From contig NZ_CANMTX010000002.1 in NCBI RefSeq assembly GCF_947500985.1, positions 558,001 through 622,000 on the forward strand: a stretch of 64,000 nucleotides of DNA, given 5' to 3'. The translations under genes were made by a program, and so were the position numbers. Source of the stretch: an uncultured Maribacter sp. Lineage in GTDB: Bacteria; Bacteroidota; Bacteroidia; Flavobacteriales; Flavobacteriaceae. The notes beneath the pieces were generated by a model. The model was given only the letters and a program-made list of their open reading frames with translations. It had not been told where the DNA came from and did no database searches. Below are positions 1 to 64,000 of this stretch, in pieces (position 1 is the stretch's first letter; each line of letters starts with the position of its first letter).

Positions 1-1293
1 ACTGGTTGTAATGAAAGGTCCGGTTGCAATGGCAGGATCTATACCTCTTTTATCTAAAAATAATGGAACGAAAGTACCAATGAACCCTGCTACTACGATT
101 ACCGCAATTAACGAAATGGAAATTGCCAATGAGGTAGGGAAATCTCCCTTCCATATCCATGTAAAAATCAATAATAAACACGAAAGAATAAATCCGTTCA
201 GTAATGCCAAAAGCATTTCTTTAATCAATCGGCTACCTATACTTCCCTTAATATCATCATTTGCCAGACCTTGAACAATAATAGCGCTAGACTGAACACC
301 AACATTACCTGCCATTGCGGCTATAAGTGGGGTAAAAAGGAATAGCACAGTATATTCGCGAAACATTTCTTCAAAACCTCCCATAATTACAGCTGCCCCT
401 GCACCACCAAAAAGACCTAGAATTAACCATGGTAAACGTGCTTTTGTAAGATCCAAAATGCTATCATCTGCTTCTACATCTTGTGATATACCCGCTGCCA
501 TCTGGTAATCGCGTTCAGCTTCTTCTTTTATAACATCTATAATGTCATCAATGGTAATACGACCTACCAGTCTGCCTATTTCATCAACTACTGGTATGGC
601 TTCTAAGTCATACTTACTCATTATTCTAGCAACTTCTTCTGGGTCTTCGTTGACATTGACAGAATCTACGTTCTTTATAAAAACGTCTTTAATGTGAGAT
701 TTGGTCGAAGTGGTCAGTAAATCTTTTAACGATAATCTTCCTTTTAGTTTGTCTTCGTCATCAACTACATAAATGGAATGTACACGCGTAACATTTTCTG
801 CCTGTGCCCGCATTTCTTTTACACAGGTAAGCACATTCCAATTTTCATTGACTTTTACAAGCTCTTTTGCCATAAGTCCGCCAGCAGAATCGTCAGCATA
901 TCTTAATAGATCAACGATATCTTTTGCATGTTCCCTGTCTTCAATTTTAGAGATAACGTCTTGAATCTGATCTTTGGGTAGCTCGCCAATGATATCTGCA
1001 GCATCATCGGTATCTAGCTCCTCTAGTTCACCAGCAATTTCTTTTGTAGAAAGACTACTTAATATAGCTTCACGAACGTCTTCATCTAACTCGGTAAGGA
1101 CATCTGAGGTTTTGTCACTATCCAATAACTTAATTAGATAGGTAGCTTTTTCCTTATCTAATTCATTAATGATCTCGGCGACATCGGCATAATGCACAGC
1201 ACCTAGCATAGAATTAAGTTCAGCATCATTGTTATGTTCAATGAGCTGTTCTATTTCTACTACAAATTCTTCGGTTAGCTTAAAGGGTGTCAT
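1..1293 (-). CDS. mgtE: Magnesium transporter MgtE (partial, 3' end outside window)
   Basis: About 431 codons are visible on the minus strand, starting at ATG 1293-1291 and running off the left edge, so roughly the last 20 residues of a typical 450-residue MgtE are missing. The layout is that of the family: an N-terminal helical MgtE_N superhelix (about residues 1-130), two CBS domains (about 130-255, with [16 protein letters not shown] in the second), then a membrane part (from about 275) with the conserved [18 protein letters not shown] segment of the Mg2+ pore. In the family it is a Mg2+-gated inner-membrane Mg2+ channel. The start overlaps the 3' end of rsmA by 14 bp, so the two are probably co-translated. 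Identity is secure; only the terminus is unseen. Confidence 0.95.
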
Positions 1294-2146
1294 TTACTAT
1301 TTTGTTCGTCAATGCTATAAAATCGTCGACAGCTAATTGTTCTGGTCGAAGGTCAAATATAGTATCTTCTCTTAAATTATCTGATAATGTAAATGTTTTT
1401 AAACTGTTACGTAAGGTCTTTCTACGTTGATTAAATGCAGTTTTTACCACACGATACAATAGTTGCTCATCGCAAGAAAGTTCAAAATTTGCTTTACGAG
1501 TTAATCGTAATACGCCCGACTGTACTTTTGGGGGAGGATCAAAAACATCTGGTTCAACGGTGAAAAGATATTCCGCTTCATAAAAAGCTTGTACCAAAAC
1601 CGAAAGAATACCGTATGCCTTACTGCCTTCTGGTGAGCAAATACGTTGCGCGACTTCTTTCTGAAACATTCCTGAAAATTCAGGTATTTGATTTCTAAGG
1701 GTTAACATTTTAAAAACTATTTGCGTAGAGATATTATATGGGAAGTTACCAGTTATACCAAATTGCTCATCGCCAAAAAGGGTTGAAGTATCAAAATTTA
1801 AAAAATCTGCTTCAATTACCTTAAAAGTACCGTCACCTTCAAATGCTTTGGGGTGTTCTAGAGGGAAGGTCTCATTTAAGTAAGTGATGGACTCCGTATC
1901 CAAATCCATAGCCACTAAATTACTATCTCGTAAAAGAAGGTATTTAGTAAGTACTCCAGTACCCGGACCAATTTCTATTACATTCTTATAATCTTGTTGT
2001 AATAGTGTTTCGGCTATTTGTCGGGCAATGTCCTCATCTTTTAAGAAGTGTTGGCCTAGGTATTTCTTTGCTTTTACAGGACCTTTTTCGTATTGCTTTT
2101 TATGAGCATACTTATCACCTTTATTCTTCTTTCTTTTCGTTCCCAT
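1280..2146 (-). CDS. rsmA: 16S rRNA dimethyladenosine transferase RsmA (KsgA)
   Basis: A 288-residue SAM-dependent methyltransferase that in this family dimethylates two adjacent adenines in helix 45 of 16S rRNA during 30S maturation. Visible motifs are the KKYLGQHFL opening, the SAM loop IEIGPGTG at about residues 57-64, the acidic SAM ribose site (AMDLD, about 79-83) and the catalytic NFPY motif at 134-137, followed by the C-terminal [15 protein letters not shown] segment. The first 24 residues are a Lys/Arg-rich extension ahead of the usual family start. No other Met lies in it, so the start stands. It sits upstream of and overlaps mgtE, and follows the DUF4286/GGCT gene by 20 bp, suggesting one operon. 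Confidence 0.96.
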
Positions 2147-2166
2147 AGCTCTAATTTAACGGTGCC

Positions 2167-2799
2167 TTATTTTGCAATATATGCCCAAGCATTTTTTCCT
2201 GAAGCCAATTGAATTTCAATTCTTTCGTAAGCTTCACCTTCGTATCTATCTGCTTTTTGTAATTCTTGATGAGATAGGGTGTACACTTGCCCTTTTATAG
2301 CATCTTCTTTAATACCTGTATGTTGAAGGGTAGGGTAGAGGTTAGCTACTTTTGTATCAGATAATGCATATAAAGGTAATTCGTCTTCGAATCCGTTTAA
2401 AGGTCTTGCGAAAATTCCCAATTGTACTTCTAATTCTTGTAAAGTTCCGTACGTAAATAGATAATGAGTAGCAGTTGCTCTTTGTACAAAGAATTCATCT
2501 ACTACTTCTAATTCCGTTTTAAAAGAAACTAATTGACCAGCAAATTTCTTCTGAATACTTTCTATTAGCGCAGGTGCGTCTTCTTCATAGTATCTTTCTA
2601 AGGTAGCTTTGTCTTTTACGGTATATTGTACCGAGTACGTGAAGCCGCCCATATCTTCTTCAACTAATACTTTTGCGAATTTTGCACTCAAGAATTTACC
2701 TGTTGATAGTACTTTTGGAATATGTGTTTCTTTCATCCACTGCAACCAGGTTTCATGAGCTGTTTCTTCTACATTCGTGGTAACGTTATATATATACAT
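2167..2799 (-). CDS. DUF4286 - gamma-glutamylcyclotransferase (AIG2-like) fusion protein
   Basis: A 210-residue cytoplasmic protein with two parts. Residues 1 to about 105 resemble DUF4286 (opening MYIYNVTTNVEETAHETWLQ), a small ferredoxin-like-fold family of unknown role common in Bacteroidota. Residues about 112-210 form a gamma-glutamylcyclotransferase/AIG2-like domain: the YLFTYGTLQ substrate loop is present, and the family's catalytic acid is probably the Glu in DRYEGEAYERI. GGCT-fold enzymes release 5-oxoproline from gamma-glutamyl amines or peptides; the substrate here cannot be told. The gene lies 20 bp upstream of rsmA on the same strand. The two-domain arrangement is read directly from the sequence; the function is by family only. 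Confidence 0.8.
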   Translation of the reverse strand: MYIYNVTTNVEETAHETWLQWMKETHIPKVLSTGKFLSAKFAKVLVEEDMGGFTYSVQYTVKDKATLERYYEEDAPALIESIQKKFAGQLVSFKTELEVVDEFFVQRATATHYLFTYGTLQELEVQLGIFARPLNGFEDELPLYALSDTKVANLYPTLQHTGIKEDAIKGQVYTLSHQELQKADRYEGEAYERIEIQLASGKNAWAYIAK

Positions 2800-2873
2800 G
2801 GGTTTATCAAGTTCTATTTGAAATGCAAAGTTAGTTCAACTAGGGCTTAAAACGAATTAGATAATACCTGTTT

Positions 2874-4661
2874 TTAATTTATAGCGTCTCCACGTAAAAT
2901 TCTAAAGTTCTTTCTTGCTTCAGGAAAGTAGTAACTGTCTTGATAATTATAGATGATTTTCTCGTATTGCTGTTTAGCTTTCAACGGATCGTTCAATACT
3001 TTTCTATACAATTCGCCAAGAGCATAATAGGCATCATCGGCTAGAATGCCATTACCGTAGAATGTGATGATTTTTTGATAGTTTAGTTGCGCCTCTTCGT
3101 ACTTTTTTTGCTTCTCAAATAATTGTGCTTGTTTTAAAAGTGACTCATCTTCAATTTTTTCTCCTTTATGATTTTCTAAAATATCGCCTAATGCTGTAAT
3201 TGCCTCATCAGTTTTATTTTGATAGGCTAAAAAATCTGCCCTAGCATATTTTTTTAGAGCAGTTTGGGTAGAGTCTTCAAGTGAGTTGTCTGATATCAAT
3301 AGGCTCAATTGCATAGCATCGTTGGCAATTAGTTGAGAGGTAGAACTTCGCAATACCTTTAATTGCGTTAATGCCCAATCGAAATCTCCTTTATAGAAAC
3401 TAGTTTGTGCTACTTTATAACGGGCATCTTGACCAAGTACATCGTTCTTTAATTTTTGCTGAATCTGAGAGAAGTAGATGAGTGCTTCGTTAAACTTTTT
3501 GTCATAAACCAAAATATCACCTAATGCTAATTTTAAATATGCGGTACCTCTATCATTTAATGGTAGTTCTAAACTATTCTTCAGCAATTTTTCTGCAGGC
3601 GCTGGGTCATTCTTTGTAAACGTTAGAAAATTAGCATAGGCTACTTGAAGTTGTAACGATTGCGTTTTGTAGCCATATTCATCTACTAAGTCATCGTATT
3701 TTTTTTGAATAGCATCTAATTGATTGGTAGAAGCATTCAATAATTCAATGTCAATGAGGTTTAACTCTGCATCTAATTGGGTTATTTTATTGCTGGTATT
3801 TTCAATAATATAGCTGTAAATATCTTTGGCAACTTCATGTTCTTCATTATCTAGAGCATCGTTGCCTAAATTTTCTAAGCGAGTTGTAGAGCTGCCGTTC
3901 ATACGTTTGAAAATGGCTTTTTCTTGCCTGAACGCACTGCCGTATTGCTTTTGCTGAACGAATAACCAGCTTAAAAGTTCGTTCCAAAGAATATTTGGAT
4001 TCTTTTGTGCGCGTTCTAATAGTACTTTTTTTAAGAGTATGTTGTTTTTGTTTTCCGCATCTTCAGAAACGAAATCATCAATACTCCTTAATATGTTAGA
4101 TTTAGATGTTTTGCCATCAATAACAAGATTTAGATATGAGTTATACATTGCTTCGACATTGCCTTGTTCTCCATAAATTCTGGCAAGTTGAAAGTTGAAG
4201 TTTAGTGCCGGATTTAGTTTCATTGATGTTTGAAAGGCTTTTATAGCCATATCTAAAAGACTGTATTTTTGAAACTGAAGACCTATGGCATATCCATAAT
4301 TAGGATTTTTAGAGATGATATCTAAAGCTTTGTCATAATACGTTTGTGCCATTTCTTCTTTTTCTTGAAGGGCATAATTGTAACCTAAGTCTATTAATAA
4401 TGTTGGGTAGGGATTACGGTCTTTTAGACGCTGGTTTAAAAAATCTTCAGCATCTTGGTAGCGTTCTAATTGCTGATAGCAAGCAACTAAATCTTGAACA
4501 TATTCCGTTCTTCTCGGGCTTTTTTCTACTAGTTTTTCGTAAAAAACTACTGCTTTTTCAAAATCACCATCAGCAAAATATTGCTTTGCTAAGAAATCAT
4601 CTTGAGCAAAGGCAAACATAGAAAGTGCTAAATATGTTATTATGAAAAAGATAAAGCGCAT
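2874..4661 (-). CDS. Secreted tetratricopeptide-repeat protein
   Basis: A 595-residue protein with an N-terminal signal peptide (hydrophobic core IFFIITYLALSMFAFAQ, cleavage probably after FAFA). The rest is a chain of TPR-type helix pairs, for example AKQYFADGDFEKAVVFYEKL near the N-terminus and DDAYYALGELYRKVLNDPLK near the C-terminus. It is likely a periplasmic scaffold for protein-protein contacts. I placed the start at ATG 4661; an upstream TTG two codons earlier gives no advantage. It has no enzymatic motif. Neighbours on both sides are on the same strand but are unrelated in function, so context gives no pathway. Confidence 0.85.
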   Translation of the reverse strand: MRFIFFIITYLALSMFAFAQDDFLAKQYFADGDFEKAVVFYEKLVEKSPRRTEYVQDLVACYQQLERYQDAEDFLNQRLKDRNPYPTLLIDLGYNYALQEKEEMAQTYYDKALDIISKNPNYGYAIGLQFQKYSLLDMAIKAFQTSMKLNPALNFNFQLARIYGEQGNVEAMYNSYLNLVIDGKTSKSNILRSIDDFVSEDAENKNNILLKKVLLERAQKNPNILWNELLSWLFVQQKQYGSAFRQEKAIFKRMNGSSTTRLENLGNDALDNEEHEVAKDIYSYIIENTSNKITQLDAELNLIDIELLNASTNQLDAIQKKYDDLVDEYGYKTQSLQLQVAYANFLTFTKNDPAPAEKLLKNSLELPLNDRGTAYLKLALGDILVYDKKFNEALIYFSQIQQKLKNDVLGQDARYKVAQTSFYKGDFDWALTQLKVLRSSTSQLIANDAMQLSLLISDNSLEDSTQTALKKYARADFLAYQNKTDEAITALGDILENHKGEKIEDESLLKQAQLFEKQKKYEEAQLNYQKIITFYGNGILADDAYYALGELYRKVLNDPLKAKQQYEKIIYNYQDSYYFPEARKNFRILRGDAIN

Positions 4662-4777
4662 AATCAAATATACATAGAATGCAGTAAGTTGTTGTTAAGT
4701 AGATGCTAACAAGCACTTGATTTTATGCGATAATAGTATTTATTTTTTAGTGAGTAATTCTTGTAATAACTATAGTA

Positions 4778-5104
4778 TTAATGAGATACTACTTTAAGAC
4801 CTATAATAGAACCTATTAATGTTGTAATGAAAAGTAAACGTAAAAAAGTAGCTGGTTCTTTGAATACGAATATACCAACTAGTACTGTACCTACGGCACC
4901 AATACCTGTCCACACGGCATATGCGGTACCAATGGGTAATGTTTGTGTCGCTTTCACTAATAGTATCATACTTATGGCAAGTGCAACTAAAAACCCAACA
5001 TACCATAAGTACATTTCATTACCAGTGGTTTCTTTGGCTTTACCTAAACAAAATGCGAAGGCTACCTCAAAAAGACCCGCGATTATTAATAGTGCCCAAT
5101 TCAT
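4778..5104 (-). CDS. Small multidrug resistance family exporter, Gdx/SugE-type
   Basis: A 108-residue inner-membrane protein with four predicted transmembrane helices, the normal SMR length. The essential membrane glutamate is present in helix 1 (AGLFEVAFA, Glu13). The helix-3 signature GTAYAVWTGIGAVGT and the ending IGSIIGLKVVSH match the SugE/Gdx branch, whose characterised members export guanidinium in exchange for protons, better than the EmrE/Qac branch. It is a single gene, not a paired SMR heterodimer. There are only 44 bp between its start and the next gene upstream, too little for a guanidine riboswitch leader of the usual kind, and none is seen. Drug-type specificity cannot be excluded. 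Confidence 0.88.
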   Translation of the reverse strand: MNWALLIIAGLFEVAFAFCLGKAKETTGNEMYLWYVGFLVALAISMILLVKATQTLPIGTAYAVWTGIGAVGTVLVGIFVFKEPATFLRLLFITTLIGSIIGLKVVSH

Positions 5105-5148
5105 AATACAAATACTTAGTTATACTAAAGGTCGATAATCTCTTCTAC

Positions 5149-5991
5149 CTATTCATTGTAATGAAGGTATTTTTTAAGTGTGGTGTCTTCGCAGATAAAC
5201 GAAAGATCTTCGTTGTAAATAGCTTGGTAATCAGCATAAACCTGATCGCAGTTGCTTTCGTTATAATGAATTATAATAACGAGTTTTTCGTTATCTAAAA
5301 AACTTTGTGCTCCGGAGGTATCCCACCAATTTTTCTCATCATTGTATGATTCATACGTTACCCCATCAAAATCTTCCGCATTTTCAACGAAGTTCTTTGC
5401 CATGCATTTCATACCTTTTTCATGTACATAATTACAAAGCTCTTTATAATAGGCAATACCATCTTCTTTCGATACTTGAATGCCATAAGTTTCTCGTGTG
5501 TCATCATATAAAGCCCAATCCATATTATCGAATTCTACCCAATCAAAACCTAAATCGGCAATTTTATCAATTCGAGCTTTCATAACATCGATTATTCCGG
5601 TAGTGGTAGTATTTACAAAATATTCACCTGGCCACTCTGCCCATTGTTCTGCAGTTAAAAAAGGTTGAAGCTGATTGAAATCATCTCTCCAATCTTCACC
5701 TGTGCCAATGCTTATATATGCCGCTAATTGATTGCCATTTGCTTTTATTGCAGCAATTGATTCTGCAACATCATCTTCAAACGGATCAACCAATACATAA
5801 GCATTAGTTGCATTTAAAGCAATGTACGCAACTTGGTCTACCTCAAAATTTTCAATATATGCGTGGTTGTAGACTGGTATAGCGTTGAAATTTTCATTTT
5901 CTTCCGTTACCTCTTCGATATTAGTATTGTCATCTTGGTTACTGCAAGCAAGAAAGACCGATAACATTAAAAGTAAGACGAGGTTTTTCAT
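5149..5991 (-). CDS. Lipoprotein with GH114-like (endo-alpha-1,4-polygalactosaminidase-type) domain
   Basis: A 280-residue lipoprotein: the lipobox LSVFLAC lies at the end of a short hydrophobic leader, followed by an acidic Asn/Glu-rich linker (about residues 17-38). The remaining TIM-barrel-like part has the hallmarks of the GH114/TM1410 family: AYISIGTGEDWRDDF near residue 95, WPGEYFVN, and the conserved LGFDWVEFDNMDW stretch with clustered acidic residues, then a late CAKNFVEN-like strand and a Glu/Asp-rich loop. Family members are thought to hydrolyse galactosaminoglycan-type exopolysaccharides. It is probably anchored to the cell surface or periplasmic face of the outer membrane. The exact substrate is not evident, and it lies away from the polysaccharide locus. 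Confidence 0.75.
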   Translation of the reverse strand: MKNLVLLLMLSVFLACSNQDDNTNIEEVTEENENFNAIPVYNHAYIENFEVDQVAYIALNATNAYVLVDPFEDDVAESIAAIKANGNQLAAYISIGTGEDWRDDFNQLQPFLTAEQWAEWPGEYFVNTTTTGIIDVMKARIDKIADLGFDWVEFDNMDWALYDDTRETYGIQVSKEDGIAYYKELCNYVHEKGMKCMAKNFVENAEDFDGVTYESYNDEKNWWDTSGAQSFLDNEKLVIIIHYNESNCDQVYADYQAIYNEDLSFICEDTTLKKYLHYNE

Positions 5992-6094
5992 AATAAGTAT
6001 TTAAGGTAAAATTTAAGACAAATAAAAGACTGTCTGTTTATATACGCCTAGGAATAGAAATTAGCCTATTCGAACCTTAATGTGAAAGTTGATG

Positions 6095-7636
6095 CTATTT
6101 TAAATCGGGTGATTTTCTGTGTTTGGTGCCCTGTTCATAAGAATAGCTAAGTCCTATTAAAACAGGCTCGTCATACATTCTGCCCAGAAACTGAAGTCCC
6201 GCAGGTAGATTTTTACTTGTAAAACCCATAGGAACTGTAAAAGCTGGCTGCCCCGTATGCGGACTAATAGTTTGACTATTGTCTCCCTTATATTCTTCTT
6301 GAAATTGATCAATAGGTGCTGGTGGATTGTTCCATGATGGATATACCATGGCATCTAGTTGTAAAGAATCCATCATATTTTCAATAGCTTCTCTAAAAGC
6401 AACTCTGCGTATATCTGTATAGGCATCTAAACAGGGTATTTCTGAATCGTCCCATCTTCCAGTATGGGCGGCATTTCTTACTAACCTTTCTCTCGCAAAA
6501 TCCGACTTGCTTCCTACTTCAATAATATCTTCAATGGTTTTTAGCGAATCATTTTTAACGTAATCGGATAAAAAAGTCTCGACATCTTCGCGAAAAGTGG
6601 CACACCATTGGTTTTGTTTTAAGTTCTGAAAATCAGGTACAATAACCGAATCGATGACCGAAGCACCTAAGGAGTCTAATTGGAGAAGTGCATTATTAAA
6701 TAATTGATTTATTTCAGAATGCGGATTGTCATCACTTAAGGTTCTTAGAACACCTATTCTTGAGCCGTTTAGGGCATCTTTTTTAAGAAATTGTGTGTAA
6801 TCTGCTGGTGTCTTCCCCTCTGAATATGTTGTTAGTGGGTCTTTAGGGTCTATACCTGCAATAACTTCTAATACTTTAGTTGCATCTTCAACAGTTCGGC
6901 ACATAGGACCGACTACATCATTTCTCAAATAAAGCGGAACAATTGCGCTTCTACTAACTAAACCTAGGGTGGTTCTAAACCCTACTAATGCATTGTGAGA
7001 TGACGGACCTCTAATGGAATTTCCGGTATCTGTTCCTAGCCCTATAGTTCCAAAATTAGCAGCGATCGAAGTACCAGTACCACCACTAGATCCAGCAGGT
7101 ACATAATTGGTGTTATATGGATTTCTAGTCGTGCCAGCTGTTGAACTTTCGCTGTGCATAGGGCTAAATGCCCATTCGGCCATGTTAGATTTTGCAATGA
7201 TTATGGCACCAGCTTCAACAAGTTTTTTAATAATAAACGCATCTTCTTCAGGTATATAGTTTTGCAGTGCTAGTGAACCGGCAGTAGTAGGTAAACCTTC
7301 TGTATTGATATTATCTTTAACAATTAACGGTATGCCGTGTAAAGGACGTAAAATGCCTGTTTTTTTATATTCTTCATCAAGAGATTTAGCAATGTCAAGA
7401 GCATTTTTATTTATTGTAGTAAGGGCATTTATTGAAGTATCATATTTTTCAATTCTATTTAAATATGATTGTACTAATTGTTGACTATTAAGGGTTTTGG
7501 CTTCATAAGCTTTATGAATGTCAGTGATAGTCAGTTCTTCAATATCAAATTCTATATTTTCCGTAATTTTTTCATCAGAGCAACTGAATAATATCATACT
7601 GATAATCAACAAATAGTAATTGAATTTGAAATTCAT
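6095..7636 (-). CDS. Amidase-signature-family lipoprotein
   Basis: A 513-residue amidase with a lipoprotein signal (IISMILFSC lipobox). I chose ATG 7636 rather than 7663 because it gives a compact signal peptide. The Ser-cisSer-Lys triad is visible: Lys in HGIPLIVKDNINTEG, the cis-Ser loop PAGSSGGTGTSIAA, and the nucleophilic Ser in TDTGNSIRGPSSHN. Members hydrolyse amides of varied substrates (for example peptide amides, glutamyl-tRNA or fatty acid amides). An exported, lipid-anchored form is typical of Bacteroidota and points to scavenging or detoxification at the cell surface, not GatA function. The gene is monocistronic by spacing. Confidence 0.9.
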   Translation of the reverse strand: MNFKFNYYLLIISMILFSCSDEKITENIEFDIEELTITDIHKAYEAKTLNSQQLVQSYLNRIEKYDTSINALTTINKNALDIAKSLDEEYKKTGILRPLHGIPLIVKDNINTEGLPTTAGSLALQNYIPEEDAFIIKKLVEAGAIIIAKSNMAEWAFSPMHSESSTAGTTRNPYNTNYVPAGSSGGTGTSIAANFGTIGLGTDTGNSIRGPSSHNALVGFRTTLGLVSRSAIVPLYLRNDVVGPMCRTVEDATKVLEVIAGIDPKDPLTTYSEGKTPADYTQFLKKDALNGSRIGVLRTLSDDNPHSEINQLFNNALLQLDSLGASVIDSVIVPDFQNLKQNQWCATFREDVETFLSDYVKNDSLKTIEDIIEVGSKSDFARERLVRNAAHTGRWDDSEIPCLDAYTDIRRVAFREAIENMMDSLQLDAMVYPSWNNPPAPIDQFQEEYKGDNSQTISPHTGQPAFTVPMGFTSKNLPAGLQFLGRMYDEPVLIGLSYSYEQGTKHRKSPDLK

Positions 7637-7789
7637 AATGTAGAAGGTTTTAAATTTTATCAATTCATGTTACTAATGAAAATTGAACGTTTTACTAAAA
7701 TAATGAATATTGATGGGGTTGGGGTGTAGCGTTATAAATGAAAAGATGATTTTATCATTTCCATATTTTTAGGTATATTTTTTTAATAT

Positions 7790-7823
7790 AAAACGCCGTA
7801 CAACAGGGGTTATACGACGTTTT
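7790..7823 (-). terminator. Probable rho-independent terminator downstream of serS
   Basis: An 11-bp stem (7790-7800 with 7813-7823) with one G-U pair on the minus-strand transcript and a 12-nt loop, ending in GGCGUUUU. It sits 60 bp beyond the serS stop codon in the correct orientation. The U tract is short. Confidence 0.6.
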
Positions 7824-7882
7824 ATTCAATATTATATTTTAGCCAAAATCTATCATTTAATAGAAAACAGCATTTTTAGTAA

Positions 7883-9154
7883 TTAATCAATCATATCAAA
7901 CCCACAATAAGGTACTAACACCTCAGGAATTTTAATTCCGTCTGCAGTTTGATAATTCTCTAGAATTCCGGCTAAAACACGTGGTAAGGCCAAAGAGCTA
8001 CCATTTAATGTATGAGCTAGTTGATTCTTTCCGTTTTCATCCTTAAAACGTAGTTTTAATCTATTAGCCTGATATGTTTCAAAGTTAGAAACAGAGCTAA
8101 TTTCTAACCATCTGTCTTGTGCAGTTGAGAACACTTCAAAGTCAAACGTAAGTGCAGCTGTGAAACCTAAATCACCACCACATAGTCTTAGAATTCGGTA
8201 TGGCAATTTTAATTCTCGTAGAATATTTTTTACATGCTCAACCATACCATCTAAGGCATCATATGATTTTGAAGGATGCTCTACACGTACAATTTCAACT
8301 TTATCGAATTGGTGTAAGCGGTTTAGACCACGTACATGTGCACCATAACTACCTGCTTCTCTTCTAAAACACGGAGTATACCCTGTATATGTAATAGGAA
8401 AATCACTTTCGTTTACAATAACATCTCTAAAAATATTTGTAACCGGTACTTCTGCAGTTGGTATTAAATAAAGATCATCTGCAGTTACATGGTACATTTG
8501 ACCTTCCTTGTCTGGCAATTGACCTGTGCCATAACCTGAAAGTTCGTTTACCAAATGCGGAACTTGAATTTCAGTGTAACCAGCTTCGGTATTTTTATCT
8601 AAGAAATAAGCAATAAGTGCGCGTTGTAAACGGGCACCTTTACCTTTGTAAACCGGGAACCCTGCGCCTGCAATTTTAACACCTAATTCAAAATCTATGA
8701 TGTCATATTTCTTTGCAAGTTCCCAATGTGGTAGGGCACCTTCAGCCAATTTAGGAATATCACCTTCGCTGAATATTTCTTCATTATCTTCTTCAGTCGA
8801 ACCTTTTTTAACAGAAGCATGCGGCGCATTCGGTAATTGATAAAGAAGTGTTTGTAACTCTTCTTCAGCTAAGTTTAAATCTTCAGCTAATTGTTTAGAT
8901 TCTTCCTTTAATTTTACCGTTTGTTCTTTTAAGGAATTTGCTTCTTGAGCTTTTCCTGTTTTGTACAACACACCAATTTCTTTGGAAATTTTATTCGATT
9001 CCGCCAAAATGTTGTCCAAACTCGTTTGGGCAGCACGTCGGTTTTCATCTAATTGAAGCACTTTTTCAATTAAGGGTTGTGCATCAATATTTCTTTTTCC
9101 AAGGGCAAGGATAATATCTTCTTGATTATCTCTAATGGTCTGTATTTGTAACAT
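7883..9154 (-). CDS. serS: Seryl-tRNA synthetase
   Basis: A 423-residue class II aminoacyl-tRNA synthetase that charges tRNA-Ser (and initial tRNA-Sec where present) with serine in the cytoplasm. Residues 1 to about 110 form the long antiparallel coiled coil that grips the tRNA variable arm. The catalytic domain shows motif 2 (CFRREAGSYGAHVRGLNR) and motif 3 (NGSSLALPRVLAGILENYQ), and the TAEVPVTN serine-binding segment. Length is normal. A hairpin terminator follows it, and 78 bp separate it from the upstream HTTM gene, so it may be transcribed on its own. Confidence 0.97.
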   Translation of the reverse strand: MLQIQTIRDNQEDIILALGKRNIDAQPLIEKVLQLDENRRAAQTSLDNILAESNKISKEIGVLYKTGKAQEANSLKEQTVKLKEESKQLAEDLNLAEEELQTLLYQLPNAPHASVKKGSTEEDNEEIFSEGDIPKLAEGALPHWELAKKYDIIDFELGVKIAGAGFPVYKGKGARLQRALIAYFLDKNTEAGYTEIQVPHLVNELSGYGTGQLPDKEGQMYHVTADDLYLIPTAEVPVTNIFRDVIVNESDFPITYTGYTPCFRREAGSYGAHVRGLNRLHQFDKVEIVRVEHPSKSYDALDGMVEHVKNILRELKLPYRILRLCGGDLGFTAALTFDFEVFSTAQDRWLEISSVSNFETYQANRLKLRFKDENGKNQLAHTLNGSSLALPRVLAGILENYQTADGIKIPEVLVPYCGFDMID

Positions 9155-9232
9155 TATTGAATTGTATTTGACTGCAAATTTACGTTAATCTTATATTTAT
9201 AGCAGGTACTTTGAGGACTAAACACGTATTAA

Positions 9233-10564
9233 CTAATTTTTAGAGTTTCCGAAGTTTGAGGGGAGAATCCAGTCGTGATGTTTTGTTTGGTGCCAAGTCT
9301 CTGCTGCAAGATCAGTTTTAGCGTTTATAAAGGGTACGTATGGCTTACGGTTGATGCTAATTTTAGAGTTTTCTAGATATACTGAAACGTTTCTGTCGTT
9401 TTTCTCAAACTCTTTTTTTAAATATTGGGCAAACTGCCAAGCGAAATCTGGATAAGCAAATATTTTGCGTTCTTGACCTCTGGATACATAATCTTTAGGT
9501 TTTATGATGAATTCTTCTTTAGTGTCTTTGTCAACTACTTTAAATCTGCCTTTGCCCTGTCTACTGCGCAGCATCATTCGCCAGCTCATTCTATGACCTT
9601 CTTCACTCCACAGTACATCATCTTTAATGGCATGGTGTCTTATAGGTAATACTAATTGAATTATGAAGTAGATAGTTGCTGTTACTAGAATTGTGTTGCT
9701 ATAATTTGGTGTTGAAGAATAGGATGATACAAATGCCGGTTTAGTTTTGAAAAATATCTTACGAATGGTTTCTGGTTCAAAAAAGAAGACACTAAAAGCA
9801 ATCGATAGATATGGAAAAATACCGATTTGAAATATGACGGAATTAAATAGATGAAAGAATAATGAAATAAAGAAAGCAGCTTTTCTTGTTGGTTTCCAAA
9901 GTAAAGCTGGTACAATGAGTAAATCAAACAGAATGCCAACCGATCCAATTATACTATGTATCCACGGTTCTTGTAAAATATCACCAACTAACCAGTAGTT
10001 TTTTTTAGAATGCATTAATACGGCTATGGTACTGAAATCAAGCCAATCTCCATACATTTTAGCAATTGAAGCGTAAACATAGACTATAAACAATTGTAGC
10101 ACTACTGCCCATTTTACATAGGCATACATAGAATTGCTTTCTAGTTCAGGTTTCATGTTAACATCATAGGACCGACTTCTTTCCGCAGGAAAAAAGCACA
10201 TAATCAACGATATCAATATGAGTAGGTAGTAATGATTATTATAAGCCGTCTTTTGCATCAAATATGTTGCAGTCCACAGCACGGTAAATGATATGATACT
10301 TAATCGATATTTGAACCCTACGGCAATAAAAAGACCTAGTAACCCCATTAATATAAAATAGAAATACATGCCGTTACCGGGCAGTGTCTGTAGAAATTCA
10401 AAATCTATAAAAGGGAAAGTGTACTTGGGAGAGATTAAATTCCGCTTTACCCAACCAGTAGCAATAGCGCCGAAGCATTCAAGAGAAACGAGTATGCCAA
10501 AAAATATACGAAAGATGATTAAAGGGCTATTATCTATGCGTTGAAATAATAACCTATTGAGCAT
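9233..10564 (-). CDS. HTTM protein, vitamin K-dependent gamma-carboxylase-like
   Basis: A 443-residue membrane protein. Residues 1 to about 290 carry several transmembrane helices with HTTM-family landmarks: the opening pattern ...SPLIIFRIFFGILVSLE, KTAYNNHYYLL, VYASIAKMYGDWL (the Lys matches the position reported as active-site base in the eukaryotic carboxylase, by recollection) and FHLFNSVIFQIGIFPYLS. The C-terminal soluble part (about 320-443) contains WSEEGHRMSWRMMLRSR, also typical of full-length gamma-carboxylase homologues, so the lumenal-type domain is retained. The reaction in bacteria is not established. It starts 3 bp after the ribF stop, so the two are translationally coupled; whether flavin or quinone chemistry links them is speculation. 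Confidence 0.8.
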   Translation of the reverse strand: MLNRLLFQRIDNSPLIIFRIFFGILVSLECFGAIATGWVKRNLISPKYTFPFIDFEFLQTLPGNGMYFYFILMGLLGLFIAVGFKYRLSIISFTVLWTATYLMQKTAYNNHYYLLILISLIMCFFPAERSRSYDVNMKPELESNSMYAYVKWAVVLQLFIVYVYASIAKMYGDWLDFSTIAVLMHSKKNYWLVGDILQEPWIHSIIGSVGILFDLLIVPALLWKPTRKAAFFISLFFHLFNSVIFQIGIFPYLSIAFSVFFFEPETIRKIFFKTKPAFVSSYSSTPNYSNTILVTATIYFIIQLVLPIRHHAIKDDVLWSEEGHRMSWRMMLRSRQGKGRFKVVDKDTKEEFIIKPKDYVSRGQERKIFAYPDFAWQFAQYLKKEFEKNDRNVSVYLENSKISINRKPYVPFINAKTDLAAETWHQTKHHDWILPSNFGNSKN

Positions 10565-10566
10565 AA

Positions 10567-11493
10567 TTAATTTTTAATATAGTCTAGAGATTTTTCTTTG
10601 TCTTTTGCCAATTGAGCTTTTAGGGCATCAATAGATTCAAATTTATGTTCATCTCTTAAACGAACCAAAATATTAACTTGAATTTTTTGGTCATACAAAT
10701 CTGCATCAAAATTGAAAAAATTGATCTCTATAGATTTATCGGTGCCATTTACGGTTGGGTTATAGCCAATATTCATCATACCGTAAACTACTATATCGTT
10801 TAGAATACTATTTACAACGTAAGCTCCATTTTTTGGTATTAGCTTATAGTCTTCAGCAATAGATAGGTTTGCCGTGGGGTAACCCAGTTGTTTGCCTATG
10901 CCCTTGCCTTTTATAATTGTACCGGTAAGCATATATTCATAGCCTAAATAGCTGTTAGCGGTTTCAATATCGCCATCTTCTAATGCTTTTCTGATTTTGG
11001 TAGAACTTACAGATACATCGTCGATTTCTTGAGCAGGAATTTCTTCTACAGTAAAGTCATACGTGTTGCCAAAAGTGATTAAATCTGTGATATTGGCATT
11101 TCTATTACGACCAAATCTATGATCATAACCTATAATTACTTTTTTGATCTTTAACGTATTTACGAGTATATCGCGTACGAACTCAATAGCTGTAAGGCGA
11201 GAAAATTCTTTGGTAAAAGGATGTATTATAAGTACGTCTAGACCAAGTTTTTCTAAAATATCAATCTTTTCGTCTATGGTATTCAGCAGTTTTATATTCG
11301 CATCTTTTTGTAAGACCATTCTCGGATGCGGAAAAAACGTAAGAACCGAAGATTTTAATTCGGTACTTTTGGCATGATTTATGATTTTACTAAGTATTTT
11401 AAGGTGACCTATATGTACACCATCAAAGGTGCCTATGGTAATGACCGTAGGATATTCTTCTTTATATTTAGAAATGTTGCGGACTGTAATCAC
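10567..11493 (-). CDS. ribF: Bifunctional riboflavin kinase / FAD synthetase RibF
   Basis: A 308-residue two-domain enzyme that phosphorylates riboflavin to FMN and adenylylates FMN to FAD. The N-terminal FAD synthetase domain has the nucleotidyltransferase motif TIGTFDGVHIGH (about residues 18-30) and the SSTKIRKAL segment; the C-terminal riboflavin kinase domain has GKGIGKQLGYPTANL and NIGYNPT. The start is GTG at 11493: the codon just before it is TAG, so no longer form exists, and no ATG lies near. It is followed after 3 bp by the HTTM gene. It is divergent from the metalloprotease gene, with only 53 bp between them. Confidence 0.96.
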   Translation of the reverse strand: MITVRNISKYKEEYPTVITIGTFDGVHIGHLKILSKIINHAKSTELKSSVLTFFPHPRMVLQKDANIKLLNTIDEKIDILEKLGLDVLIIHPFTKEFSRLTAIEFVRDILVNTLKIKKVIIGYDHRFGRNRNANITDLITFGNTYDFTVEEIPAQEIDDVSVSSTKIRKALEDGDIETANSYLGYEYMLTGTIIKGKGIGKQLGYPTANLSIAEDYKLIPKNGAYVVNSILNDIVVYGMMNIGYNPTVNGTDKSIEINFFNFDADLYDQKIQVNILVRLRDEHKFESIDALKAQLAKDKEKSLDYIKN

Positions 11494-11516
11494 CTATGAT
11501 AGAAAATAAAAAGACT

Positions 11517-11524
11517 TATATTTG
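11517..11524 (+). promoter_or_regulatory. Putative Bacteroidota -7 promoter element (TATATTTG)
   Basis: An exact TAnnTTTG match lies 22 bp ahead of the metalloprotease ATG in the divergent ribF/metalloprotease gap. No good TTTG -33 box is seen at the usual spacing, so this rests on the -7 element and its position. Confidence 0.4.
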
Positions 11525-11546
11525 ATTTTGAGTTAAAAGCCTCTGA

Positions 11547-14500
11547 ATGATTGCAAAATTACGCCTAGTTTTTACAATTACCATAGTATTTCTTTCCTTT
11601 TCCGGTATGGCACAAACTGCTTATTGGAAAAATACGGAATTGAATAATAAGGCTAAGCAATTTACTAAGCAACAGTTAAGAGTGAATAAAGGAACAGCTT
11701 TTACTCTTAATCAACAACAATTTTTACAGGCACTTTCAGAGCATAAAACTTCAAAGATTATTTATTTTCCTGATGAAACGGGCAAGTTAGTTCCCTTTCT
11801 AGTAGAAGATTCTCATCTTTTTTCTGAAGAATTAGCACTAAAATATCCATCCATACAATCATATAAAGGTATTGCTTTGCACGATGCCACGACCCAAATC
11901 AGGTTTAGTGTTTCTCCGAAAGGTATTCAGAGTACTATGAGTACTTCTGGAGAAAACGAAGCATTGTTTATGCAGAAATCTGCTGATGATACCTATGTAT
12001 TATATCGTAGAACAGAGCAAGACGAGCGCGATATTGATTTTGTGTGTAAAACTATACCAGAAGTTAAAGAATATTCGCAGAACCTTACTGCCAAGTTAGT
12101 TGATGACCAAACACTAAGAAAATTTAGAGTAGCCATTTCCGCTTCAGGTGAATATACAGAATTTCATGGAGGAACAAAGGCTGATGCTCTTGCTGCTATT
12201 AATGCAACGTTAACTAGAATTAATGCCGTATTTGAACGCGATTTGGCGATAACCCTAGAGTTGATAGACAATACTGACCTTGTAATTTATACAGATCCAG
12301 AAACCGACCCTTATACGGGTAGTTTAAGTTCTCAGGTTCAAAATACATTGACAAGTGTTATTGGAGAGGCAAATTATGATATAGGACATCTTTTTAATCA
12401 ACAGGATAATACCCTAGACGGTAATTCGGGTTTTATTGGTGCCGTTTGTACAGATAGTAGAAAGGGTAGTGGTTATACTACATTGTCTTCACCGGTAGGC
12501 GATGCATTTGATATTGATTTGGTAGCTCATGAAATGGGACACCAGTTTGGAGCAAATCATTCTTTTTCACATATTTCTGAAGGTACAACGGTACAGGTAG
12601 AACCAGCTAGTGGAACAACAATAATGGGATATGCTGGCATAACGGGAAATAATAATGTAGCCTCTAATAGTGATGATTACTTTCATTATGTAAGCATAGT
12701 TCAAATACGAGATTACCTAGAAACTGTTTCATGTGGTGTAACGGATGTGCTGACCAATAATCCGCCAACGATTACGCCTTTATCAGATTACGTGATACCT
12801 AAAGGAACTCCTTTTGTGCTTACGGGTGAGGCTACAGATGTTGATGTTGCTAATGTACTTAGTTATGCTTGGGAGCAGATTGATAACGGAATAGTTACTC
12901 AAGCTACATTTGGGCCTGATAACCCAGCTGGGGCAAATTTTAGATCTTTGCCGCCTACACTGATTCCTGAAAGGTATTTTCCTAGTCTAAATAGAATTTT
13001 AAGCGGAGAACTAACTCAGACAGTACCAACTTCTGGTTCTGCTTGGGAAACGCTGTCTAATATAGGTCGCGATATGAATTTTTCATTAACCGTACGTGAT
13101 AATGCTTTAAATGGAGGACAATCAGATTCTGATGAGATGACAGTATCGGTAGTCAATGAAGCCGGACCGTTTTTGATAAACTCTCAAGCCGGAGAAGAGT
13201 CTTTTGAAGCGGGATCACTGCAAACCATTACTTGGGATGTTGCCAATACTGATATCTCACCCATAAATACTGAAACTGTTTCTATCTTTTTATCTACAGA
13301 TCGTGGTGTAACTTTTCCTATTTTATTAACAGAAAACACTTTGAACGATGGTAGTCAGACTATAATTGTGCCAAACATTCCAACCAGTACGGGGCGTATT
13401 ATGATTAAGGCAGATGATAATATTTTCTTTGCCGTTAATGATGCGGTTTTTTCTATAACTCCGTCAGAGATCGTACTTAATTTTGAAGAGGTTGTTTTTG
13501 ATATTTGTAAACCAGACAATCTAAGTGTTGATTTTACCTATGAGACCGATTTAGGTTTTGATGAAGAAAGTGCTTTTAGTGTACTTGATTTGCCAATAGG
13601 TATGACTGCTACATTTACACCGGCAATGGCAGATGTAGATGAAACGTTGGTTACCATTGATTTTGAAGGAATATCTACCGTTGATTCTGGTATTTATCCT
13701 GTTCGAGTTTTAGCTACAGCAGACACGGTTACAAAAGAAATTACCCTGCAGTTAAGAATCTATGATGATAATTTTGAAGAAGTGGTTCTGGTATCACCTG
13801 TTGATAGTTTTGAGAATGCCTCTACAGATGTGTTGTTAGAATGGGAAACATCGGTTGGTAATACTCAGTATGATGTTGAAATTGCAGATGATGATGCGTT
13901 TACGAATATTGTAGAATCAAGTACTGTTAATGGCAGTTCGTTCTCCCCTACACTTTTAGATAATAATAGTACTTATTTTTGGAGAGTTAAACCAAAAAAT
14001 GACTGTGGAGAAGGTATTTTTAGTGCACCCTTTAGTTTTTCTACTGTACAGTTTAATTGTGCTACGAAAAGTGCTGCAGGTATGCCAATAGCGATATCTA
14101 GTAGTGGTACACCAGTAATTACTTCAAAAATTGTGTTTTTTGAAGATTTGCCAGTAGCAGATATTAATGTAATACTAGATGTTGAACATACCTTTTTAGC
14201 TGATTTAGTAATTAGCTTAACATCGCCTGCAGGTACTACGGTAACATTAGTTTCTAATTCATGTGGAGATTCGAGAAATATCACTGCTACTTTTGATGAT
14301 GATAGTCCAGCTTTTACTTGCTCAGTTAACCCTGGCATAAGTGGTTCGGTAAAACCATTAGGGAGTTTGAGTTCTTTTAATGGAGAATCAATATTGGGCG
14401 AATGGACTTTAGAAATAAAAGATAACGCTCCTTCAGATGGGGGTAGTTTAAATTCTTTTGTTCTTGAAGCTTGTGTTGAAGGAGATTTTAGACCAGATGC

Positions 14501-15311
14501 CGATAATGACGGAGTGTTTGATGACGGTGATGATCTATGTTTAGGTACACCTGCCGGTCAAGAAGTAGATGCTTCTGGTTGTGCTATATATCGTTTCCCA
14601 GTTGAGAACTTTATTATTAGCTTAGAAAGTGAAACGTGTAGTGATAATAACGATGGTTCGCTGTCTATTGTACCAAAGTTGGCAATAGATTACCAGGTGG
14701 TAGTTTCTGGTGATGGATTAGATTTAACACAGAGTTTTTCGAATGCCTTTAATTTAGCAAATTTAGGATCGGGTACGTATACCTTATGTATTACAGGTAC
14801 AGATGGTGTTATAGCATATCAAGAGTATTGTGTTGAAGTTCAGATTACAGAACCTTCGCCACTTAATGTAACTTCTAAGATTGCGGTAGATGGCTCTCAA
14901 GTAACACTTGAAATGAATGGGGCGTCATTTTATACCATAGAACTAAACGGTGTGGCGATACAAACAGAAGAATCAACGATAGCACTAGATTTAGATAAGG
15001 GATTGAATACTTTAAAGGTATTTACAGATATACCATGCCAAGGTGTTTATGAAGAACAAATAGGTTTTTATGTTCAGCCGGTTGTATATCCAAATCCCGT
15101 AAAAGATATTGTTCAAATCTATTTAGGTACTCAGCAAGAAGAAGTAGTTGTAAGTATTTTTAGTGCCGATGGCAGATACATTTCTAGTAATTCTATGCTA
15201 CCATTAAACGGAATCATAAGTTTAGATTTGAGTTCGTTATCTACGGGTATTTATTATTTAAAGTATGAGGGAAGAACAATAAATGGAACTTCTAAAGTAA
15301 TTAAAGAATGA
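11547..15311 (+). CDS. Secreted reprolysin-type metalloprotease with P domain and T9SS sorting domain
   Basis: A 1254-residue exported protease. Residues 1-22 are a signal peptide (core FTITIVFLSFSGMAQ). A propeptide-like region runs to about residue 185. The metzincin catalytic domain carries the zinc motif HEMGHQFGANH at 328-338 and a Met-turn-like TIMGYAG near 357. Ig/FnIII-like modules follow (about 420-860), then a proprotein-convertase P-like domain (about 870-980, HTFLADLVISLTSPAGTTV ... GEWTLEIKDNAPSDGG), an Asp-rich segment (DADNDGVFDDGDD) that could bind Ca2+, and a final type-A sorting domain from about 1170 (VVYPNPVKDIVQIYL). The last part marks it for type IX secretion. It likely degrades extracellular protein. 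The stop overlaps the next gene by 4 bp. Confidence 0.93.
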   Translation: MIAKLRLVFTITIVFLSFSGMAQTAYWKNTELNNKAKQFTKQQLRVNKGTAFTLNQQQFLQALSEHKTSKIIYFPDETGKLVPFLVEDSHLFSEELALKYPSIQSYKGIALHDATTQIRFSVSPKGIQSTMSTSGENEALFMQKSADDTYVLYRRTEQDERDIDFVCKTIPEVKEYSQNLTAKLVDDQTLRKFRVAISASGEYTEFHGGTKADALAAINATLTRINAVFERDLAITLELIDNTDLVIYTDPETDPYTGSLSSQVQNTLTSVIGEANYDIGHLFNQQDNTLDGNSGFIGAVCTDSRKGSGYTTLSSPVGDAFDIDLVAHEMGHQFGANHSFSHISEGTTVQVEPASGTTIMGYAGITGNNNVASNSDDYFHYVSIVQIRDYLETVSCGVTDVLTNNPPTITPLSDYVIPKGTPFVLTGEATDVDVANVLSYAWEQIDNGIVTQATFGPDNPAGANFRSLPPTLIPERYFPSLNRILSGELTQTVPTSGSAWETLSNIGRDMNFSLTVRDNALNGGQSDSDEMTVSVVNEAGPFLINSQAGEESFEAGSLQTITWDVANTDISPINTETVSIFLSTDRGVTFPILLTENTLNDGSQTIIVPNIPTSTGRIMIKADDNIFFAVNDAVFSITPSEIVLNFEEVVFDICKPDNLSVDFTYETDLGFDEESAFSVLDLPIGMTATFTPAMADVDETLVTIDFEGISTVDSGIYPVRVLATADTVTKEITLQLRIYDDNFEEVVLVSPVDSFENASTDVLLEWETSVGNTQYDVEIADDDAFTNIVESSTVNGSSFSPTLLDNNSTYFWRVKPKNDCGEGIFSAPFSFSTVQFNCATKSAAGMPIAISSSGTPVITSKIVFFEDLPVADINVILDVEHTFLADLVISLTSPAGTTVTLVSNSCGDSRNITATFDDDSPAFTCSVNPGISGSVKPLGSLSSFNGESILGEWTLEIKDNAPSDGGSLNSFVLEACVEGDFRPDADNDGVFDDGDDLCLGTPAGQEVDASGCAIYRFPVENFIISLESETCSDNNDGSLSIVPKLAIDYQVVVSGDGLDLTQSFSNAFNLANLGSGTYTLCITGTDGVIAYQEYCVEVQITEPSPLNVTSKIAVDGSQVTLEMNGASFYTIELNGVAIQTEESTIALDLDKGLNTLKVFTDIPCQGVYEEQIGFYVQPVVYPNPVKDIVQIYLGTQQEEVVVSIFSADGRYISSNSMLPLNGIISLDLSSLSTGIYYLKYEGRTINGTSKVIKE

Positions 15312-15994
15312 TGCGCTTTTTAGTACTTATTACGTGTTTGTTTATAGCTGTTACTAGCTGTAAAAAGAAAAGTGCCGCAAACCCGCCCGAGGCAGTGCTG
15401 TTGGTTTTTCCAGAAGAGAATTCTGAATGTACGACAGGTGTTGATATAGGTGAGGAGACGAGTAGAGTAGAGTTTCGTTGGGATTTGGCAGATAATACCG
15501 AGACGTATGAACTACGTGTTACTAATATCGCAACTGGAACTGTACAGACCATTGTGTCGGCATCGAACTCTGCACAATTACCTTTGGCAAAAGGTGAACA
15601 ATTTTCATGGTTTGTACGCTCTAGAAATAGTGAAGTAGAGCAAACGGTATCTAGCGAAGAGTGGTATTTTTATAATTCTGGGTCTAGAACCACATTTGCA
15701 CCTTTTCCTGCTGCTATTATAAGTCCGGCTTCTTCTAATAATGTTTTTAAAGATATTAATAATGAGGTTGAACTATCATGGTCTGCTTCTGATTTAGACA
15801 ATGATATTGCTAGTTATGAAGTGTATTTCTCTGTAGAAACACCGACAATAGATTTAATTCGAGAGCTCTCATCAGCAGTGACAAGCATAAACGTATCTGT
15901 AACATCAGATACGGTGTATTACTGGAGAGTTGTTGTTATTGATGATGAAGGTAATAAATCAGATACAGGTGTTTATACTTTTAAAGTTCTTTAA
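15308..15994 (+). CDS. Lipoprotein with two FnIII-like modules, coupled to the metalloprotease
   Basis: A 228-residue lipoprotein: leader LVLITCLFIAVTSC with lipobox VTSC followed by a Lys-rich KKKS stretch. The rest appears to hold two fibronectin-III-like beta modules, each marked by a pattern such as VEFRWDLADNTETYELRV and VELSWSASDLDNDIASYEV with a late YYWRV strand. The ATG overlaps the stop of the metalloprotease (ATGA overlap), so the two are translationally coupled and probably act together, for example as a surface partner or inhibitor of the protease; this is inference. Start could also be the ATG at 15311. It converges with pth; the two 3' ends overlap by 4 bp. Confidence 0.8.
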   Translation: MMRFLVLITCLFIAVTSCKKKSAANPPEAVLLVFPEENSECTTGVDIGEETSRVEFRWDLADNTETYELRVTNIATGTVQTIVSASNSAQLPLAKGEQFSWFVRSRNSEVEQTVSSEEWYFYNSGSRTTFAPFPAAIISPASSNNVFKDINNEVELSWSASDLDNDIASYEVYFSVETPTIDLIRELSSAVTSINVSVTSDTVYYWRVVVIDDEGNKSDTGVYTFKVL

Positions 15995-16620
15995 GAATTA
16001 TTGAATTGATTCATAGTTCTAGCAATACCCGCTAGAGCAAACGAATTTATAATCTCGGTTGATTTCTTTAATCGTTCCGGCATTAGTGCTTTTTCTTCCT
16101 CGCTCCATTGCCCTAAAACATATTCTACCTGTCTGCCTTTGCCGAAGTCAGCTCCAACTCCAAAACGATATCTGTTGTAAAGTATAGTCTGTAGAAACAG
16201 CTCTATATCTTTTAATCCATTATGACCTCCGTTGCTACCTTTGGTTTTAATTCTAATAGTACCGAAAGGTAAGTTGATGTCATCTGTTATGACTAGAATG
16301 TTACTTTGAGGTATGTTTTCTTTATCCATCCAATACTTCAGAGCCTTTCCGCTTCTGTTCATATATGTAGAAGGTTTAAGGCAAATTATAGTTCTTCCTT
16401 TTACCTTATACGACCCTATATCGCCAAGCTTTACGGTTTCAAAAGTAAAGTCATTTGCGCGGGCTACTTCGTCTAGTACTTTAAACCCAATATTATGTCG
16501 GGTTTCTGCATATTCATCACCTATATTACCTAAGCCAACAATTAAAAATTTCTTCATGGGATCTTTCTCTTCTAGTATGATGTTCTGTTTTGTGAAAAGA
16601 GCTTTAAAAAAACCGAACAT
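15991..16620 (-). CDS. pth: Peptidyl-tRNA hydrolase
   Basis: A 209-residue enzyme that cleaves the ester bond of peptidyl-tRNA released prematurely from ribosomes. The core shows FLIVGLGNIGDEYAETRHN (catalytic His in TRHN), FLKPSTYMNRSG (substrate Asn) and GSNGGHNGLKDIE. The core begins at Met22 (ATG 16557). The upstream 21 residues (starting MFGFFKALFTK) form a short extension like that of other flavobacterial homologues as I recall them, so I kept the longer form, but 15991-16557 is the conservative choice. It belongs to the conserved prs-rplY-pth order, with a hairpin between rplY and pth. Confidence 0.95.
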   Translation of the reverse strand: MFGFFKALFTKQNIILEEKDPMKKFLIVGLGNIGDEYAETRHNIGFKVLDEVARANDFTFETVKLGDIGSYKVKGRTIICLKPSTYMNRSGKALKYWMDKENIPQSNILVITDDINLPFGTIRIKTKGSNGGHNGLKDIELFLQTILYNRYRFGVGADFGKGRQVEYVLGQWSEEEKALMPERLKKSTEIINSFALAGIARTMNQFNNS

Positions 16621-16650
16621 TTGTATTGTGATTTAATTGATAAAAATACA

Positions 16651-16682
16651 AAAGCATCCTGATACAAGTACCAGGATGCTTT
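16651..16682 (-). terminator. Hairpin terminator between rplY and pth
   Basis: A perfect 11-bp stem (16651-16661 with 16672-16682) with a 10-nt loop lies 26 bp past the rplY stop, followed on the minus strand by a U-rich stretch. It probably terminates or attenuates the prs-rplY transcript ahead of pth. Confidence 0.75.
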
Positions 16683-16707
16683 ATTATGAATCTTAAACTG
16701 TAAAAGA

Positions 16708-17331
16708 CTACTCTTGAGCAGCTTCTTCAGTTGCACCTTCTGCACCTTCTTCTCCTTCTTCATCTTCGTCGTCAGTAACAACTGCAGTACGTGCAGTTTT
16801 AACTTGAACAACAACTTGACTTTCTGGATGTAAGATGGTAAAATCTTCATTCATTAACGTTGCAACAGAAATATTTTGACCGATTTTCAATTTAGAAATA
16901 TCGATGTTAAAGAAATCTGGCAATTTGCTTGGTAGAGCTTTAATGGAAAGTTTACGTTTTCTGAACAATAAACGTCCACCGTTACGTACACCTGGCGAAT
17001 TTCCTTCTAATACTACAGGAATATCCATAGTAACCATTTTATCATCGAATAATTGATAAAAATCAATATGGATAATAGCATCTGTTACAGGGTGAAACTG
17101 AATATCTTGCATAATTGCTTTTACAGAAGTTCCACCATCTAATTCAATTGCAACTGTGTGCGCATTTGCAGTGTAAACCAAGTCTCTGAACGCTAGTTCA
17201 TCTGCTGAAAAGTGTAATGGTTTATCCCCTCCGTATACTACGCAAGGAACCTTTCCAGCATTACGTAAGGCTTTGGTTGCTTTTTTGCCTACGCTTTCTC
17301 TTTCTGATCCTTTAATTGTAATTGACTTCAT
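16708..17331 (-). CDS. rplY: 50S ribosomal protein L25, long CTC/TL5 form
   Basis: A 207-residue member of the two-domain L25/CTC family that binds 5S rRNA in the large ribosomal subunit. The N-terminal L25 domain (about 1-90) shows [20 protein letters not shown] and VPCVVYGG; the C-terminal TL5 beta domain (about 95-180) follows; a strongly acidic tail ([13 protein letters not shown] and following) closes the protein. The acidic tail is usual for Bacteroidota members. It lies between prs (41 bp upstream) and pth, the common bacterial order. Confidence 0.95.
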
Positions 17332-17372
17332 TGTATGTATTAAAAATTAATATTCTTGTTTTGGCTTCTAAC

Positions 17373-18314
17373 TTACATTAAGAACTTAGAAGAAATAGAG
17401 TTATTGTTATGTACTTTGTCCATTACCTCGGCAAATAGATTAGCGCAGCTCAATACTCTTACTTTATCACTCTTTATTTCGATCGGAATAGAATCGGTAA
17501 TGATTAGTTCCGTTAATTTTGATTTTTCAATTTTCTCGTATGCATCGCCAGATAACAAGCCATGTGTGGTTATAGCTCTAACACTAAGTGCACCACGTTC
17601 CATCATTAAATCAGCTGCTTTGGTCAATGTACCTGCAGTATCTACCATGTCATCAACTAGAACTACGTTTTTACCTTGTACATCACCAATTAACTCCATA
17701 TGTGAAATTATATTGGCTTTTGCTCTTTGCTTGTAACAAACAACAACGTCGCTATCTAGTGCTTTAGAATATGCGTATGCCCTTTTTGAACCACCCATAT
17801 CTGGCGAAGCTATGGTAAGGTCTTTCAAGCCTAAGTTTTTTAGGTATGGTAAAAACAATGTAGAAGCGAAAAGATGGTCAACAGGTTTTTCAAAGAACCC
17901 TTGTATCTGATCAGCATGCAAATCCATTGTAATAATTCTAGTAGCACCTGCTGTTTCGAGCATTTTAGCAACTAATTTTGCTGCAATAGGTACTCTAGGT
18001 TTGTCTTTTCTGTCTTGCCTTGCCCAACCAAAGTATGGCATAACTGCTGTAATATGACGTGCAGATGCTCTTTTTGCAGCATCTATCATTAACAACATTT
18101 CCATCAAATTTTCAGGACCAGGATGTGTAGAGCCAATAATAAAGATTCGCGTTCCACGAATAGATTCTTCGAAAGAAGGTTGAAATTCCCCATCGCTATA
18201 ACGAGAAAAAGATATTTTACCCAATTCCGTTCCATAAGCCTTAGCGATTTTCTCGCCTAAGATTTTACTTTGTGTACAAGCAAATATTTTCGGTTGTGGA
18301 ACTTGGTATGGCAT
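17373..18314 (-). CDS. prs: Ribose-phosphate pyrophosphokinase (PRPP synthetase)
   Basis: A 313-residue enzyme that makes PRPP from ribose 5-phosphate and ATP for nucleotide, histidine and tryptophan synthesis. Visible are the flexible/ATP region PYFGWARQDRKDKPRVPIAA, the metal-binding DLHADQIQGFF, and the PRPP loop VVLVDDMVDTAGTLTKA. I set the start at ATG 18314 (MPYQVPQPK); an upstream in-frame TTG at 18335 would add seven residues. It is the first gene of the prs-rplY-pth group. Confidence 0.96.
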   Translation of the reverse strand: MPYQVPQPKIFACTQSKILGEKIAKAYGTELGKISFSRYSDGEFQPSFEESIRGTRIFIIGSTHPGPENLMEMLLMIDAAKRASARHITAVMPYFGWARQDRKDKPRVPIAAKLVAKMLETAGATRIITMDLHADQIQGFFEKPVDHLFASTLFLPYLKNLGLKDLTIASPDMGGSKRAYAYSKALDSDVVVCYKQRAKANIISHMELIGDVQGKNVVLVDDMVDTAGTLTKAADLMMERGALSVRAITTHGLLSGDAYEKIEKSKLTELIITDSIPIEIKSDKVRVLSCANLFAEVMDKVHNNNSISSKFLM

Positions 18315-18435
18315 GTCTTTCTTATTGTTTTCCAAACAGTTGCTTCAATAAAGTATTGAGTTCTTTGTTTTTAAGGAGGTGCAAATTTAAAAATTAAATT
18401 TGGTTGCTAATGCATAAATCTTGATATTTTTGGTG

Positions 18436-18463
18436 TTGGAAAGAAAATAATTATTTAGTTTTG
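18436..18463 (+). promoter_or_regulatory. Putative promoter of tRNA-Leu
   Basis: A TAGTTTTG at 18456-18463 fits the Bacteroidota TAnnTTTG -7 element, 42 bp upstream of the tRNA. A TTG at 18436-18438, 17 bp further upstream, could serve as the -33 element, though it is not a full TTTG match at ideal spacing. Confidence 0.45.
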
Positions 18464-18505
18464 CAGTCCTGTTTTACAGGATGCCGTTTCTTAACGGTAA
18501 AATAT

Positions 18506-18585
18506 GCTCGAGTGGCGGAACTGGTAGACGCGCTGGATTCAAAATCCAGTTCTTCGGAGTGCGGGTTCGATTCCCGCCTCGAGTA
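18506..18585 (+). tRNA. tRNA-Leu (anticodon CAA)
   Basis: All arms can be drawn by hand. The 7-bp acceptor stem pairs GCTCGAG (18506-18512) with CTCGAGT (18578-18584), with a G-U at pair 1-72. The anticodon stem is CTGGA/TCCAG with loop TTCAAAA, anticodon CAA at 18540-18542. There is a short class II variable arm (TCTTCGGA), and a T arm GCGGG-TTCGATT-CCCGC. The discriminator is A at 18585; CCA is not encoded. It reads UUG leucine codons. Confidence 0.96.
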
Positions 18586-18591
18586 CTTTTA

Positions 18592-18626
18592 AACCCTCTT
18601 AATCATTTGATTAAGAGGGTTTTTTG
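18592..18626 (+). terminator. Strong rho-independent terminator after tRNA-Leu
   Basis: A near-perfect inverted repeat (18592-18605 with 18608-18621, GC-rich core CCCTCTTAATC) directly follows the tRNA and is followed by a run of T residues. It separates the tRNA from the accessory genes to its right. Confidence 0.9.
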
Positions 18627-18737
18627 TTGTTACTGCCTGTTATTTAATTGTTGTATTTTTCTTAAAATTTACATCGTGGACTATGTATGTACTATTTTAG
18701 TAAGTTTTATAATTATAAAAAGGTTCACATTAGAATA

Positions 18738-19583
18738 ATGAATAAACAGCGCTTAGTCACTTCTAAAAATTCTATTACAACTACAAAAATGATTAATTTT
18801 TTAAAAAAGTACGAAATATCGGTGTTTTTAGTGCTTGCACCAATGCTGAATTTTGTTATTACTTATTTAAAGAGTAAGGGGGTTATTGAGTTTTTTCCAT
18901 ATACCAACGGTCGCTTTTACGCACTAATGTTCTTATTACTATTTATTGTAAAAATTACAAAAGGTAATGAAGGCATAAAGAATTTATTTAGACCTATGCT
19001 AGTTTGGAAAGTACACCCAAAGTGGTATGTATTTAGCTTACTGTTCGCATTTACCATAGGTTTAATAACTTTATTAATTGTAGCTTTTTATAATGGAGAT
19101 ATGTCCATTCTTGATTTCGAAATTTATATACCTACCTTAAAATTCACTTTGTTTCTATTGTCTTGGGCATTTCTAGGTGAAGTGGTATGGATTGGTTATG
19201 CATTTCGTGAACTTTCGAAAATCACTAAACCATTTTACGCAACCCAAGTAATCGGCTTTGTATGGTCTTTATGGTGGCTACCTTCCGTTTTTATTAATGT
19301 TGGAGTAATAGAAGATTTACCTGTATGGCCATTGTTTTTAAATATGATGGGAGCTGCAGGTATGTGTGCTATTGTATACTCAAAAACCAAAAGTGGAATA
19401 TGTGTATTGGTAATACAATCGATGTTAAATATGTCTCTTGTTTTGTTGCCGATTTCACCAGATGCGGGTGACCATACCTATACTATATTTGCGGTTCTAT
19501 ATTTTCTGATAATGTTGATTTTCATGTATTTTATGCCGCCGAAGTTAAATTTTGAATCATCGAATAAATTAAATAAAGCTTAA
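18738..19583 (+). CDS. CPBP-like membrane protein lacking canonical protease residues
   Basis: About 281 residues with seven to eight predicted transmembrane helices; I prefer ATG 18738 because upstream codons (from ATG 18687) are not hydrophobic or family-like. The core resembles the CPBP intramembrane protease (Abi) family, with the GY-fold segment GEVVWIGYAFRELSK followed by GFVWSLWWLP. In active CPBP proteases these are EExxxR and a WH-containing helix; here the second Glu, the Arg and the His are replaced (EV..., I, WW). It is therefore probably a non-proteolytic member. It converges with the DNA methyltransferase gene and shares a hairpin with it. Confidence 0.7.
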   Translation: MNKQRLVTSKNSITTTKMINFLKKYEISVFLVLAPMLNFVITYLKSKGVIEFFPYTNGRFYALMFLLLFIVKITKGNEGIKNLFRPMLVWKVHPKWYVFSLLFAFTIGLITLLIVAFYNGDMSILDFEIYIPTLKFTLFLLSWAFLGEVVWIGYAFRELSKITKPFYATQVIGFVWSLWWLPSVFINVGVIEDLPVWPLFLNMMGAAGMCAIVYSKTKSGICVLVIQSMLNMSLVLLPISPDAGDHTYTIFAVLYFLIMLIFMYFMPPKLNFESSNKLNKA

Positions 19584-19586
19584 AAC

Positions 19587-19627
19587 ATAAATTACCTGTC
19601 TTTATAGTATCTAGACAGGTAATTTAT
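19587..19627. terminator. Inverted repeat between convergent CPBP and methyltransferase genes
   Basis: A perfect 15-bp inverted repeat (19587-19601 with 19613-19627) lies where the two genes meet. Its right arm lies inside the last codons of the methyltransferase gene. It probably terminates the CPBP-like transcript; T enrichment is weak on both sides. Confidence 0.65.
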
Positions 19628-20651
19628 CAGCTTTTGTATTTTGCTTCTTTTTTAGTTTATCATTAGCATTTAATTGCTTCATAATACTATTGGCTAAAAA
19701 TTTAGCCAAGTTAACAGGTACCGCATTACCAATCATTTTATAACCAGCAGCCACTTTTTTATAATGAAAGGTAAAGTCATTAGGAAAGGTTTGAATTCTT
19801 GCGCATTCTCTAACGCTTAACCTTCTGTATAAATCTTCTTTACCAGGAACAAAGACACGCACGTCTTTTTCAATAAGCTTCATTTTAGGCGCCTGCGGGT
19901 GTATTGGAGCATGTCTACCACCTGCTTGTATAGTGAACGATTGCTCATCCCAATTGCGAACACGATTTCTAGACATATACATTGTCGAAAAACCACCGAT
20001 CATATATTCATGATTGGGAATAATACATTTTTTTCCGTTGGTGTTATTGAATTCTAAAGCAGGAATTGCTTTTTTATTTAAATCAGCTATAGAAGATTCA
20101 AGTGTTATTTTAGGAAAAGTCTCGGTCGGGAATTCATATTTAAAATTCAAGTCTTTTCTAATGCCTATAAAGAAAACTCTTTTTCTGTCTTGAGGTACAT
20201 TATAGTCAGATGCGTTTAGCATTTTAAACGAAAGGTCATAACCTGTACCGGCATTTTTTAAAAGATTCTTAATGCCATCAAGTGCCTCGCTATGTTTGCC
20301 AATAAGCATTCCGCTTACGTTTTCTGCTAAAAAGAATTTGGGTTGCTTGGCTTCCAGTATTCTAATAAAATCATAGAATAGCTGTCCTCTTTTATCTTGA
20401 ATACCTCTTGCGGCACCAGCTGCACTCCAGCTTTGACATGGCGGTCCACCAATGATTCCGTCACAATCGGGTACATCATCCGCAGGTATATCTACAATGC
20501 TTCTTTTGTCGAATGTAGTATTTGGATGATTCTTTTCATAGGTCTCCCAAATATCCTTATCATATTCGTTTGCCCAAATAACATTAAAGCCAGCTTGTTC
20601 AAAACCAAGATCTAGTCCGCCTGCTCCAGCAAAAAAGGATACTATATTCAT
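19611..20651 (-). CDS. DNA cytosine-5 methyltransferase, M.HaeIII-like
   Basis: A 346-residue C5-methyltransferase with motifs in canonical order: I FFAGAGGLDLGF (about 6-17), IV GGPPCQSW with catalytic Cys72, VI ENVSG (110-114), VIII QDRKRVFFIG (154-163), IX RRLSVRECARIQTFP (276-290) and X GNAVPV (308-313). The target-recognition region (about 200-265, including NHEYMIGGFSTMYMSRNRVR and HPQAPKM) closely recalls M.HaeIII as I remember it, which methylates the inner C of GGCC; GGCC specificity is thus a prediction. The upstream PLD-fold gene may be its restriction partner. An inverted repeat lies in the 175-bp gap between them. Confidence 0.93.
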   Translation of the reverse strand: MNIVSFFAGAGGLDLGFEQAGFNVIWANEYDKDIWETYEKNHPNTTFDKRSIVDIPADDVPDCDGIIGGPPCQSWSAAGAARGIQDKRGQLFYDFIRILEAKQPKFFLAENVSGMLIGKHSEALDGIKNLLKNAGTGYDLSFKMLNASDYNVPQDRKRVFFIGIRKDLNFKYEFPTETFPKITLESSIADLNKKAIPALEFNNTNGKKCIIPNHEYMIGGFSTMYMSRNRVRNWDEQSFTIQAGGRHAPIHPQAPKMKLIEKDVRVFVPGKEDLYRRLSVRECARIQTFPNDFTFHYKKVAAGYKMIGNAVPVNLAKFLANSIMKQLNANDKLKKKQNTKADKLPV

Positions 20652-20770
20652 TTTCTTACGCTATTCTATATTTCTTAGATTTTCTAAAGAGATTTTTAGA
20701 AAACACATCTCATGAAGACAAAAATACATTTTAGAATTTCAAATTGCTTTTAAATCAATCATCTATTTTA

Positions 20771-20783
20771 CTCGATAATCGAG
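20771..20783. promoter_or_regulatory. Dyad upstream of the methyltransferase gene
   Basis: CTCGAT-A-ATCGAG is a perfect 6+6 dyad about 120 bp upstream of the methyltransferase start and about 45 bp past the PLD gene stop. It could be an operator; no controller protein gene is seen beside it. Confidence 0.35.
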
Positions 20784-20826
20784 ATTTGAATGTTCCCGTG
20801 CTTGCGTCTAAATATTAATTATGTTT

Positions 20827-22194
20827 TCAAATTAATGCCTCGTGGGTTTGCCCCCCAAAGTTAGTTACTTGTATGGTTTCCTTCTTATGTTTAATACTTC
20901 CAACATTATTTTCAAAAGCCTTTATGGTATTTTGATCTTTAATAACAAGATGCATACCTACTTCGCAATGTATTCCGCTATAGTTTAATTCTGGCATGTT
21001 GGTGAATTGAGTGATATTCACATTGTCTAGATAAATAAATTGTGTGGGTGTGAAATTATAAGAACAGTATATAAGTGTGTTGTCTATGAGTATGAATTTT
21101 GAATGTATGTGCTCATTTACATAGTATTCAATATTTTTAGAACTCTTGACTTTACTATAGAATTGCTGAAAGCTATTTGTGTTCACAGGTCTTCTAAATT
21201 TTATCTCTTTAAATTTCGCTGCATCTTCGGTTTCAGGAGCAAAAGTCTGTGATAAACAAGTGACTTTTATGCCTTTGTTCGCCATGGTAATTACATCGCC
21301 TAATATACCTTTACGAATTTCACTTTTATTAATAGTAGCATGATGCTTAGCATTGAATTTGTAATTAAATGCTGCCAAATGTTGGGAGCAAACTATAATT
21401 CTTTCTTTTGCTGCTACTATATATCCTGACAATGTTTTTTCTAGAATATTCGCAGAATTGTCATAAAATGGTGCAGTAATAAATACCGAATTTGAAAATT
21501 TATATTCAAGTTTATTATACGTGTTGCATGTGGTGTTTAAAGACGTTTTGTAATCTTTAATAGCAATTGAATTACTGATTAAATTTTTGTAAAACGCTTT
21601 TATGTTTTCCTCATAGTTTGGTTCGTCTTCTATACAGATCATAGTTTCATTTTTAACCAAATCTCGTACAGCTAAATTAGAGGAGCTCAACAGTAGTATG
21701 TATCCTTTTTTCTTTTTAATGTAAGCAGATTTAATGTGTAAAGAATAGGGTAATGAACCTCTTGAGAATTTTTTTACACGGGCACTGCGTACATATAAAT
21801 GAGGGAACACATATAAATTAAAATTTTCGTGGGATGTTGATCTGTACATCTCCCCATAAATTTTTCTTGCTAAATTATACTTGGTCACACTTGTGTCTGA
21901 CTTTTCACCTGTTACAAGATTTTTTAGAAATTTTGGTTTGTTATGATCATAGCCTTCTAACGGTATAGAAATTACATTCACGATAATACCATTTGCAGCT
22001 ATTTTTTTGAGATAATCATGTAAATGTTGGTTGTTATATAGATACCAAGAAATGTTTATTTCTTCAATGTCATTTTTTTGCTCCTCAATAGTTTCTATAA
22101 ACTTTTCAATTAATAATGGTGAGCCGCCTTGCTCATAAAAATCGAATCGATTCTTATAATTTTCAGGTTCATCAAAGAAAGTTTTAAATGACAT
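20827..22194 (-). CDS. Phospholipase D-fold protein, possible restriction nuclease
   Basis: A 455-residue cytoplasmic protein with two PLD-type half sites. The C-terminal one is clear: HSKFILIDNTLIYCSYN (HxKxxxxD followed by SxN). The N-terminal one is partial: LHIKSAYIKKKKGYILLLSSSN has HxK and the later SSSN but Lys where Asp is expected. PLD-fold enzymes include nucleases such as the restriction enzymes BfiI and NgoFVII as well as lipid transferases. The absence of membrane segments and its place directly upstream of a type II-like methyltransferase favour a nuclease role, but this is inference from context. No specificity domain is recognisable. Confidence 0.6.
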   Translation of the reverse strand: MSFKTFFDEPENYKNRFDFYEQGGSPLLIEKFIETIEEQKNDIEEINISWYLYNNQHLHDYLKKIAANGIIVNVISIPLEGYDHNKPKFLKNLVTGEKSDTSVTKYNLARKIYGEMYRSTSHENFNLYVFPHLYVRSARVKKFSRGSLPYSLHIKSAYIKKKKGYILLLSSSNLAVRDLVKNETMICIEDEPNYEENIKAFYKNLISNSIAIKDYKTSLNTTCNTYNKLEYKFSNSVFITAPFYDNSANILEKTLSGYIVAAKERIIVCSQHLAAFNYKFNAKHHATINKSEIRKGILGDVITMANKGIKVTCLSQTFAPETEDAAKFKEIKFRRPVNTNSFQQFYSKVKSSKNIEYYVNEHIHSKFILIDNTLIYCSYNFTPTQFIYLDNVNITQFTNMPELNYSGIHCEVGMHLVIKDQNTIKAFENNVGSIKHKKETIQVTNFGGQTHEALI

Positions 22195-22239
22195 TTATAC
22201 TTTAACTGATAGTTAGAATGTAATAATACGGAGTTTTGA

Positions 22240-23145
22240 TTATTTTACGCTTATCAATACCGCCTCGCAACTTTTTAAGTCGGAGTTCAAAACAATATTT
22301 TCAGATTTTTCACCATCAGATATTTCTACTGAAACTGTATTTGGTGGTGAGTCGCCTAAATTATGGGCGTAAAGAAATAAGTCGTTAGATTTTGTGGGGT
22401 CAAGTTTAATTTTAAATTCCTTTTTCCAATAGGTTAAATAGTACTTTTTAATGACTTGAACACCATTCAAATAAATAGATACAATATCGCCATCTTGTCT
22501 ACCATGATCCCATATTTTTATAACGATATCTTCAGAGCTGAACTCAAATTCTTTGGTATATGAAATTTTTCTACCATCGAAGCTGTCTCTAACTTCAGGT
22601 TTGCTTTCGGTTGTAGGTTCAGGCTTTTTTTCTGCCTGGACAACTGCAGTTCGCTTAGGTGCTATTTTCTCTTTTGCTTTTTTCTTTGCTTTAGATCTAG
22701 ACTTCTTATTTTTCGGAGTTACTGTGTTGACATTTGCCAATTGCTGCTTTTTCTTTCTTTCGTCAGATGCTGCATTTATAATCGAAAAGAACGGAGTAGC
22801 TTTTTTAGCAATATTGAATTTATCATCAGGGAACAGTTCTATGGCAACTACTTGATATCTATTGCCGGATCCTATGTTTTTTGCCAATTCAATTCCGTCT
22901 TCAAAACCGTCGTTTTTAAAAGAACCAAGCTCTTGTACTACCATTTCATTGCGTACCAGAAAAAAACGAATGGACTTGCTAGTGTCAATTTTTACAGTAT
23001 TCCACTGTAAAGCAATTTTGTCGGGAATGTTCCAGACTGTGCTTTCATTTGGGGAAACGATATTTATGGTAGCTATATCTTGCGCAAAACTAATAGTAGA
23101 TACTAATAGTAAGGCAGATAAAAATATAAAATGAATTTGGCGCAT
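22240..23145 (-). CDS. Exported protein of unknown function with C-terminal beta domain
   Basis: About 301 residues. The start at ATG 23145 gives a clean signal peptide (IHFIFLSALLLVSTISFAQ); ATG 23157 is a possible alternative. After an N-terminal Ig-like strand-rich part (to about residue 125), a Lys-rich linker (KKSRSKAKKKAKEK) leads to a C-terminal beta domain with IKIWDHGRQDGDIVSIYLNG and VSVEISDG, a pattern I associate with small secreted modules in flavobacterial OmpA-type proteins. No catalytic motif is seen. It is not in an obvious operon with the PLD gene (45 bp apart, same strand) and could be a separate transcript. Confidence 0.6.
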   Translation of the reverse strand: MRQIHFIFLSALLLVSTISFAQDIATINIVSPNESTVWNIPDKIALQWNTVKIDTSKSIRFFLVRNEMVVQELGSFKNDGFEDGIELAKNIGSGNRYQVVAIELFPDDKFNIAKKATPFFSIINAASDERKKKQQLANVNTVTPKNKKSRSKAKKKAKEKIAPKRTAVVQAEKKPEPTTESKPEVRDSFDGRKISYTKEFEFSSEDIVIKIWDHGRQDGDIVSIYLNGVQVIKKYYLTYWKKEFKIKLDPTKSNDLFLYAHNLGDSPPNTVSVEISDGEKSENIVLNSDLKSCEAVLISVK

Positions 23146-23280
23146 AAGTAATGTCATATCTCAAAGATTGTCTTTAACAATTATTAGTCGAAGACCTCTA
23201 TAATCTACAAGATATATGACACTAAACGAAAATTTATAGCAATTTAATATATGATATGGCGTCTATTTTGGTTTTAGGGT

Positions 23281-23916
23281 CTAAATGAGTTTCTTTTCTA
23301 TAGCAACTTTGATTAATGATGCTGCGTTAGATACTTCTAGTTTTTGCATTAAGTTTCGTCGGTGGGTTTCAACAGTGAGCGGACTAATAAATAACTCTTC
23401 GGCGATGTTGTTCGTGGTTTTACCTTCTGCGATAAGCGAAAGAATGTGTTTCTCTCTTCGGGTTAATTTAGGAGTGTCTTTAGTGTCTTGTGAGACTGAA
23501 TCTGCCAATATTTTTTGAATTTCACTGCCAAAGTAAAACCTTCCTTTATGTACCTGGCTAATGGCTTCAACCAGTTCATTACTAGTGGCATTTTTTAAAA
23601 GATATCCTTTTACGCCATTACGTATCATTTGGTTGATAATGCTAGGTTCAGAGTAGGTGCTTAACCCTAAAATACCAATATTGGCTCGTTTATTCAAAAT
23701 CATCCCCACCATTTCTACACCATTAATATCAGGTAGGTTTACATCCAATAAAATAATATCACAAGTATCCTTTTCCAAGAAAGCAAGCGTGTCTTTGCCG
23801 TTTGTAAAATAATTTTTAATATGAATAGTAGTCTCACCGGCTAAAAGCGTTTTTAACCCCTCTATAACCATTGGGTGGTCATCTACAATAACTACATTAA
23901 TTGGTTTAAGCTGCAT
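23281..23916 (-). CDS. NarL/LuxR-family response regulator
   Basis: A 211-residue DNA-binding response regulator. The receiver domain (1 to about 120) has the acidic pair VDDHP (Asp12-Asp13), phospho-acceptor Asp58 in IILLDVNLPD, Thr/Ser switch region and Lys in KGYLLKNA. The C-terminal LuxR-type helix-turn-helix (about 147-208) has LTRREKHILSLIAEGKTT and SPLTVETHRRNLMQKL. Its start overlaps the end of the histidine kinase gene by 11 bp, so the two form a cognate pair. The regulated genes are not visible from this sequence. Confidence 0.95.
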   Translation of the reverse strand: MQLKPINVVIVDDHPMVIEGLKTLLAGETTIHIKNYFTNGKDTLAFLEKDTCDIILLDVNLPDINGVEMVGMILNKRANIGILGLSTYSEPSIINQMIRNGVKGYLLKNATSNELVEAISQVHKGRFYFGSEIQKILADSVSQDTKDTPKLTRREKHILSLIAEGKTTNNIAEELFISPLTVETHRRNLMQKLEVSNAASLIKVAIEKKLI

Positions 23917-25903
23917 CTATATTGATATGTACGTTAACGGTTGTGCCTTCATTTATTTCTGAATTAAAATCTAAACTTCCTTTCAAATATGCAACTCTGG
24001 TTTTTAAGTTTGAAAGTCCCATACCTGATGGTGTTTCTTCTGATATTTCTTTATTGAAACCAACACCATTATCTTCTACCGTGATGTCTACGTTGTTGCC
24101 CTCACGCATATACTGCACTAGAACTTCAGAAGCATTGGCATGTTTTATAGCATTGTTTATTAATTCTTGAATAACACGGTACATGGTAACCTGTTGGTTT
24201 AAATCTATTCCATTTTCATTACCATAAAACTGAAGCATTACTTTTGTCTCATTACCGGTCATACTACTACAATAATCTTTTAAAGCAGCTTCAAGACCAA
24301 ACTTAACCAAAGTTTCTGGCATCATATTTCTGGCAATAGAACGTAGTTCTGTCAGCGAATCGCCCAAATCTTTCATTACTTTTTGCAGTTCTTTCTTTGG
24401 GTATTCTTTTGGTTCGTCTTTATCTAATTTAGATAGGTTTAAGCTAATGCCCGAAAGTCTACCGCCAAGACCGTCATGTAAATCAATAGCTAATCTTTTT
24501 CGCTCCTTTTCTTGCCCTTCAATCATAGCAGAAAAGATTTGATTTTGCTGTTCTTGTTTAAACAAGTTCATTTCAGATTCGTGTAGGCGTTCTTTTTTTC
24601 TTGCTTTTCGTAACCTTTGGTTATAGATATAGTAACCACCAAAAAGTAAAAATGCAAGAATAGAGGCTAAACCTATTAACATATAAGTTTGCGATTTTTT
24701 CTTTTCATTGGTAATTGTCAATGAAAGAATTTCTTTCTCGTTTTCAGCAGTATCATATTTTAATTCTAATTCTTTTATATTTTCAAGTGATTCATGAGTG
24801 TTTATGCTGTCATATATATCAATTGCTGCTACATAATCAAAATATGCATTTTTGTAGTTTTCTTGTGTAGCTTCATATTGTGATCGCTTATAAAGACCTT
24901 GAAAAACATTGGTTGGCTTTTTCTTTTCTTTGGCAGTATTTATAAATTCGGTCATGTAAGAAATGGCTGCGGGGTAATCATTGCTCTTTTCACTAACAAC
25001 GGCATAACGCTGTAAAAGAATATAGAAGTCTTGGTGCATTTGGTTTTTAACAACTATCTCTCTGGCTTTGTCTAAAGATTCAATTGCTTGTGTATAATTA
25101 CCTAAACCTGTGTAATAAAAGCTTTCTTGTGTATAGTACAATTGCCAATCTAGAGCATTAGGATCTGTTTCTAGTAAATCTTTAGCTTCATTTAAATATG
25201 GTTTCATTTGGTTTACTGAGTCCAGTCCATATAATAATTGAGAAAACATAAGATCAGTGAAAATGGTTCTTTTCTTAGAAGCTAAGGTTTTATTTATCTC
25301 AATACTTTTTGATAAATTTTTGTAAGCATCTTCAGATTGACCCATTCTCATGTTCATAATGCCCATATTTGTATATACCCTAGTCAAAAAATCTAAGTCA
25401 TTTAGTTTTTTCGCAACAGGTATTACCATGTAGGTCATTTCTGCCTCTTTATTTACATCACCCTTGTAACCATAGTTTATAGCTTTGAAATAATTACCCC
25501 TTAACCATAATTTCAAATTGGCTCTAGTAGAATCTTCTTGGACTAATTTCTCAATAATCGGTAAGCCCTCATCTAAGTATTCATCTGCAGTTTCAAGTTC
25601 AAAATAATCCATATATGCCCCACCAATAGAAAATAATGCAGCTGCCTCTCCTTTTTTGTATTTAATTTTTTGGCTTAACGATAATGCTTCAAAAGCGGTT
25701 TTAAATGTTTCTAGAGAATCTACCTTGCTTAATACTAATGATAGTTCTGAAAGTAGATTAACCTTAGCGGTATCTGTTTTTACCAATTTCAGTTCATTAC
25801 GTAAACTGTCAATTTCTTTGGTATTGTCAATTTGGGAAACTGCAACATAAGGTGTGAATAAAATCAGTAGTAGAATACTGAATTGGAATATATGTGTTCT
25901 CAT
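23906..25903 (-). CDS. TPR-containing sensor histidine kinase (HisKA_3 type)
   Basis: A 665-residue sensor kinase with a signal peptide (1-24), a periplasmic tetratricopeptide array (about 60-370), a short coiled segment, one transmembrane helix (about 407-427), a cytosolic linker helix, the HisKA_3 dimerisation domain with LAIDLHDGLGG (phospho-acceptor His476), and a HATPase_c domain with N box ELINNAIKHAN (580-590), DNGVGF (611-616) and GMGLSN (627-632). It phosphorylates the overlapping NarL-type regulator. TPR sensors of this kind are common in Flavobacteriaceae; the signal is unknown. Confidence 0.95.
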   Translation of the reverse strand: MRTHIFQFSILLLILFTPYVAVSQIDNTKEIDSLRNELKLVKTDTAKVNLLSELSLVLSKVDSLETFKTAFEALSLSQKIKYKKGEAAALFSIGGAYMDYFELETADEYLDEGLPIIEKLVQEDSTRANLKLWLRGNYFKAINYGYKGDVNKEAEMTYMVIPVAKKLNDLDFLTRVYTNMGIMNMRMGQSEDAYKNLSKSIEINKTLASKKRTIFTDLMFSQLLYGLDSVNQMKPYLNEAKDLLETDPNALDWQLYYTQESFYYTGLGNYTQAIESLDKAREIVVKNQMHQDFYILLQRYAVVSEKSNDYPAAISYMTEFINTAKEKKKPTNVFQGLYKRSQYEATQENYKNAYFDYVAAIDIYDSINTHESLENIKELELKYDTAENEKEILSLTITNEKKKSQTYMLIGLASILAFLLFGGYYIYNQRLRKARKKERLHESEMNLFKQEQQNQIFSAMIEGQEKERKRLAIDLHDGLGGRLSGISLNLSKLDKDEPKEYPKKELQKVMKDLGDSLTELRSIARNMMPETLVKFGLEAALKDYCSSMTGNETKVMLQFYGNENGIDLNQQVTMYRVIQELINNAIKHANASEVLVQYMREGNNVDITVEDNGVGFNKEISEETPSGMGLSNLKTRVAYLKGSLDFNSEINEGTTVNVHINIDAA

Positions 25904-26085
25904 AGAGGGATGTTATTAGCTCCAATATACATCACTTTGCAATAGTTTAAATACTTCAAAATCAATATACCAGAAAACCAGTAGATAAAAATACAGTTAA
26001 GGCGGTATTTCCTAAAACAATAGGTGGTGCTAACTTGTGCCTATCAAAAGATTGCCAACCAACCTATTAATTTTAAGATTACAAA

Positions 26086-26549
26086 ATGAAGTTAAAAGTA
26101 ATCCTGACTACTTTCTTATTTATCATTCTTTTTTCCTGTAAATCGCAACAGTTTTCATTAGGTAATCTTAATACCAACAATATAAACACCGTTAACGCGA
26201 GTACCAATGAGAAGGCCATCAGTCTTATGAAAAATACCTCTTATGAGTGGTGTGAAGTTTCTAAGGCTGCTGGTTCTAATCTAACCCCTAGTAATGATAA
26301 ATGGTAATTTTACAAAGTAGGATTAGGTGTTAATGATTATGCTCTGTCTTTAGCTATAGTAGTAAGTCCTGGAAGAGGTGAAACATTGAGGGTAGCTGTT
26401 ACTATTATTATTATTATTATTATAAGTGTATGGTGATATTGAAGATTATGATGTGTTTTGATACATCTAATGATTATACAGATAGTATTGCTAATACACC
26501 TATTGTAATAACGCAGAACGGAGTCTTTGGTCCGGGATATTTTAGATAA
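26086..26549 (+). pseudogene. Decayed lipoprotein gene
   Basis: It opens as a lipoprotein (leader LTTFLFIILFSC, then KSQQFSLGN) but stops at TAA 26305-26307 after 73 codons. The same frame continues past the stop (FYKVGLGVNDYALSLAIVV...) into an (ATT)6 tract and a TGA. Further coding-like sequence appears in other frames, ending with NTPIVITQNGVFGPGYFR and TAA at 26547-26549, followed by a good terminator. One nonsense codon and about two frameshifts therefore separate the 5' and 3' parts. The original function is not recognisable. Confidence 0.6.
26404..26421 (+). repeat. ATT trinucleotide microsatellite inside the pseudogene
   Basis: Six ATT units in a row. It sits where the reading frame of the decayed lipoprotein is lost and would encode an Ile run, so replication slippage here is a plausible cause of frameshifting. 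Confidence 0.7.
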
Positions 26550-26575
26550 TACTTTTAATAGGGTGGTTTGTTCTG

Positions 26576-26610
26576 AACCCTGTCACCGTTAGTTGGGTGG
26601 CAGGGTTTTT
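26576..26610 (+). terminator. Terminator after the decayed lipoprotein gene
   Basis: A 12-bp stem with one G-U pair (26576-26587 with 26596-26607; core ACCCTG/CAGGGT) and an 8-nt loop, followed by a T run. It still looks functional although the gene ahead is broken. Confidence 0.75.
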
Positions 26611-26635
26611 ATTTGGTTTTTTTAATGTTAAATAT

Positions 26636-26666
26636 TGGAAATAATCCTAATAACTGGAAATATTCC
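26636..26666 (+). promoter_or_regulatory. Duplicated operator-like motif TGGAAATAWTCC upstream of dinB
   Basis: Two copies, TGGAAATAATCC (26636-26647) and TGGAAATATTCC (26655-26666), are spaced 19 bp start to start, near two helical turns. The second contains a TGGAA-TTCCA dyad. The place, 38-68 bp ahead of an error-prone polymerase gene, suggests a damage-response repressor site; the binding protein is unknown. Confidence 0.45.
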
Positions 26667-26673
26667 ATAATTT

Positions 26674-26703
26674 AGCTATCCCGATTTTTTTAGAGGGATA
26701 GTT
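26674..26703 (+). promoter_or_regulatory. Hairpin abutting the dinB start codon
   Basis: AGCTATCCC (26674-26682) can pair with GGGATAGTT (26695-26703), with one G-U and a 12-nt loop. The 3' arm holds the only Shine-Dalgarno-like stretch (GAGGGA) and ends at the base before ATG 26704, so folding would hide the ribosome entry site. Confidence 0.45.
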
Positions 26704-27918
26704 ATGAGCAAGACCATACTTCATATAGATTTAGATACATTTTATGTATCCGTAGAACGATTAAATAATCGTGAATTACAGAATAAACCCTTATTAGTAG
26801 GCGGTACGGGAGATCGGGGAGTAGTAGCTGCGTGCAGTTATGAAACCCGCGGATTTGGAGTGCATTCTGGTATGCCCATGAAAATGGCGCGAGAACTGTG
26901 TCCCGATGCTGTTGTAATACGTGGTAATGCGGGTGACTATAGTAAGCATTCAGATACAGTAACCGAAATCATAAAAGAGTATGTTCCTGTATTCGAAAAA
27001 TCGAGTATTGATGAGTTCTATGCAGACCTCACCGGTATGGATCGTTTTTTTGGTTGTTACCAGTACGCTTCAGAAATGCGAAAGAAGATTATCAATGAAA
27101 CCGGACTCCCAATTTCTTTCGGATTATCGGCTAATAAAGTAGTTTCTAAAGTAGCGACGAACGAGGCGAAACCAAATAATCAATTGAAGATAGATGAGGG
27201 ATTAGAAAAACCTTTTTTAGCACCACTGTCCATTAAAAAAATACCGATGGTGGGCGATAAGACTTATCAGACCTTACGGAACCTTGGACTACGACAAGTA
27301 CGCACCGTACAAGAAATGCCCATGGAGGTGATGCAAAGGGTGCTGGGCGCTAATGGCGGAGTCATATGGAAACGTGCTAATGGAATTGATAATACACCTG
27401 TGATTCCGTTTTGTGAGCGAAAATCTATTTCTACTGAAAGAACTTTTAATAAAGACACTATTGATGTAAATAGACTACGTGGTATTCTTATCGCTATGAC
27501 CGAAAATCTGGCATATCAATTACGACGTGGAGATAAGCTAACGGCTTGTATTTCAGTAAAGATTAGGTATTCAGATTTTAATACCTATTCAAAGCAAATG
27601 CGTATTCCCTATACCAGCGGAGACCATATTCTAATACCTAAAATTTTAGACCTGTTCAAGACCTTATATAACCGTAGGTTATTAGTGCGGTTAATTGGTA
27701 TACGTTTCAGTCATTTGGTATCCGGTAATTATCAAATCAACCTTTTTGATGATACTGAAGAAATTTTAAGCCTATATAATGCTATGGATGAAATTCGAAA
27801 ACGCTACGGAGACAAAAGTGTATTACGAGCATCTGGTATGGGAGCAAAAACAATAGGAAGAATGCATAACCCTTTTAACGGATTGCCACCTGTTGTGTTG
27901 GCGCATCGGAAGATTTAA
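26704..27918 (+). CDS. dinB: Y-family DNA polymerase (DinB / Pol IV type)
   Basis: A 404-residue translesion polymerase. Palm motifs are intact: ILHIDLDTFYVSVE near the N-terminus and KSSIDEFYADLTG at about residue 100, which supply the catalytic carboxylates. The thumb helix-hairpin-helix (KKIPMVGDKTYQTLRNLGL) and the little finger domain follow. It is followed by a dnaE2-type polymerase gene 193 bp away. This matches the error-prone DinB-DnaE cassettes of Flavobacteriia, although the S24/LexA-like regulator often found with them is absent; a decayed gene lies upstream instead. Regulation by the duplicated motif and start hairpin upstream is inferred. Confidence 0.92.
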   Translation: MSKTILHIDLDTFYVSVERLNNRELQNKPLLVGGTGDRGVVAACSYETRGFGVHSGMPMKMARELCPDAVVIRGNAGDYSKHSDTVTEIIKEYVPVFEKSSIDEFYADLTGMDRFFGCYQYASEMRKKIINETGLPISFGLSANKVVSKVATNEAKPNNQLKIDEGLEKPFLAPLSIKKIPMVGDKTYQTLRNLGLRQVRTVQEMPMEVMQRVLGANGGVIWKRANGIDNTPVIPFCERKSISTERTFNKDTIDVNRLRGILIAMTENLAYQLRRGDKLTACISVKIRYSDFNTYSKQMRIPYTSGDHILIPKILDLFKTLYNRRLLVRLIGIRFSHLVSGNYQINLFDDTEEILSLYNAMDEIRKRYGDKSVLRASGMGAKTIGRMHNPFNGLPPVVLAHRKI

Positions 27919-28110
27919 TTTGGTTGTTGGTTGTTGGTTGTTGGTTGTTGAAAAGTGAAAAGAAGTTAGAGTATAGAATATAGAGAGAAGAGAGAAAGCG
28001 TGCTGAGCCGCACGCCACACGCGAAGCACAAAAAAAAATAGCGTATAGCGCGAAGCGAACAGCGCCTAGCGCAAACACGAACAACCAACAACGAACAACG
28101 AACAACCAAA
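27919..28110. repeat. 192-bp repeat island with 32-bp inverted ends filling the dinB-dnaE2 gap
   Basis: The left end (27919-27950) is built of GGTTGTT units; the right end (28079-28110) is its reverse complement over 32 bp with three mismatches. The left end begins at the base after the dinB stop and the right end finishes at the base before the dnaE2 ATG. Between them are an AGAG purine tract (about 27951-28007) and a GCG-rich stretch with several short AGCG/CGCT palindromes. No reading frame is convincing. A related island follows dnaE2. Confidence 0.8.
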
Positions 28111-31100
28111 ATGTACCTAAACTGCCACACATACTACAGCCTTCGCTACGGGACTTTTTCCGAGATTGAGCTTTTGCAATTAGCGAAGGCACATGGGGTA
28201 ACGCAATTGGTATTGACAGATATTAATAACACATCGGCTTGTTTAAACTTTGTTCGTAAAGCAGCTGAATATGATATACGTCCTATTTTGGGTATAGATT
28301 TTAGAAACGGAGTGGAACCATGCTTTGTTGGTGTAGCAAAGAATAATGATGGGTTTTTAGAACTCAATAATTTTCTGTCTCATCACATACATCACGGCAA
28401 GAAAATACCAGAAATCGCTCCGCAGTTTAAAGATGTGTTCGTTATTTATCCCTTTGAAAAAGTGTTGGAGAGTGAAAAGAAAGTCTTTGCAGCACATGAG
28501 TTTATTGGAGTTTCTGTTAACGAGTTAAAACGACTCCGTTTTTCAAGGTTATTAGAACAACGAGATAAAATTGTATTGCTACAACCGGTCACCTTTAGAA
28601 ACAAGCGCGATTTTAATGCACATCGTTTACTTCGTGCCATAGCTAATAATACTTTGCTGAGTATGTTGTCGGTTACCGAGCAGGCTCGTGATGATGAACA
28701 CATGTACGCGATACCTAATTTGGCGGCGCATTTTTCTGAACACAGCTTTATTTTAGAGAATACTCAACAGTTGATGAATGCCTGTACTATAGATTTTGAT
28801 TTTACCGAAGGGCGAGAAACACAGAATTTAAGTACCTATTTGGGCAGTAAAGCAGAAGATGAGGTGTTTTTAGAACAATTGTGCCAAGAGGGATTGCCCA
28901 AGCGTTATTCAGAAATTGACCAGGCTGTTTTAGATCGTTTAGCGAAAGAGCTTTACCTCATTAAAGAGATGAATTTTGTCTCTTACTTTCTTATTAATTG
29001 GGATATTATCTCTCATGCTCGTAAGCAGAATTTTTTTTATGTAGGTAGAGGTAGTGGTGCAAATAGCATTGTGGCATACCTGCTTTTTATTACCGATGTA
29101 GACCCGATGGAACTTGATCTGTATTTTGAGCGATTTATAAATTTGTATCGTGTGAATCCGCCCGATTTTGATATTGATTTCTCACATCGAGATAGACCGA
29201 TTGTGACGGAATATATATTCAATCGTTTTGAGAATGTAGCGCTGTTGGGTACCTACGTTACTTTTCAATCTCGGGGAGTTATTCGTGAGCTTGGTAAGGT
29301 TTTCGGTCTGCCAAAAGATGAAATAGATTTGCTGTGCGATGGAAATATTGAGGCAAGCAGGTTAGATACTATATCAACTTTAGTATTGAAATATACACAG
29401 CTACTTCACGGTATGCCTAATTACCTGAGTATACATGCTGGCGGAATCTTAATTACCGAGAAACCTATTCATTGGTTTTCAGCGACCAATATGCCTCCAA
29501 AAGGATTTCCTACTACGCAGTTTGATATGGTTATTGCAGAGGATGTCGGTATTTTTAAGTTCGATATTCTTGCTCAACGCGGACTCTCAAAAATAAAAGA
29601 GACACTTGATATTTTAGAACGTGACCGGCCCGAGGAATTTGCCAAGTTTGATATTCATGATATCAAGGCATTTAAAAGAGATCCTAAAATCAATAATTTG
29701 GTAAAAACGGCGCAGTGCATGGGTTGTTTTTATGTGGAATCTCCTGCCATGCGGATGTTATTGAAGAAGCTGGAAGTAGACACCTATTTGGGTCTCGTAG
29801 CAGCAAGTTCTATTATTCGCCCCGGAGTATCCAAAAGCGGAATGATGCGTGAGTATATTCTTCGCCATCGTAACAAGGGCAGGGCAGAAGAGTTGGCGCA
29901 TCCGGTAATGTTAGAAATTATGCCAGAGACTTATGGGGTAATGGTGTATCAAGAAGATGTGATAAAAGTAGCCCACCATTTTGCAGACCTAGATTTGGGG
30001 GAAGCCGATGTATTACGACGCGGAATGAGTGGTAAGTTTCGTTCGCGAGAAGAGTTTCAAAAAGTGCAAGATAAGTTTATGGATAACTGTCGTAAAAAAG
30101 GATATGCCGAGAAACTCATTCAAGAAATTTGGGACCAAGTAGCAAGTTTCGCAGGTTATGCTTTTGCAAAAGGGCATTCGGCATCGTATGCGGTAGAAAG
30201 TTACCAGAGTTTGTTTTTGCGTGCCTATTATCCGTTAGAATATATGGTGGCAGTACTTAATAATGGCGGCGGATTTTATAAGCCCGAGTTCTACGTGCAC
30301 GAAGCCCGTATGTTGGGTGCAACAATTCATCCGCCATGCGTAAATAAGAGTAATGCGGGAAATCGTATTTATGGAAAAGAATTGTATTTAGGATTAGGCT
30401 ATTTACGGGAATTGGAACAACGGGTCATGGAACGTATTTTAAAAGAACGCTTTGTGAAAGGTGATTTTATATCGTTGGAAGATTTCTTGGATAGGTTGAT
30501 AATCTCCATAGAACAAGTCAGTATTTTAATACGTATTGATGCATTCCGGTTTAGCGAAACCAACAAACACGAACTCCTCTGGAAAGCGCATTTATTTTTG
30601 AACAAGACCAAGAAAATAGACCACCCAAAACTGTTCGCGCCAAGGCATCAACATTTTGAGATTCCGTCATTATACAGTGCTAATCTAGAAGTTGCTTTTA
30701 CACAGCTAGAATTGTTAGGGTTTAGTTTGTGTAGTCCGTTTGAACTTTTGGTGGAAGCACCATTAAATAGTTCTGGTAGTGAAGATTTAGAGCGTTACCT
30801 GAATAAAAATATAGATATCTATGGATATTTAATAACGGTAAAGCGAACCAGAACACATAAAGGAAAAGCAATGTTTTTTGCTACGTTGTTAGACCAACAA
30901 GGGCAAGTTTTTGATACCGTACTGTTTCCGCCTGTAGCAGTGAAATATATGTTTAGGGGAAGAGGAATTTACAGATTCTATGGTAAAGTGGTCAGTGAAT
31001 TCGGTTTCTTGAGTATAGAAGTTATTAAACTTATAAAACAAGATTTCATTCAAGACCCCAGGTATGCTGATATGAAAACTAGTGCTAAAGTTTTTGACCA

Positions 31101-31158
31101 AAAGAAAACGAATGAGAAAGCTGGAGGGAGAGAAGAGAAAATAGAAGCTAGGGAATAG
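28111..31158 (+). CDS. Error-prone DNA polymerase III alpha subunit (DnaE2-type)
   Basis: A 1015-residue C-family polymerase, shorter than replicative DnaE. It has an N-terminal PHP domain with CHTYYSLRYGTF, in which several metal ligands of active PHP enzymes appear lost (N-x-H instead of H-x-H, and LTDINNT). The polymerase core has GRGSGANSIVAYL and the catalytic NPPDFDIDFS with Asp354 and Asp356. A fingers/tau-like region and a C-terminal OB fold (about 880-980) follow. The absence of a long C-terminal tail favours the ImuC/DnaE2 mutasome type. The ATG directly follows the repeat island, with no visible Shine-Dalgarno. The last dozen residues (GGREEKIEARE) are encoded by an AGAG-rich tract that belongs to the downstream island. 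Confidence 0.9.
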   Translation: MYLNCHTYYSLRYGTFSEIELLQLAKAHGVTQLVLTDINNTSACLNFVRKAAEYDIRPILGIDFRNGVEPCFVGVAKNNDGFLELNNFLSHHIHHGKKIPEIAPQFKDVFVIYPFEKVLESEKKVFAAHEFIGVSVNELKRLRFSRLLEQRDKIVLLQPVTFRNKRDFNAHRLLRAIANNTLLSMLSVTEQARDDEHMYAIPNLAAHFSEHSFILENTQQLMNACTIDFDFTEGRETQNLSTYLGSKAEDEVFLEQLCQEGLPKRYSEIDQAVLDRLAKELYLIKEMNFVSYFLINWDIISHARKQNFFYVGRGSGANSIVAYLLFITDVDPMELDLYFERFINLYRVNPPDFDIDFSHRDRPIVTEYIFNRFENVALLGTYVTFQSRGVIRELGKVFGLPKDEIDLLCDGNIEASRLDTISTLVLKYTQLLHGMPNYLSIHAGGILITEKPIHWFSATNMPPKGFPTTQFDMVIAEDVGIFKFDILAQRGLSKIKETLDILERDRPEEFAKFDIHDIKAFKRDPKINNLVKTAQCMGCFYVESPAMRMLLKKLEVDTYLGLVAASSIIRPGVSKSGMMREYILRHRNKGRAEELAHPVMLEIMPETYGVMVYQEDVIKVAHHFADLDLGEADVLRRGMSGKFRSREEFQKVQDKFMDNCRKKGYAEKLIQEIWDQVASFAGYAFAKGHSASYAVESYQSLFLRAYYPLEYMVAVLNNGGGFYKPEFYVHEARMLGATIHPPCVNKSNAGNRIYGKELYLGLGYLRELEQRVMERILKERFVKGDFISLEDFLDRLIISIEQVSILIRIDAFRFSETNKHELLWKAHLFLNKTKKIDHPKLFAPRHQHFEIPSLYSANLEVAFTQLELLGFSLCSPFELLVEAPLNSSGSEDLERYLNKNIDIYGYLITVKRTRTHKGKAMFFATLLDQQGQVFDTVLFPPVAVKYMFRGRGIYRFYGKVVSEFGFLSIEVIKLIKQDFIQDPRYADMKTSAKVFDQKKTNEKAGGREEKIEARE

Positions 31159-31306
31159 AGGAAGCGCAGTTCGCTATTCGCAATGCGCCACGCGCTTAGC
31201 GCAAAATAATCACCGCGTGAATCGTTCAGCGAAAAGCGTAATGCGAAAAGCGCCCAGCGTTTCGCGAACAGCATAAAAAACCATCAACCAACAACCAACA
31301 ACCAAT
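31159..31306. repeat. Second repeat island, downstream of dnaE2
   Basis: About 148 bp with the same order of parts as the island upstream of dnaE2: a purine AGAG tract (starting inside the dnaE2 coding end at about 31110), a GCG-rich tract full of AGCG/CGCT units, and a CAACCAACAACC tract (31274-31304). It lacks the left GTTG arm. It ends directly at the stop codon of the small gene on the other strand. Confidence 0.7.
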
Positions 31307-31444
31307 TTAGAAAGCCTCTAACACATAACCCAATATCCAAAAAAGTAGTAAGAACACAAAGAAGGTTCCTATACAACCACATTTACCGCCGCCTATTTTC
31401 TTTGCGCCGTACCAGGCACCAAAGAATTGTATTAATTTTTTCAT
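31307..31444 (-). CDS. 45-residue membrane microprotein with GGGKCGC motif
   Basis: A short ORF from ATG 31444 to TAA 31307. The protein has a basic amphipathic N-terminus (MKKLIQFFGAWYGAKKI), then GGGKCGC, then one hydrophobic helix (CIGTFFVFLLLFWILGYVL) and a short EAF end. The clear change from basic head to hydrophobic helix, and the Gly/Cys motif at the membrane edge, are unlike random AT-rich sequence. Function is unknown; the Cys pair could bind metal, form a disulfide or be lipidated. It is preceded by no obvious promoter and followed by the repeat island. Confidence 0.65.
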   Translation of the reverse strand: MKKLIQFFGAWYGAKKIGGGKCGCIGTFFVFLLLFWILGYVLEAF

Positions 31445-31592
31445 GAGAGCAATTTACGGGTTTAGTTGGTCGCTTTTGATTTAAAAATTAGCTTAAAAGG
31501 TGACAATAGTGATTTTTGAAGAGGTAATTAAGTTTTATTAAAAAATTTAGTTTAAAAATTTAGAGCCTTAATTAAATCTAGGTTTTAAAATT

Positions 31593-32687
31593 TTATTTGT
31601 AAGCTGCCAATAGTTTAGATTGAACAATTGAAGAGGTGAATTTTGTAGAGACAATTTCCTGCATGTCCTTTGATAAATCTTTCCATAAATTTTGTTGCCA
31701 TATTTCAATTATTAAATTAGCATAAAAGTTCGCATCAAATTCATTTATTATTAAACGATTAGAATTTACAATCTCCCTATTAAAACCGTAATCACTGCAT
31801 ATAGGTACAATGCCTAAAGACATAGCTTCTGTTAATGAATTAGAATGTCCTTCCCTAGCTTCTTGAGTTGGGAATATATAAAAGTGTTTATCCTTTAAGG
31901 TATTAATTAGGTTAGAACCAAAAATAGGCTCCGTTAATTTTACTATGTCATTTAATTTTTCTTTTTTAATTTTCTCCCTCATTTCTTCAACATATTCTGG
32001 ATATTTAGAATTGCTTACTCCAATTAATTCCAGTTTAAAGGGGATTTTTTTCTCTTTTAATTTTACACAAATATCCAATATAAGTAAGATATTTTTTGAC
32101 GAGTGCATTCTTCCAAAATATACTAGTTCAATTAAATTGTCTCTATTCAATAAACTTGTTTTTCTTGCTATTACTGAACCCATAATATAATTTGGATAAT
32201 GGATTATTTTTTTAGCACCTAACATATTTAAAAGTTTCACATATCTTTCTCCTTGAACTAAAATGACGTCTGAAGAAGTAATAGCTTTTCTAAAAAAGAA
32301 TTTATAAAAACCAACTCGGTCATCATATGATTGTTGAACGCCGCCAGCACGTAACTCATAAATACATTTCTTGCCTAAAAGTTTTGATACATAAATAAGC
32401 AACAACTCTTGATAAATAAGTTCTTTGTAGAAGCCAGATATATGTACAGTTTGGACATCATTGTTTTTTAAAATTTTAAATAATAAAAATATTGGCATAA
32501 AAAGTATACTTAGATAATGTTTTAGTTTACCTAATAAACTTTTTGAACTATAAGATTTCCTTAATTCTATAATTTGAAATCCTGATTTTTTCAAAATTGA
32601 TAGCGTTTTAAGGTTTCCAGATTCTCCACCACCTACAGCTTCACCGTCTTTCTTGCCTAGATGCCCGTAGAATATAATTTTTTCCAT
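31593..32687 (-). CDS. Glycosyltransferase family 4
   Basis: A 364-residue GT-B glycosyltransferase. The acceptor-binding N-terminal half has a Gly-rich loop (AVGGGESGNLKTL) and the donor-binding half carries LVYFGRMHSSKNILLIL and the EX7E-type signature REGHSNSLTEAMSLGIVPI (about 290-310). It transfers an activated sugar during polysaccharide repeat-unit assembly on the inner face of the cytoplasmic membrane; the sugar is unknown. It is the last gene of the leftward polysaccharide block, separated by 232 bp from the next one upstream. Confidence 0.88.
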   Translation of the reverse strand: MEKIIFYGHLGKKDGEAVGGGESGNLKTLSILKKSGFQIIELRKSYSSKSLLGKLKHYLSILFMPIFLLFKILKNNDVQTVHISGFYKELIYQELLLIYVSKLLGKKCIYELRAGGVQQSYDDRVGFYKFFFRKAITSSDVILVQGERYVKLLNMLGAKKIIHYPNYIMGSVIARKTSLLNRDNLIELVYFGRMHSSKNILLILDICVKLKEKKIPFKLELIGVSNSKYPEYVEEMREKIKKEKLNDIVKLTEPIFGSNLINTLKDKHFYIFPTQEAREGHSNSLTEAMSLGIVPICSDYGFNREIVNSNRLIINEFDANFYANLIIEIWQQNLWKDLSKDMQEIVSTKFTSSIVQSKLLAAYK

Positions 32688-32919
32688 TAATTTGATTTTT
32701 TGTTAGCTATGGGTTTTATATAACGTATAAGTAAAGAGGGGCGTTTTAAAATATAATACGACCTGTCAATGTTACGAAACCGCTAATTGTAATAGTGTAA
32801 TTGTTTTTTAGAACTTGTCGTTATTTATTTTTTTTTGTGAGCACCAGACATAATATCCTATATATTTTAAGAAATTAGAATTGTCGAGTTTTATTGTTTA
32901 TAAAAACAATTATGGATTT

Positions 32920-34032
32920 TTATGATTTCCCTAAAAGTGATTTATATAAATCAATATATTTAGATGTCATAAGATTCAAATTAAATTTAGTTTCTATAGT
33001 TAACTTTGCTGTGTCCGAAATTTTTTTAATTAACATTTCATCATCTATTAATTGAAGAATTTTATCCTTTAATTCCTTACTGTCATATGCATTTATAAGA
33101 AATCCATTTATACCAGATTCGATAATCTCTGGCGTTCCGCCATCATTTGTTGCAATAACCGGAACCCCAAAAGCAAGTGATTCCATAATGGAATTTGAAA
33201 CTCCTTCTTTATGTTTTTGTGGGTTGGTACAAAGTACGGATACATCTGTTATTCTCAATATTTTTTCAATGTCTGAGCGAAACCCAAGAAAATTAAAGTA
33301 TTTTTTTTCATTATCAGAAATCAATGATTGTAATGGTATTAAATTTGGTCCTGATCCTACAATAAGGAATAAAATATCAGATTTTTGCTCTAATATTAAT
33401 TTTGCAGCTCTAATGTATGTTTCATAATCTTTATTGATATCGACACGGGCAATCATTGCAATCACAAACTTGGCTTGAATGCCCATTTGTTGCTTAAGCT
33501 CACTTCGGGTTGTTTCAGTAACAGCATACCTTTCTTCATTAAATCCATTATAAATTACTTTAGCTTTTCTTTTAGGTATACCATATGCTTTGATGCCTGC
33601 TTCAGAATTGCCAATTATACAATCGGCCAACCAAGTATTTATGAGAACGGTGAATCTTTCATAAGATAATTTTTTTGGTTTATTACAATTTGCTACATAA
33701 GCTCCAATGTATTTGAAAGGCAGAAAACAGCTAATAGGATTTATAAAAAAAGATGAAAACACCCCCCACGCTTGAACAATATCTGGATTGAAATCTTTGA
33801 GTAATCGATACAGAAAAAGACTAGTTTGTACGATATTGAGTTTCCTTTTTTTACTATCTATAATTTGTAGGTCAATATTGGTTTCGTATAATTCTGGATA
33901 GGACACATCATTATTGACGATGATTACCTGGATATTAAAACCATCTTGCTTATTCAGACCTTGTATAAGTTGAAGGCAGCGACGCTCTTTGCCACCACCT
34001 CCAAAAGAATCTAAGACAAAAGAAATATTCAT
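32920..34032 (-). CDS. Glycosyltransferase family 4
   Basis: A 370-residue retaining GT-B enzyme. The N-terminus has the typical SFGGGGKERRCLQLI loop, and the C-terminal half has IAMIARVDINKDYETYIRAA and the EX7E signature KEGVSNSIMESLAFGVPVIA, followed by NDGGTPEIIE. It is a standard member of the family that builds exopolysaccharide or O-antigen repeat units. It follows the GT gene at 34072 by 39 bp and is likely in the same transcript. Confidence 0.92.
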   Translation of the reverse strand: MNISFVLDSFGGGGKERRCLQLIQGLNKQDGFNIQVIIVNNDVSYPELYETNIDLQIIDSKKRKLNIVQTSLFLYRLLKDFNPDIVQAWGVFSSFFINPISCFLPFKYIGAYVANCNKPKKLSYERFTVLINTWLADCIIGNSEAGIKAYGIPKRKAKVIYNGFNEERYAVTETTRSELKQQMGIQAKFVIAMIARVDINKDYETYIRAAKLILEQKSDILFLIVGSGPNLIPLQSLISDNEKKYFNFLGFRSDIEKILRITDVSVLCTNPQKHKEGVSNSIMESLAFGVPVIATNDGGTPEIIESGINGFLINAYDSKELKDKILQLIDDEMLIKKISDTAKLTIETKFNLNLMTSKYIDLYKSLLGKS

Positions 34033-34071
34033 CGTTTTTGTATTTTATGTTTTTTTAATAGAACTGAATTC

Positions 34072-35253
34072 TTATAGATTCTTTAAAAAATCTGCGAGTC
34101 GAGAACCTTGAGTGTTGTATGAAAAATATGTTAATGCTACTTTTTTTCCATTTTCTGCAATTATTTTATTGTTAACAGTATCTGTAAAAACATCTTCTAT
34201 TTTTTTTGCCAATATTGCAATATTTCCAGATTCTACGATATAAGCAGATTCGCCATCTTTTAAGTAGTTAGTTGATTCACCAATATCAGTTGTGATGACA
34301 GGTTTTTCTGCTAATAAATAATCTCCAAGCTTAGTTGCGAAACAATATTTATTTTGTTGGTTATCTAATTTGTTAATAATCATCATTGTGCAGGATTTTT
34401 GATAAGCAATTAAATCACTTGTTTCTAAAAATCCAGTAAAGATGATTTTATCCTGTATACAATATTTTTCAATAAGTTTTTCAATATCTACTTTATTTGG
34501 CGATTTGGATAGATTACCTGTTAGTACATATTTAACAGGAAAACTCAGCCTTGTTGACGCTATTGCAAATGCCTCAATAGCTCCTAGTATACCATCTTTT
34601 TGTTCATACAAAGTTCCCGAGTGAAAAATATATGGTGTTTTAATCGGAGAAAATATTAGTTCTTCTGTTTCTGACTCTTTTGGTTCGATTAGAATAGGAA
34701 CCTTGATTACTTTTGCGTCTGGTGACTTATATTTATTAGCCAAATCTAAAAGAGGTTCTGAAATACAAATAAAACCATCAAACTTCGGAAATATATTTTT
34801 TAGAAAAGAGTTTCTTTTACTTTTTATTTTTACAGTCTCTTCTCCTGTACCATATGGAAACTCGCATAAATCTCTAACAACTTTTGCTCCTGTTTTTTTT
34901 GCAGCTTTAATAATTAGACTATTTAATGAGTCTTCTCGTAGATAGTTTAAAATAACATCTTTATTTGTACTATTTTTGATAATATATCTTAATGTCATTA
35001 TAGTGTCTTTATAATCATTAAGCCTGCGTATTAATACATTTGATTCTCGTTGGGTTTTGTTACTGATATAGGTAAAAAAGCCTGCTTTAGCTATAATATT
35101 CTTAGGTTGTTTTCCATAAATTTCTGTTCGAGTAGCTATAATTACTTCACAGTCTATGCCTGCAGAAATCAATCCCTTTGCATAACAAGAAATCCGTTTA
35201 GCGGCCGCCATACCATGCGGAAATGCCTGTTTAGTTATTATAAATACTTTCAT
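34072..35253 (-). CDS. Glycosyltransferase family 4-like protein
   Basis: A 393-residue GT-B type glycosyltransferase. The N-terminus fits the acceptor domain (FPHGMAAAKRISCYAKGL). The donor half shows FHSGTLYEQKDGILGAIEAF and the late KLGDYLLAEKPVITTDIGES, where the classical EX7E signature is replaced by a diverged form. This puts it in a divergent GT4 branch common in Bacteroidota capsule loci. It lies between an acetyltransferase gene and another GT gene on the same strand. Confidence 0.85.
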   Translation of the reverse strand: MKVFIITKQAFPHGMAAAKRISCYAKGLISAGIDCEVIIATRTEIYGKQPKNIIAKAGFFTYISNKTQRESNVLIRRLNDYKDTIMTLRYIIKNSTNKDVILNYLREDSLNSLIIKAAKKTGAKVVRDLCEFPYGTGEETVKIKSKRNSFLKNIFPKFDGFICISEPLLDLANKYKSPDAKVIKVPILIEPKESETEELIFSPIKTPYIFHSGTLYEQKDGILGAIEAFAIASTRLSFPVKYVLTGNLSKSPNKVDIEKLIEKYCIQDKIIFTGFLETSDLIAYQKSCTMMIINKLDNQQNKYCFATKLGDYLLAEKPVITTDIGESTNYLKDGESAYIVESGNIAILAKKIEDVFTDTVNNKIIAENGKKVALTYFSYNTQGSRLADFLKNL

Positions 35254-35309
35254 TACTATCTTAGTTATAATATTTTTTAAAAAATATGTATTCTAGAAAT
35301 TGTTGAAAA

Positions 35310-35891
35310 CTAAAAATTTTCATAGTAAAATCGATCGGTAAACTCATCAAATTTTTTCAAAATATTTCTATTAGGCACACCGACTGCTACTGAATTCTCA
35401 GGAACACTCTTATTTACTAATGCATTGGCTCCAATTACTACATTGTCTCCAATGTGAACTGCGCCAACAACAACCACACCTGGTGAAATCCTTACTTTAT
35501 CACCAATAATGGGTACTCCATTTTTTTCAGAGGCAAGAGTAACACTATGTGCTAACATGACATTGTTTCCAATAATAGATTTAGAATTTACAACTAGAGC
35601 TATGCCATGATTTATTTTTAAACCATAACCTAAATTAACCGTTAGAGGAAAATCTATAGAATATTTTATACTTAATTTTTTATAAATTATTTTTGTAATA
35701 ACACTTAGTACAAAATTTGACCTTTTTTTATTTAAGATATTATAATGACGTGCTAATCTAAACCAAACCAAGAAACGAAATGTTTTATTTGTTCTATAGG
35801 CGTTATAAAAAGTTTTTTTAGATATTCCTTTTCCTAGTCTAAAAAGATCAGATTTTATATATTTTCTTAAATCAACATCCTTATTAATCAT
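35310..35891 (-). CDS. CysE-like hexapeptide-repeat O-acetyltransferase
   Basis: A 193-residue acetyltransferase with the left-handed beta-helix of serine acetyltransferase-like enzymes. It shows imperfect hexapeptide turns from about residue 85 (VNSKSIIGNNVMLAHSVTLA, IGDKVRISPGVVVVGAVHIG, IGANALVNKSVP) and the usual VAVGVPNR ending; His in LAHSVTL is the probable catalytic base. Within this locus it more likely O-acetylates a sugar of the polysaccharide than serine. It ends 6 bp from the neighbouring acyltransferase gene, so the two are coupled. Confidence 0.85.
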   Translation of the reverse strand: MINKDVDLRKYIKSDLFRLGKGISKKTFYNAYRTNKTFRFLVWFRLARHYNILNKKRSNFVLSVITKIIYKKLSIKYSIDFPLTVNLGYGLKINHGIALVVNSKSIIGNNVMLAHSVTLASEKNGVPIIGDKVRISPGVVVVGAVHIGDNVVIGANALVNKSVPENSVAVGVPNRNILKKFDEFTDRFYYENF

Positions 35892-35896
35892 ACACC

Positions 35897-36484
35897 TTAG
35901 GATTTTATTTCTTTTAATACCTTACATGGATTTCCTGCAGCTAAGACATTTGCTGGAATATCTTTAATTACTACACTGTTAATACCTATAATTGAGTTTT
36001 CGCCAATAGTTACTCCTTTCATAACTACAACACCGTAACCTAACCAAACATTATCACCAATAAAAACTGGTTTTGGACCTGAAACTCTTGGGTCGTCTAA
36101 ATGCCAATCACTATCGGTTATCAAAACGTTTGCACCTGCTTTCACATTTTTCCCTATCTCGATACTATTGAAACAACCAATTGAAACACCACTAAAACCT
36201 GAGTTCGATCCAATTTTTAAGACTGAACTATTCCCGAAAGTGGTTAGCATACATTTATGGTGAATGCCAATTCTATTGGATGTATCTCTAGAATTAAATC
36301 GGCAATTGTCACCAATTAATATTTTGGAATTATTTGCTATGCGAATAGAAGTCCAACCTCTAAAGCTGCAATGACCTCCCAAATCAACACCAATTAACCT
36401 TAAATAAATGTTTTCGATAAATGTTATTATAAAATTGATAACGTTATATCTTACAAAATTAATTTTATTGAAAATTTTATTCAT
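35897..36484 (-). CDS. WcaF-type hexapeptide acyltransferase
   Basis: A 195-residue left-handed beta-helix acyltransferase of the WcaF/colanic-acid type. Repeats run from about residue 40, with the TDSDWHLDDPR loop carrying the presumed catalytic His, followed by VFIGDNVWLGYGVVVMKGV and a VLAAGNPCKVLKEI ending. It transfers an acetyl or other acyl group from CoA to a sugar hydroxyl. It is followed at 6 bp by the CysE-like gene, and both lie in the leftward glycosyltransferase block. Confidence 0.87.
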   Translation of the reverse strand: MNKIFNKINFVRYNVINFIITFIENIYLRLIGVDLGGHCSFRGWTSIRIANNSKILIGDNCRFNSRDTSNRIGIHHKCMLTTFGNSSVLKIGSNSGFSGVSIGCFNSIEIGKNVKAGANVLITDSDWHLDDPRVSGPKPVFIGDNVWLGYGVVVMKGVTIGENSIIGINSVVIKDIPANVLAAGNPCKVLKEIKS

Positions 36485-36585
36485 TGCAGTTTTATTTTAG
36501 GGTATAAATTTTCAACTAGTTCTAAGAAAGCAAGTTTTTTAATATTTGTTTTTATGTCGAAATTATACCTTTTATTAATGTTTGA

Positions 36586-37851
36586 CTATTTAATAAATAT
36601 GGAGCGCATATATTTTTCAATTTGATGATCACTAAGTTTTCTAAAACCTTTGGAAAAACATATCGCTAATAGCATCCACAAAGTTAAAGTCGAAATATCC
36701 AATCTTTGAAAGTCTTCGACCCAACCATACATCCAACGAAAAGATAGAAATAAACCCACAATCTTAATGTAATAATTGTTGGAATGATAAATAGCCAATG
36801 AAGTAGCCTTTACAAAAATTAAAAAATACAAAAATACTCCAAGAAGACCCATCCATGTAAAAATGTTTATAACGGCTACTTCCGAAATTCTATCCACTTC
36901 ATTCGTAGTAATAATTTTACCAGCTTTTTCCTGTCTTCTTGCTTCCCAATTTGAATCATACCCTCTTGCAAAGGATCGCCCAAATAATACAGTTTTATTT
37001 TTTATAGCAGAAAGAATCGATTCTTCGTATAAAAAAGTTCTTGTGTCTGCTACTAAGCTAGCTTCTTTATATTCTCCTTCGGCATTTGTGGTCCCATAAG
37101 AAAATTCACCATCGATATATTCATCCATTTTAAAAATATTAAATATGTTCGTAACACCGAGTATAAAAAGAATTATAGGCGCAAATAATGTAAAATTTCT
37201 ACCGATTTTAATCATTTTTAAGTAAAACCATTTATATTTAAAATATAAGCTAAAACCTAGTAAAAGGGCAATGCCAAATTTTAAGACATGACTTCTAGCC
37301 CCTTCTTTTAAACAAATGAATATTATTAAGAAGGTTAATGATAATATTACCCATTTAGATTTATTAGGGACCACCTTGATAAATAATAAATACAGCAAGA
37401 GTAAAGGTAGAAAATAACCTAGCGCCTCACCTACACTGGACATAAATGGAAGCCATAAAAGGCAAATTAGTGGGGCTATACGAAACCAATATTTATTAAT
37501 TTTTTTAAAAATATAAGGATGGTCTAGATAATATACCGTGATAAAGCTCAACAAAGCAGTAAAATATCTGAGAAAAAATTCCCATTGCTCCTTTCCCTTA
37601 GCAATAAGCATTGATCTTATGCCTGTAATAATAATTACCCCTAAAAAAATAGAAACAGCATTTAAATGAGGTTTGTTGAATGGATTTTTAAATATGTAAT
37701 AACCCCATATTAGAGAAGACATTAATAGTACCGTTCTTATTAGGGTAAATGTTAAACTGGTAGTTAAACGAATGGTGCTCCAGCTTTCAACAGAGGTAAC
37801 TGAAATTATTAGGAAAACAAGGACAATTAGGTTACTTAATTTTTTTTTCAT
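36586..37851 (-). CDS. Wzy-like polysaccharide polymerase / O-antigen ligase family protein
   Basis: A 421-residue inner-membrane protein with about ten hydrophobic helices and one large periplasmic loop (about residues 240-320, rich in charged residues and including RSFARGYDSNWEARRQEKA). That loop-between-helices layout is typical of the Wzy/WaaL superfamily, which polymerises or ligates undecaprenyl-linked repeat units. Sequence alone does not separate the two roles; presence of a Wzx flippase gene beside it favours polymerase. Codon use and AT content match its neighbours. Confidence 0.8.
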   Translation of the reverse strand: MKKKLSNLIVLVFLIISVTSVESWSTIRLTTSLTFTLIRTVLLMSSLIWGYYIFKNPFNKPHLNAVSIFLGVIIITGIRSMLIAKGKEQWEFFLRYFTALLSFITVYYLDHPYIFKKINKYWFRIAPLICLLWLPFMSSVGEALGYFLPLLLLYLLFIKVVPNKSKWVILSLTFLIIFICLKEGARSHVLKFGIALLLGFSLYFKYKWFYLKMIKIGRNFTLFAPIILFILGVTNIFNIFKMDEYIDGEFSYGTTNAEGEYKEASLVADTRTFLYEESILSAIKNKTVLFGRSFARGYDSNWEARRQEKAGKIITTNEVDRISEVAVINIFTWMGLLGVFLYFLIFVKATSLAIYHSNNYYIKIVGLFLSFRWMYGWVEDFQRLDISTLTLWMLLAICFSKGFRKLSDHQIEKYMRSIFIK

Positions 37852-37944
37852 TTATCCAAAAATCATCTCATTTACCTGTATCTTAATAACTGGTGTAAAA
37901 ACTAAACTACTTATTTTTTGACCTAAGAAAATTATAGGAATATG

Positions 37945-38640
37945 TTACTTTTTTGCTATGTTGATTTGTACTTTTTTTATGAACATTTCTGGGTCATGGA
38001 ATAGTTTATGTTGAGCTTTTAATAGGTCATCGTCCCAATTCCACCAAGCTGAGTTGTTAATGTGTTCTATTTTTTCGGTGTCAAATCTATATTTAATATG
38101 TTTGGCAGGTACACCACCAACTACACTATAGGGTTCGACGTCTTTGGTTACAACTGCTCTAGCGGTTATTACGGCACCATTTCCAATAGTTACTCCACTA
38201 GGTATTAGTGCTCCTTCTCCTATCCAGACATCATTCCCTATAACAACTTGGTCGTATTCTTCAAAATAATTTAATTCTGAATAGGTTTCAAAAGGTTTGT
38301 TATTGGCATAGAATGTCGGATGGGACGAAACAAGATGTAAAGGATGCTTTCCTAAAATAATTTGAACATTTGGTCCTATGGAACAAAATTTTCCTGTTTT
38401 TGTATTTCTTAGAAAAGAATTTTTGTTCAAATAAGTGTAGTCGCCTAGTGAAGAATTTATTAATGAAACGTTTTCACCCAAAAAATTGTTTTTTCCGAAC
38501 TCTGAATTTATGATGTGGCAACCAATCGATAATTTTAAATTGTTCTTTCTGTATTTGTGCTCAATTTTAGATTTTTTAAGTTCTAAAATAATCGTTTTTA
38601 AACTCAATAATCGTATCAATTTATTTATTCCAAATCCCAT
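37945..38640 (-). CDS. CatB/xenobiotic-type hexapeptide acetyltransferase
   Basis: A 231-residue left-handed beta-helix acetyltransferase. Its N-terminal part has irregular hexapeptides (NFLGENVSLINSSLGDYTYL), then a loop HPLHLVSSHPTFYAN with candidate catalytic His residues, and VVIGNDVWIGEGALIPSGVTI, ending VVGGVPAKHIKYRF. This pattern is that of the CatB-like/LbH-XAT group and of sugar O-acetyltransferases such as those in capsule clusters. Its start overlaps the end of the flippase gene by 20 bp, so translation is coupled. Confidence 0.87.
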   Translation of the reverse strand: MGFGINKLIRLLSLKTIILELKKSKIEHKYRKNNLKLSIGCHIINSEFGKNNFLGENVSLINSSLGDYTYLNKNSFLRNTKTGKFCSIGPNVQIILGKHPLHLVSSHPTFYANNKPFETYSELNYFEEYDQVVIGNDVWIGEGALIPSGVTIGNGAVITARAVVTKDVEPYSVVGGVPAKHIKYRFDTEKIEHINNSAWWNWDDDLLKAQHKLFHDPEMFIKKVQINIAKK

Positions 38641-39985
38641 ATGCTTTCTTATTAATGATTTTTGAATATTGTATTGGACTAAGGAATACGTGAGGTAGTA
38701 AACAGACTATTGTAGCTATAATCACTCCTGAAACACCAAAACCCAATGTCTTTGCAAAAAATATGGATAAGGGTATATTAACGACCGATGTTGATATGAT
38801 TGCATACATTTGAAGTTTGATTTTTCCGGTTCCGTTTATGAAATGAGTAAAAGGAGCATAAAATATTTTCAAGGAAAAATAAATTGCCATGTAAATGGAG
38901 AGAGAAATTGGTATAATTATTTGATTTCCAATCCATAAACTATAAAATAATTTTGAAAAAACAACTAATCCTATTATTGCCAAGATAGAAAGAAGCGATA
39001 ATCTGATTAAGTTCTTCATTGAACGTTTTATCCATTCAATGTCATTTTTTGCATAAGCATCGGTTATAGCTGACCAATAAGGCATCAATACCAATGATAG
39101 TCCCATATTTACAATACTAAAGTATTTATAAGCGATATTATAAGGTACTACTTCTTTTGGACCAAAGAGCTGGGTGATAATAATATTATCTGTAGAAAAT
39201 AAAATTATTCCTGCAATTTGAATTAGAAAAAATTTCATTCCTAATCCAAAAATATCTTTTAAATATTTTCTGTTCCATAGATTAATTGTCGGTTTAAATT
39301 CTTTGTACCTCTTTTTGAAAGCCAAGAAATTAAGTCCAATCAATATTGCAACCGGAAAAACGGAGTATATTATTCCAAATATTAGAAGTGAACTTTCAGA
39401 AGTTTTTGTCATCAGCCAAACCAGTAGCAGTGAACCTGCCTGTATGAAAAAATTTATTTTTCCTTGTGTAGAATGTTGCTGGTCGGCGGTATAAATGGTG
39501 GTAATGAGTTTTGCAACCAATTGTAAACAGAAAAATCCAAAAACAATCGGCATTAAAATACTTAAATCTTTTTGTAAATTTGGTGAGGTATTGAAAACTT
39601 TAGTCCAATCGATAAGATAATTAAATAAAAAAAAGATCAGAATTAAACCAAGACTTACCGCGCCTATTGTATAATATGCAGAGCTTACATAGCCGCGGGC
39701 TAATTTTAAATCTCCTTTGACTTTTGCTTCTGCAAATTTGTTACGTAAACCATTTCCTATACCCACGTCAAAAAATGCAAACCAAGCTATAAATGAACTA
39801 AGAGTTAGCCATACACCATAGTTTTCAGTATCTAGATAGTCAATGGTCAATGGTACTAGTATAAAACTGGAAAGTATACTACCACCTTTGTATATGACAG
39901 ATAGCAGAACGTGTTTGGTGATATTCTTCGTACGTTCACTTTTTATGCCAACTTTATTATATAGTTTTTGTATTTTCTTTTTCAA
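38621..39985 (-). CDS. Wzx-like polysaccharide flippase
   Basis: A 454-residue inner-membrane protein with about twelve to fourteen hydrophobic helices. It opens with HVLLSVIYKGGSILSSFILVPLTIDYL and continues GVWLTLSSFIAWFAFFDVGIGNGLRNKFAEA, both typical of the MATE/Wzx polysaccharide exporter superfamily. It should move undecaprenyl-diphosphate repeat units to the periplasm. The start appears to be TTG 39985: an in-frame TGA occurs four codons upstream and no Met lies near the N-terminus. It overlaps the following acetyltransferase gene. Confidence 0.88.
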   Translation of the reverse strand: MKKKIQKLYNKVGIKSERTKNITKHVLLSVIYKGGSILSSFILVPLTIDYLDTENYGVWLTLSSFIAWFAFFDVGIGNGLRNKFAEAKVKGDLKLARGYVSSAYYTIGAVSLGLILIFFLFNYLIDWTKVFNTSPNLQKDLSILMPIVFGFFCLQLVAKLITTIYTADQQHSTQGKINFFIQAGSLLLVWLMTKTSESSLLIFGIIYSVFPVAILIGLNFLAFKKRYKEFKPTINLWNRKYLKDIFGLGMKFFLIQIAGIILFSTDNIIITQLFGPKEVVPYNIAYKYFSIVNMGLSLVLMPYWSAITDAYAKNDIEWIKRSMKNLIRLSLLSILAIIGLVVFSKLFYSLWIGNQIIIPISLSIYMAIYFSLKIFYAPFTHFINGTGKIKLQMYAIISTSVVNIPLSIFFAKTLGFGVSGVIIATIVCLLPHVFLSPIQYSKIINKKAYGIWNK

Positions 39986-40136
39986 CTGCTCTTTTCAACT
40001 TATTCTATTAACCTTAAAAACTTCCTTTTAATATTGGTAAAATTTGGTTTGTCGATTGAAGTTTTGTTTTTACACTATTTTTAAAACACATTTAATTTTA
40101 GAGTACTTTCTTTATATGAATAATTAGTTCTCAGGT

Positions 40137-41150
40137 TTAGTACTTTGGGCTAATTTTAAACCACTTTATGAAATGTGCAACGCCTTCATTCAAATTCGTT
40201 TTAGGTTTGTATTTCACTCTTTTCTCTAACGCACTAGTATCTGCCCAAGTTCTCTTTACATCGCCATCTTGCATGGGCATAAATTTTTTTTCGGCTTTTA
40301 TGTCTAATTCCTTTTCTATACAAGAAATGAAATCCATGAGCTTTACCGGTTTAGAATTCCCAATATTATAGACCACTGCTTTTTTATCATTTTCTGGCAA
40401 AGCTAAAATACATTTGGTTATTCCCTCAACAATATCGTCTATATAGGTGAAATCTCTCTCCATATCACCATTATTGAATACCTTAATGGGTTCACCTTTG
40501 GTAATAGCATTGGCAAAAAGCATAGGCGCCATATCTGGACGTCCCCATGGACCGTATACCGTAAAAAAGCGAAGACCTGTTGTCGGGAGATTATAAAGAT
40601 GACTATAGGTATTTGCCATTAGTTCATTACTCTTTTTAGTTGCAGCATATAATGATACAGGATGGTCTACCCGATCAATTTCCGAAAATGGAATCTTAGA
40701 ATTAGCACCATACACAGATGAACTGGAAGCATATAATAAGTGATCAATTTTATAGTGCCTACAACATTCTAGAATGTTGACAAAACCAACCAAATTAGAT
40801 TGCACATACGCATGTGGGTTTTCAATAGAATAGCGTACGCCGGCTTGGGCAGCTAAATTTACAACATGTGTAAATTTTTCTTCTTTAAAAAGACTTTCCA
40901 AATTAGGAAAATCAGTTATATCCGTTTTAATAAAACAAAAATTTGGATAAATTTTACTGGTAATCAATTGTTCGTCTTTTTCAACTAAACAGCGCTCAAT
41001 ACCAATTTCGGCTAAGCGATCGTATTTTAAATCGACATTATAATAATTATTAATATTGTCAATCCCAATTACTTCATATCCATTAGAGGCTAATTCTTCA
41101 ACTAAATGAAATCCAATAAATCCTGCAGCTCCAGTAACTAATATTTTCAT
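40137..41150 (-). CDS. NAD-dependent sugar epimerase, UDP-glucuronate 4-epimerase-like
   Basis: About 337 residues from ATG 41150 (the preferred start, directly before MKILVTGAAGFIGFHL; longer forms from upstream Met codons only add unrelated residues). It has the extended short-chain dehydrogenase fold: NAD loop TGAAGFIG, LAAQAGVRYSIENP, YASSSSVYG, the YAATK catalytic Tyr-Lys pair, and LRFFTVYGPWGRPDMA. The last segment is characteristic of CapI/UDP-glucuronate 4-epimerases, which make UDP-galacturonate. It is the first gene of the leftward polysaccharide block. Confidence 0.9.
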   Translation of the reverse strand: MKILVTGAAGFIGFHLVEELASNGYEVIGIDNINNYYNVDLKYDRLAEIGIERCLVEKDEQLITSKIYPNFCFIKTDITDFPNLESLFKEEKFTHVVNLAAQAGVRYSIENPHAYVQSNLVGFVNILECCRHYKIDHLLYASSSSVYGANSKIPFSEIDRVDHPVSLYAATKKSNELMANTYSHLYNLPTTGLRFFTVYGPWGRPDMAPMLFANAITKGEPIKVFNNGDMERDFTYIDDIVEGITKCILALPENDKKAVVYNIGNSKPVKLMDFISCIEKELDIKAEKKFMPMQDGDVKRTWADTSALEKRVKYKPKTNLNEGVAHFIKWFKISPKY

Positions 41151-41503
41151 GATATTTATTTCTATGATTTCTAATTTCATAAATTGGAGTCGCAAGATAG
41201 GGTATTCCAAAAATTTTCTTAATGAATATTTATTCTATTCGATTATCTGTTATATCTGAGACTTAAAATGCGGAAATTTAAAAATTAGTTCTCTGTAGCG
41301 CTAATATTAATTATTAGTTAATTTATAAAAATTATGTGGATAAGATTTTAATTACGCTGCTAGAATAGTAAACCATTTTATTAATCCAATGATATTCTTA
41401 TTTTTTTAATATTTAAACAATTAATAGATAGTTACAATATCTAATGATTAGTTTTGAGGATTTAACTTTGAACCCCAAATAGCGTCGAAATTTATTCTAG
41501 CCA
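41151..41503. other. Divergent intergenic region between the two halves of the polysaccharide locus
   Basis: 353 bp of about 75% AT between the leftward epimerase gene and the rightward O-acyltransferase gene, so it should hold promoters for both blocks. I see no long inverted repeat or exact TAnnTTTG paired with a good -33 box. Confidence 0.5.
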
Positions 41504-42922
41504 ATGCTCTTTAATTCGTTTATATTTTTTATTTTTCTAGGGGTAGTACTTCCCGTTTTTTACTTCCTTCCTAGTAAGGTGACCAAAAATTCATTTTTAG
41601 TATTAGCGAGTTACTTTTTTTATGGATACTGGGATTGGCGCTTTCTTTCTTTACTGCTTTTGTCTTCCGTTATTGACTTTTATTTAGGTCAAGCAATGGC
41701 TAAGACGTCAGTTCAAAAGATGAAAAAACGACTTCTCATGATTAGTCTCTTTTCCAATTTGGGCATCTTAGCATTTTTTAAATATTTTAATTTTTTTGTC
41801 GGAAGTTTTGAGGAGATTACCCAAATTTTCGAAGAGAATTTGGATTATTTACACCTTAATATTATTCTACCTGTGGGAATTTCTTTTTATACCTTCCAGA
41901 CCTTATCTTACACTATAGATGTGTATAGAGGTAGATTGAAACCTACTAATAATTTTGTAGATTTTGCATTGTTTGTTTCCTTTTTTCCTCAGTTAGTTGC
42001 TGGTCCAATAGAGCGAGCGAGTAGTTTATTGCCGCAATTTTCCACAAGGCTTTCCCCTTCTAAAAAGCAAATTAAAGAAGGAGTATTTTTAATAATAACC
42101 GGCTTGTTTAGAAAAGTACTTATAGGGGATACTGCTGGCAAATATGTTGATCAACTTTTTGGCAATATGCAGTTGTATACAGGTGCGGAATTAATTGCAG
42201 GTTTAATTTTGTTTTCTATTCAAATATATGCAGATTTTTCTGGTTATAGTAGAGTTGCTAGAGGTACCGCTAAATTGCTAGGTGTGGATTTAATGGTAAA
42301 TTTTGAACAACCATATTTTTCTAGAAATATCACTGAATTTTGGAGGCGCTGGCATATTTCATTATCTAGTTGCTTAAAAGATTATTTGTATATTTCATTG
42401 GGTGGGAACAGATATGGTATAAGTAGAACTTACATAAATTTGATGTTAACTATGTTGTTAGGAGGTTTATGGCATGGCGCAAGCTGGAATTTTGTTATTT
42501 GGGGTGGATTGCATGGAATGTATCTAGCGTTGCATAAATTTTTTTTGGGCACAAAAAAAGTGTCCAATGAAGCAATAAAAAGAGTAAGCTTGAAGACTAT
42601 ATTTCAAATAATGAGTACTTACGTTTTGGTATTGTTTACTTGGCTTTTTTTTAGGGCTAGCTCTTGGGAGGCAACCACTTTATTTTTTAAAAAGATTATT
42701 AATTGGCAGAATAGTGAGTATGGTTCTTACCTACTACTTGTTTCAGCAGCCTTTGTATTAGCAGTAATTGTTATTGATTTATTAGATTACAATGATGGTG
42801 TGCTTTTAAGAGGGAAATTTTCAAAAGCTTTTCGTTATGGAGCATTAACTTGTATGTTTATAATCACCCTGGCTTATATGTTCCAAGCTAAATCTTCACC
42901 ATTTATATATTTTGCATTTTAA
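41504..42922 (+). CDS. MBOAT O-acyltransferase, AlgI-like
   Basis: A 472-residue inner-membrane protein with about eleven hydrophobic helices, of the MBOAT/AlgI family. Landmarks are the opening LFNSFIFFIFLGVVLPVFY, PVGISFYTFQTLSYTIDVYRG, FFPQLVAGPIERAS, and the loop LGGLWHGASWNFVIWGGLHG, which carries the catalytic His. AlgI-type proteins pass acetyl groups across the membrane for O-acetylation of extracellular polysaccharide. The next gene (5 bp downstream) encodes an SGNH-like protein, the usual periplasmic partner. It opens the rightward part of the polysaccharide locus. Confidence 0.93.
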   Translation: MLFNSFIFFIFLGVVLPVFYFLPSKVTKNSFLVLASYFFYGYWDWRFLSLLLLSSVIDFYLGQAMAKTSVQKMKKRLLMISLFSNLGILAFFKYFNFFVGSFEEITQIFEENLDYLHLNIILPVGISFYTFQTLSYTIDVYRGRLKPTNNFVDFALFVSFFPQLVAGPIERASSLLPQFSTRLSPSKKQIKEGVFLIITGLFRKVLIGDTAGKYVDQLFGNMQLYTGAELIAGLILFSIQIYADFSGYSRVARGTAKLLGVDLMVNFEQPYFSRNITEFWRRWHISLSSCLKDYLYISLGGNRYGISRTYINLMLTMLLGGLWHGASWNFVIWGGLHGMYLALHKFFLGTKKVSNEAIKRVSLKTIFQIMSTYVLVLFTWLFFRASSWEATTLFFKKIINWQNSEYGSYLLLVSAAFVLAVIVIDLLDYNDGVLLRGKFSKAFRYGALTCMFIITLAYMFQAKSSPFIYFAF

Positions 42923-42927
42923 ACACG

Positions 42928-43935
42928 ATGGAAAAACTTAAAAATATTTTTTTTGCAATTTTAGGATTTGGACTCATGCTCATTGTTTTGGAGCTATTTT
43001 TTACATTAGGTGGTATTACAAATCCAATTATTAGGATAGATAGTAAATATGGAGAACAATATATTCCTGATAAAATGTGTAATTCACTTTTCGTAACTGA
43101 AGGTTTTGGTTTAGCTAAAACAAACGAAAATGGGTGGTTTGGAAAGGGGCAACCAAAAATTAATAGTTCGGAAAAGACAATTGGTGTGATTGGAAATAGT
43201 TTTGTTGCATCCAGGCAGGTATTTAGTAGAAATAATTTTCTAAATATTTCTGAGATACATTTAAATCGTGATTCAGAGTCAACTTATGGAGTGTATAATT
43301 ATGGAAAGGAAGCACTTCCTCTTTCTCAACTATTGCATGTTAAGGAAATTGTTAAGGAAGAATATAATCCAGACCATATTCTTATTTTAATAAACGACAG
43401 AAGTTTTAAAGCTGCGAGCAGAATGGCGCCTTTTTACGAATTAGATAATAAAGAGCAATTTGTTTTGAACACTGATTTTAAATCAACCATAGTTTATAAG
43501 GTGTACCAAAAGGTAAGTTGGTTAAGTAATTCTTCTATTTTGTTTTTAGCTTATAGAGTAAAGAATTTCTTGCCAAATACAGGACGTATTATATTCGATA
43601 AGTTTTACCCAGACAAGGAAGTAATTCTAGTGAATACTCAGGAAAAAGAACAGTTAAGTACTGTTAATTCGAAAATTCTTCATACGTTGGTCGCAGATAA
43701 GGATATTGTGTTTATAACGGATATTCGTGGAGTTTTAGCTGCTGATGTTAAGGAAATTTTGAAAGATGCAAATACTATTGATTTGAGGCCATTTTTAGAA
43801 GAAATGGAAACAATTGATGGGGTAAACCCTTACTATTGGGAAATAGACAAAGATTATGGTCACTGGAACAATGAGGCCCACAAAAAAATAGGGTTGGAAC
43901 TTGCAAAAAAACTTCCTCATTTTTTTAAACGCTAA
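42928..43935 (+). CDS. SGNH/AlgX-like protein, partner of the MBOAT transferase
   Basis: A 335-residue protein with one N-terminal membrane anchor (FFAILGFGLMLIVLELFFTL) and a periplasmic SGNH-hydrolase-like domain. The nucleophile block is GVIGNSFVASRQ (Ser in GNSF), a middle Asn is in LILINDRSF, and the C-terminal Asp-His pair is in KDYGHWNNEAH. This is the arrangement of AlgX/AlgJ-type O-acetyltransferase partners. With the adjacent AlgI-like gene it forms a complete O-acetylation module for exported polysaccharide. Sequence similarity to AlgX proper is limited, so the name is a role, not an orthology call. Confidence 0.8.
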   Translation: MEKLKNIFFAILGFGLMLIVLELFFTLGGITNPIIRIDSKYGEQYIPDKMCNSLFVTEGFGLAKTNENGWFGKGQPKINSSEKTIGVIGNSFVASRQVFSRNNFLNISEIHLNRDSESTYGVYNYGKEALPLSQLLHVKEIVKEEYNPDHILILINDRSFKAASRMAPFYELDNKEQFVLNTDFKSTIVYKVYQKVSWLSNSSILFLAYRVKNFLPNTGRIIFDKFYPDKEVILVNTQEKEQLSTVNSKILHTLVADKDIVFITDIRGVLAADVKEILKDANTIDLRPFLEEMETIDGVNPYYWEIDKDYGHWNNEAHKKIGLELAKKLPHFFKR

Positions 43936-44450
43936 TTGCTAGGTTGTTACCGTAGGTAAAAAAATAATCTAATGTCTTTTTAGTTTCATTTTGAAAGAAA
44001 TGAAGCTGTCAAATATTAAAAAATTCACTGAAATATATAATTTCAGAAATGGCTTTCGTTAAAGTATAGTAATCAAGTAGCATAACTTGTAATAATCAAT
44101 GTTATAAAATTACTGATTACTATCATTAATCTTTGTAAAGATTGATGTAATCATATTTCGGTAACTGTGATTTGTTTTTGATGGTTTACTATATTTTTAA
44201 AGTTTTACATTTGTGAGAGAAATGTAAATGTCCTAAAAATTAATATCTACTTTTAGTTCCATATAATTAAAAGTTCTCAGCTGAATTTTAAAAGCAACTA
44301 CATATTAATCATTTTGTTAAAATATGTTACAATACCTAAGGTTCATTACTCTTTATATGATATATTCTTTTTGTAATCAATATAAATTTTAAGTAATGTT
44401 ACTTTTATATTTTTGTCAAAAAAAAGGAATTAGAATACTTATATAAAAGC
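43936..44450. other. 515-bp AT-rich intergenic region with an extended hairpin and possible promoter
   Basis: No coding sequence is convincing. At 44114-44153 outer arms TGATTAC/GTAATCA enclose a second stem (44125-44134 with 44137-44146), making an extended imperfect hairpin without a T tract. A TATTTTTG at 44408-44415 fits the TAnnTTTG promoter element 36 bp ahead of the glycosyltransferase gene; a -33 box is not clear. Confidence 0.45.
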
Positions 44451-45686
44451 ATGAAAAAAATTTTGCTAAGCGCATATGCGTGCTCTCCTGGTAAAGGGTC
44501 AGAGGAAGGAAGAGGATGGAATTGGGCTGTAGGACTTGCTGAAATGGGCTACACAGTATATTGTTTGACCAATTTTGATGATAAAGATAAAATTCAAAGA
44601 GAACATAAGATTTTGAATCTTCCCCATTTACATTTTGAATTTGTAGAATTGTCCTTGGGGCTTGATGATAAACTTTTTGATCCCGATAAAAAATCTGTCT
44701 ATTTACACTATTATTTATGGAAAAAAAAAGCTGCTAATCGAGCTTTGCAACTTCATGAGGATATCAATTTTGATATTGCACATCATGCTACATATGGTAG
44801 TTTTCAACAAGGCACCTGTTTGTATAAACTGGATAATTGTAAAATTATCTTTGGACCAGTAGGCGGTGGTCAAATGGCGCTTCCTGTATTTAAGAATTAT
44901 TTTGGGAACTCATGGAAAACAGAGATTATACGGGGTTATGTTTCACGAAATTTGATTAGGTTTAGTGGAAGTTTACGTAAAACGTTACAGAAAGCTACAT
45001 ATGTTGTTTGTACAAATCTTGAAACCAAAGAAATGTTAGACAACTCTAAATTTGCTGATGTAACAAAGAGTAAAATATCAAAAATTTATGCGATACCCAA
45101 AAAATATAATTTATTAACGTATATCGACAAACCGGAGCATGAATGTCTTAATTTACTTTGGGTTGGAAGGGTAATGCCCAGGAAGGGTTTAAACTTATCT
45201 TTGCATGCCCTTTCCTTTGTTCCAAAAGAAATTCCTTATAAGTTGACTATAGTGGGTGGTGGTACCAGCGAAGGTTTAATTGAAAATTGGATAGAAGAAT
45301 ATAATCTGGATAGCTCAAAAATTAATGTTTTGGGTAAAATTCCTTTTGAAGAAGTAGCAAAGCAATATGAAAAAGCCGATGTAATGCTTTTTTGTTCGCT
45401 ACGAGATACATCTGGTACACAAATCATGGAAGCTATGGCCTATAGTTTACCTCTAATTGTACTTAATATTAGTGGCGCGCGTAATCTGGTCCCCGAAAGT
45501 TGTGCATTAAAAATTGACCCTACAGAAGGTGAAGGTACTGCGAGGGAAATCGCCAAGGCAATAATTCAATTTCAGTCTAATGGCGAGTTACGAAGAAAAA
45601 AATCTTTTGCGGCCTATAGTCATGCTATGAATAGTAAATGGGAGCGAAGAATAAAAGTATTCACTGAAAATTATTATGAAGATTAA
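44451..45686 (+). CDS. Glycosyltransferase family 4
   Basis: A 411-residue GT-B enzyme. The N-terminal acceptor half begins LSAYACSPGKGSEEGRGWNW, a pattern shared with a Bacteroidota GT4 branch, and includes FGPVGGGQMALP. The donor half has LLWVGRVMPRKGLNLSLHAL and the signature region SLRDTSGTQIMEAMAYSLP, where the first Glu of EX7E is replaced. It lies alone between two AT-rich gaps in the rightward polysaccharide block, and may have its own promoter. Confidence 0.9.
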   Translation: MKKILLSAYACSPGKGSEEGRGWNWAVGLAEMGYTVYCLTNFDDKDKIQREHKILNLPHLHFEFVELSLGLDDKLFDPDKKSVYLHYYLWKKKAANRALQLHEDINFDIAHHATYGSFQQGTCLYKLDNCKIIFGPVGGGQMALPVFKNYFGNSWKTEIIRGYVSRNLIRFSGSLRKTLQKATYVVCTNLETKEMLDNSKFADVTKSKISKIYAIPKKYNLLTYIDKPEHECLNLLWVGRVMPRKGLNLSLHALSFVPKEIPYKLTIVGGGTSEGLIENWIEEYNLDSSKINVLGKIPFEEVAKQYEKADVMLFCSLRDTSGTQIMEAMAYSLPLIVLNISGARNLVPESCALKIDPTEGEGTAREIAKAIIQFQSNGELRRKKSFAAYSHAMNSKWERRIKVFTENYYED

Positions 45687-45810
45687 TTAACTTTCAATCT
45701 TAAAATATGGTTTAGTTGAGTTCTTATAATTATTGAAAATTTTAGATGTAATAAAATAATTTGTTTTAAGGAGGGATGATTTTTATTTATTAGCTAGTGC
45801 ATATTGTTTA

Positions 45811-45845
45811 TCGGAATATTTTTTTAATAAAAATAAATATTCCGA
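45811..45845. repeat. 11-bp inverted repeat in a 412-bp intergenic gap
   Basis: TCGGAATATTT (45811-45821) and its exact complement (45835-45845) enclose a 13-nt A/T loop, 125 bp after the glycosyltransferase stop. It lacks a clean T tail, so it may be a weak terminator or a protein site. The rest of 45687-46098 shows no gene. Confidence 0.5.
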
Positions 45846-46098
45846 AGTATTTGTAATTTTTGTTAAAAAACTTATTAAGTTGATAATATCTTTTATTTAT
45901 TGTTTATGATTCTTTCTTGAAAAATTACTTGTATAAATCTTATGGGAGAGAAAATTTAAAGTTTTAATTTCAGGTTGTTCAATTCAACGTTATTATTCAC
46001 ACATAGGCGATGAAAAATGAAGTAATCATGTTTTTTTTATAGTTTTACGGGTTGGTAAAACCTTTTTAAGCGAATTTATTTAGGTTTAGATAAATGCT

Positions 46099-47589
46099 AT
46101 GAAAAATACGTTTATAATTCTTTTACTAATTACTTCTAATTTAGTAAGTGCACAAATTAAAATAGGGGATAACCCACAAATAATAAATACGGCATCTTTA
46201 CTGGAACTAGAAAGTACATCTAAAGTATTGGTGATTAGTAGAATGACAGAATCTCAAATGCTTGTTTTAAGTCCATTGCAAGGTGCTATGGTATATAATA
46301 CCGATGCCTCATGTATTTATTACTATGATGGTATACAGTGGAATAATTTATGCGCTGGTGAAATTACAAATAGTATATCTTGGGGCTCGTTAACAGGCTC
46401 CTTAAGTGATCAAACAGATATAGCAGCTGAATTTGAAAATTATGTAAATCTAAGCACTACACAGTCGGTAGCAGGCGAAAAAACACTCACTAATAAGTTT
46501 ACGGTAGATACAGGTAATCTTGACGCTCAAATAGCTGAATTTCTTGGTCGTGTAAAAGGAGAGGAAGGCACAGCCCCTGAAGATTTTGTGACCAAGGCAC
46601 AATTAGATGCTTCAGGTGGTGCTTCGAGCTGGGGTGCAATATCAGGAGATTTAGTCGATCAAATCGATTTAGCTTCTGAGTTCGATAATTATGTAGACAT
46701 TACTACGACACAATCGGTAGCGGGCGAGAAAACACTTACTGATAAACTGACAATAAATACAGGTGATGTAAACGCCCAAATTGCTGAATTTTTAGGTCGA
46801 GTAAAAGGAGAGCAGGGTACAGCTCCTGAAGATTTTGTAACCAAGGCTCAATTAGACGCTTCGGGTGGTGCTGCGAGTTGGGGCGCAATAACTGGAGAAT
46901 TAGTCGATCAAACGGATTTAGTAGCTGAATTTGAAAATCATGTAAATTTAAGTACTACGCAATCGGTAGCGGGAGAAAAAACACTTACTGATAAACTGAC
47001 AGTAAATACGGGTGATTCTAGCATACAAGTTGCAGAATTTCAAGGTCGAGTAAAAGGTGAAGATGGTACAGCACCAGAAGACTTTGTAACCAGATTACAA
47101 CTTGACGCGATAACTGCAGGTGGTCATACAGGAGCTGAAGGTTCAGTTTTTTTTGCAGGAGATGACACGCAACCTACTGAAGATAACGCTAACTTTTATT
47201 ATGATATTACTAATAAACAGCTGAAAGTTGGAGCATTTATAGATAGGATTCAAGATTCTAGGTATTCGGATGATTTTACCACTCTTAGTATTGAGGGTTC
47301 AGTTTCAAAACCTATTGGAATTTCTAGGATTCTAACAGAAGAGCACCACACAACTCTTATATCTAACTCTACATTTGTAACACTACCTGACCCCAGTACT
47401 TGTGTAGGTAGAATATATATTATTAAAACAAGCCCTAAAAATGCTGTTAATCCCTTGGAGGATACTAGAGTTCAAATAACGGGCGGTAATTTTTACAATG
47501 ATGCTGAGTCAATAAGGAGAACTGAATTTCCTTCAGGAAGCGTAACACAATTACAAAGTAGTGGTCAGGCATGGGAGCAAATTAATTAG
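46099..47589 (+). CDS. Secreted repeat protein with three 83-residue tail-fibre-like repeats
   Basis: A 496-residue exported protein. A signal peptide (FIILLLITSNLVSAQ) is followed by a module (about 20-90) common at the N-terminus of flavobacterial surface proteins, with NTASLLELESTSKVLVISRM and YNTDASCIYYYDGIQW. Residues 94-340 hold three repeats with an 83-residue period, each starting near SWGxxxGxLxDQxDL and including TQSVAGEKTLT and GTAPEDFVTKAQLD. The C-terminal part (about 345-496) is beta-rich and unrelated to anything I recognise. The SWG...LSDQTDL pattern also occurs in phage tail fibres. It lies among polysaccharide genes, so a role at the cell surface is likely; the ligand is unknown. 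Confidence 0.75.
   Translation: MKNTFIILLLITSNLVSAQIKIGDNPQIINTASLLELESTSKVLVISRMTESQMLVLSPLQGAMVYNTDASCIYYYDGIQWNNLCAGEITNSISWGSLTGSLSDQTDIAAEFENYVNLSTTQSVAGEKTLTNKFTVDTGNLDAQIAEFLGRVKGEEGTAPEDFVTKAQLDASGGASSWGAISGDLVDQIDLASEFDNYVDITTTQSVAGEKTLTDKLTINTGDVNAQIAEFLGRVKGEQGTAPEDFVTKAQLDASGGAASWGAITGELVDQTDLVAEFENHVNLSTTQSVAGEKTLTDKLTVNTGDSSIQVAEFQGRVKGEDGTAPEDFVTRLQLDAITAGGHTGAEGSVFFAGDDTQPTEDNANFYYDITNKQLKVGAFIDRIQDSRYSDDFTTLSIEGSVSKPIGISRILTEEHHTTLISNSTFVTLPDPSTCVGRIYIIKTSPKNAVNPLEDTRVQITGGNFYNDAESIRRTEFPSGSVTQLQSSGQAWEQIN
46378..47118 (+). repeat. Three tandem 249-bp coding repeats
   Basis: Units begin at about 46378, 46627 and 46876. They are in frame (83 codons) and differ by scattered substitutions, with the third unit more diverged in its 3' half. 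Confidence 0.85.
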
Positions 47590-47800
47590 GATATAGGTTT
47601 GTGGGAAAACAAATTTATTATCTCCTACTTCAACTTTTTTACAATGCTTTTATGTATAATAGGTTGTAATAAATTTATTGAGCAATTAATACACCTCCTT
47701 GTCGATTTTTATTGTGAGTTTTGACTTTTTATTTGAATATTGCATGATGTTATATTGATTATTCAAAACCGAAGTATTATACAGCTTTCCCCACAAATAG

Positions 47801-49153
47801 ATGAAATATAGTAATTCAGATTTTATTATACCCATATCCATTATTGTACATTTATGTATTATTAATGGGGTGTTATTTGTTTTAACACCAGATACTTATT
47901 TGAATGTTTATAATATTATCTATTACAATCTAAGTTGGTTGCTTATTACATTTTTCTTGAACTTTTACCCAACGGAAAGACAGGAATTATTTTTTACTAG
48001 GTTTCATAAAATAATTCAAGTCCTTTTCGTTTATTTTCTTTCTTACTTCGCTTTATTTTCAATTAAAGGTGAAACCATAGCTGTTTTAGGGTACCAGTAT
48101 CTAGTGTTTGGAATTTTGACTTTATGTATTTTATGGTATAGAGTTGTATTTTACTGGTTGAGAGGGAAATACAGGATTACAGGAGGTAATAATGTTAAAG
48201 TTATTGTATTAGGAAGAGATAGAAATTTAAAAAAAATCAGAAAAGTTTTTGATAACCCTTCTTTTGGGTATCATTATATGGGTTATTTTTCAGATAAAGA
48301 ATCAAAGAGCCCGACTTATTTAGGACCAATAACGAACAGTTTTGCATATATCTTAAATTACGATGTTGATATTATCTATTGTGTTGCTTCTAATTTTAAC
48401 GAAACTGAATTAAAGAATTTTGTAGACTTTGCTGATAATAATTTAATAAGATTTAAGGTTATATTAAATGACATGGACGTTTTTAATCGCGCCATGTCTT
48501 TAGAGTCATATAGTACAACACCTGTCCTTAATTTACGTAATGTACCTTTAGATACGGAATACGCACGTATAACTAAACGGGCCTTCGATATCATTTTTTC
48601 AAGCTTGGTTATTGTTTTGGTTCTTTCATGGCTTACACCTATATTATATATTCTTATCAAGCTTGATTCTCCTGGTGACTTTTATTTTAAACAATCTAGG
48701 CATGGATATAAGCGTAAAACATTTTCATGTTATAAGTATCGATCCATGACCGTAAATACAGATTCTGATAAGGTAATGGCGAAAAAAGGAGATATGAGGG
48801 TCACTAAAATTGGAAAATTTATACGTAAAACCAGTTTAGATGAATTACCACAATTTATTAATGTTTTTAAAGGTGATATGAGTGTTGTAGGTCCTAGGCC
48901 ACATATGGTAGTGCACACTTCAGATTTTGAGAAATCGGTTGATAAATATCTTGTAAGACATTTTGTTAAGCCAGGTATCACTGGTTTGGCTCAAGTAAAA
49001 GGTTATAGGGGAGAGATTTTGAAAAAATCTGATATTAAAAATAGAACTCGTTTAGATATCTTTTATGTCGAGAAATGGTCATTGGGTATGGATTTACATA
49101 TTTTGTTTTACACCGTATATAATATTTTAAAAGGGGAAGACAAGGCGTATTAA
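47801..49153 (+). CDS. WcaJ-type undecaprenyl-phosphate sugar phosphotransferase (copy 1)
   Basis: A 450-residue polyisoprenyl-phosphate hexose-1-phosphate transferase that starts repeat-unit synthesis by loading a sugar phosphate onto undecaprenyl phosphate. The N-terminal half has about four membrane helices and a CoA-binding-like domain (VIVLGRDRNLKKIRKVF). The C-terminal catalytic domain has the re-entrant helix and the PGT motifs KRAFDIIFSSLVIVLVLSW, CYKYRSMTVNTDSD, LDELPQFINVFKGDMSVVG and PGITGLAQVKGYRGE. A full-length paralog is encoded on the opposite strand 4.4 kb further on. A Wzc-type kinase gene follows it after 182 bp. Confidence 0.94.
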   Translation: MKYSNSDFIIPISIIVHLCIINGVLFVLTPDTYLNVYNIIYYNLSWLLITFFLNFYPTERQELFFTRFHKIIQVLFVYFLSYFALFSIKGETIAVLGYQYLVFGILTLCILWYRVVFYWLRGKYRITGGNNVKVIVLGRDRNLKKIRKVFDNPSFGYHYMGYFSDKESKSPTYLGPITNSFAYILNYDVDIIYCVASNFNETELKNFVDFADNNLIRFKVILNDMDVFNRAMSLESYSTTPVLNLRNVPLDTEYARITKRAFDIIFSSLVIVLVLSWLTPILYILIKLDSPGDFYFKQSRHGYKRKTFSCYKYRSMTVNTDSDKVMAKKGDMRVTKIGKFIRKTSLDELPQFINVFKGDMSVVGPRPHMVVHTSDFEKSVDKYLVRHFVKPGITGLAQVKGYRGEILKKSDIKNRTRLDIFYVEKWSLGMDLHILFYTVYNILKGEDKAY

Positions 49154-49280
49154 TTATTCTGTTTTTTCTTTTTAAATAGCTAAATATTTTTTTTAATGAT
49201 TCTCAGAAGGGAATAATATAGTGAGGTTGGCATTAAAAAAGATTAAAGAAGCTTAAATTAGTTTACATTATTTTAATATT

Positions 49281-49288
49281 TATGTTTG
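49281..49288 (+). promoter_or_regulatory. Putative -7 promoter element (TATGTTTG) ahead of the wzc-type gene
   Basis: An exact TAnnTTTG match lies 47 bp upstream of the kinase ATG. The sequence 15 bp upstream (TTTA at 49262) is a weak -33 candidate. Confidence 0.4.
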
Positions 49289-49335
49289 ACAAGAAGTTAA
49301 ATTGAAAAAATATAAAATATCATTACAATTTTAAA

Positions 49336-51687
49336 ATGAATAAAGAGAATTACGATTTCTATTCAGAAGAGCCGGAAGGTGTTAATTTTAGAGCTATTAT
49401 AGACCGTTATTTAAATTATTGGCCTTGGTTTGTAACATGTATAGGTCTTTGTATGTTATTTGGACTCCTTTACTTGACTTTTACCAAATCTAACTATATG
49501 GCTGTTGCTACCGTAATTATTGAAGGTGAAAAAAGTAAAGGTCCAGCGGCAGGTTCAGGTTTTGCAGATTTGTCTTTATTGAGTGGATTCTCAACAAGTA
49601 GTATAGAAAACGAACTTGGTTTGTTACGGTCAAAACGATTAATGCATAATGCTGTAAAAGCGTTAGATTTAAATGTGAAATATGTTCAAACAAAGGATTT
49701 CTTTTCAAAGGATTATTATAAAAATAGTCCTTACATAATTAAAACGGCATCCTTAGATGATAATTTACTCAAAAAAGCTATAAAACTAGAAAAAAATGAA
49801 TTTACAATAAGGTATCTTAATGAAAAGGAGGTAGAAATTGTTTTGGGTGATAGTGATACTACTATAATCAGCAAAATAGGTGAAATAGTGGACCTAGAGT
49901 ATATTAAATTTTTTATTGAGAAAAATGAAAATTCGGAACACCGAGTTGATGAGGAAGGGAACTTTAAAAGTGTGAAAGTTCTAATTTATAGTATAGAAAG
50001 TATTGCATCATCATTAGCTGCTAGATTAAATGTCGGTCTTATGGATAAAAACTCAACAATGATTCAATTATCATTGGTCGAACAATATCCGCTAAGGGCT
50101 AAAGACGTTTTGGATCAATTGGTTTTTGAATACAACCAAGAGGCTATTGAAGATAAAGATTTAATTGCCCGTAACACAGCTTTCTTTATTGATGAACGTT
50201 TAGCTATTATAAATTCAGAACTTGATTCGGTTGAGACGGGTAAAGAACAGTTTAAGGAATCTAATCTATTGACAAATATTGAAACAGAGTCTCAATTGAT
50301 TGTTCAGAATGTAAGTGATTATAATAATGAACAGCAACGAATTAGTACAGAGCTAGAATTGACTACTGCATTGGTCAATCATCTCAAGAATAATAAAGCT
50401 AGTTTATTACCTACTAATATGGGTATTGACGATTCGGGTACTAATGGTTTGATTCAAGAATTTAATTCAAAAGTATTAGAAAGAAATAGATTGCTAAAAA
50501 GTGCAAGTGAACAAAATCCTTTAGTTATAGGTCTGACTAACGAAATAGATCAGATTAGGGATAATGTAATGCAAAGTTTAAGTAGAATGCAGTCTAATTT
50601 GAGAATTAAAAAGAATAATCTAGATCGACAATCAGGGGTTTTAGCTTCACAAATTTCAGATGTGCCGGCTCAAGAACGTGCTTATAGAGGTATAGAGCGT
50701 CAACAGAATATAAAAGAGGCACTTTATCTCTTTTTATTACAAAAACGTGAGGAAAATTCATTGTCATTAGCGGCAAGTGCGCCTAAAGCAAAAATAGTAG
50801 ATAAAGCTTACGCCTTGAGTGCTCCGGTTTCTCCTAATTCAAAAATTGTGATTATGGGAGCTTTGTTTATAGGGCTATTATTACCTTTTTTAACAATAAA
50901 TGCCATTTCACTACTAAATGATAAATTGCAGAATAGTGAGGACGTAAAAAAGGAAGCAAAAGATTTAGCGCTTTTAAGTGAGTTGCCTCATATTTTACCT
51001 CAACAGTCTTCGGTTATTGAACCTAATGTACGTACAGTTCTATCGGAATCTTTTAATATTCTAGCTTCTAGTGTTCAACACTTGGTAGAAAACACGAATT
51101 CAGTAGGAACATCCAAATGTATTTTTATCACCTCATCTTTAAAAGGAGAGGGGAAGACTTTTGCATCTGTAAATCTGGGAATTACTCTAGCTTCTGAAGG
51201 CAATAAAGTAATTGTAATAGGAGGTGATTTAAGAAACCCACAATTACATCGTTATCAGAAAAATGCGGATGGTGGTAATGGGTTGAGTACCTACTTAAAA
51301 GATACCAGTTTAATTGTTCAAGATTACATTCAGGATACCGATTTACATAACAACCTTAAATTTATGTATACCGGTGCTATTCCAAGTAACCCAATTCAGC
51401 TATTAAAAAGCGTTAAGTTAGGTGATATGTTTAAAGAATTGAAAAATCAGTTTGATTATATCATTGTTGATACTGCACCAGTGCTGCAATTAGCGGATAC
51501 ATTTGTGATGGGCAAATATGCAGATTTAACCTTATATATGTTAAGAGTTAATGTAACAAAAAAGAGTTTTGTCGGTTTAATAGAGGAAATTGAAAAATCG
51601 AGGAAGCTTAAAAATATAGCTCTTGTTTTAAATGATGTAAAATCAAAAGATTCCTCTTATGGATATGGCTATGATTATGGTGCTTAA
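49336..51687 (+). CDS. Wzc-type polysaccharide co-polymerase and tyrosine autokinase
   Basis: A 783-residue inner-membrane protein. Its two transmembrane helices (about 34-52 and 503-525) flank a large periplasmic Wzz-like and coiled-coil region. The cytosolic C-terminal BY-kinase domain has Walker A SSLKGEGKTFASVN near residue 600, Walker A' VIVIGGDLRNP and Walker B DYIIVDTAPVLQLAD. It ends in a Tyr-rich cluster YGYGYDYG, the expected autophosphorylation site. It controls polymerisation and export of the capsule or exopolysaccharide. A wza-type gene usually sits beside it, but none is found in this window. Confidence 0.94.
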   Translation: MNKENYDFYSEEPEGVNFRAIIDRYLNYWPWFVTCIGLCMLFGLLYLTFTKSNYMAVATVIIEGEKSKGPAAGSGFADLSLLSGFSTSSIENELGLLRSKRLMHNAVKALDLNVKYVQTKDFFSKDYYKNSPYIIKTASLDDNLLKKAIKLEKNEFTIRYLNEKEVEIVLGDSDTTIISKIGEIVDLEYIKFFIEKNENSEHRVDEEGNFKSVKVLIYSIESIASSLAARLNVGLMDKNSTMIQLSLVEQYPLRAKDVLDQLVFEYNQEAIEDKDLIARNTAFFIDERLAIINSELDSVETGKEQFKESNLLTNIETESQLIVQNVSDYNNEQQRISTELELTTALVNHLKNNKASLLPTNMGIDDSGTNGLIQEFNSKVLERNRLLKSASEQNPLVIGLTNEIDQIRDNVMQSLSRMQSNLRIKKNNLDRQSGVLASQISDVPAQERAYRGIERQQNIKEALYLFLLQKREENSLSLAASAPKAKIVDKAYALSAPVSPNSKIVIMGALFIGLLLPFLTINAISLLNDKLQNSEDVKKEAKDLALLSELPHILPQQSSVIEPNVRTVLSESFNILASSVQHLVENTNSVGTSKCIFITSSLKGEGKTFASVNLGITLASEGNKVIVIGGDLRNPQLHRYQKNADGGNGLSTYLKDTSLIVQDYIQDTDLHNNLKFMYTGAIPSNPIQLLKSVKLGDMFKELKNQFDYIIVDTAPVLQLADTFVMGKYADLTLYMLRVNVTKKSFVGLIEEIEKSRKLKNIALVLNDVKSKDSSYGYGYDYGA

Positions 51688-51975
51688 ACTTTTAGTAATA
51701 CTGTTATTTAAGTTTTCCAACTAATTCGTATTGATATTGAATTTGTAATTTTACCATGGTCATGTCGTTTTTTTACAAGTTTACGTACGATCTTATAATA
51801 GTCGATAAATGCAAGATTCGAGCTTAGATGGCTCAATCAAATTGCAGTGTACTTTTATTTATACTTATTAGTCACAAAAGATTTAATTTTAGGAGTGTAT
51901 TAGTTCACTGTTTAAATCGAGATAGATATAATTTTAAATATATCTGTATTTTAGAGTTAATTAAAGTAAGTTTTT

Positions 51976-52359
51976 ATGAAAAAAATATATTTAATTGCAA
52001 TTTCATTTCTGTTTATCTGTTGTTCAAAGGATGCTGAGGAACCTATTAACTACCCAGTGATCAATACATGGGCACAAGTCAATGTTATTAGAAATGGGGT
52101 TAGTGGGAAAAACGAATGTAACACAAGAAATCGTATTACATTTAAAGATGATAATACATGGTCTTGGCTTAATTACAATGGAGAGAATTGCGAATTAGAT
52201 GACCGTGGAGCATATATCGGTATATGGGAAGAAAAATCGGAAAATAATTATGTATTAACTTCTTCTGTCAATGAAAGTTTTGTTATGAAAAAAGAAAATG
52301 ATGAAATTGAAATCCAAGAGGTAGATGATAATCCTACTACTTGGTTTTTTAAAAAGTAA
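51976..52359 (+). CDS. Small lipocalin-like lipoprotein
   Basis: A 127-residue lipoprotein: leader LIAISFLFICC with lipobox FICC, then a short linker and a predominantly beta-stranded domain. It contains NRITFKDDNTWSWLNYNGENC, the pattern seen in small lipocalin-like proteins of Bacteroidota (INTWAQ near the start of the domain; a strand-turn-strand order), with Cys residues that could pair (CNTRN ... ENCELDD). It probably sits at the periplasmic face of the outer membrane. It may be unrelated to polysaccharide synthesis. Confidence 0.7.
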   Translation: MKKIYLIAISFLFICCSKDAEEPINYPVINTWAQVNVIRNGVSGKNECNTRNRITFKDDNTWSWLNYNGENCELDDRGAYIGIWEEKSENNYVLTSSVNESFVMKKENDEIEIQEVDDNPTTWFFKK

Positions 52360-52543
52360 TTATACTAGCATAAGTATAGTAAGAGCACGCCAATTCTTAG
52401 AAATCTCAGATAACATTATAAATTTTCTCAAATACTTTTTTGCTGGTCTATAAGCGGAATCTTAACTTATATAACTTTTTGTTATGAGATTTTTCTTTAT
52501 CATATAGAAATATATTAATATCAATTTCAAACAAAAATTTTTA

Positions 52544-52592
52544 AACCCAACATTAATTTTTATTTATAGAAATTAATGTTGGGTTATTTTTT
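52544..52592 (+). terminator. 16-bp perfect hairpin terminator
   Basis: Stem 52544-52559 with 52570-52585 (core AACCCAACATTAATTT) and a 10-nt loop, followed by ATTTTTT. It lies 185 bp after the small lipoprotein gene and before the DUF808 gene; the remaining sequence of this gap shows no gene. Confidence 0.8.
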
Positions 52593-52651
52593 ACGAATAG
52601 AATTCCCATAAATGAATTGGTTAATTTATTTTTGATCAAAATTAGAAATAC

Positions 52652-53521
52652 ATGGCTTCAGGTTTTTTTGCGATTTTAGATGATGTAGCAGCGCTTTTAG
52701 ATGATGTAGCGGCAATGAGTAAAATAGCCACTAAGAAGACGGCTGGTATTTTAGGCGATGATTTAGCCGTGAATGCAGAAAAAGCATCAGGGTTTGTCTC
52801 TCAACGAGAATTACCAGTATTATGGGCTATTACCAAAGGGTCTTTGTTGAACAAAATTATCATTCTGCCTATTGCCTTTTTATTAAGTGCTTTTTTGCCT
52901 TGGGCGGTAACCGTAGTTTTAGTATTAGGTGGCATTTACCTTGCATTTGAAGGTGCCGAAAAAATACACGAATTTTTTGTGCCTCATGAGCATGACCATA
53001 TAGCTGCTGAAGCGAAGTCCATGACTAAGGAAGAAATTCTGGAATTGGAGAAAACAAAAGTGAAATCTGCTATAGTAACTGATTTTATTTTATCTATTGA
53101 AATAGTTATCATTGCATTAGGTTCGGTGATAAAAGAGCCTTTAGTGACCCAAATTGCAGTAGTATCTGTTGTGGCACTTTTAGCTACTGTAGGTGTTTAT
53201 GGTATTGTAGCGCTAATTGTACGAATGGATGAGTTTGGTACACGATTAATTAACCTGAACGAAGAAGAGAATAGTATCTCTGATAAAATAGGTCGATTCT
53301 TTGTTAATGCACTACCTAAAGTAATTAAGGCTTTGTCGGTTATAGGAACTATAGCTTTACTATTAGTTTCGGGCGGAATATTTGTCCATAATATTGATTT
53401 CTTTCATCATTTTCTTCCGAATGTACCTAGTATGCTAGTAGAGTTTGTGGTGGGGCTAATTGTAGGTTTTGTAGCACTGTTACTCTTCAATGGCGTTAAG
53501 ATGCTATTTAAAAAGAAGTAA
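52652..53521 (+). CDS. DUF808 family inner-membrane protein
   Basis: A 289-residue protein of the DUF808 (YedI-like) family. The N-terminus ASGFFAILDDVAALLDDVAAMSK and the LGDDLAVNAEKASGF segment are diagnostic; six to eight hydrophobic helices follow. The function of the family is unknown. A TATTTTTG (52627-52634) lies 17 bp ahead of the ATG as a possible -7 promoter element. It converges with the second WcaJ-type gene, whose stop lies on the very next base, and so interrupts the polysaccharide genes without an obvious part in them. Confidence 0.9.
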   Translation: MASGFFAILDDVAALLDDVAAMSKIATKKTAGILGDDLAVNAEKASGFVSQRELPVLWAITKGSLLNKIIILPIAFLLSAFLPWAVTVVLVLGGIYLAFEGAEKIHEFFVPHEHDHIAAEAKSMTKEEILELEKTKVKSAIVTDFILSIEIVIIALGSVIKEPLVTQIAVVSVVALLATVGVYGIVALIVRMDEFGTRLINLNEEENSISDKIGRFFVNALPKVIKALSVIGTIALLLVSGGIFVHNIDFFHHFLPNVPSMLVEFVVGLIVGFVALLLFNGVKMLFKKK

Positions 53522-54868
53522 TTAATAGGCTTTGGCTTCCCCTTTAATAGCATTGTAAATTGTTAAGAATACAATTTTGGCATCTAAGGCAAGAGACCAT
53601 TTTTCCATATAAAAAATATCATACCGTACTCTATTTACAATATCGGAACGATCAAGTATTTCTCCTCTACAGCCTTGAATTTGAGCTAAGCCTGTAATGC
53701 CTGGTTTTATAAAGTGCCTTACCAAATATCTATCTACAGAGTTTTCATACTCTTGGGTATGTACAACCATATGTGGTCTAGGACCAACAACACTCATGTC
53801 GCCCATTAGTACATTAAAAAATTGAGGTAGTTCGTCTATGCTTGTTTTCCTTAAGATTTTACCCAATTTAGTAACTCTTTCATCATTTTTAGTAGCCATT
53901 TGTGTATCACTAGTAGTACTCTTGGTCATGGACCTAAATTTGTAGCACCAAAAAACATCTCTATTGACTCCGTGGCGCTGCTGTTTAAAAAACAACGGAC
54001 CTTTAGAATCAATTTTCATTAATATATATACTAGCGGCGTTAACCATGACAACACAAACACTATTGCAAAGCTTGATATTAGAATATCAAAAATACGTTT
54101 GATCATGTTGGAATAATCTAAATCTAATGGTGATGCCCTTAAGTTTAAAATAGGAACAGCACCATATAATTCTATCGACATAGCGCTAGAGAATAATTCT
54201 TTATTATCTGGAATGATCTTTATTCTTTTAAGACTATTATCGGCAATTTTCATTACATACTGTATTTCAGCTTTAGATAGTTTAGAAGCCATACAGTACA
54301 CTTCTTCAACATTATTTTCAAAAATATAATTGAAAGAACTTTCAATATCTCCTAAACAAGATTTGTTCTCAGATTTGGTATTGTCAAAATAACCCATATA
54401 TGAATACCCATATTGTGGATTATCAAAAATGCGTTTCAGTTTTGGTAAATTTCTATCTCTGCCAATGACAACTACTCTGGTAGTATTGTATCCTCTTTTT
54501 CGATATATATTTCTAGCCAAATAGAATAACACTCTAAATAGGGTTAGCAGGGCGCAAATTTGAAAATATCCATGAAATAAGTGAGAGGTAGAATAGGAAT
54601 TTAACCCGAAGAAAACAAAGGACGTAAAGTAAACCAAACCATAAATGATAAAAAGTTTTAAGAAACTTTTTAAATTGGTCATAAAGCCATCTCGTCTTGC
54701 AGTAGGATAAAAATTTAAACTGTAAGTAGTTATTAACCAAGCTATATTATAGTATAATACACTGAATACATTTAAGTATGTTTCAGGAGTATATACATAT
54801 AACGTAAGGTTGATAATCAAAATATGGACTATCAACGAGATTGGTATAATAAAAAGCGATTTCTTCAT
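53522..54868 (-). CDS. WcaJ-type undecaprenyl-phosphate sugar phosphotransferase (copy 2)
   Basis: A 448-residue paralog of the enzyme at 47801-49153, alike over its full length: IIPISLIVHILIINLTLYVY at the N-terminus, VVVIGRDRNLPKLKRIFDNP in the central domain, and MIKRIFDILISSFAIVFVLSW, CYKFRSMTKSTTSDT, IDELPQFFNVLMGDMSVVG and PGITGLAQIQGCRGE in the catalytic half. Catalytic motifs look intact. Two initiating transferases in one locus could load different first sugars or serve two glycans. It lies upstream-inverted relative to copy 1, with fcl and gmd transcribed in the same direction as it. Confidence 0.93.
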   Translation of the reverse strand: MKKSLFIIPISLIVHILIINLTLYVYTPETYLNVFSVLYYNIAWLITTYSLNFYPTARRDGFMTNLKSFLKLFIIYGLVYFTSFVFFGLNSYSTSHLFHGYFQICALLTLFRVLFYLARNIYRKRGYNTTRVVVIGRDRNLPKLKRIFDNPQYGYSYMGYFDNTKSENKSCLGDIESSFNYIFENNVEEVYCMASKLSKAEIQYVMKIADNSLKRIKIIPDNKELFSSAMSIELYGAVPILNLRASPLDLDYSNMIKRIFDILISSFAIVFVLSWLTPLVYILMKIDSKGPLFFKQQRHGVNRDVFWCYKFRSMTKSTTSDTQMATKNDERVTKLGKILRKTSIDELPQFFNVLMGDMSVVGPRPHMVVHTQEYENSVDRYLVRHFIKPGITGLAQIQGCRGEILDRSDIVNRVRYDIFYMEKWSLALDAKIVFLTIYNAIKGEAKAY

Positions 54869-54990
54869 TTTAGCTTTTGAAATGGTTGGTAAAATAGCTA
54901 ATGATAGGTTATTACACTAGCCAATAGTTTGCAACTATTGGCTAGTTGTAAATTTTGGGGTTGATAGAAATCTGTTATTTTAAAGAATGG

Positions 54991-56082
54991 TTAATTCTTT
55001 TTGGTATACCAAGAATATACTTGCTGTACACCTTGTTCTAATGAAATGGTATGTTTCCAGCCAAGGTCATGTAATTTGCCTGGGTCTGTTAACTTTTTCA
55101 TTGTACCGTCTGGCTTTTCAGTATTAAAATATAATTCGCCTTTAAAATCTATAGTTTGCTGAATTAGCAAAGCCAAATCTTTAATTGAAATATCAATACC
55201 GGTGCCTATATTAATGTGCGTATTTCTAACCTCTTTGTTGTCCTGCGAGTAACAATCTTTAAAATCGCGTTGCTCCATTAAGAAAACACAGGCATCTGCC
55301 ATGTCTTCACTCCAAAGAAATTCTCTCATCGGGTTTCCTGTACCCCATATTTCTAAGTGAACGGTATTATCTTTCATCTTAATGCCGTACTTATCCAATG
55401 CGGAAATAATTTCTTCTTTAGATGAACTTCCAGTAACGCCTTCAATAGGTAAAGCATTTAAATCTGAAGCGATAACGTCCCAATTGTTATTCTCTAATGC
55501 TTTACCTAAGTGCATTTTTCTAATTAATGCAGGTAATACATGCGATTTTTCTAAATCGAAATTATCATTAGGTCCGTACAAATTTGTTGGCATCACAGAT
55601 ATAAAGTTTGTGCCATACTGCAGATTGTAACTCTCACACATTTTAATACCTGCTATTTTAGCAATAGCATATGGTTCGTTTGTGTACTCTAGCGTATCTG
55701 TCAATAAATAGTCCTCTTTCATTGGTTGAGGACAATTTTTAGGATAAATACAAGTACTCCCTAAAAAGAGTAACTTCTTTACGCCATGAAGATAACTTTG
55801 GTGGATTACATTGTTTTGAATCATTAGATTCTCATAAATGAAATCTGCCCTGTAAGTATTGTTTGCTACAATACCACCAACTTTCGCAGCAGCCAAGATG
55901 ACGTATGCTGGTTTCTCAGTTTCAAAAAACTCAGCAACCTTTGTTGGGTTGGTCAAATCTAATTCTTTATGTGTTTTAAAGATTAGATTTGAGTAGCCCT
56001 TACTTTCAAGATTTTTAACGATTGCACTGCCAACAAGACCTCGGTGACCTGCGATATATATTTTAGCTTCTTTATTTAACAT
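54991..56082 (-). CDS. fcl: GDP-L-fucose synthase
   Basis: A 363-residue extended SDR enzyme that turns GDP-4-keto-6-deoxymannose into GDP-L-fucose. The NAD(P) loop YIAGHRGLVGSAI, LAAAKVGGI, LFLGSTCIYPKNCPQP, the catalytic YAIAK and SVMPTNLYGPNDNFDLEKSHV are all present. It carries an insertion before WGTGNPMREFLWSEDMAD (about residues 215-240) that is usual in Bacteroidota. It follows gmd by 47 bp and works with it. Confidence 0.96.
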   Translation of the reverse strand: MLNKEAKIYIAGHRGLVGSAIVKNLESKGYSNLIFKTHKELDLTNPTKVAEFFETEKPAYVILAAAKVGGIVANNTYRADFIYENLMIQNNVIHQSYLHGVKKLLFLGSTCIYPKNCPQPMKEDYLLTDTLEYTNEPYAIAKIAGIKMCESYNLQYGTNFISVMPTNLYGPNDNFDLEKSHVLPALIRKMHLGKALENNNWDVIASDLNALPIEGVTGSSSKEEIISALDKYGIKMKDNTVHLEIWGTGNPMREFLWSEDMADACVFLMEQRDFKDCYSQDNKEVRNTHINIGTGIDISIKDLALLIQQTIDFKGELYFNTEKPDGTMKKLTDPGKLHDLGWKHTISLEQGVQQVYSWYTKKN

Positions 56083-56129
56083 TTGGTATAATTTACCTAC
56101 TTATTAGACGTATAAATGTTTATGAAATC

Positions 56130-57242
56130 TTACTCAAAATAATTGAATGTTACGTAGCCACCATCTTTTAAGTACTGATCTTTTTGCATCAATTTAAGAT
56201 CATTTGTCATCATGTCTTTTACTAACCCCTGTAAGTCATATTCAGGAATCCACCCTAATTTAGTATTTGCTTTTGTAGCATCACCAATTAATAATTCAAC
56301 TTCTGTTGGTCTAAAGTATTTAGGGTCAACAGCAAGAATTTCTTTTCCTATTTCTACTTGAATATCAGGATTTGAACATGATTTCACATATCCTTTCTCT
56401 TCAATACCTTCACCTTTAAATTCTAGTTCAATACCCATTTCTGCAAACGCCATTCTTACGAATTCACGTACCGGAGTAGTTTTACCCGTTGCAATTACCC
56501 AATCTTCTGCTTCATCAGCTTGAAGAATCATCCACATCATGCGAACATAATCTTTGGCATGACCCCAATCTCGTTGCGCATCTAGATTACCTAAATAAAT
56601 TTTGTCTTGTAAGCCTAAACCAATTCTTGCAGCTGCTCTGGTAATTTTTCTTGTAACAAAAGTTTCTCCTCTAATAGGGGACTCGTGGTTAAAAAGAATA
56701 CCGTTACATGCAAACATGTTATATGCTTCTCTGTAGTTTACTGTAATCCAATATGCGTACATTTTTGCAACAGCATATGGGCTACGTGGGTAAAAAGGAG
56801 TAGTTTCTGATTGTGGAACTTCTTGCACTTTACCATACAACTCTGACGTAGATGCCTGGTAAATACGTGTTTTTTCAGTTAAACCTAATAAACGAACAGC
56901 ATCTAGAATTCTTAAAGTACCTAAACCATCAGCATTACCCGTATATTCTGGAACTTCAAATGATACTTGCACGTGGCTCATTGCCGCTAGGTTATAAATC
57001 TCATCTGGTTGAATTTCTTGTATTAATCTAATAAGATTAGTACTATCTGTCATATCACCATAGTGAAGTACAAAATTTCTATTCTCAATATGTGGATCTT
57101 GATAAAGGTGATCAATTCTGTCTGTATTAAACATAGACGCTCTTCTTTTAAGACCGTGTACTTGATACCCTTTTTTTAATAAAAACTCACTCAAATAGGC
57201 GCCGTCTTGACCTGTGACTCCGGTAATTAATGCTACTTTCAT
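56130..57242 (-). CDS. gmd: GDP-mannose 4,6-dehydratase
   Basis: A 370-residue extended SDR enzyme that converts GDP-mannose to GDP-4-keto-6-deoxymannose, the first step to GDP-L-fucose. It has [39 protein letters not shown], the catalytic [21 protein letters not shown] and [14 protein letters not shown]. With fcl downstream it forms the complete GDP-fucose pathway, so the glycan made here likely contains fucose. No GDP-mannose pyrophosphorylase gene is in the window. An 877-bp non-coding region lies upstream. Confidence 0.97.
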
Positions 57243-58119
57243 ACTCTTGTAAAATGGATTTATAAATGTTTTTTTAATTTAAATTTCAACTATTCCTAGT
57301 ATTATCGTTTTAGGCTATAATCTAAATAATAGCGTAATAGTTTACGAAAATTAAACGATTGTTTCTTAATTAGTATAACTAGATTATTGAAGGCAAAAGC
57401 TCAATTTTTACCATTAACGTGATAACAATAATTAAAGTATCGGAAGTCACTAGATTAGGTGTAAAAATTCTTAATCTTTTAACTATGGTTAATGGTTGTG
57501 TAGCAAATTTAGGATATTATTTGTTTTTTATAGATCAATGCAAACAAACCTTAGACCAATTAATGATATAATCGTTAAACTGTGTTTTTGTGCTATTTAC
57601 ATAATAGTAATGTGCTGTAATAGTAATGATATCTGGATAAATGTAGAGTTTCTTTGTTAATGTCTCATTTAATTAATCGTTGATATATTTAATATAAAGG
57701 ATACTTTATAGGTTATAGTATTTAATTATTGATAAGTGATATGTAATCGTATTGTAGCCTTTGCCCTACTTGACTTCGTGGTAATTGTCAAATTTTACTT
57801 TGTAGCTATGTGCTTAGTTAATTTACATTGGTAATGATTGAATTTAAACTACTATATATGTAGTGGAATATGGAATAACCCTAGCTTTACTTAATTGACC
57901 TAGAGATTCCTAAATGACCAATATACCGTTATCAAATTGCAATAAATAATGTTAAATTTTAGTAAAATTCATACAAGAGCAGTGTAGTTATTAATATTTA
58001 GCTTAAGTTTATTTCATCAAAGTTTTACAGACATCTCTTGTGTATTAGGAATGGGATTTAAATTTTGATTTAAAATTTTTATTGTTTTTCCCCGTTATTT
58101 TATCAACTTAAACCACCAT
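57243..58119. other. 877-bp AT-rich intergenic region
   Basis: No coding sequence or RNA gene is recognised on either strand. It should contain the gmd-fcl promoter and a leader for the small ORF at 58120. It holds a short direct repeat (TAATAGTAATG near 57605 and 57621) and a CTACTATATATGTAG partial dyad near 57850; neither is convincing as a site. Confidence 0.45.
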
Positions 58120-58374
58120 ATGATGATATCTAACATTTTAAACGGGAAACTAGCATCTTCTTATCAGAAGAAAAAGTTAGTTTCTCTTGAGGATTGCTAC
58201 ATGCACCTTAAACCTTATTTTAGGTTAAAGAAAAGTGCAAAGAATAACGAGACCGATAATGTATTGGTTCGTGAAAAATCTAAGAGTGCAAAAGTTCAAA
58301 ATGGATTCAACTCCATTGAGCAAAATCAAATTTTGTACGCCAAAATTATGACTGAAAGGTTGTTGAAAGTTTAG
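58120..58374 (+). CDS. Small basic protein of unknown function
   Basis: An 84-residue, Lys/Asn-rich ORF with no signal peptide or membrane helix; it opens MMISNILNGKLASSY and has KKKLVSLEDCYMHLKPYF, suggesting a short helical protein. I do not recognise a family. Support for it being real: it is flanked by long non-coding gaps, its codon use looks like the neighbours, and a perfect 18-bp hairpin follows 79 bp after its stop. The start could be either of two adjacent ATG codons. It lies between the fucose genes and the peptide synthetase gene. Confidence 0.5.
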   Translation: MMISNILNGKLASSYQKKKLVSLEDCYMHLKPYFRLKKSAKNNETDNVLVREKSKSAKVQNGFNSIEQNQILYAKIMTERLLKV

Positions 58375-58453
58375 GCGATTAGATGATGAGAATATTTTCT
58401 ATATGAACGTGTTTTCTGTTTTAAATAGATAGTGCTCAATTGGTACTTAATAT

Positions 58454-58496
58454 AAAGTGCGGTAATGAATTTTAGGTAATTCATTACCGCACTTTT
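58454..58496 (+). terminator. Perfect 18-bp hairpin terminator
   Basis: 58454-58471 pairs without mismatch with 58478-58495 around a 6-nt loop (TTAGGT), with T residues at the stem end. The core GTGCGGTAATGAA is GC-richer than its surroundings. It closes the small ORF. The rest of the gap to 58872 shows no gene. Confidence 0.85.
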
Positions 58497-58872
58497 GTGT
58501 TTTAAAAATAAACGTAATGGCTTATCGCACTCTCAATTTTTAGCGAATTATTAAGTGTTTATAAGCTTAAAAATCTCAATAATATTTCGGCTTTTTCTTC
58601 AAATTTAAACACACATCTAGTATTCACTACAAGTCAGCGAAACTAAATTTCTATTCTATAGATTAATAATATATTTATCGCACAATGTTATAATTGTAAA
58701 TATTAATCACAGCCATGATGCTGATAATTTAATAAGTTCTAGAGCTTTTGTTTATTTTACTGAAGTAGTAAATACCTGATTAAAAGACTAAAGCAACTTT
58801 AAATTATAAGATCTTTGTGACTGTTGGTTTCCCGAAATTTTGAATTGCAACAACCTATATTATTAAACAATC

Positions 58873-61800
58873 TTGGAAGTACTGACACATTTTAACCCTT
58901 TTGAAGGTCCAGAGATAAAACATATTCTGCATACTACAGATGCGCAAGAAGAGATTTGGTATTCTTGTTATTTTGGTGGTGACGATGCAAATAAAGCGTA
59001 TAACCTCTCATTAACTATTGAATTTGAAGGTGATTTAGATATTACCGCATTGCAATGGTCTGTTGACATGCTAATTAGTCGACATGAATCTTTACGTTCT
59101 GTATTTAGTCCCGATGGAAAGTTTATTAATGTTTTTGCTTCCATCATCGCAAACTTAGATTTACAAGACTATGCTGGTTTGTCTGCTCAAGATAAGGAAG
59201 CTGCAATAAAAGATTATACCAAAAACGATACTGGTAAGGCATTTGACCTAACTAAAGAAGCATTAATACGATTTGCGGTTCTTAGAATAGAAGCTGATAA
59301 ATTTCAGTTTATAATGACCACGCATCATATTGTTTGTGACGGTTGGTCTTTAGGTATTATCATGCAAGAATTAGGAGCTTTGTACTCTGCAAAGGTCAAA
59401 AATGTACCTCATAACCTTCCTGATGCTGTGCCGTATACTGAATATGTGGCGCATCAAAATGAAATAAAAATAAGTCCAGAATTCAATCAAACGGAACAAT
59501 ACTGGTTGAATGTCTTTCAAAACGATATACCGAAAACTAATCTTCCTACAGATTTTAAACAGATAACCAAGAGAACCTATAACGGTGCGCGAATTAATCA
59601 ATTATTAGATAAACGTGTATTAAAGGGTATCAAAGAAACAGGTATTAAGGGTAACTCTAGTTTGGTACTGACCTTAATGGCCGCTTTTGAAATATTACTA
59701 TATAAGATTACCCAGCAAGAAGGTATTGTACTTGGGTTGCCTGTTGCAGGGCAATCTTCTATGGGCGCAAAGCATCTTGTAGGGCATTGTGTGAAGTTGT
59801 TACCGATGAAGAGTAATCTGGACATTGACGACAGTTTTATAGACTATTTAAAGAAAAGAAAATCTGCTAACTTTGATGCTTTCGAGAATCAAGAATTGTC
59901 ATTTGGTAGCTTGCTAAAAAAGCTTAACATTCCTAGAACTCCAGGTAGAGTACCATTGGTACCTGTAGTATTCAATGTTGATATGGATTTGGACGATGGT
60001 GTTACTTTTGAAGGCCTTTTGTATCAATACCATAGTAACGAACGGGAGTATGAAACTTTCGAGTTATTCTTGAATGCAACAGGGTCGAAAGACAATATAG
60101 TTTTAGAATGGTCATATAATACCAACTTATTTAAAGAAAGTACCATACATGCTATGGGCGAATCTTTCAATGCTATTTTAAATAAATTGATTGAACAGCC
60201 TAATGCTAAATTAGCTGAAATACTAAACAGATCAAATGAAGATAGTATTGTAACGGGAGTGTCATTAGACTATCCTAATACTACGCTTCATGAATTGTTA
60301 TATAAGCAGGCTACAAGTACGCCAACAGCAATTGCATTAGAATTTAAAAACGAAAAGGTTACCTATGCAGAGTTGCAGCGAAAAATTAATAGTACTGCTG
60401 TGTACCTTTGGGAAAAAGGCATAAGATCAGGAGATACAGTTGCTATTTCATTGGAAAGGTCGCCCGAGTTAATTGCGACGCTATTTGCAATTCTTCAGTG
60501 TGGAGCTAGATATGTGCCGATAGATACTGGCTACCCAGATAATCGTACTTTATTGATGATTTCAGATGCTATATCTTCTTTCTTTATTTGCGATACATCA
60601 AAACAGGCGCTAGAACATGGTGCTAAAACGATTTTCATTGAAGATATACGGGTCAAAGCAAATGAAACCAGTGAAACTATAATTGATGTAAGCGTAGCTT
60701 CTGATGAAGGAGCTTACATTATATATACTTCTGGATCTACAGGAAAGCCAAAGGGAGTTCAGGTCACTCATAATAATGTTGTAAACCTTTTGTTTTCAAT
60801 GGGCAATGAGCCTGGTATTACATCGAAGGATAAGATATTTGCAACCACAACCATCTCTTTTGATGCAATGGTGATGGAGATTTTCTTGCCATTGGTTCAT
60901 GGTGCCAGTGTGGTATTAGTCGATGAGGAAACAAGAAAAGATGGACACCTATTATTACAAAAAGCAATTGAAGATAACATTACCGTTATTTGGGGAACAC
61001 CAACAATATGGCAAATTTTATTAGACTCTGGTTGGAAAAAACCATTGCATATTAAAGCACTTATTGGTGGCGAACCGGTTTCTAAAGCACTTTCATTAAA
61101 GTTGCTAGAAAAGGTTGATGAAGTATGGAATATTTATGGTCCGACGGAAACTACTGTTTGCTGCATACTTACTAAAATTACAGATCAAGATGATCCTATT
61201 ACCATAGGCAAGCCTATTGCAAATACAGATATTTATATTCTAGATGCTAACGGTAAACCAGTGAGAACCGGGGAAGTCGGAGAAATCGTAATTGGCGGTG
61301 ACGGGGTGACCAATGGATATTTAGGACAAGAAGAACTGACCAATGAGCGTTTCGTGAACAATACTTTTCAAGCAGAAACGACCACTAAAATGTATTTGTC
61401 TGGCGATTTAGGTAAGCTTTTGCCAAAAGGTCAGATCGAATGTTTGGGTCGTAAAGATGGTCAAGTAAAAGTTCGCGGACATAGAATTGAATTAGGTGAG
61501 ATTGAGCATTCTTTAAGTAAACTCAAAGGGATTCAATCAGTTGCTACAGATGTTAGAAATAATGCGTTAAAAGCTTATGTAGTTTATGAAGGCAGCGATT
61601 GGAATACTGATGTTACGCTTTGGAAAAAGCAATTAGCAGCGGAATTACCAGTTTTTATGTTGCCTCATGATTATATTAAATTAGATGAATTACCAATTAC
61701 CTTAAATGGTAAATTAGATAGAAAAAGTCTGCCAGAAGACACAAATGTTATCACTAATAAAATAGAGACTATTCAACCGTTTACAAAGGCTGAAAAATTA

Positions 61801-62829
61801 GTTTCTGAAGTATGGAAAGAGTGTTTGTTTTTAGACAATGTTAACCTAAACGATGATTTCTTTGAATTAGGTGGGCATTCGTTGATTGCGGCAAAAGTAA
61901 TGACTAGGCTAGAAGAAAAATCTGGTCAACGCTTGCCATTATCCTCTTTATTCGAATATTCAACGGTTAAAAGTCTGGCTAGTTTGTTAAAGATTGAGGA
62001 GAATACCGTAACCTGGGATTCAATGGTGCCCATTCAAAAAAACGGATCTAAAACACCACTATTTATAGTACACGGTGCAGGGTTAAATATACTTTCATTT
62101 AAAACCCTAAAGCATAATATCGATCCTGATCAGCCTATTTATGCTTTTCAGGCTAAAGGTTTAGATGGTAAGGAAGAATTATTGACTTCTGTAGAAGAAA
62201 TAGCAGCACATTATAATGAGTCTCTTTTGGCAACACAACCAAAAGGACCTTATCAATTAGCGGGTTATTCTTCTGGGGGTATAATCGCCTATGAAATGGC
62301 AAAACAATTAATGGCAAAAGGGGAAGAGATTTCTGCTTTGGTATTGTTAGATACCTACGCATATGCCCATTATGGTAAAAGTACCAGTTTAGGTAAAAAG
62401 ATAGCTTATGGTAATTATTTGGCTAACAAGACCCTGCATGTTTTAAAGCAATTATCAAGTGTAGAAGGGTTTAAATATAGAATTGGAGTCACTAAAGCTA
62501 ACTTGAAGAAATTGTACTTAAGATTAAAGAAGGATAAAGCTACAGTATCCAAAACGGATTATGATTGGGAGTATGAAAGCCGAATTATTGAGCATAATAA
62601 AGTTGTTGATAGCTATCATTTAAAACCATTGCCTATAAAGGTCGACTTATTTAGAATCGAAGATGTAATTGATTACACGCACGATAGTGTAAATCTTGGC
62701 TGGAAATCATTTGCGGAAAACGGAATTGAGCTACATTATGTGCCAGGAGATCACCTGAGTATGTTTAGCCCGCCTAATGATATGGTTTTAGCCACCACCT
62801 TGCAAAAGGTTCTTGATAAAAATGTTTAA
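58873..62829 (+). CDS. Single-module nonribosomal peptide synthetase, C-A-T-TE
   Basis: A 1318-residue enzyme. Its condensation domain (about 20-450) has an intact HHIVCDG at 151-157. The adenylation domain (about 465-960) shows YTSGSTGKPKG at 618-628, NIYGPTETT, YLSGDLGKLL, GRKDGQVKVRGHRIELGEIE and NGKLDRKSLP. The carrier domain has LGGHSL with Ser1003, and the thioesterase has GYSSGG with nucleophile Ser1133, plus a later PGDHLSMF His. Reading specificity residues by eye against GrsA gives roughly D-A-M-W-I-G-I-V-C, suggesting a hydrophobic amino acid; this is uncertain. The start must be TTG 58873: a TAA lies three codons upstream and the next Met falls inside the condensation domain. It could release a short peptide or N-acyl amino acid. 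Confidence 0.95.
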   Translation: MEVLTHFNPFEGPEIKHILHTTDAQEEIWYSCYFGGDDANKAYNLSLTIEFEGDLDITALQWSVDMLISRHESLRSVFSPDGKFINVFASIIANLDLQDYAGLSAQDKEAAIKDYTKNDTGKAFDLTKEALIRFAVLRIEADKFQFIMTTHHIVCDGWSLGIIMQELGALYSAKVKNVPHNLPDAVPYTEYVAHQNEIKISPEFNQTEQYWLNVFQNDIPKTNLPTDFKQITKRTYNGARINQLLDKRVLKGIKETGIKGNSSLVLTLMAAFEILLYKITQQEGIVLGLPVAGQSSMGAKHLVGHCVKLLPMKSNLDIDDSFIDYLKKRKSANFDAFENQELSFGSLLKKLNIPRTPGRVPLVPVVFNVDMDLDDGVTFEGLLYQYHSNEREYETFELFLNATGSKDNIVLEWSYNTNLFKESTIHAMGESFNAILNKLIEQPNAKLAEILNRSNEDSIVTGVSLDYPNTTLHELLYKQATSTPTAIALEFKNEKVTYAELQRKINSTAVYLWEKGIRSGDTVAISLERSPELIATLFAILQCGARYVPIDTGYPDNRTLLMISDAISSFFICDTSKQALEHGAKTIFIEDIRVKANETSETIIDVSVASDEGAYIIYTSGSTGKPKGVQVTHNNVVNLLFSMGNEPGITSKDKIFATTTISFDAMVMEIFLPLVHGASVVLVDEETRKDGHLLLQKAIEDNITVIWGTPTIWQILLDSGWKKPLHIKALIGGEPVSKALSLKLLEKVDEVWNIYGPTETTVCCILTKITDQDDPITIGKPIANTDIYILDANGKPVRTGEVGEIVIGGDGVTNGYLGQEELTNERFVNNTFQAETTTKMYLSGDLGKLLPKGQIECLGRKDGQVKVRGHRIELGEIEHSLSKLKGIQSVATDVRNNALKAYVVYEGSDWNTDVTLWKKQLAAELPVFMLPHDYIKLDELPITLNGKLDRKSLPEDTNVITNKIETIQPFTKAEKLVSEVWKECLFLDNVNLNDDFFELGGHSLIAAKVMTRLEEKSGQRLPLSSLFEYSTVKSLASLLKIEENTVTWDSMVPIQKNGSKTPLFIVHGAGLNILSFKTLKHNIDPDQPIYAFQAKGLDGKEELLTSVEEIAAHYNESLLATQPKGPYQLAGYSSGGIIAYEMAKQLMAKGEEISALVLLDTYAYAHYGKSTSLGKKIAYGNYLANKTLHVLKQLSSVEGFKYRIGVTKANLKKLYLRLKKDKATVSKTDYDWEYESRIIEHNKVVDSYHLKPLPIKVDLFRIEDVIDYTHDSVNLGWKSFAENGIELHYVPGDHLSMFSPPNDMVLATTLQKVLDKNV

Positions 62830-63303
62830 GGTTATAAGGTAGTAAATTATAGACGTAATGATGATTTAGGCAAAACCATTGACCGAAGATATCTGTACAT
62901 AATCCATAGAATTATTCCAACATTTTTAAAACCTATTTGAGTTTCGAAGAACGTCATTTATTTGTCGATGAAATTTTCTGATCATAAAATAAATGAAGTA
63001 ACCGCATAAAAATTATAATTAATTGATTATCAATTTATTATATTGAAATATTGAGTGTATTTCAACTACTTTAAATCTTTTGTAAGATTGAAATGTTCAT
63101 GATATTCTGTAGTTTTACTTCATTGAATATTTACATTATTTGTTCAGATTTTTTATTGAGTTGTACTTTAAGTACACGACAAGACTAAAATTTTTATTTA
63201 ATTATGAAGTTATTCATAAACTGTTTGAAGAAGATTGATATTTTTTCTTTAACCGATATGTAAATAGGAAACCCACAAGTCTATACCTAATTATTATTTT
63301 ACA
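62830..63303. other. 474-bp AT-rich gap between the two peptide synthetase genes
   Basis: No gene, RNA or clear terminator is seen. The length of the gap suggests that the second synthetase gene has its own promoter. Confidence 0.5.
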
Positions 63304-64000
63304 ATGGAAGCCAAAAAAGTGAATTTAATAACTGATTCTACAATAGCATATTGGAAGAATATTTTATTAGATGATGTAAAATTATTAGACCTGCCAAGTA
63401 GAAAGCTTACCGTAAAAGAAAGCGTAGGTCAAGGATCAACGTTGCGTACTCATTTTTCTGCTGATGTAACTAGCCAAATAAAAGCTTATACAGCTAAAGA
63501 TAGCATAGAGTCTTTTTTAATTACTGCATTAAGTGTTCAGCTACAGAGATACACTAATCAATTAGATATCGCTTTTGGTTTAACCATTGATGATAACGAT
63601 AATAAGCAAAATAATTTATTTCTATTTAGAAATACTATAGCTCCTGCTGTAGACTTTAATACGTTAAGCAATCAAACAAAAAAAATACTTGCTTCAAATA
63701 AAGCGAATATATATCCTACCGATAAATTTATTAAAGATTTCAATCTTGTAAAAGAGAACGGGGAAAATGCTATTTTAGATTTTGTTCTGTCTATAAATTC
63801 TCAAAAAGATCAATCTGTTATTTCAAAAGATATTAGTGTTACTGATGCCATTGAGTTTATTGGTACTGTTGATTCTAATTCAAATATCAAGGTAGTATTA
63901 CACCTTGCTGATGAACATTTCAAATTAGATGTTGTTTTCAATGAAAATATTTTCGATAAAGATTTGATTCAACAGTTCATGGTTCACTTTAAGACTTTAG
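63304..64000 (+). CDS. Start of a second nonribosomal peptide synthetase gene (partial)
   Basis: The ORF starts at ATG 63304 and is open to the window edge, giving 232 residues. It opens with DSTIAYWKNILLDDVKLLDLPSRKL, which corresponds to the YW...L..DLP.D segment found in the middle of condensation domains just before the C-terminal lobe. TLRTHFSADVTSQIKAYTAK and DSIESFLITALSVQLQRYT also fit that lobe. The N-terminal lobe with HHxxxDG is absent. It is probably a synthetase whose N-terminus is half a condensation domain, followed presumably by an adenylation domain beyond the window. Confidence 0.7.
   Translation, partial: MEAKKVNLITDSTIAYWKNILLDDVKLLDLPSRKLTVKESVGQGSTLRTHFSADVTSQIKAYTAKDSIESFLITALSVQLQRYTNQLDIAFGLTIDDNDNKQNNLFLFRNTIAPAVDFNTLSNQTKKILASNKANIYPTDKFIKDFNLVKENGENAILDFVLSINSQKDQSVISKDISVTDAIEFIGTVDSNSNIKVVLHLADEHFKLDVVFNENIFDKDLIQQFMVHFKTL

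What the first reader, a model, noticed from the sequence alone, without database searches (positions are those of the whole stretch)
27919..28110. Intergenic element with 32-bp inverted ends fits exactly between dinB stop and dnaE2 start
Left arm 27919-27950 and right arm 28079-28110 are reverse complements with three mismatches. The first base follows the dinB stop codon and the last base precedes the dnaE2 ATG. The interior is a purine tract and a GCG-rich palindromic tract quite unlike the AT-rich genome. This looks like a miniature mobile or amplified element, or an RNA structure that sets the dinB/dnaE2 ratio. As RNA it could fold into a long hairpin that brings the dinB end beside the dnaE2 start.
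Basis: seen in the sequence. Interest (0 to 1): 0.65.

Follow-up and report, generated by a model that had tools for sequence, protein, structure and literature searches.

The report
Drifting seven-base repeat spacer between genes
The odd stretch between two DNA-repair polymerase genes looks like a spacer built of drifting seven-base repeats and not a jumping element; similar arrays elsewhere in these marine bacteria tend to begin right at a gene's stop codon, for reasons unknown.

Summary
In detail: 27919-28110 fits exactly between the dinB stop and the dnaE2 ATG, with 32-bp inverted ends and three mismatches. It is a composite heptanucleotide array, not a discrete mobile element: the genome holds only short word matches elsewhere, and repeat blocks in relatives differ by multiples of 7 nt. 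The inverted ends follow a wider rule: GTTG-type arrays run outward from gene ends (58 of 66 informative edges), and 45 of 133 stop-side edges lie within 5 nt of the stop or overlap it, against 12.6 expected (one per gene family 21 of 55 against 6.35). The RNA hairpin is strong on paper, but its arms do not covary. Xanthomonas and Nostoc heptamers show similar placement (PMC4692102). It is a multi-word variant of a known kind; why arrays start at stop codons stays open.

The parts
26704..27918 (+). dinB-type Y-family polymerase gene; its TAA abuts the element
27919..27950 (+). left arm: TTGGTTG/GTTGTTG heptads, 4.4 copies, starting at the base after the stop
27951..27995 (+). purine-rich heptads (GAAAAGT, TAGAGTA, TAGAATA, TAGAGAG), same 7-nt phase
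27996..28030 (+). GC-rich heptads; includes a small hairpin GCGTGC...GCACGC at 27998-28015
28039..28073 (+). AGCG heptads (TAGCGTA, TAGCGCG, AAGCGAA, CAGCGCC, TAGCGCA)
28079..28110 (+). right arm: AACAACC/AACAACG heptads ending at the base before the ATG
28111..31158 (+). dnaE2-type DNA polymerase III alpha gene; its last codons read by eye as TAGA-like heptads
31159..31309 (+). second composite tract 3' of dnaE2: AGCG-type words, then CAACC words; lag-7 segments at about 31165-31202 and 31228-31305

Best explanation
The 192 bp are a composite intergenic heptanucleotide tandem array. Shown: it has a 7-nt period throughout, its words drift in phase, array blocks at the same place in relatives differ by multiples of 7 nt, and lag-7 arrays occur in about 2% of sampled spacers of this genome and abut stop codons far more often than uniform placement gives. 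Inferred: replication slippage by one 7-nt unit, plus point mutation, created and keeps remodelling it in a dinB-dnaE2 junction that is overlapping or very short in several other genera. The two inverted ends are two arrays of one word class, each running outward from its gene, so they are complementary without being the terminal repeats of a transposon. The transcript may form a GU-rich hairpin, and the spacer should loosen any translational coupling of the two polymerases, but this looks like a by-product and not a maintained switch.
For: Lag-7 excess in the whole element and in the interior without the arms. Block lengths 8/15/22/50 nt in four relatives, all 1 modulo 7; other blocks 16 and 23, 49 and 63, 14 and 21. 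Only short word matches elsewhere in the genome. In 1.164 Mb, 41 of 46 mainly non-coding segments at lags 5-9 are lag 7; 13 of those stretches were centred on dnaE2, but in this genome alone it is 10 of 14. 10 of 409 spacers carry a lag-7 segment (one is a poly-T run) and the dinB-dnaE2 spacer ranks second of 242. Placement near stops and outward orientation from arrays that exclude this locus. Heptamers dominate simple repeats and slippage was proposed in print (PMC4679880 passages, PMC4692102 section 16).
Against: Slippage alone does not explain why arrays start at stop codons in one orientation; background composition accounts for the start side but not the stop side. A similar word order seen by eye at unrelated loci is not explained. 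One of two tests found variable positions clustered beyond a neutral slippage simulation (mean z 0.78 +/- 0.24 against 0.17), the other did not (1 of 125 windows at p<0.05). No strains of one species could be compared, so ongoing slippage is inferred.
Confidence: 0.75

Rival explanations
1. An intercistronic RNA hairpin kept by selection, which brings the dinB end beside the dnaE2 start and sets the ratio of the two polymerases.
For: Very stable predicted fold, z -9.2; arms abut stop and start exactly; 15 of 19 near relatives have 5 or more arm-to-arm pairs in their predicted fold.
Against: No better pairing of own arms than of exchanged arms; 4 of 19 gaps with 0-2 such pairs. The dinucleotide shuffle destroys the arrays, so the z-score says little about selection. 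No Rfam match in the element.
Confidence: 0.1
2. A binding array for a single-strand or RNA-binding protein that reads short cores every 7 nt and acts on translation, as suggested for TAACTGA repeats (PMC4679880, abstract and passages).
For: CAAC words stand before the dnaE2 start in all 19 near-clade gaps read (1-7 CAAC in the last 45 nt); some arrays keep a core and vary the rest.
Against: Core conservation is weak and one test was negative; words differ between spacers and species; 4 of 13 far-clade gaps show no array to the eye; coding-strand CAAC is also the background preference before starts.
Confidence: 0.1
3. A miniature mobile element with 32-bp terminal inverted repeats.
For: Inverted ends and exact fit. 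Short palindromic sequences do sit in this gap in several relatives.
Against: No second copy of the unit in the genome; the ends are tandem words; differences between relatives are in multiples of 7 nt.
Confidence: 0.03
4. Ordinary AT-rich spacer drift with chance low complexity.
For: Spacers vary quickly between species.
Against: Lag-7 excess beyond all of 5000 shuffles and recurrence of the same design in other spacers and genomes.
Confidence: 0.02

Closest known systems
GGGAATC / GGGGA(C/T)T heptameric repeats of Xanthomonas and Nostoc (PMC4692102; passages and sections 10, 13, 15, 16 read)
   Same: 7-nt units with tolerated variation; mainly intergenic; [quoted passage not shown] some overlap the stop codon; in Xanthomonas convergent inverted pairs (70 and 75 cases); length variation between relatives; no function found.
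   Different: One G-rich word that can form quadruplexes; here many words, without runs of three G in the GTTG class, that drift into each other within one spacer. Nostoc has few inverted pairs.
TAACTGA direct repeats of Beggiatoaceae, Cyanobacteria and some Bacteroidetes (PMC4679880; abstract, passages and section 12 read)
   Same: Intergenic heptamers close to start codons; in some Bacteroidetes other heptamer repeats lie in the same spacers; [quoted passage not shown]
   Different: A single fixed word whose one-base variants are rarely repeated in the Beggiatoaceae genome studied; here the variants make up the array.
Long simple sequence repeats with heptanucleotides as the commonest class (Mrazek 2007, as cited in PMC4679880; the paper itself not seen)
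   Same: Heptanucleotide period; polymerase slippage proposed.
   Different: Here the array is strongly drifted yet keeps its phase, and its edges abut genes.

Membership tests
Intergenic heptanucleotide tandem repeats (general class) | Period of 7 nt beyond chance | tested here: met
Intergenic heptanucleotide tandem repeats (general class) | Intergenic location, recurring in the genome | tested here: met
   128 of 130 distinct arrays intergenic; 10 of 409 own spacers
Intergenic heptanucleotide tandem repeats (general class) | Length changes in 7-nt steps | tested here: met
   between species at orthologous gaps; not tested within a species
GGGAATC-type repeats (Xanthomonas, Nostoc) | G-rich word GGGANTN able to form a quadruplex | tested here: not met
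   No GGG run anywhere in 27919-28110 (sequence)
GGGAATC-type repeats (Xanthomonas, Nostoc) | Close to the stop on the coding strand, or near the start on the non-coding strand | tested here: met
   GTTG class: 58 of 66 informative edges outward, 45 of 133 stop edges within 5 nt or overlapping
TAACTGA repeats | Direct repeats of TAACTGA | tested here: not met
   Word absent from 27919-28110 (sequence)
MITE | Dispersed full-length copies in the genome | tested here: not met
MITE | Target site duplication | tested here: inconclusive
   The element starts at the stop and ends at the start codon; no empty-site pair of close strains was available
REP-like palindromic element | Short palindromic unit repeated in the genome, with a related transposase | not tested
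   Palindromic repeats seen by eye in relatives' gaps, not in this element; no transposase search made
Known structured RNA | Match to an Rfam family at gathering score | tested here: not met
   One match in the window, a tRNA at 18506-18585

The most novel reading that the evidence does not exclude
Heptad arrays in Bacteroidota, like those of Xanthomonas and Nostoc, are made by a process anchored at the end of translation: amplification of a 7-nt unit starts at the base after a stop codon and runs outward with the G/T-rich strand as the coding strand (for example through R-loops on ribosome-free RNA), whatever the word. The dinB-dnaE2 spacer would then be one product of a stop-codon-anchored amplification process found in several phyla.
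Probability: 0.15. Interest if true: 0.8.

Novelty: new variant of a known kind. Interest (0 to 1): 0.45.

Why it matters
It turns a puzzling 'element' into an example of a little-explained habit of bacterial genomes: seven-base arrays that fill spacers from gene to gene. A similar placement rule appears in unrelated phyla with unrelated words, so the questions of why seven and why at stop codons become testable. It also shows such an array inside a translesion-polymerase operon, widening a junction that is overlapping or very short in several other genera, and perhaps supplying the last codons of DnaE2.

Tried and rejected
Mobile element: rejected and the relatives. Conserved hairpin: tested by arm exchange, no support. 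Constant-core heptads as a general rule: negative (1 of 125 windows at p<0.05, mean z 0.19), positive but modest; left open. Background composition as the cause of orientation: it explains the start side (coding-strand CAAC 47 against GTTG 9 before 258 starts) but not the stop side (GTTG 28 against CAAC 26 after 288 stops). 'The array supplies the stop codon': TAG is the stop in 26 of 45 array-abutting cases against 124 of 539 in this genome's sample, which fits words that hold TAG; but 18 are TAA and 1 TGA, the 45 come from several genomes and include orthologues. A special tie to dnaE2: in other genera the spacer upstream of dnaE2 has arrays in 8 of 33, downstream 1 of 34, other spacers 3 of 21; in Maribacter 13 of 17, 5 of 18, 0 of 4; suggestive only. 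The promoter and terminator scan gave no useful site. Literature: nothing relevant; led to PMC4679880 and PMC4692102 and to no description of these multi-word arrays in Maribacter; PMC4060949 seen by passages only; other papers seen only in listings. The library holds open-licence papers only.

Controls that say little: the tool's backwards control is the same or nearly the same repeat (CAAC and GTTG read alike backwards), so I used periods 6 and 8 as controls instead.

Rows dropped: the dinB-dnaE2 gap was read in 32 of the 33 genus genomes with a match; L078 lacks the upstream side; minus-strand loci could not be read (L089 was misread there) and were read. One search examined 28 loci of other genera: 7 had no readable upstream ORF and 2 no DinB-like end, leaving 19. 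One search used 69 of the 80 loci kept; 4 lacked upstream sequence and 15 were dropped because the ORF before dnaE2 did not end like DinB. One search used 84 loci and 42 stretches of 20 kb, without this locus; duplicates were removed (139 to 130 arrays); orthologous arrays remain, which one search corrects. In one search, 20 edges had no net GTTG/CAAC orientation; of the 8 exceptions, 5 are short spacers where the array lies within 30 nt of both genes.

Full report
What is there. The arms are complementary with 3 mismatches of 32. Family searches give a Y-family polymerase and a DNA polymerase III alpha family protein.

The hidden design. Written in rows of seven, the element is one array whose words drift in phase: TTGGTTG x4, GAAAAGT, TAGAGTA, TAGAATA, a GC-rich stretch, TAGCGTA, TAGCGCG, AAGCGAA, CAGCGCC, TAGCGCA, then AACAACC/AACAACG. 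Lag-7 identity is 0.627; other lags from 2 to 20 give 0.27-0.40 except lag 14 (0.466), and lag 21 gives 0.415. 116 of 185 positions match at lag 7 against 51.5 +/- 6.0 in 5000 shuffles (maximum 73), and the interior without the arms still gives 65 of 121 against 37.0 +/- 5.0 (maximum 55). A second tract with a similar word order lies 3' of dnaE2.

Elsewhere in the genome. BLAST of the element against its genome gives itself and short matches of at most 48 bp. In 764 kb sampled, the window included, 10 of 409 spacers of 20 bp or more carry a lag-7 segment of score 14 or more (one is a poly-T run); by whole-spacer lag-7 excess the dinB-dnaE2 spacer ranks second of 242 spacers of 100 bp or more. 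Among segments that are less than 30% coding, at lags 5 to 9, 41 of 46 have lag 7 over 1.164 Mb, where 13 of the stretches were centred on dnaE2; in this genome alone 10 of 14. The pattern GTTGTTNGTTGTT occurs 57 times, in 21 groups at 18 places. In 9 of the 21 the coding-strand GTTG array lies -1 to 4 nt from a stop codon; in two more it extends back to the stop; one CAAC array overlaps a stop.

Relatives. The genus is inferred to be Maribacter: the nearest named record is Maribacter sp. 1_MG-2023 with 96% DnaE2 identity. DnaE2 was found in 33 of 36 genus genomes and the gap was read in 32. In the near clade (19 read) gaps are 131-815 bp. CAAC stands in the last 45 nt of all 19, GTTG in the first 75 nt of 17 (two or more in 15); palindromic short repeats, TAGAATA-like and AGCG heptads were seen by eye between them. 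In the far clade (13 read, 19-386 bp) words differ, and G003, G021, G033 and G023 show no array to the eye. Block lengths at one place are 8, 15, 22 and 50 nt in four relatives, all 1 modulo 7; a second block is 16 nt in one and 23 in four; others are 49 and 63, 14 and 21.

Other genera. DnaE2 was found in 42 of 80 family genomes. Of 28 loci examined, 19 had a DinB-like gene upstream, and in 11 of these the gap is 0-16 bp or an overlap; arrays scored in 2. Among named records, 16 of 19 Maribacter gaps have a lag-7 segment of score 12 or more (median gap 276, range 2-756), against 8 of 31 in other genera (median gap 93; 13 of 31 at 80 bp or less). Some of those 8 use other words, starting at or near the dinB stop, as in Euzebyella and Muriicola.

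Placement rule. From 84 loci, found by word pattern or similarity and not by gene context, and 42 stretches of 20 kb taken at set places, 130 distinct arrays were scored, this locus left out; 128 are intergenic. Of 133 stop-side edges, 45 lie within 5 nt of the stop or overlap it, where uniform placement predicts 12.6 (maximum of 20000 simulations 22). With one case per gene family it is 21 of 55 against 6.35 (maximum 15). The list shows many different words starting at or near the base after the stop. Read outward from the gene, 58 of 66 informative edges are GTTG and 8 are CAAC: at stops 42 to 4, at starts 16 to 4. On the start side this follows background composition; on the stop side it does not. 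The inverted ends of the window's element fit this rule: one array runs outward from each of the two genes. Gene starts were taken from simple ORF calls and are less certain than stops.

Structure. The predicted RNA hairpin is strong (as DNA z -7.1), but own arms pair no better than exchanged ones (mean -27.3 against -26.8 kcal/mol) and 4 of 19 folds hold 0-2 such pairs. I regard the hairpin as a by-product.

Coding effect. A C-terminal motif search found the DnaE2 end in 10 of 14 genomes. In the window and all eight other near-clade genomes found, the last residues resemble EEKIEVRE (EEKIEARE in the window; shorter or altered in G031 and G027), coded by TAGA-like words and closed by TAG, except that G027 ends in a serine before its TAG. 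The far-clade G001 ends FNKIK. A lag-7 segment overlaps the coding end in G034, G014 and G027 only, so 'array-coded C-terminus' is partly a reading by eye.

Wider distribution. GTTG arrays of five units occur with period 7 in 29 of 148 Bacteroidota genomes (23 of 83 genera), with period 6 in 4 and period 8 in 8.

Known literature. PMC4692102 (passages and sections 10, 13, 15, 16) describes GGGAATC-type heptamers in Xanthomonas and Nostoc with a similar placement, convergent inverted pairs in Xanthomonas, and no function found. PMC4679880 (abstract, passages, section 12) describes TAACTGA repeats, with mixed heptamer assemblages in a few Bacteroidetes. Both cite the slippage idea of Mrazek, whose paper I did not see. 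The window's element is a multi-word variant of a known kind.

What remains open. Why seven, why a similar word order is seen at unrelated loci (by eye), and why arrays abut stop codons in one orientation. Slippage explains growth but not the anchor.

Noticed in passing
L136 1-95 (G000:C4:1-95) and L124 1-95 (G031:C1:1-95): Two contigs of different species begin inside arrays of the same heptad (CCAAAAG / GCTTTTG); runs of N in L188, L199 and L208 also score as or lie beside arrays. Heptad arrays may break assemblies.
   Followed up: no
L243 (G002:C1:569393-569970): A GTTGTTG array of about 578 nt, the longest seen in the listings.
   Followed up: no
G134 and G068 (same class): Many heterogeneous GTTG arrays with period 8 instead of 7, such as GTTGNAAN in G134; the period may be a lineage trait.
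   Followed up: no
dnaE2 flanks of 11 genomes: The pattern AGCG(N3) x4 occurs near dnaE2 in 11 of the 20 genus genomes that have it (G000, G004, G005, G008, G011, G012, G022, G027, G031, G032, G035); the homogeneous AGCG arrays lie elsewhere. Orthology, so not independent events.
   Followed up: partly
L333, L336, L340, L342, just after the dinB stop: Other genera carry heptad arrays with quite different words (GTTAGGG-like, CAATAAG-like) at the same junction.
   Followed up: partly
dinB-dnaE2 gaps of L065, L068, L069, L074: Short palindromic repeats, among them CCCCCTAGCCCCCAAAGGGGG placed directly after the dinB stop and a longer one with GAGGAGGCACGACGAAGTGATCTG, seen by eye.
   Followed up: no
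L161, L164, L174: At another locus a whole spacer of about 163-209 nt between two genes is one drifting heptad array, with a word order like that of dinB-dnaE2.
   Followed up: partly
window 46408-47092: Tandem repeat of 249 bp, 2.8 copies, 80% matches.
   Followed up: no
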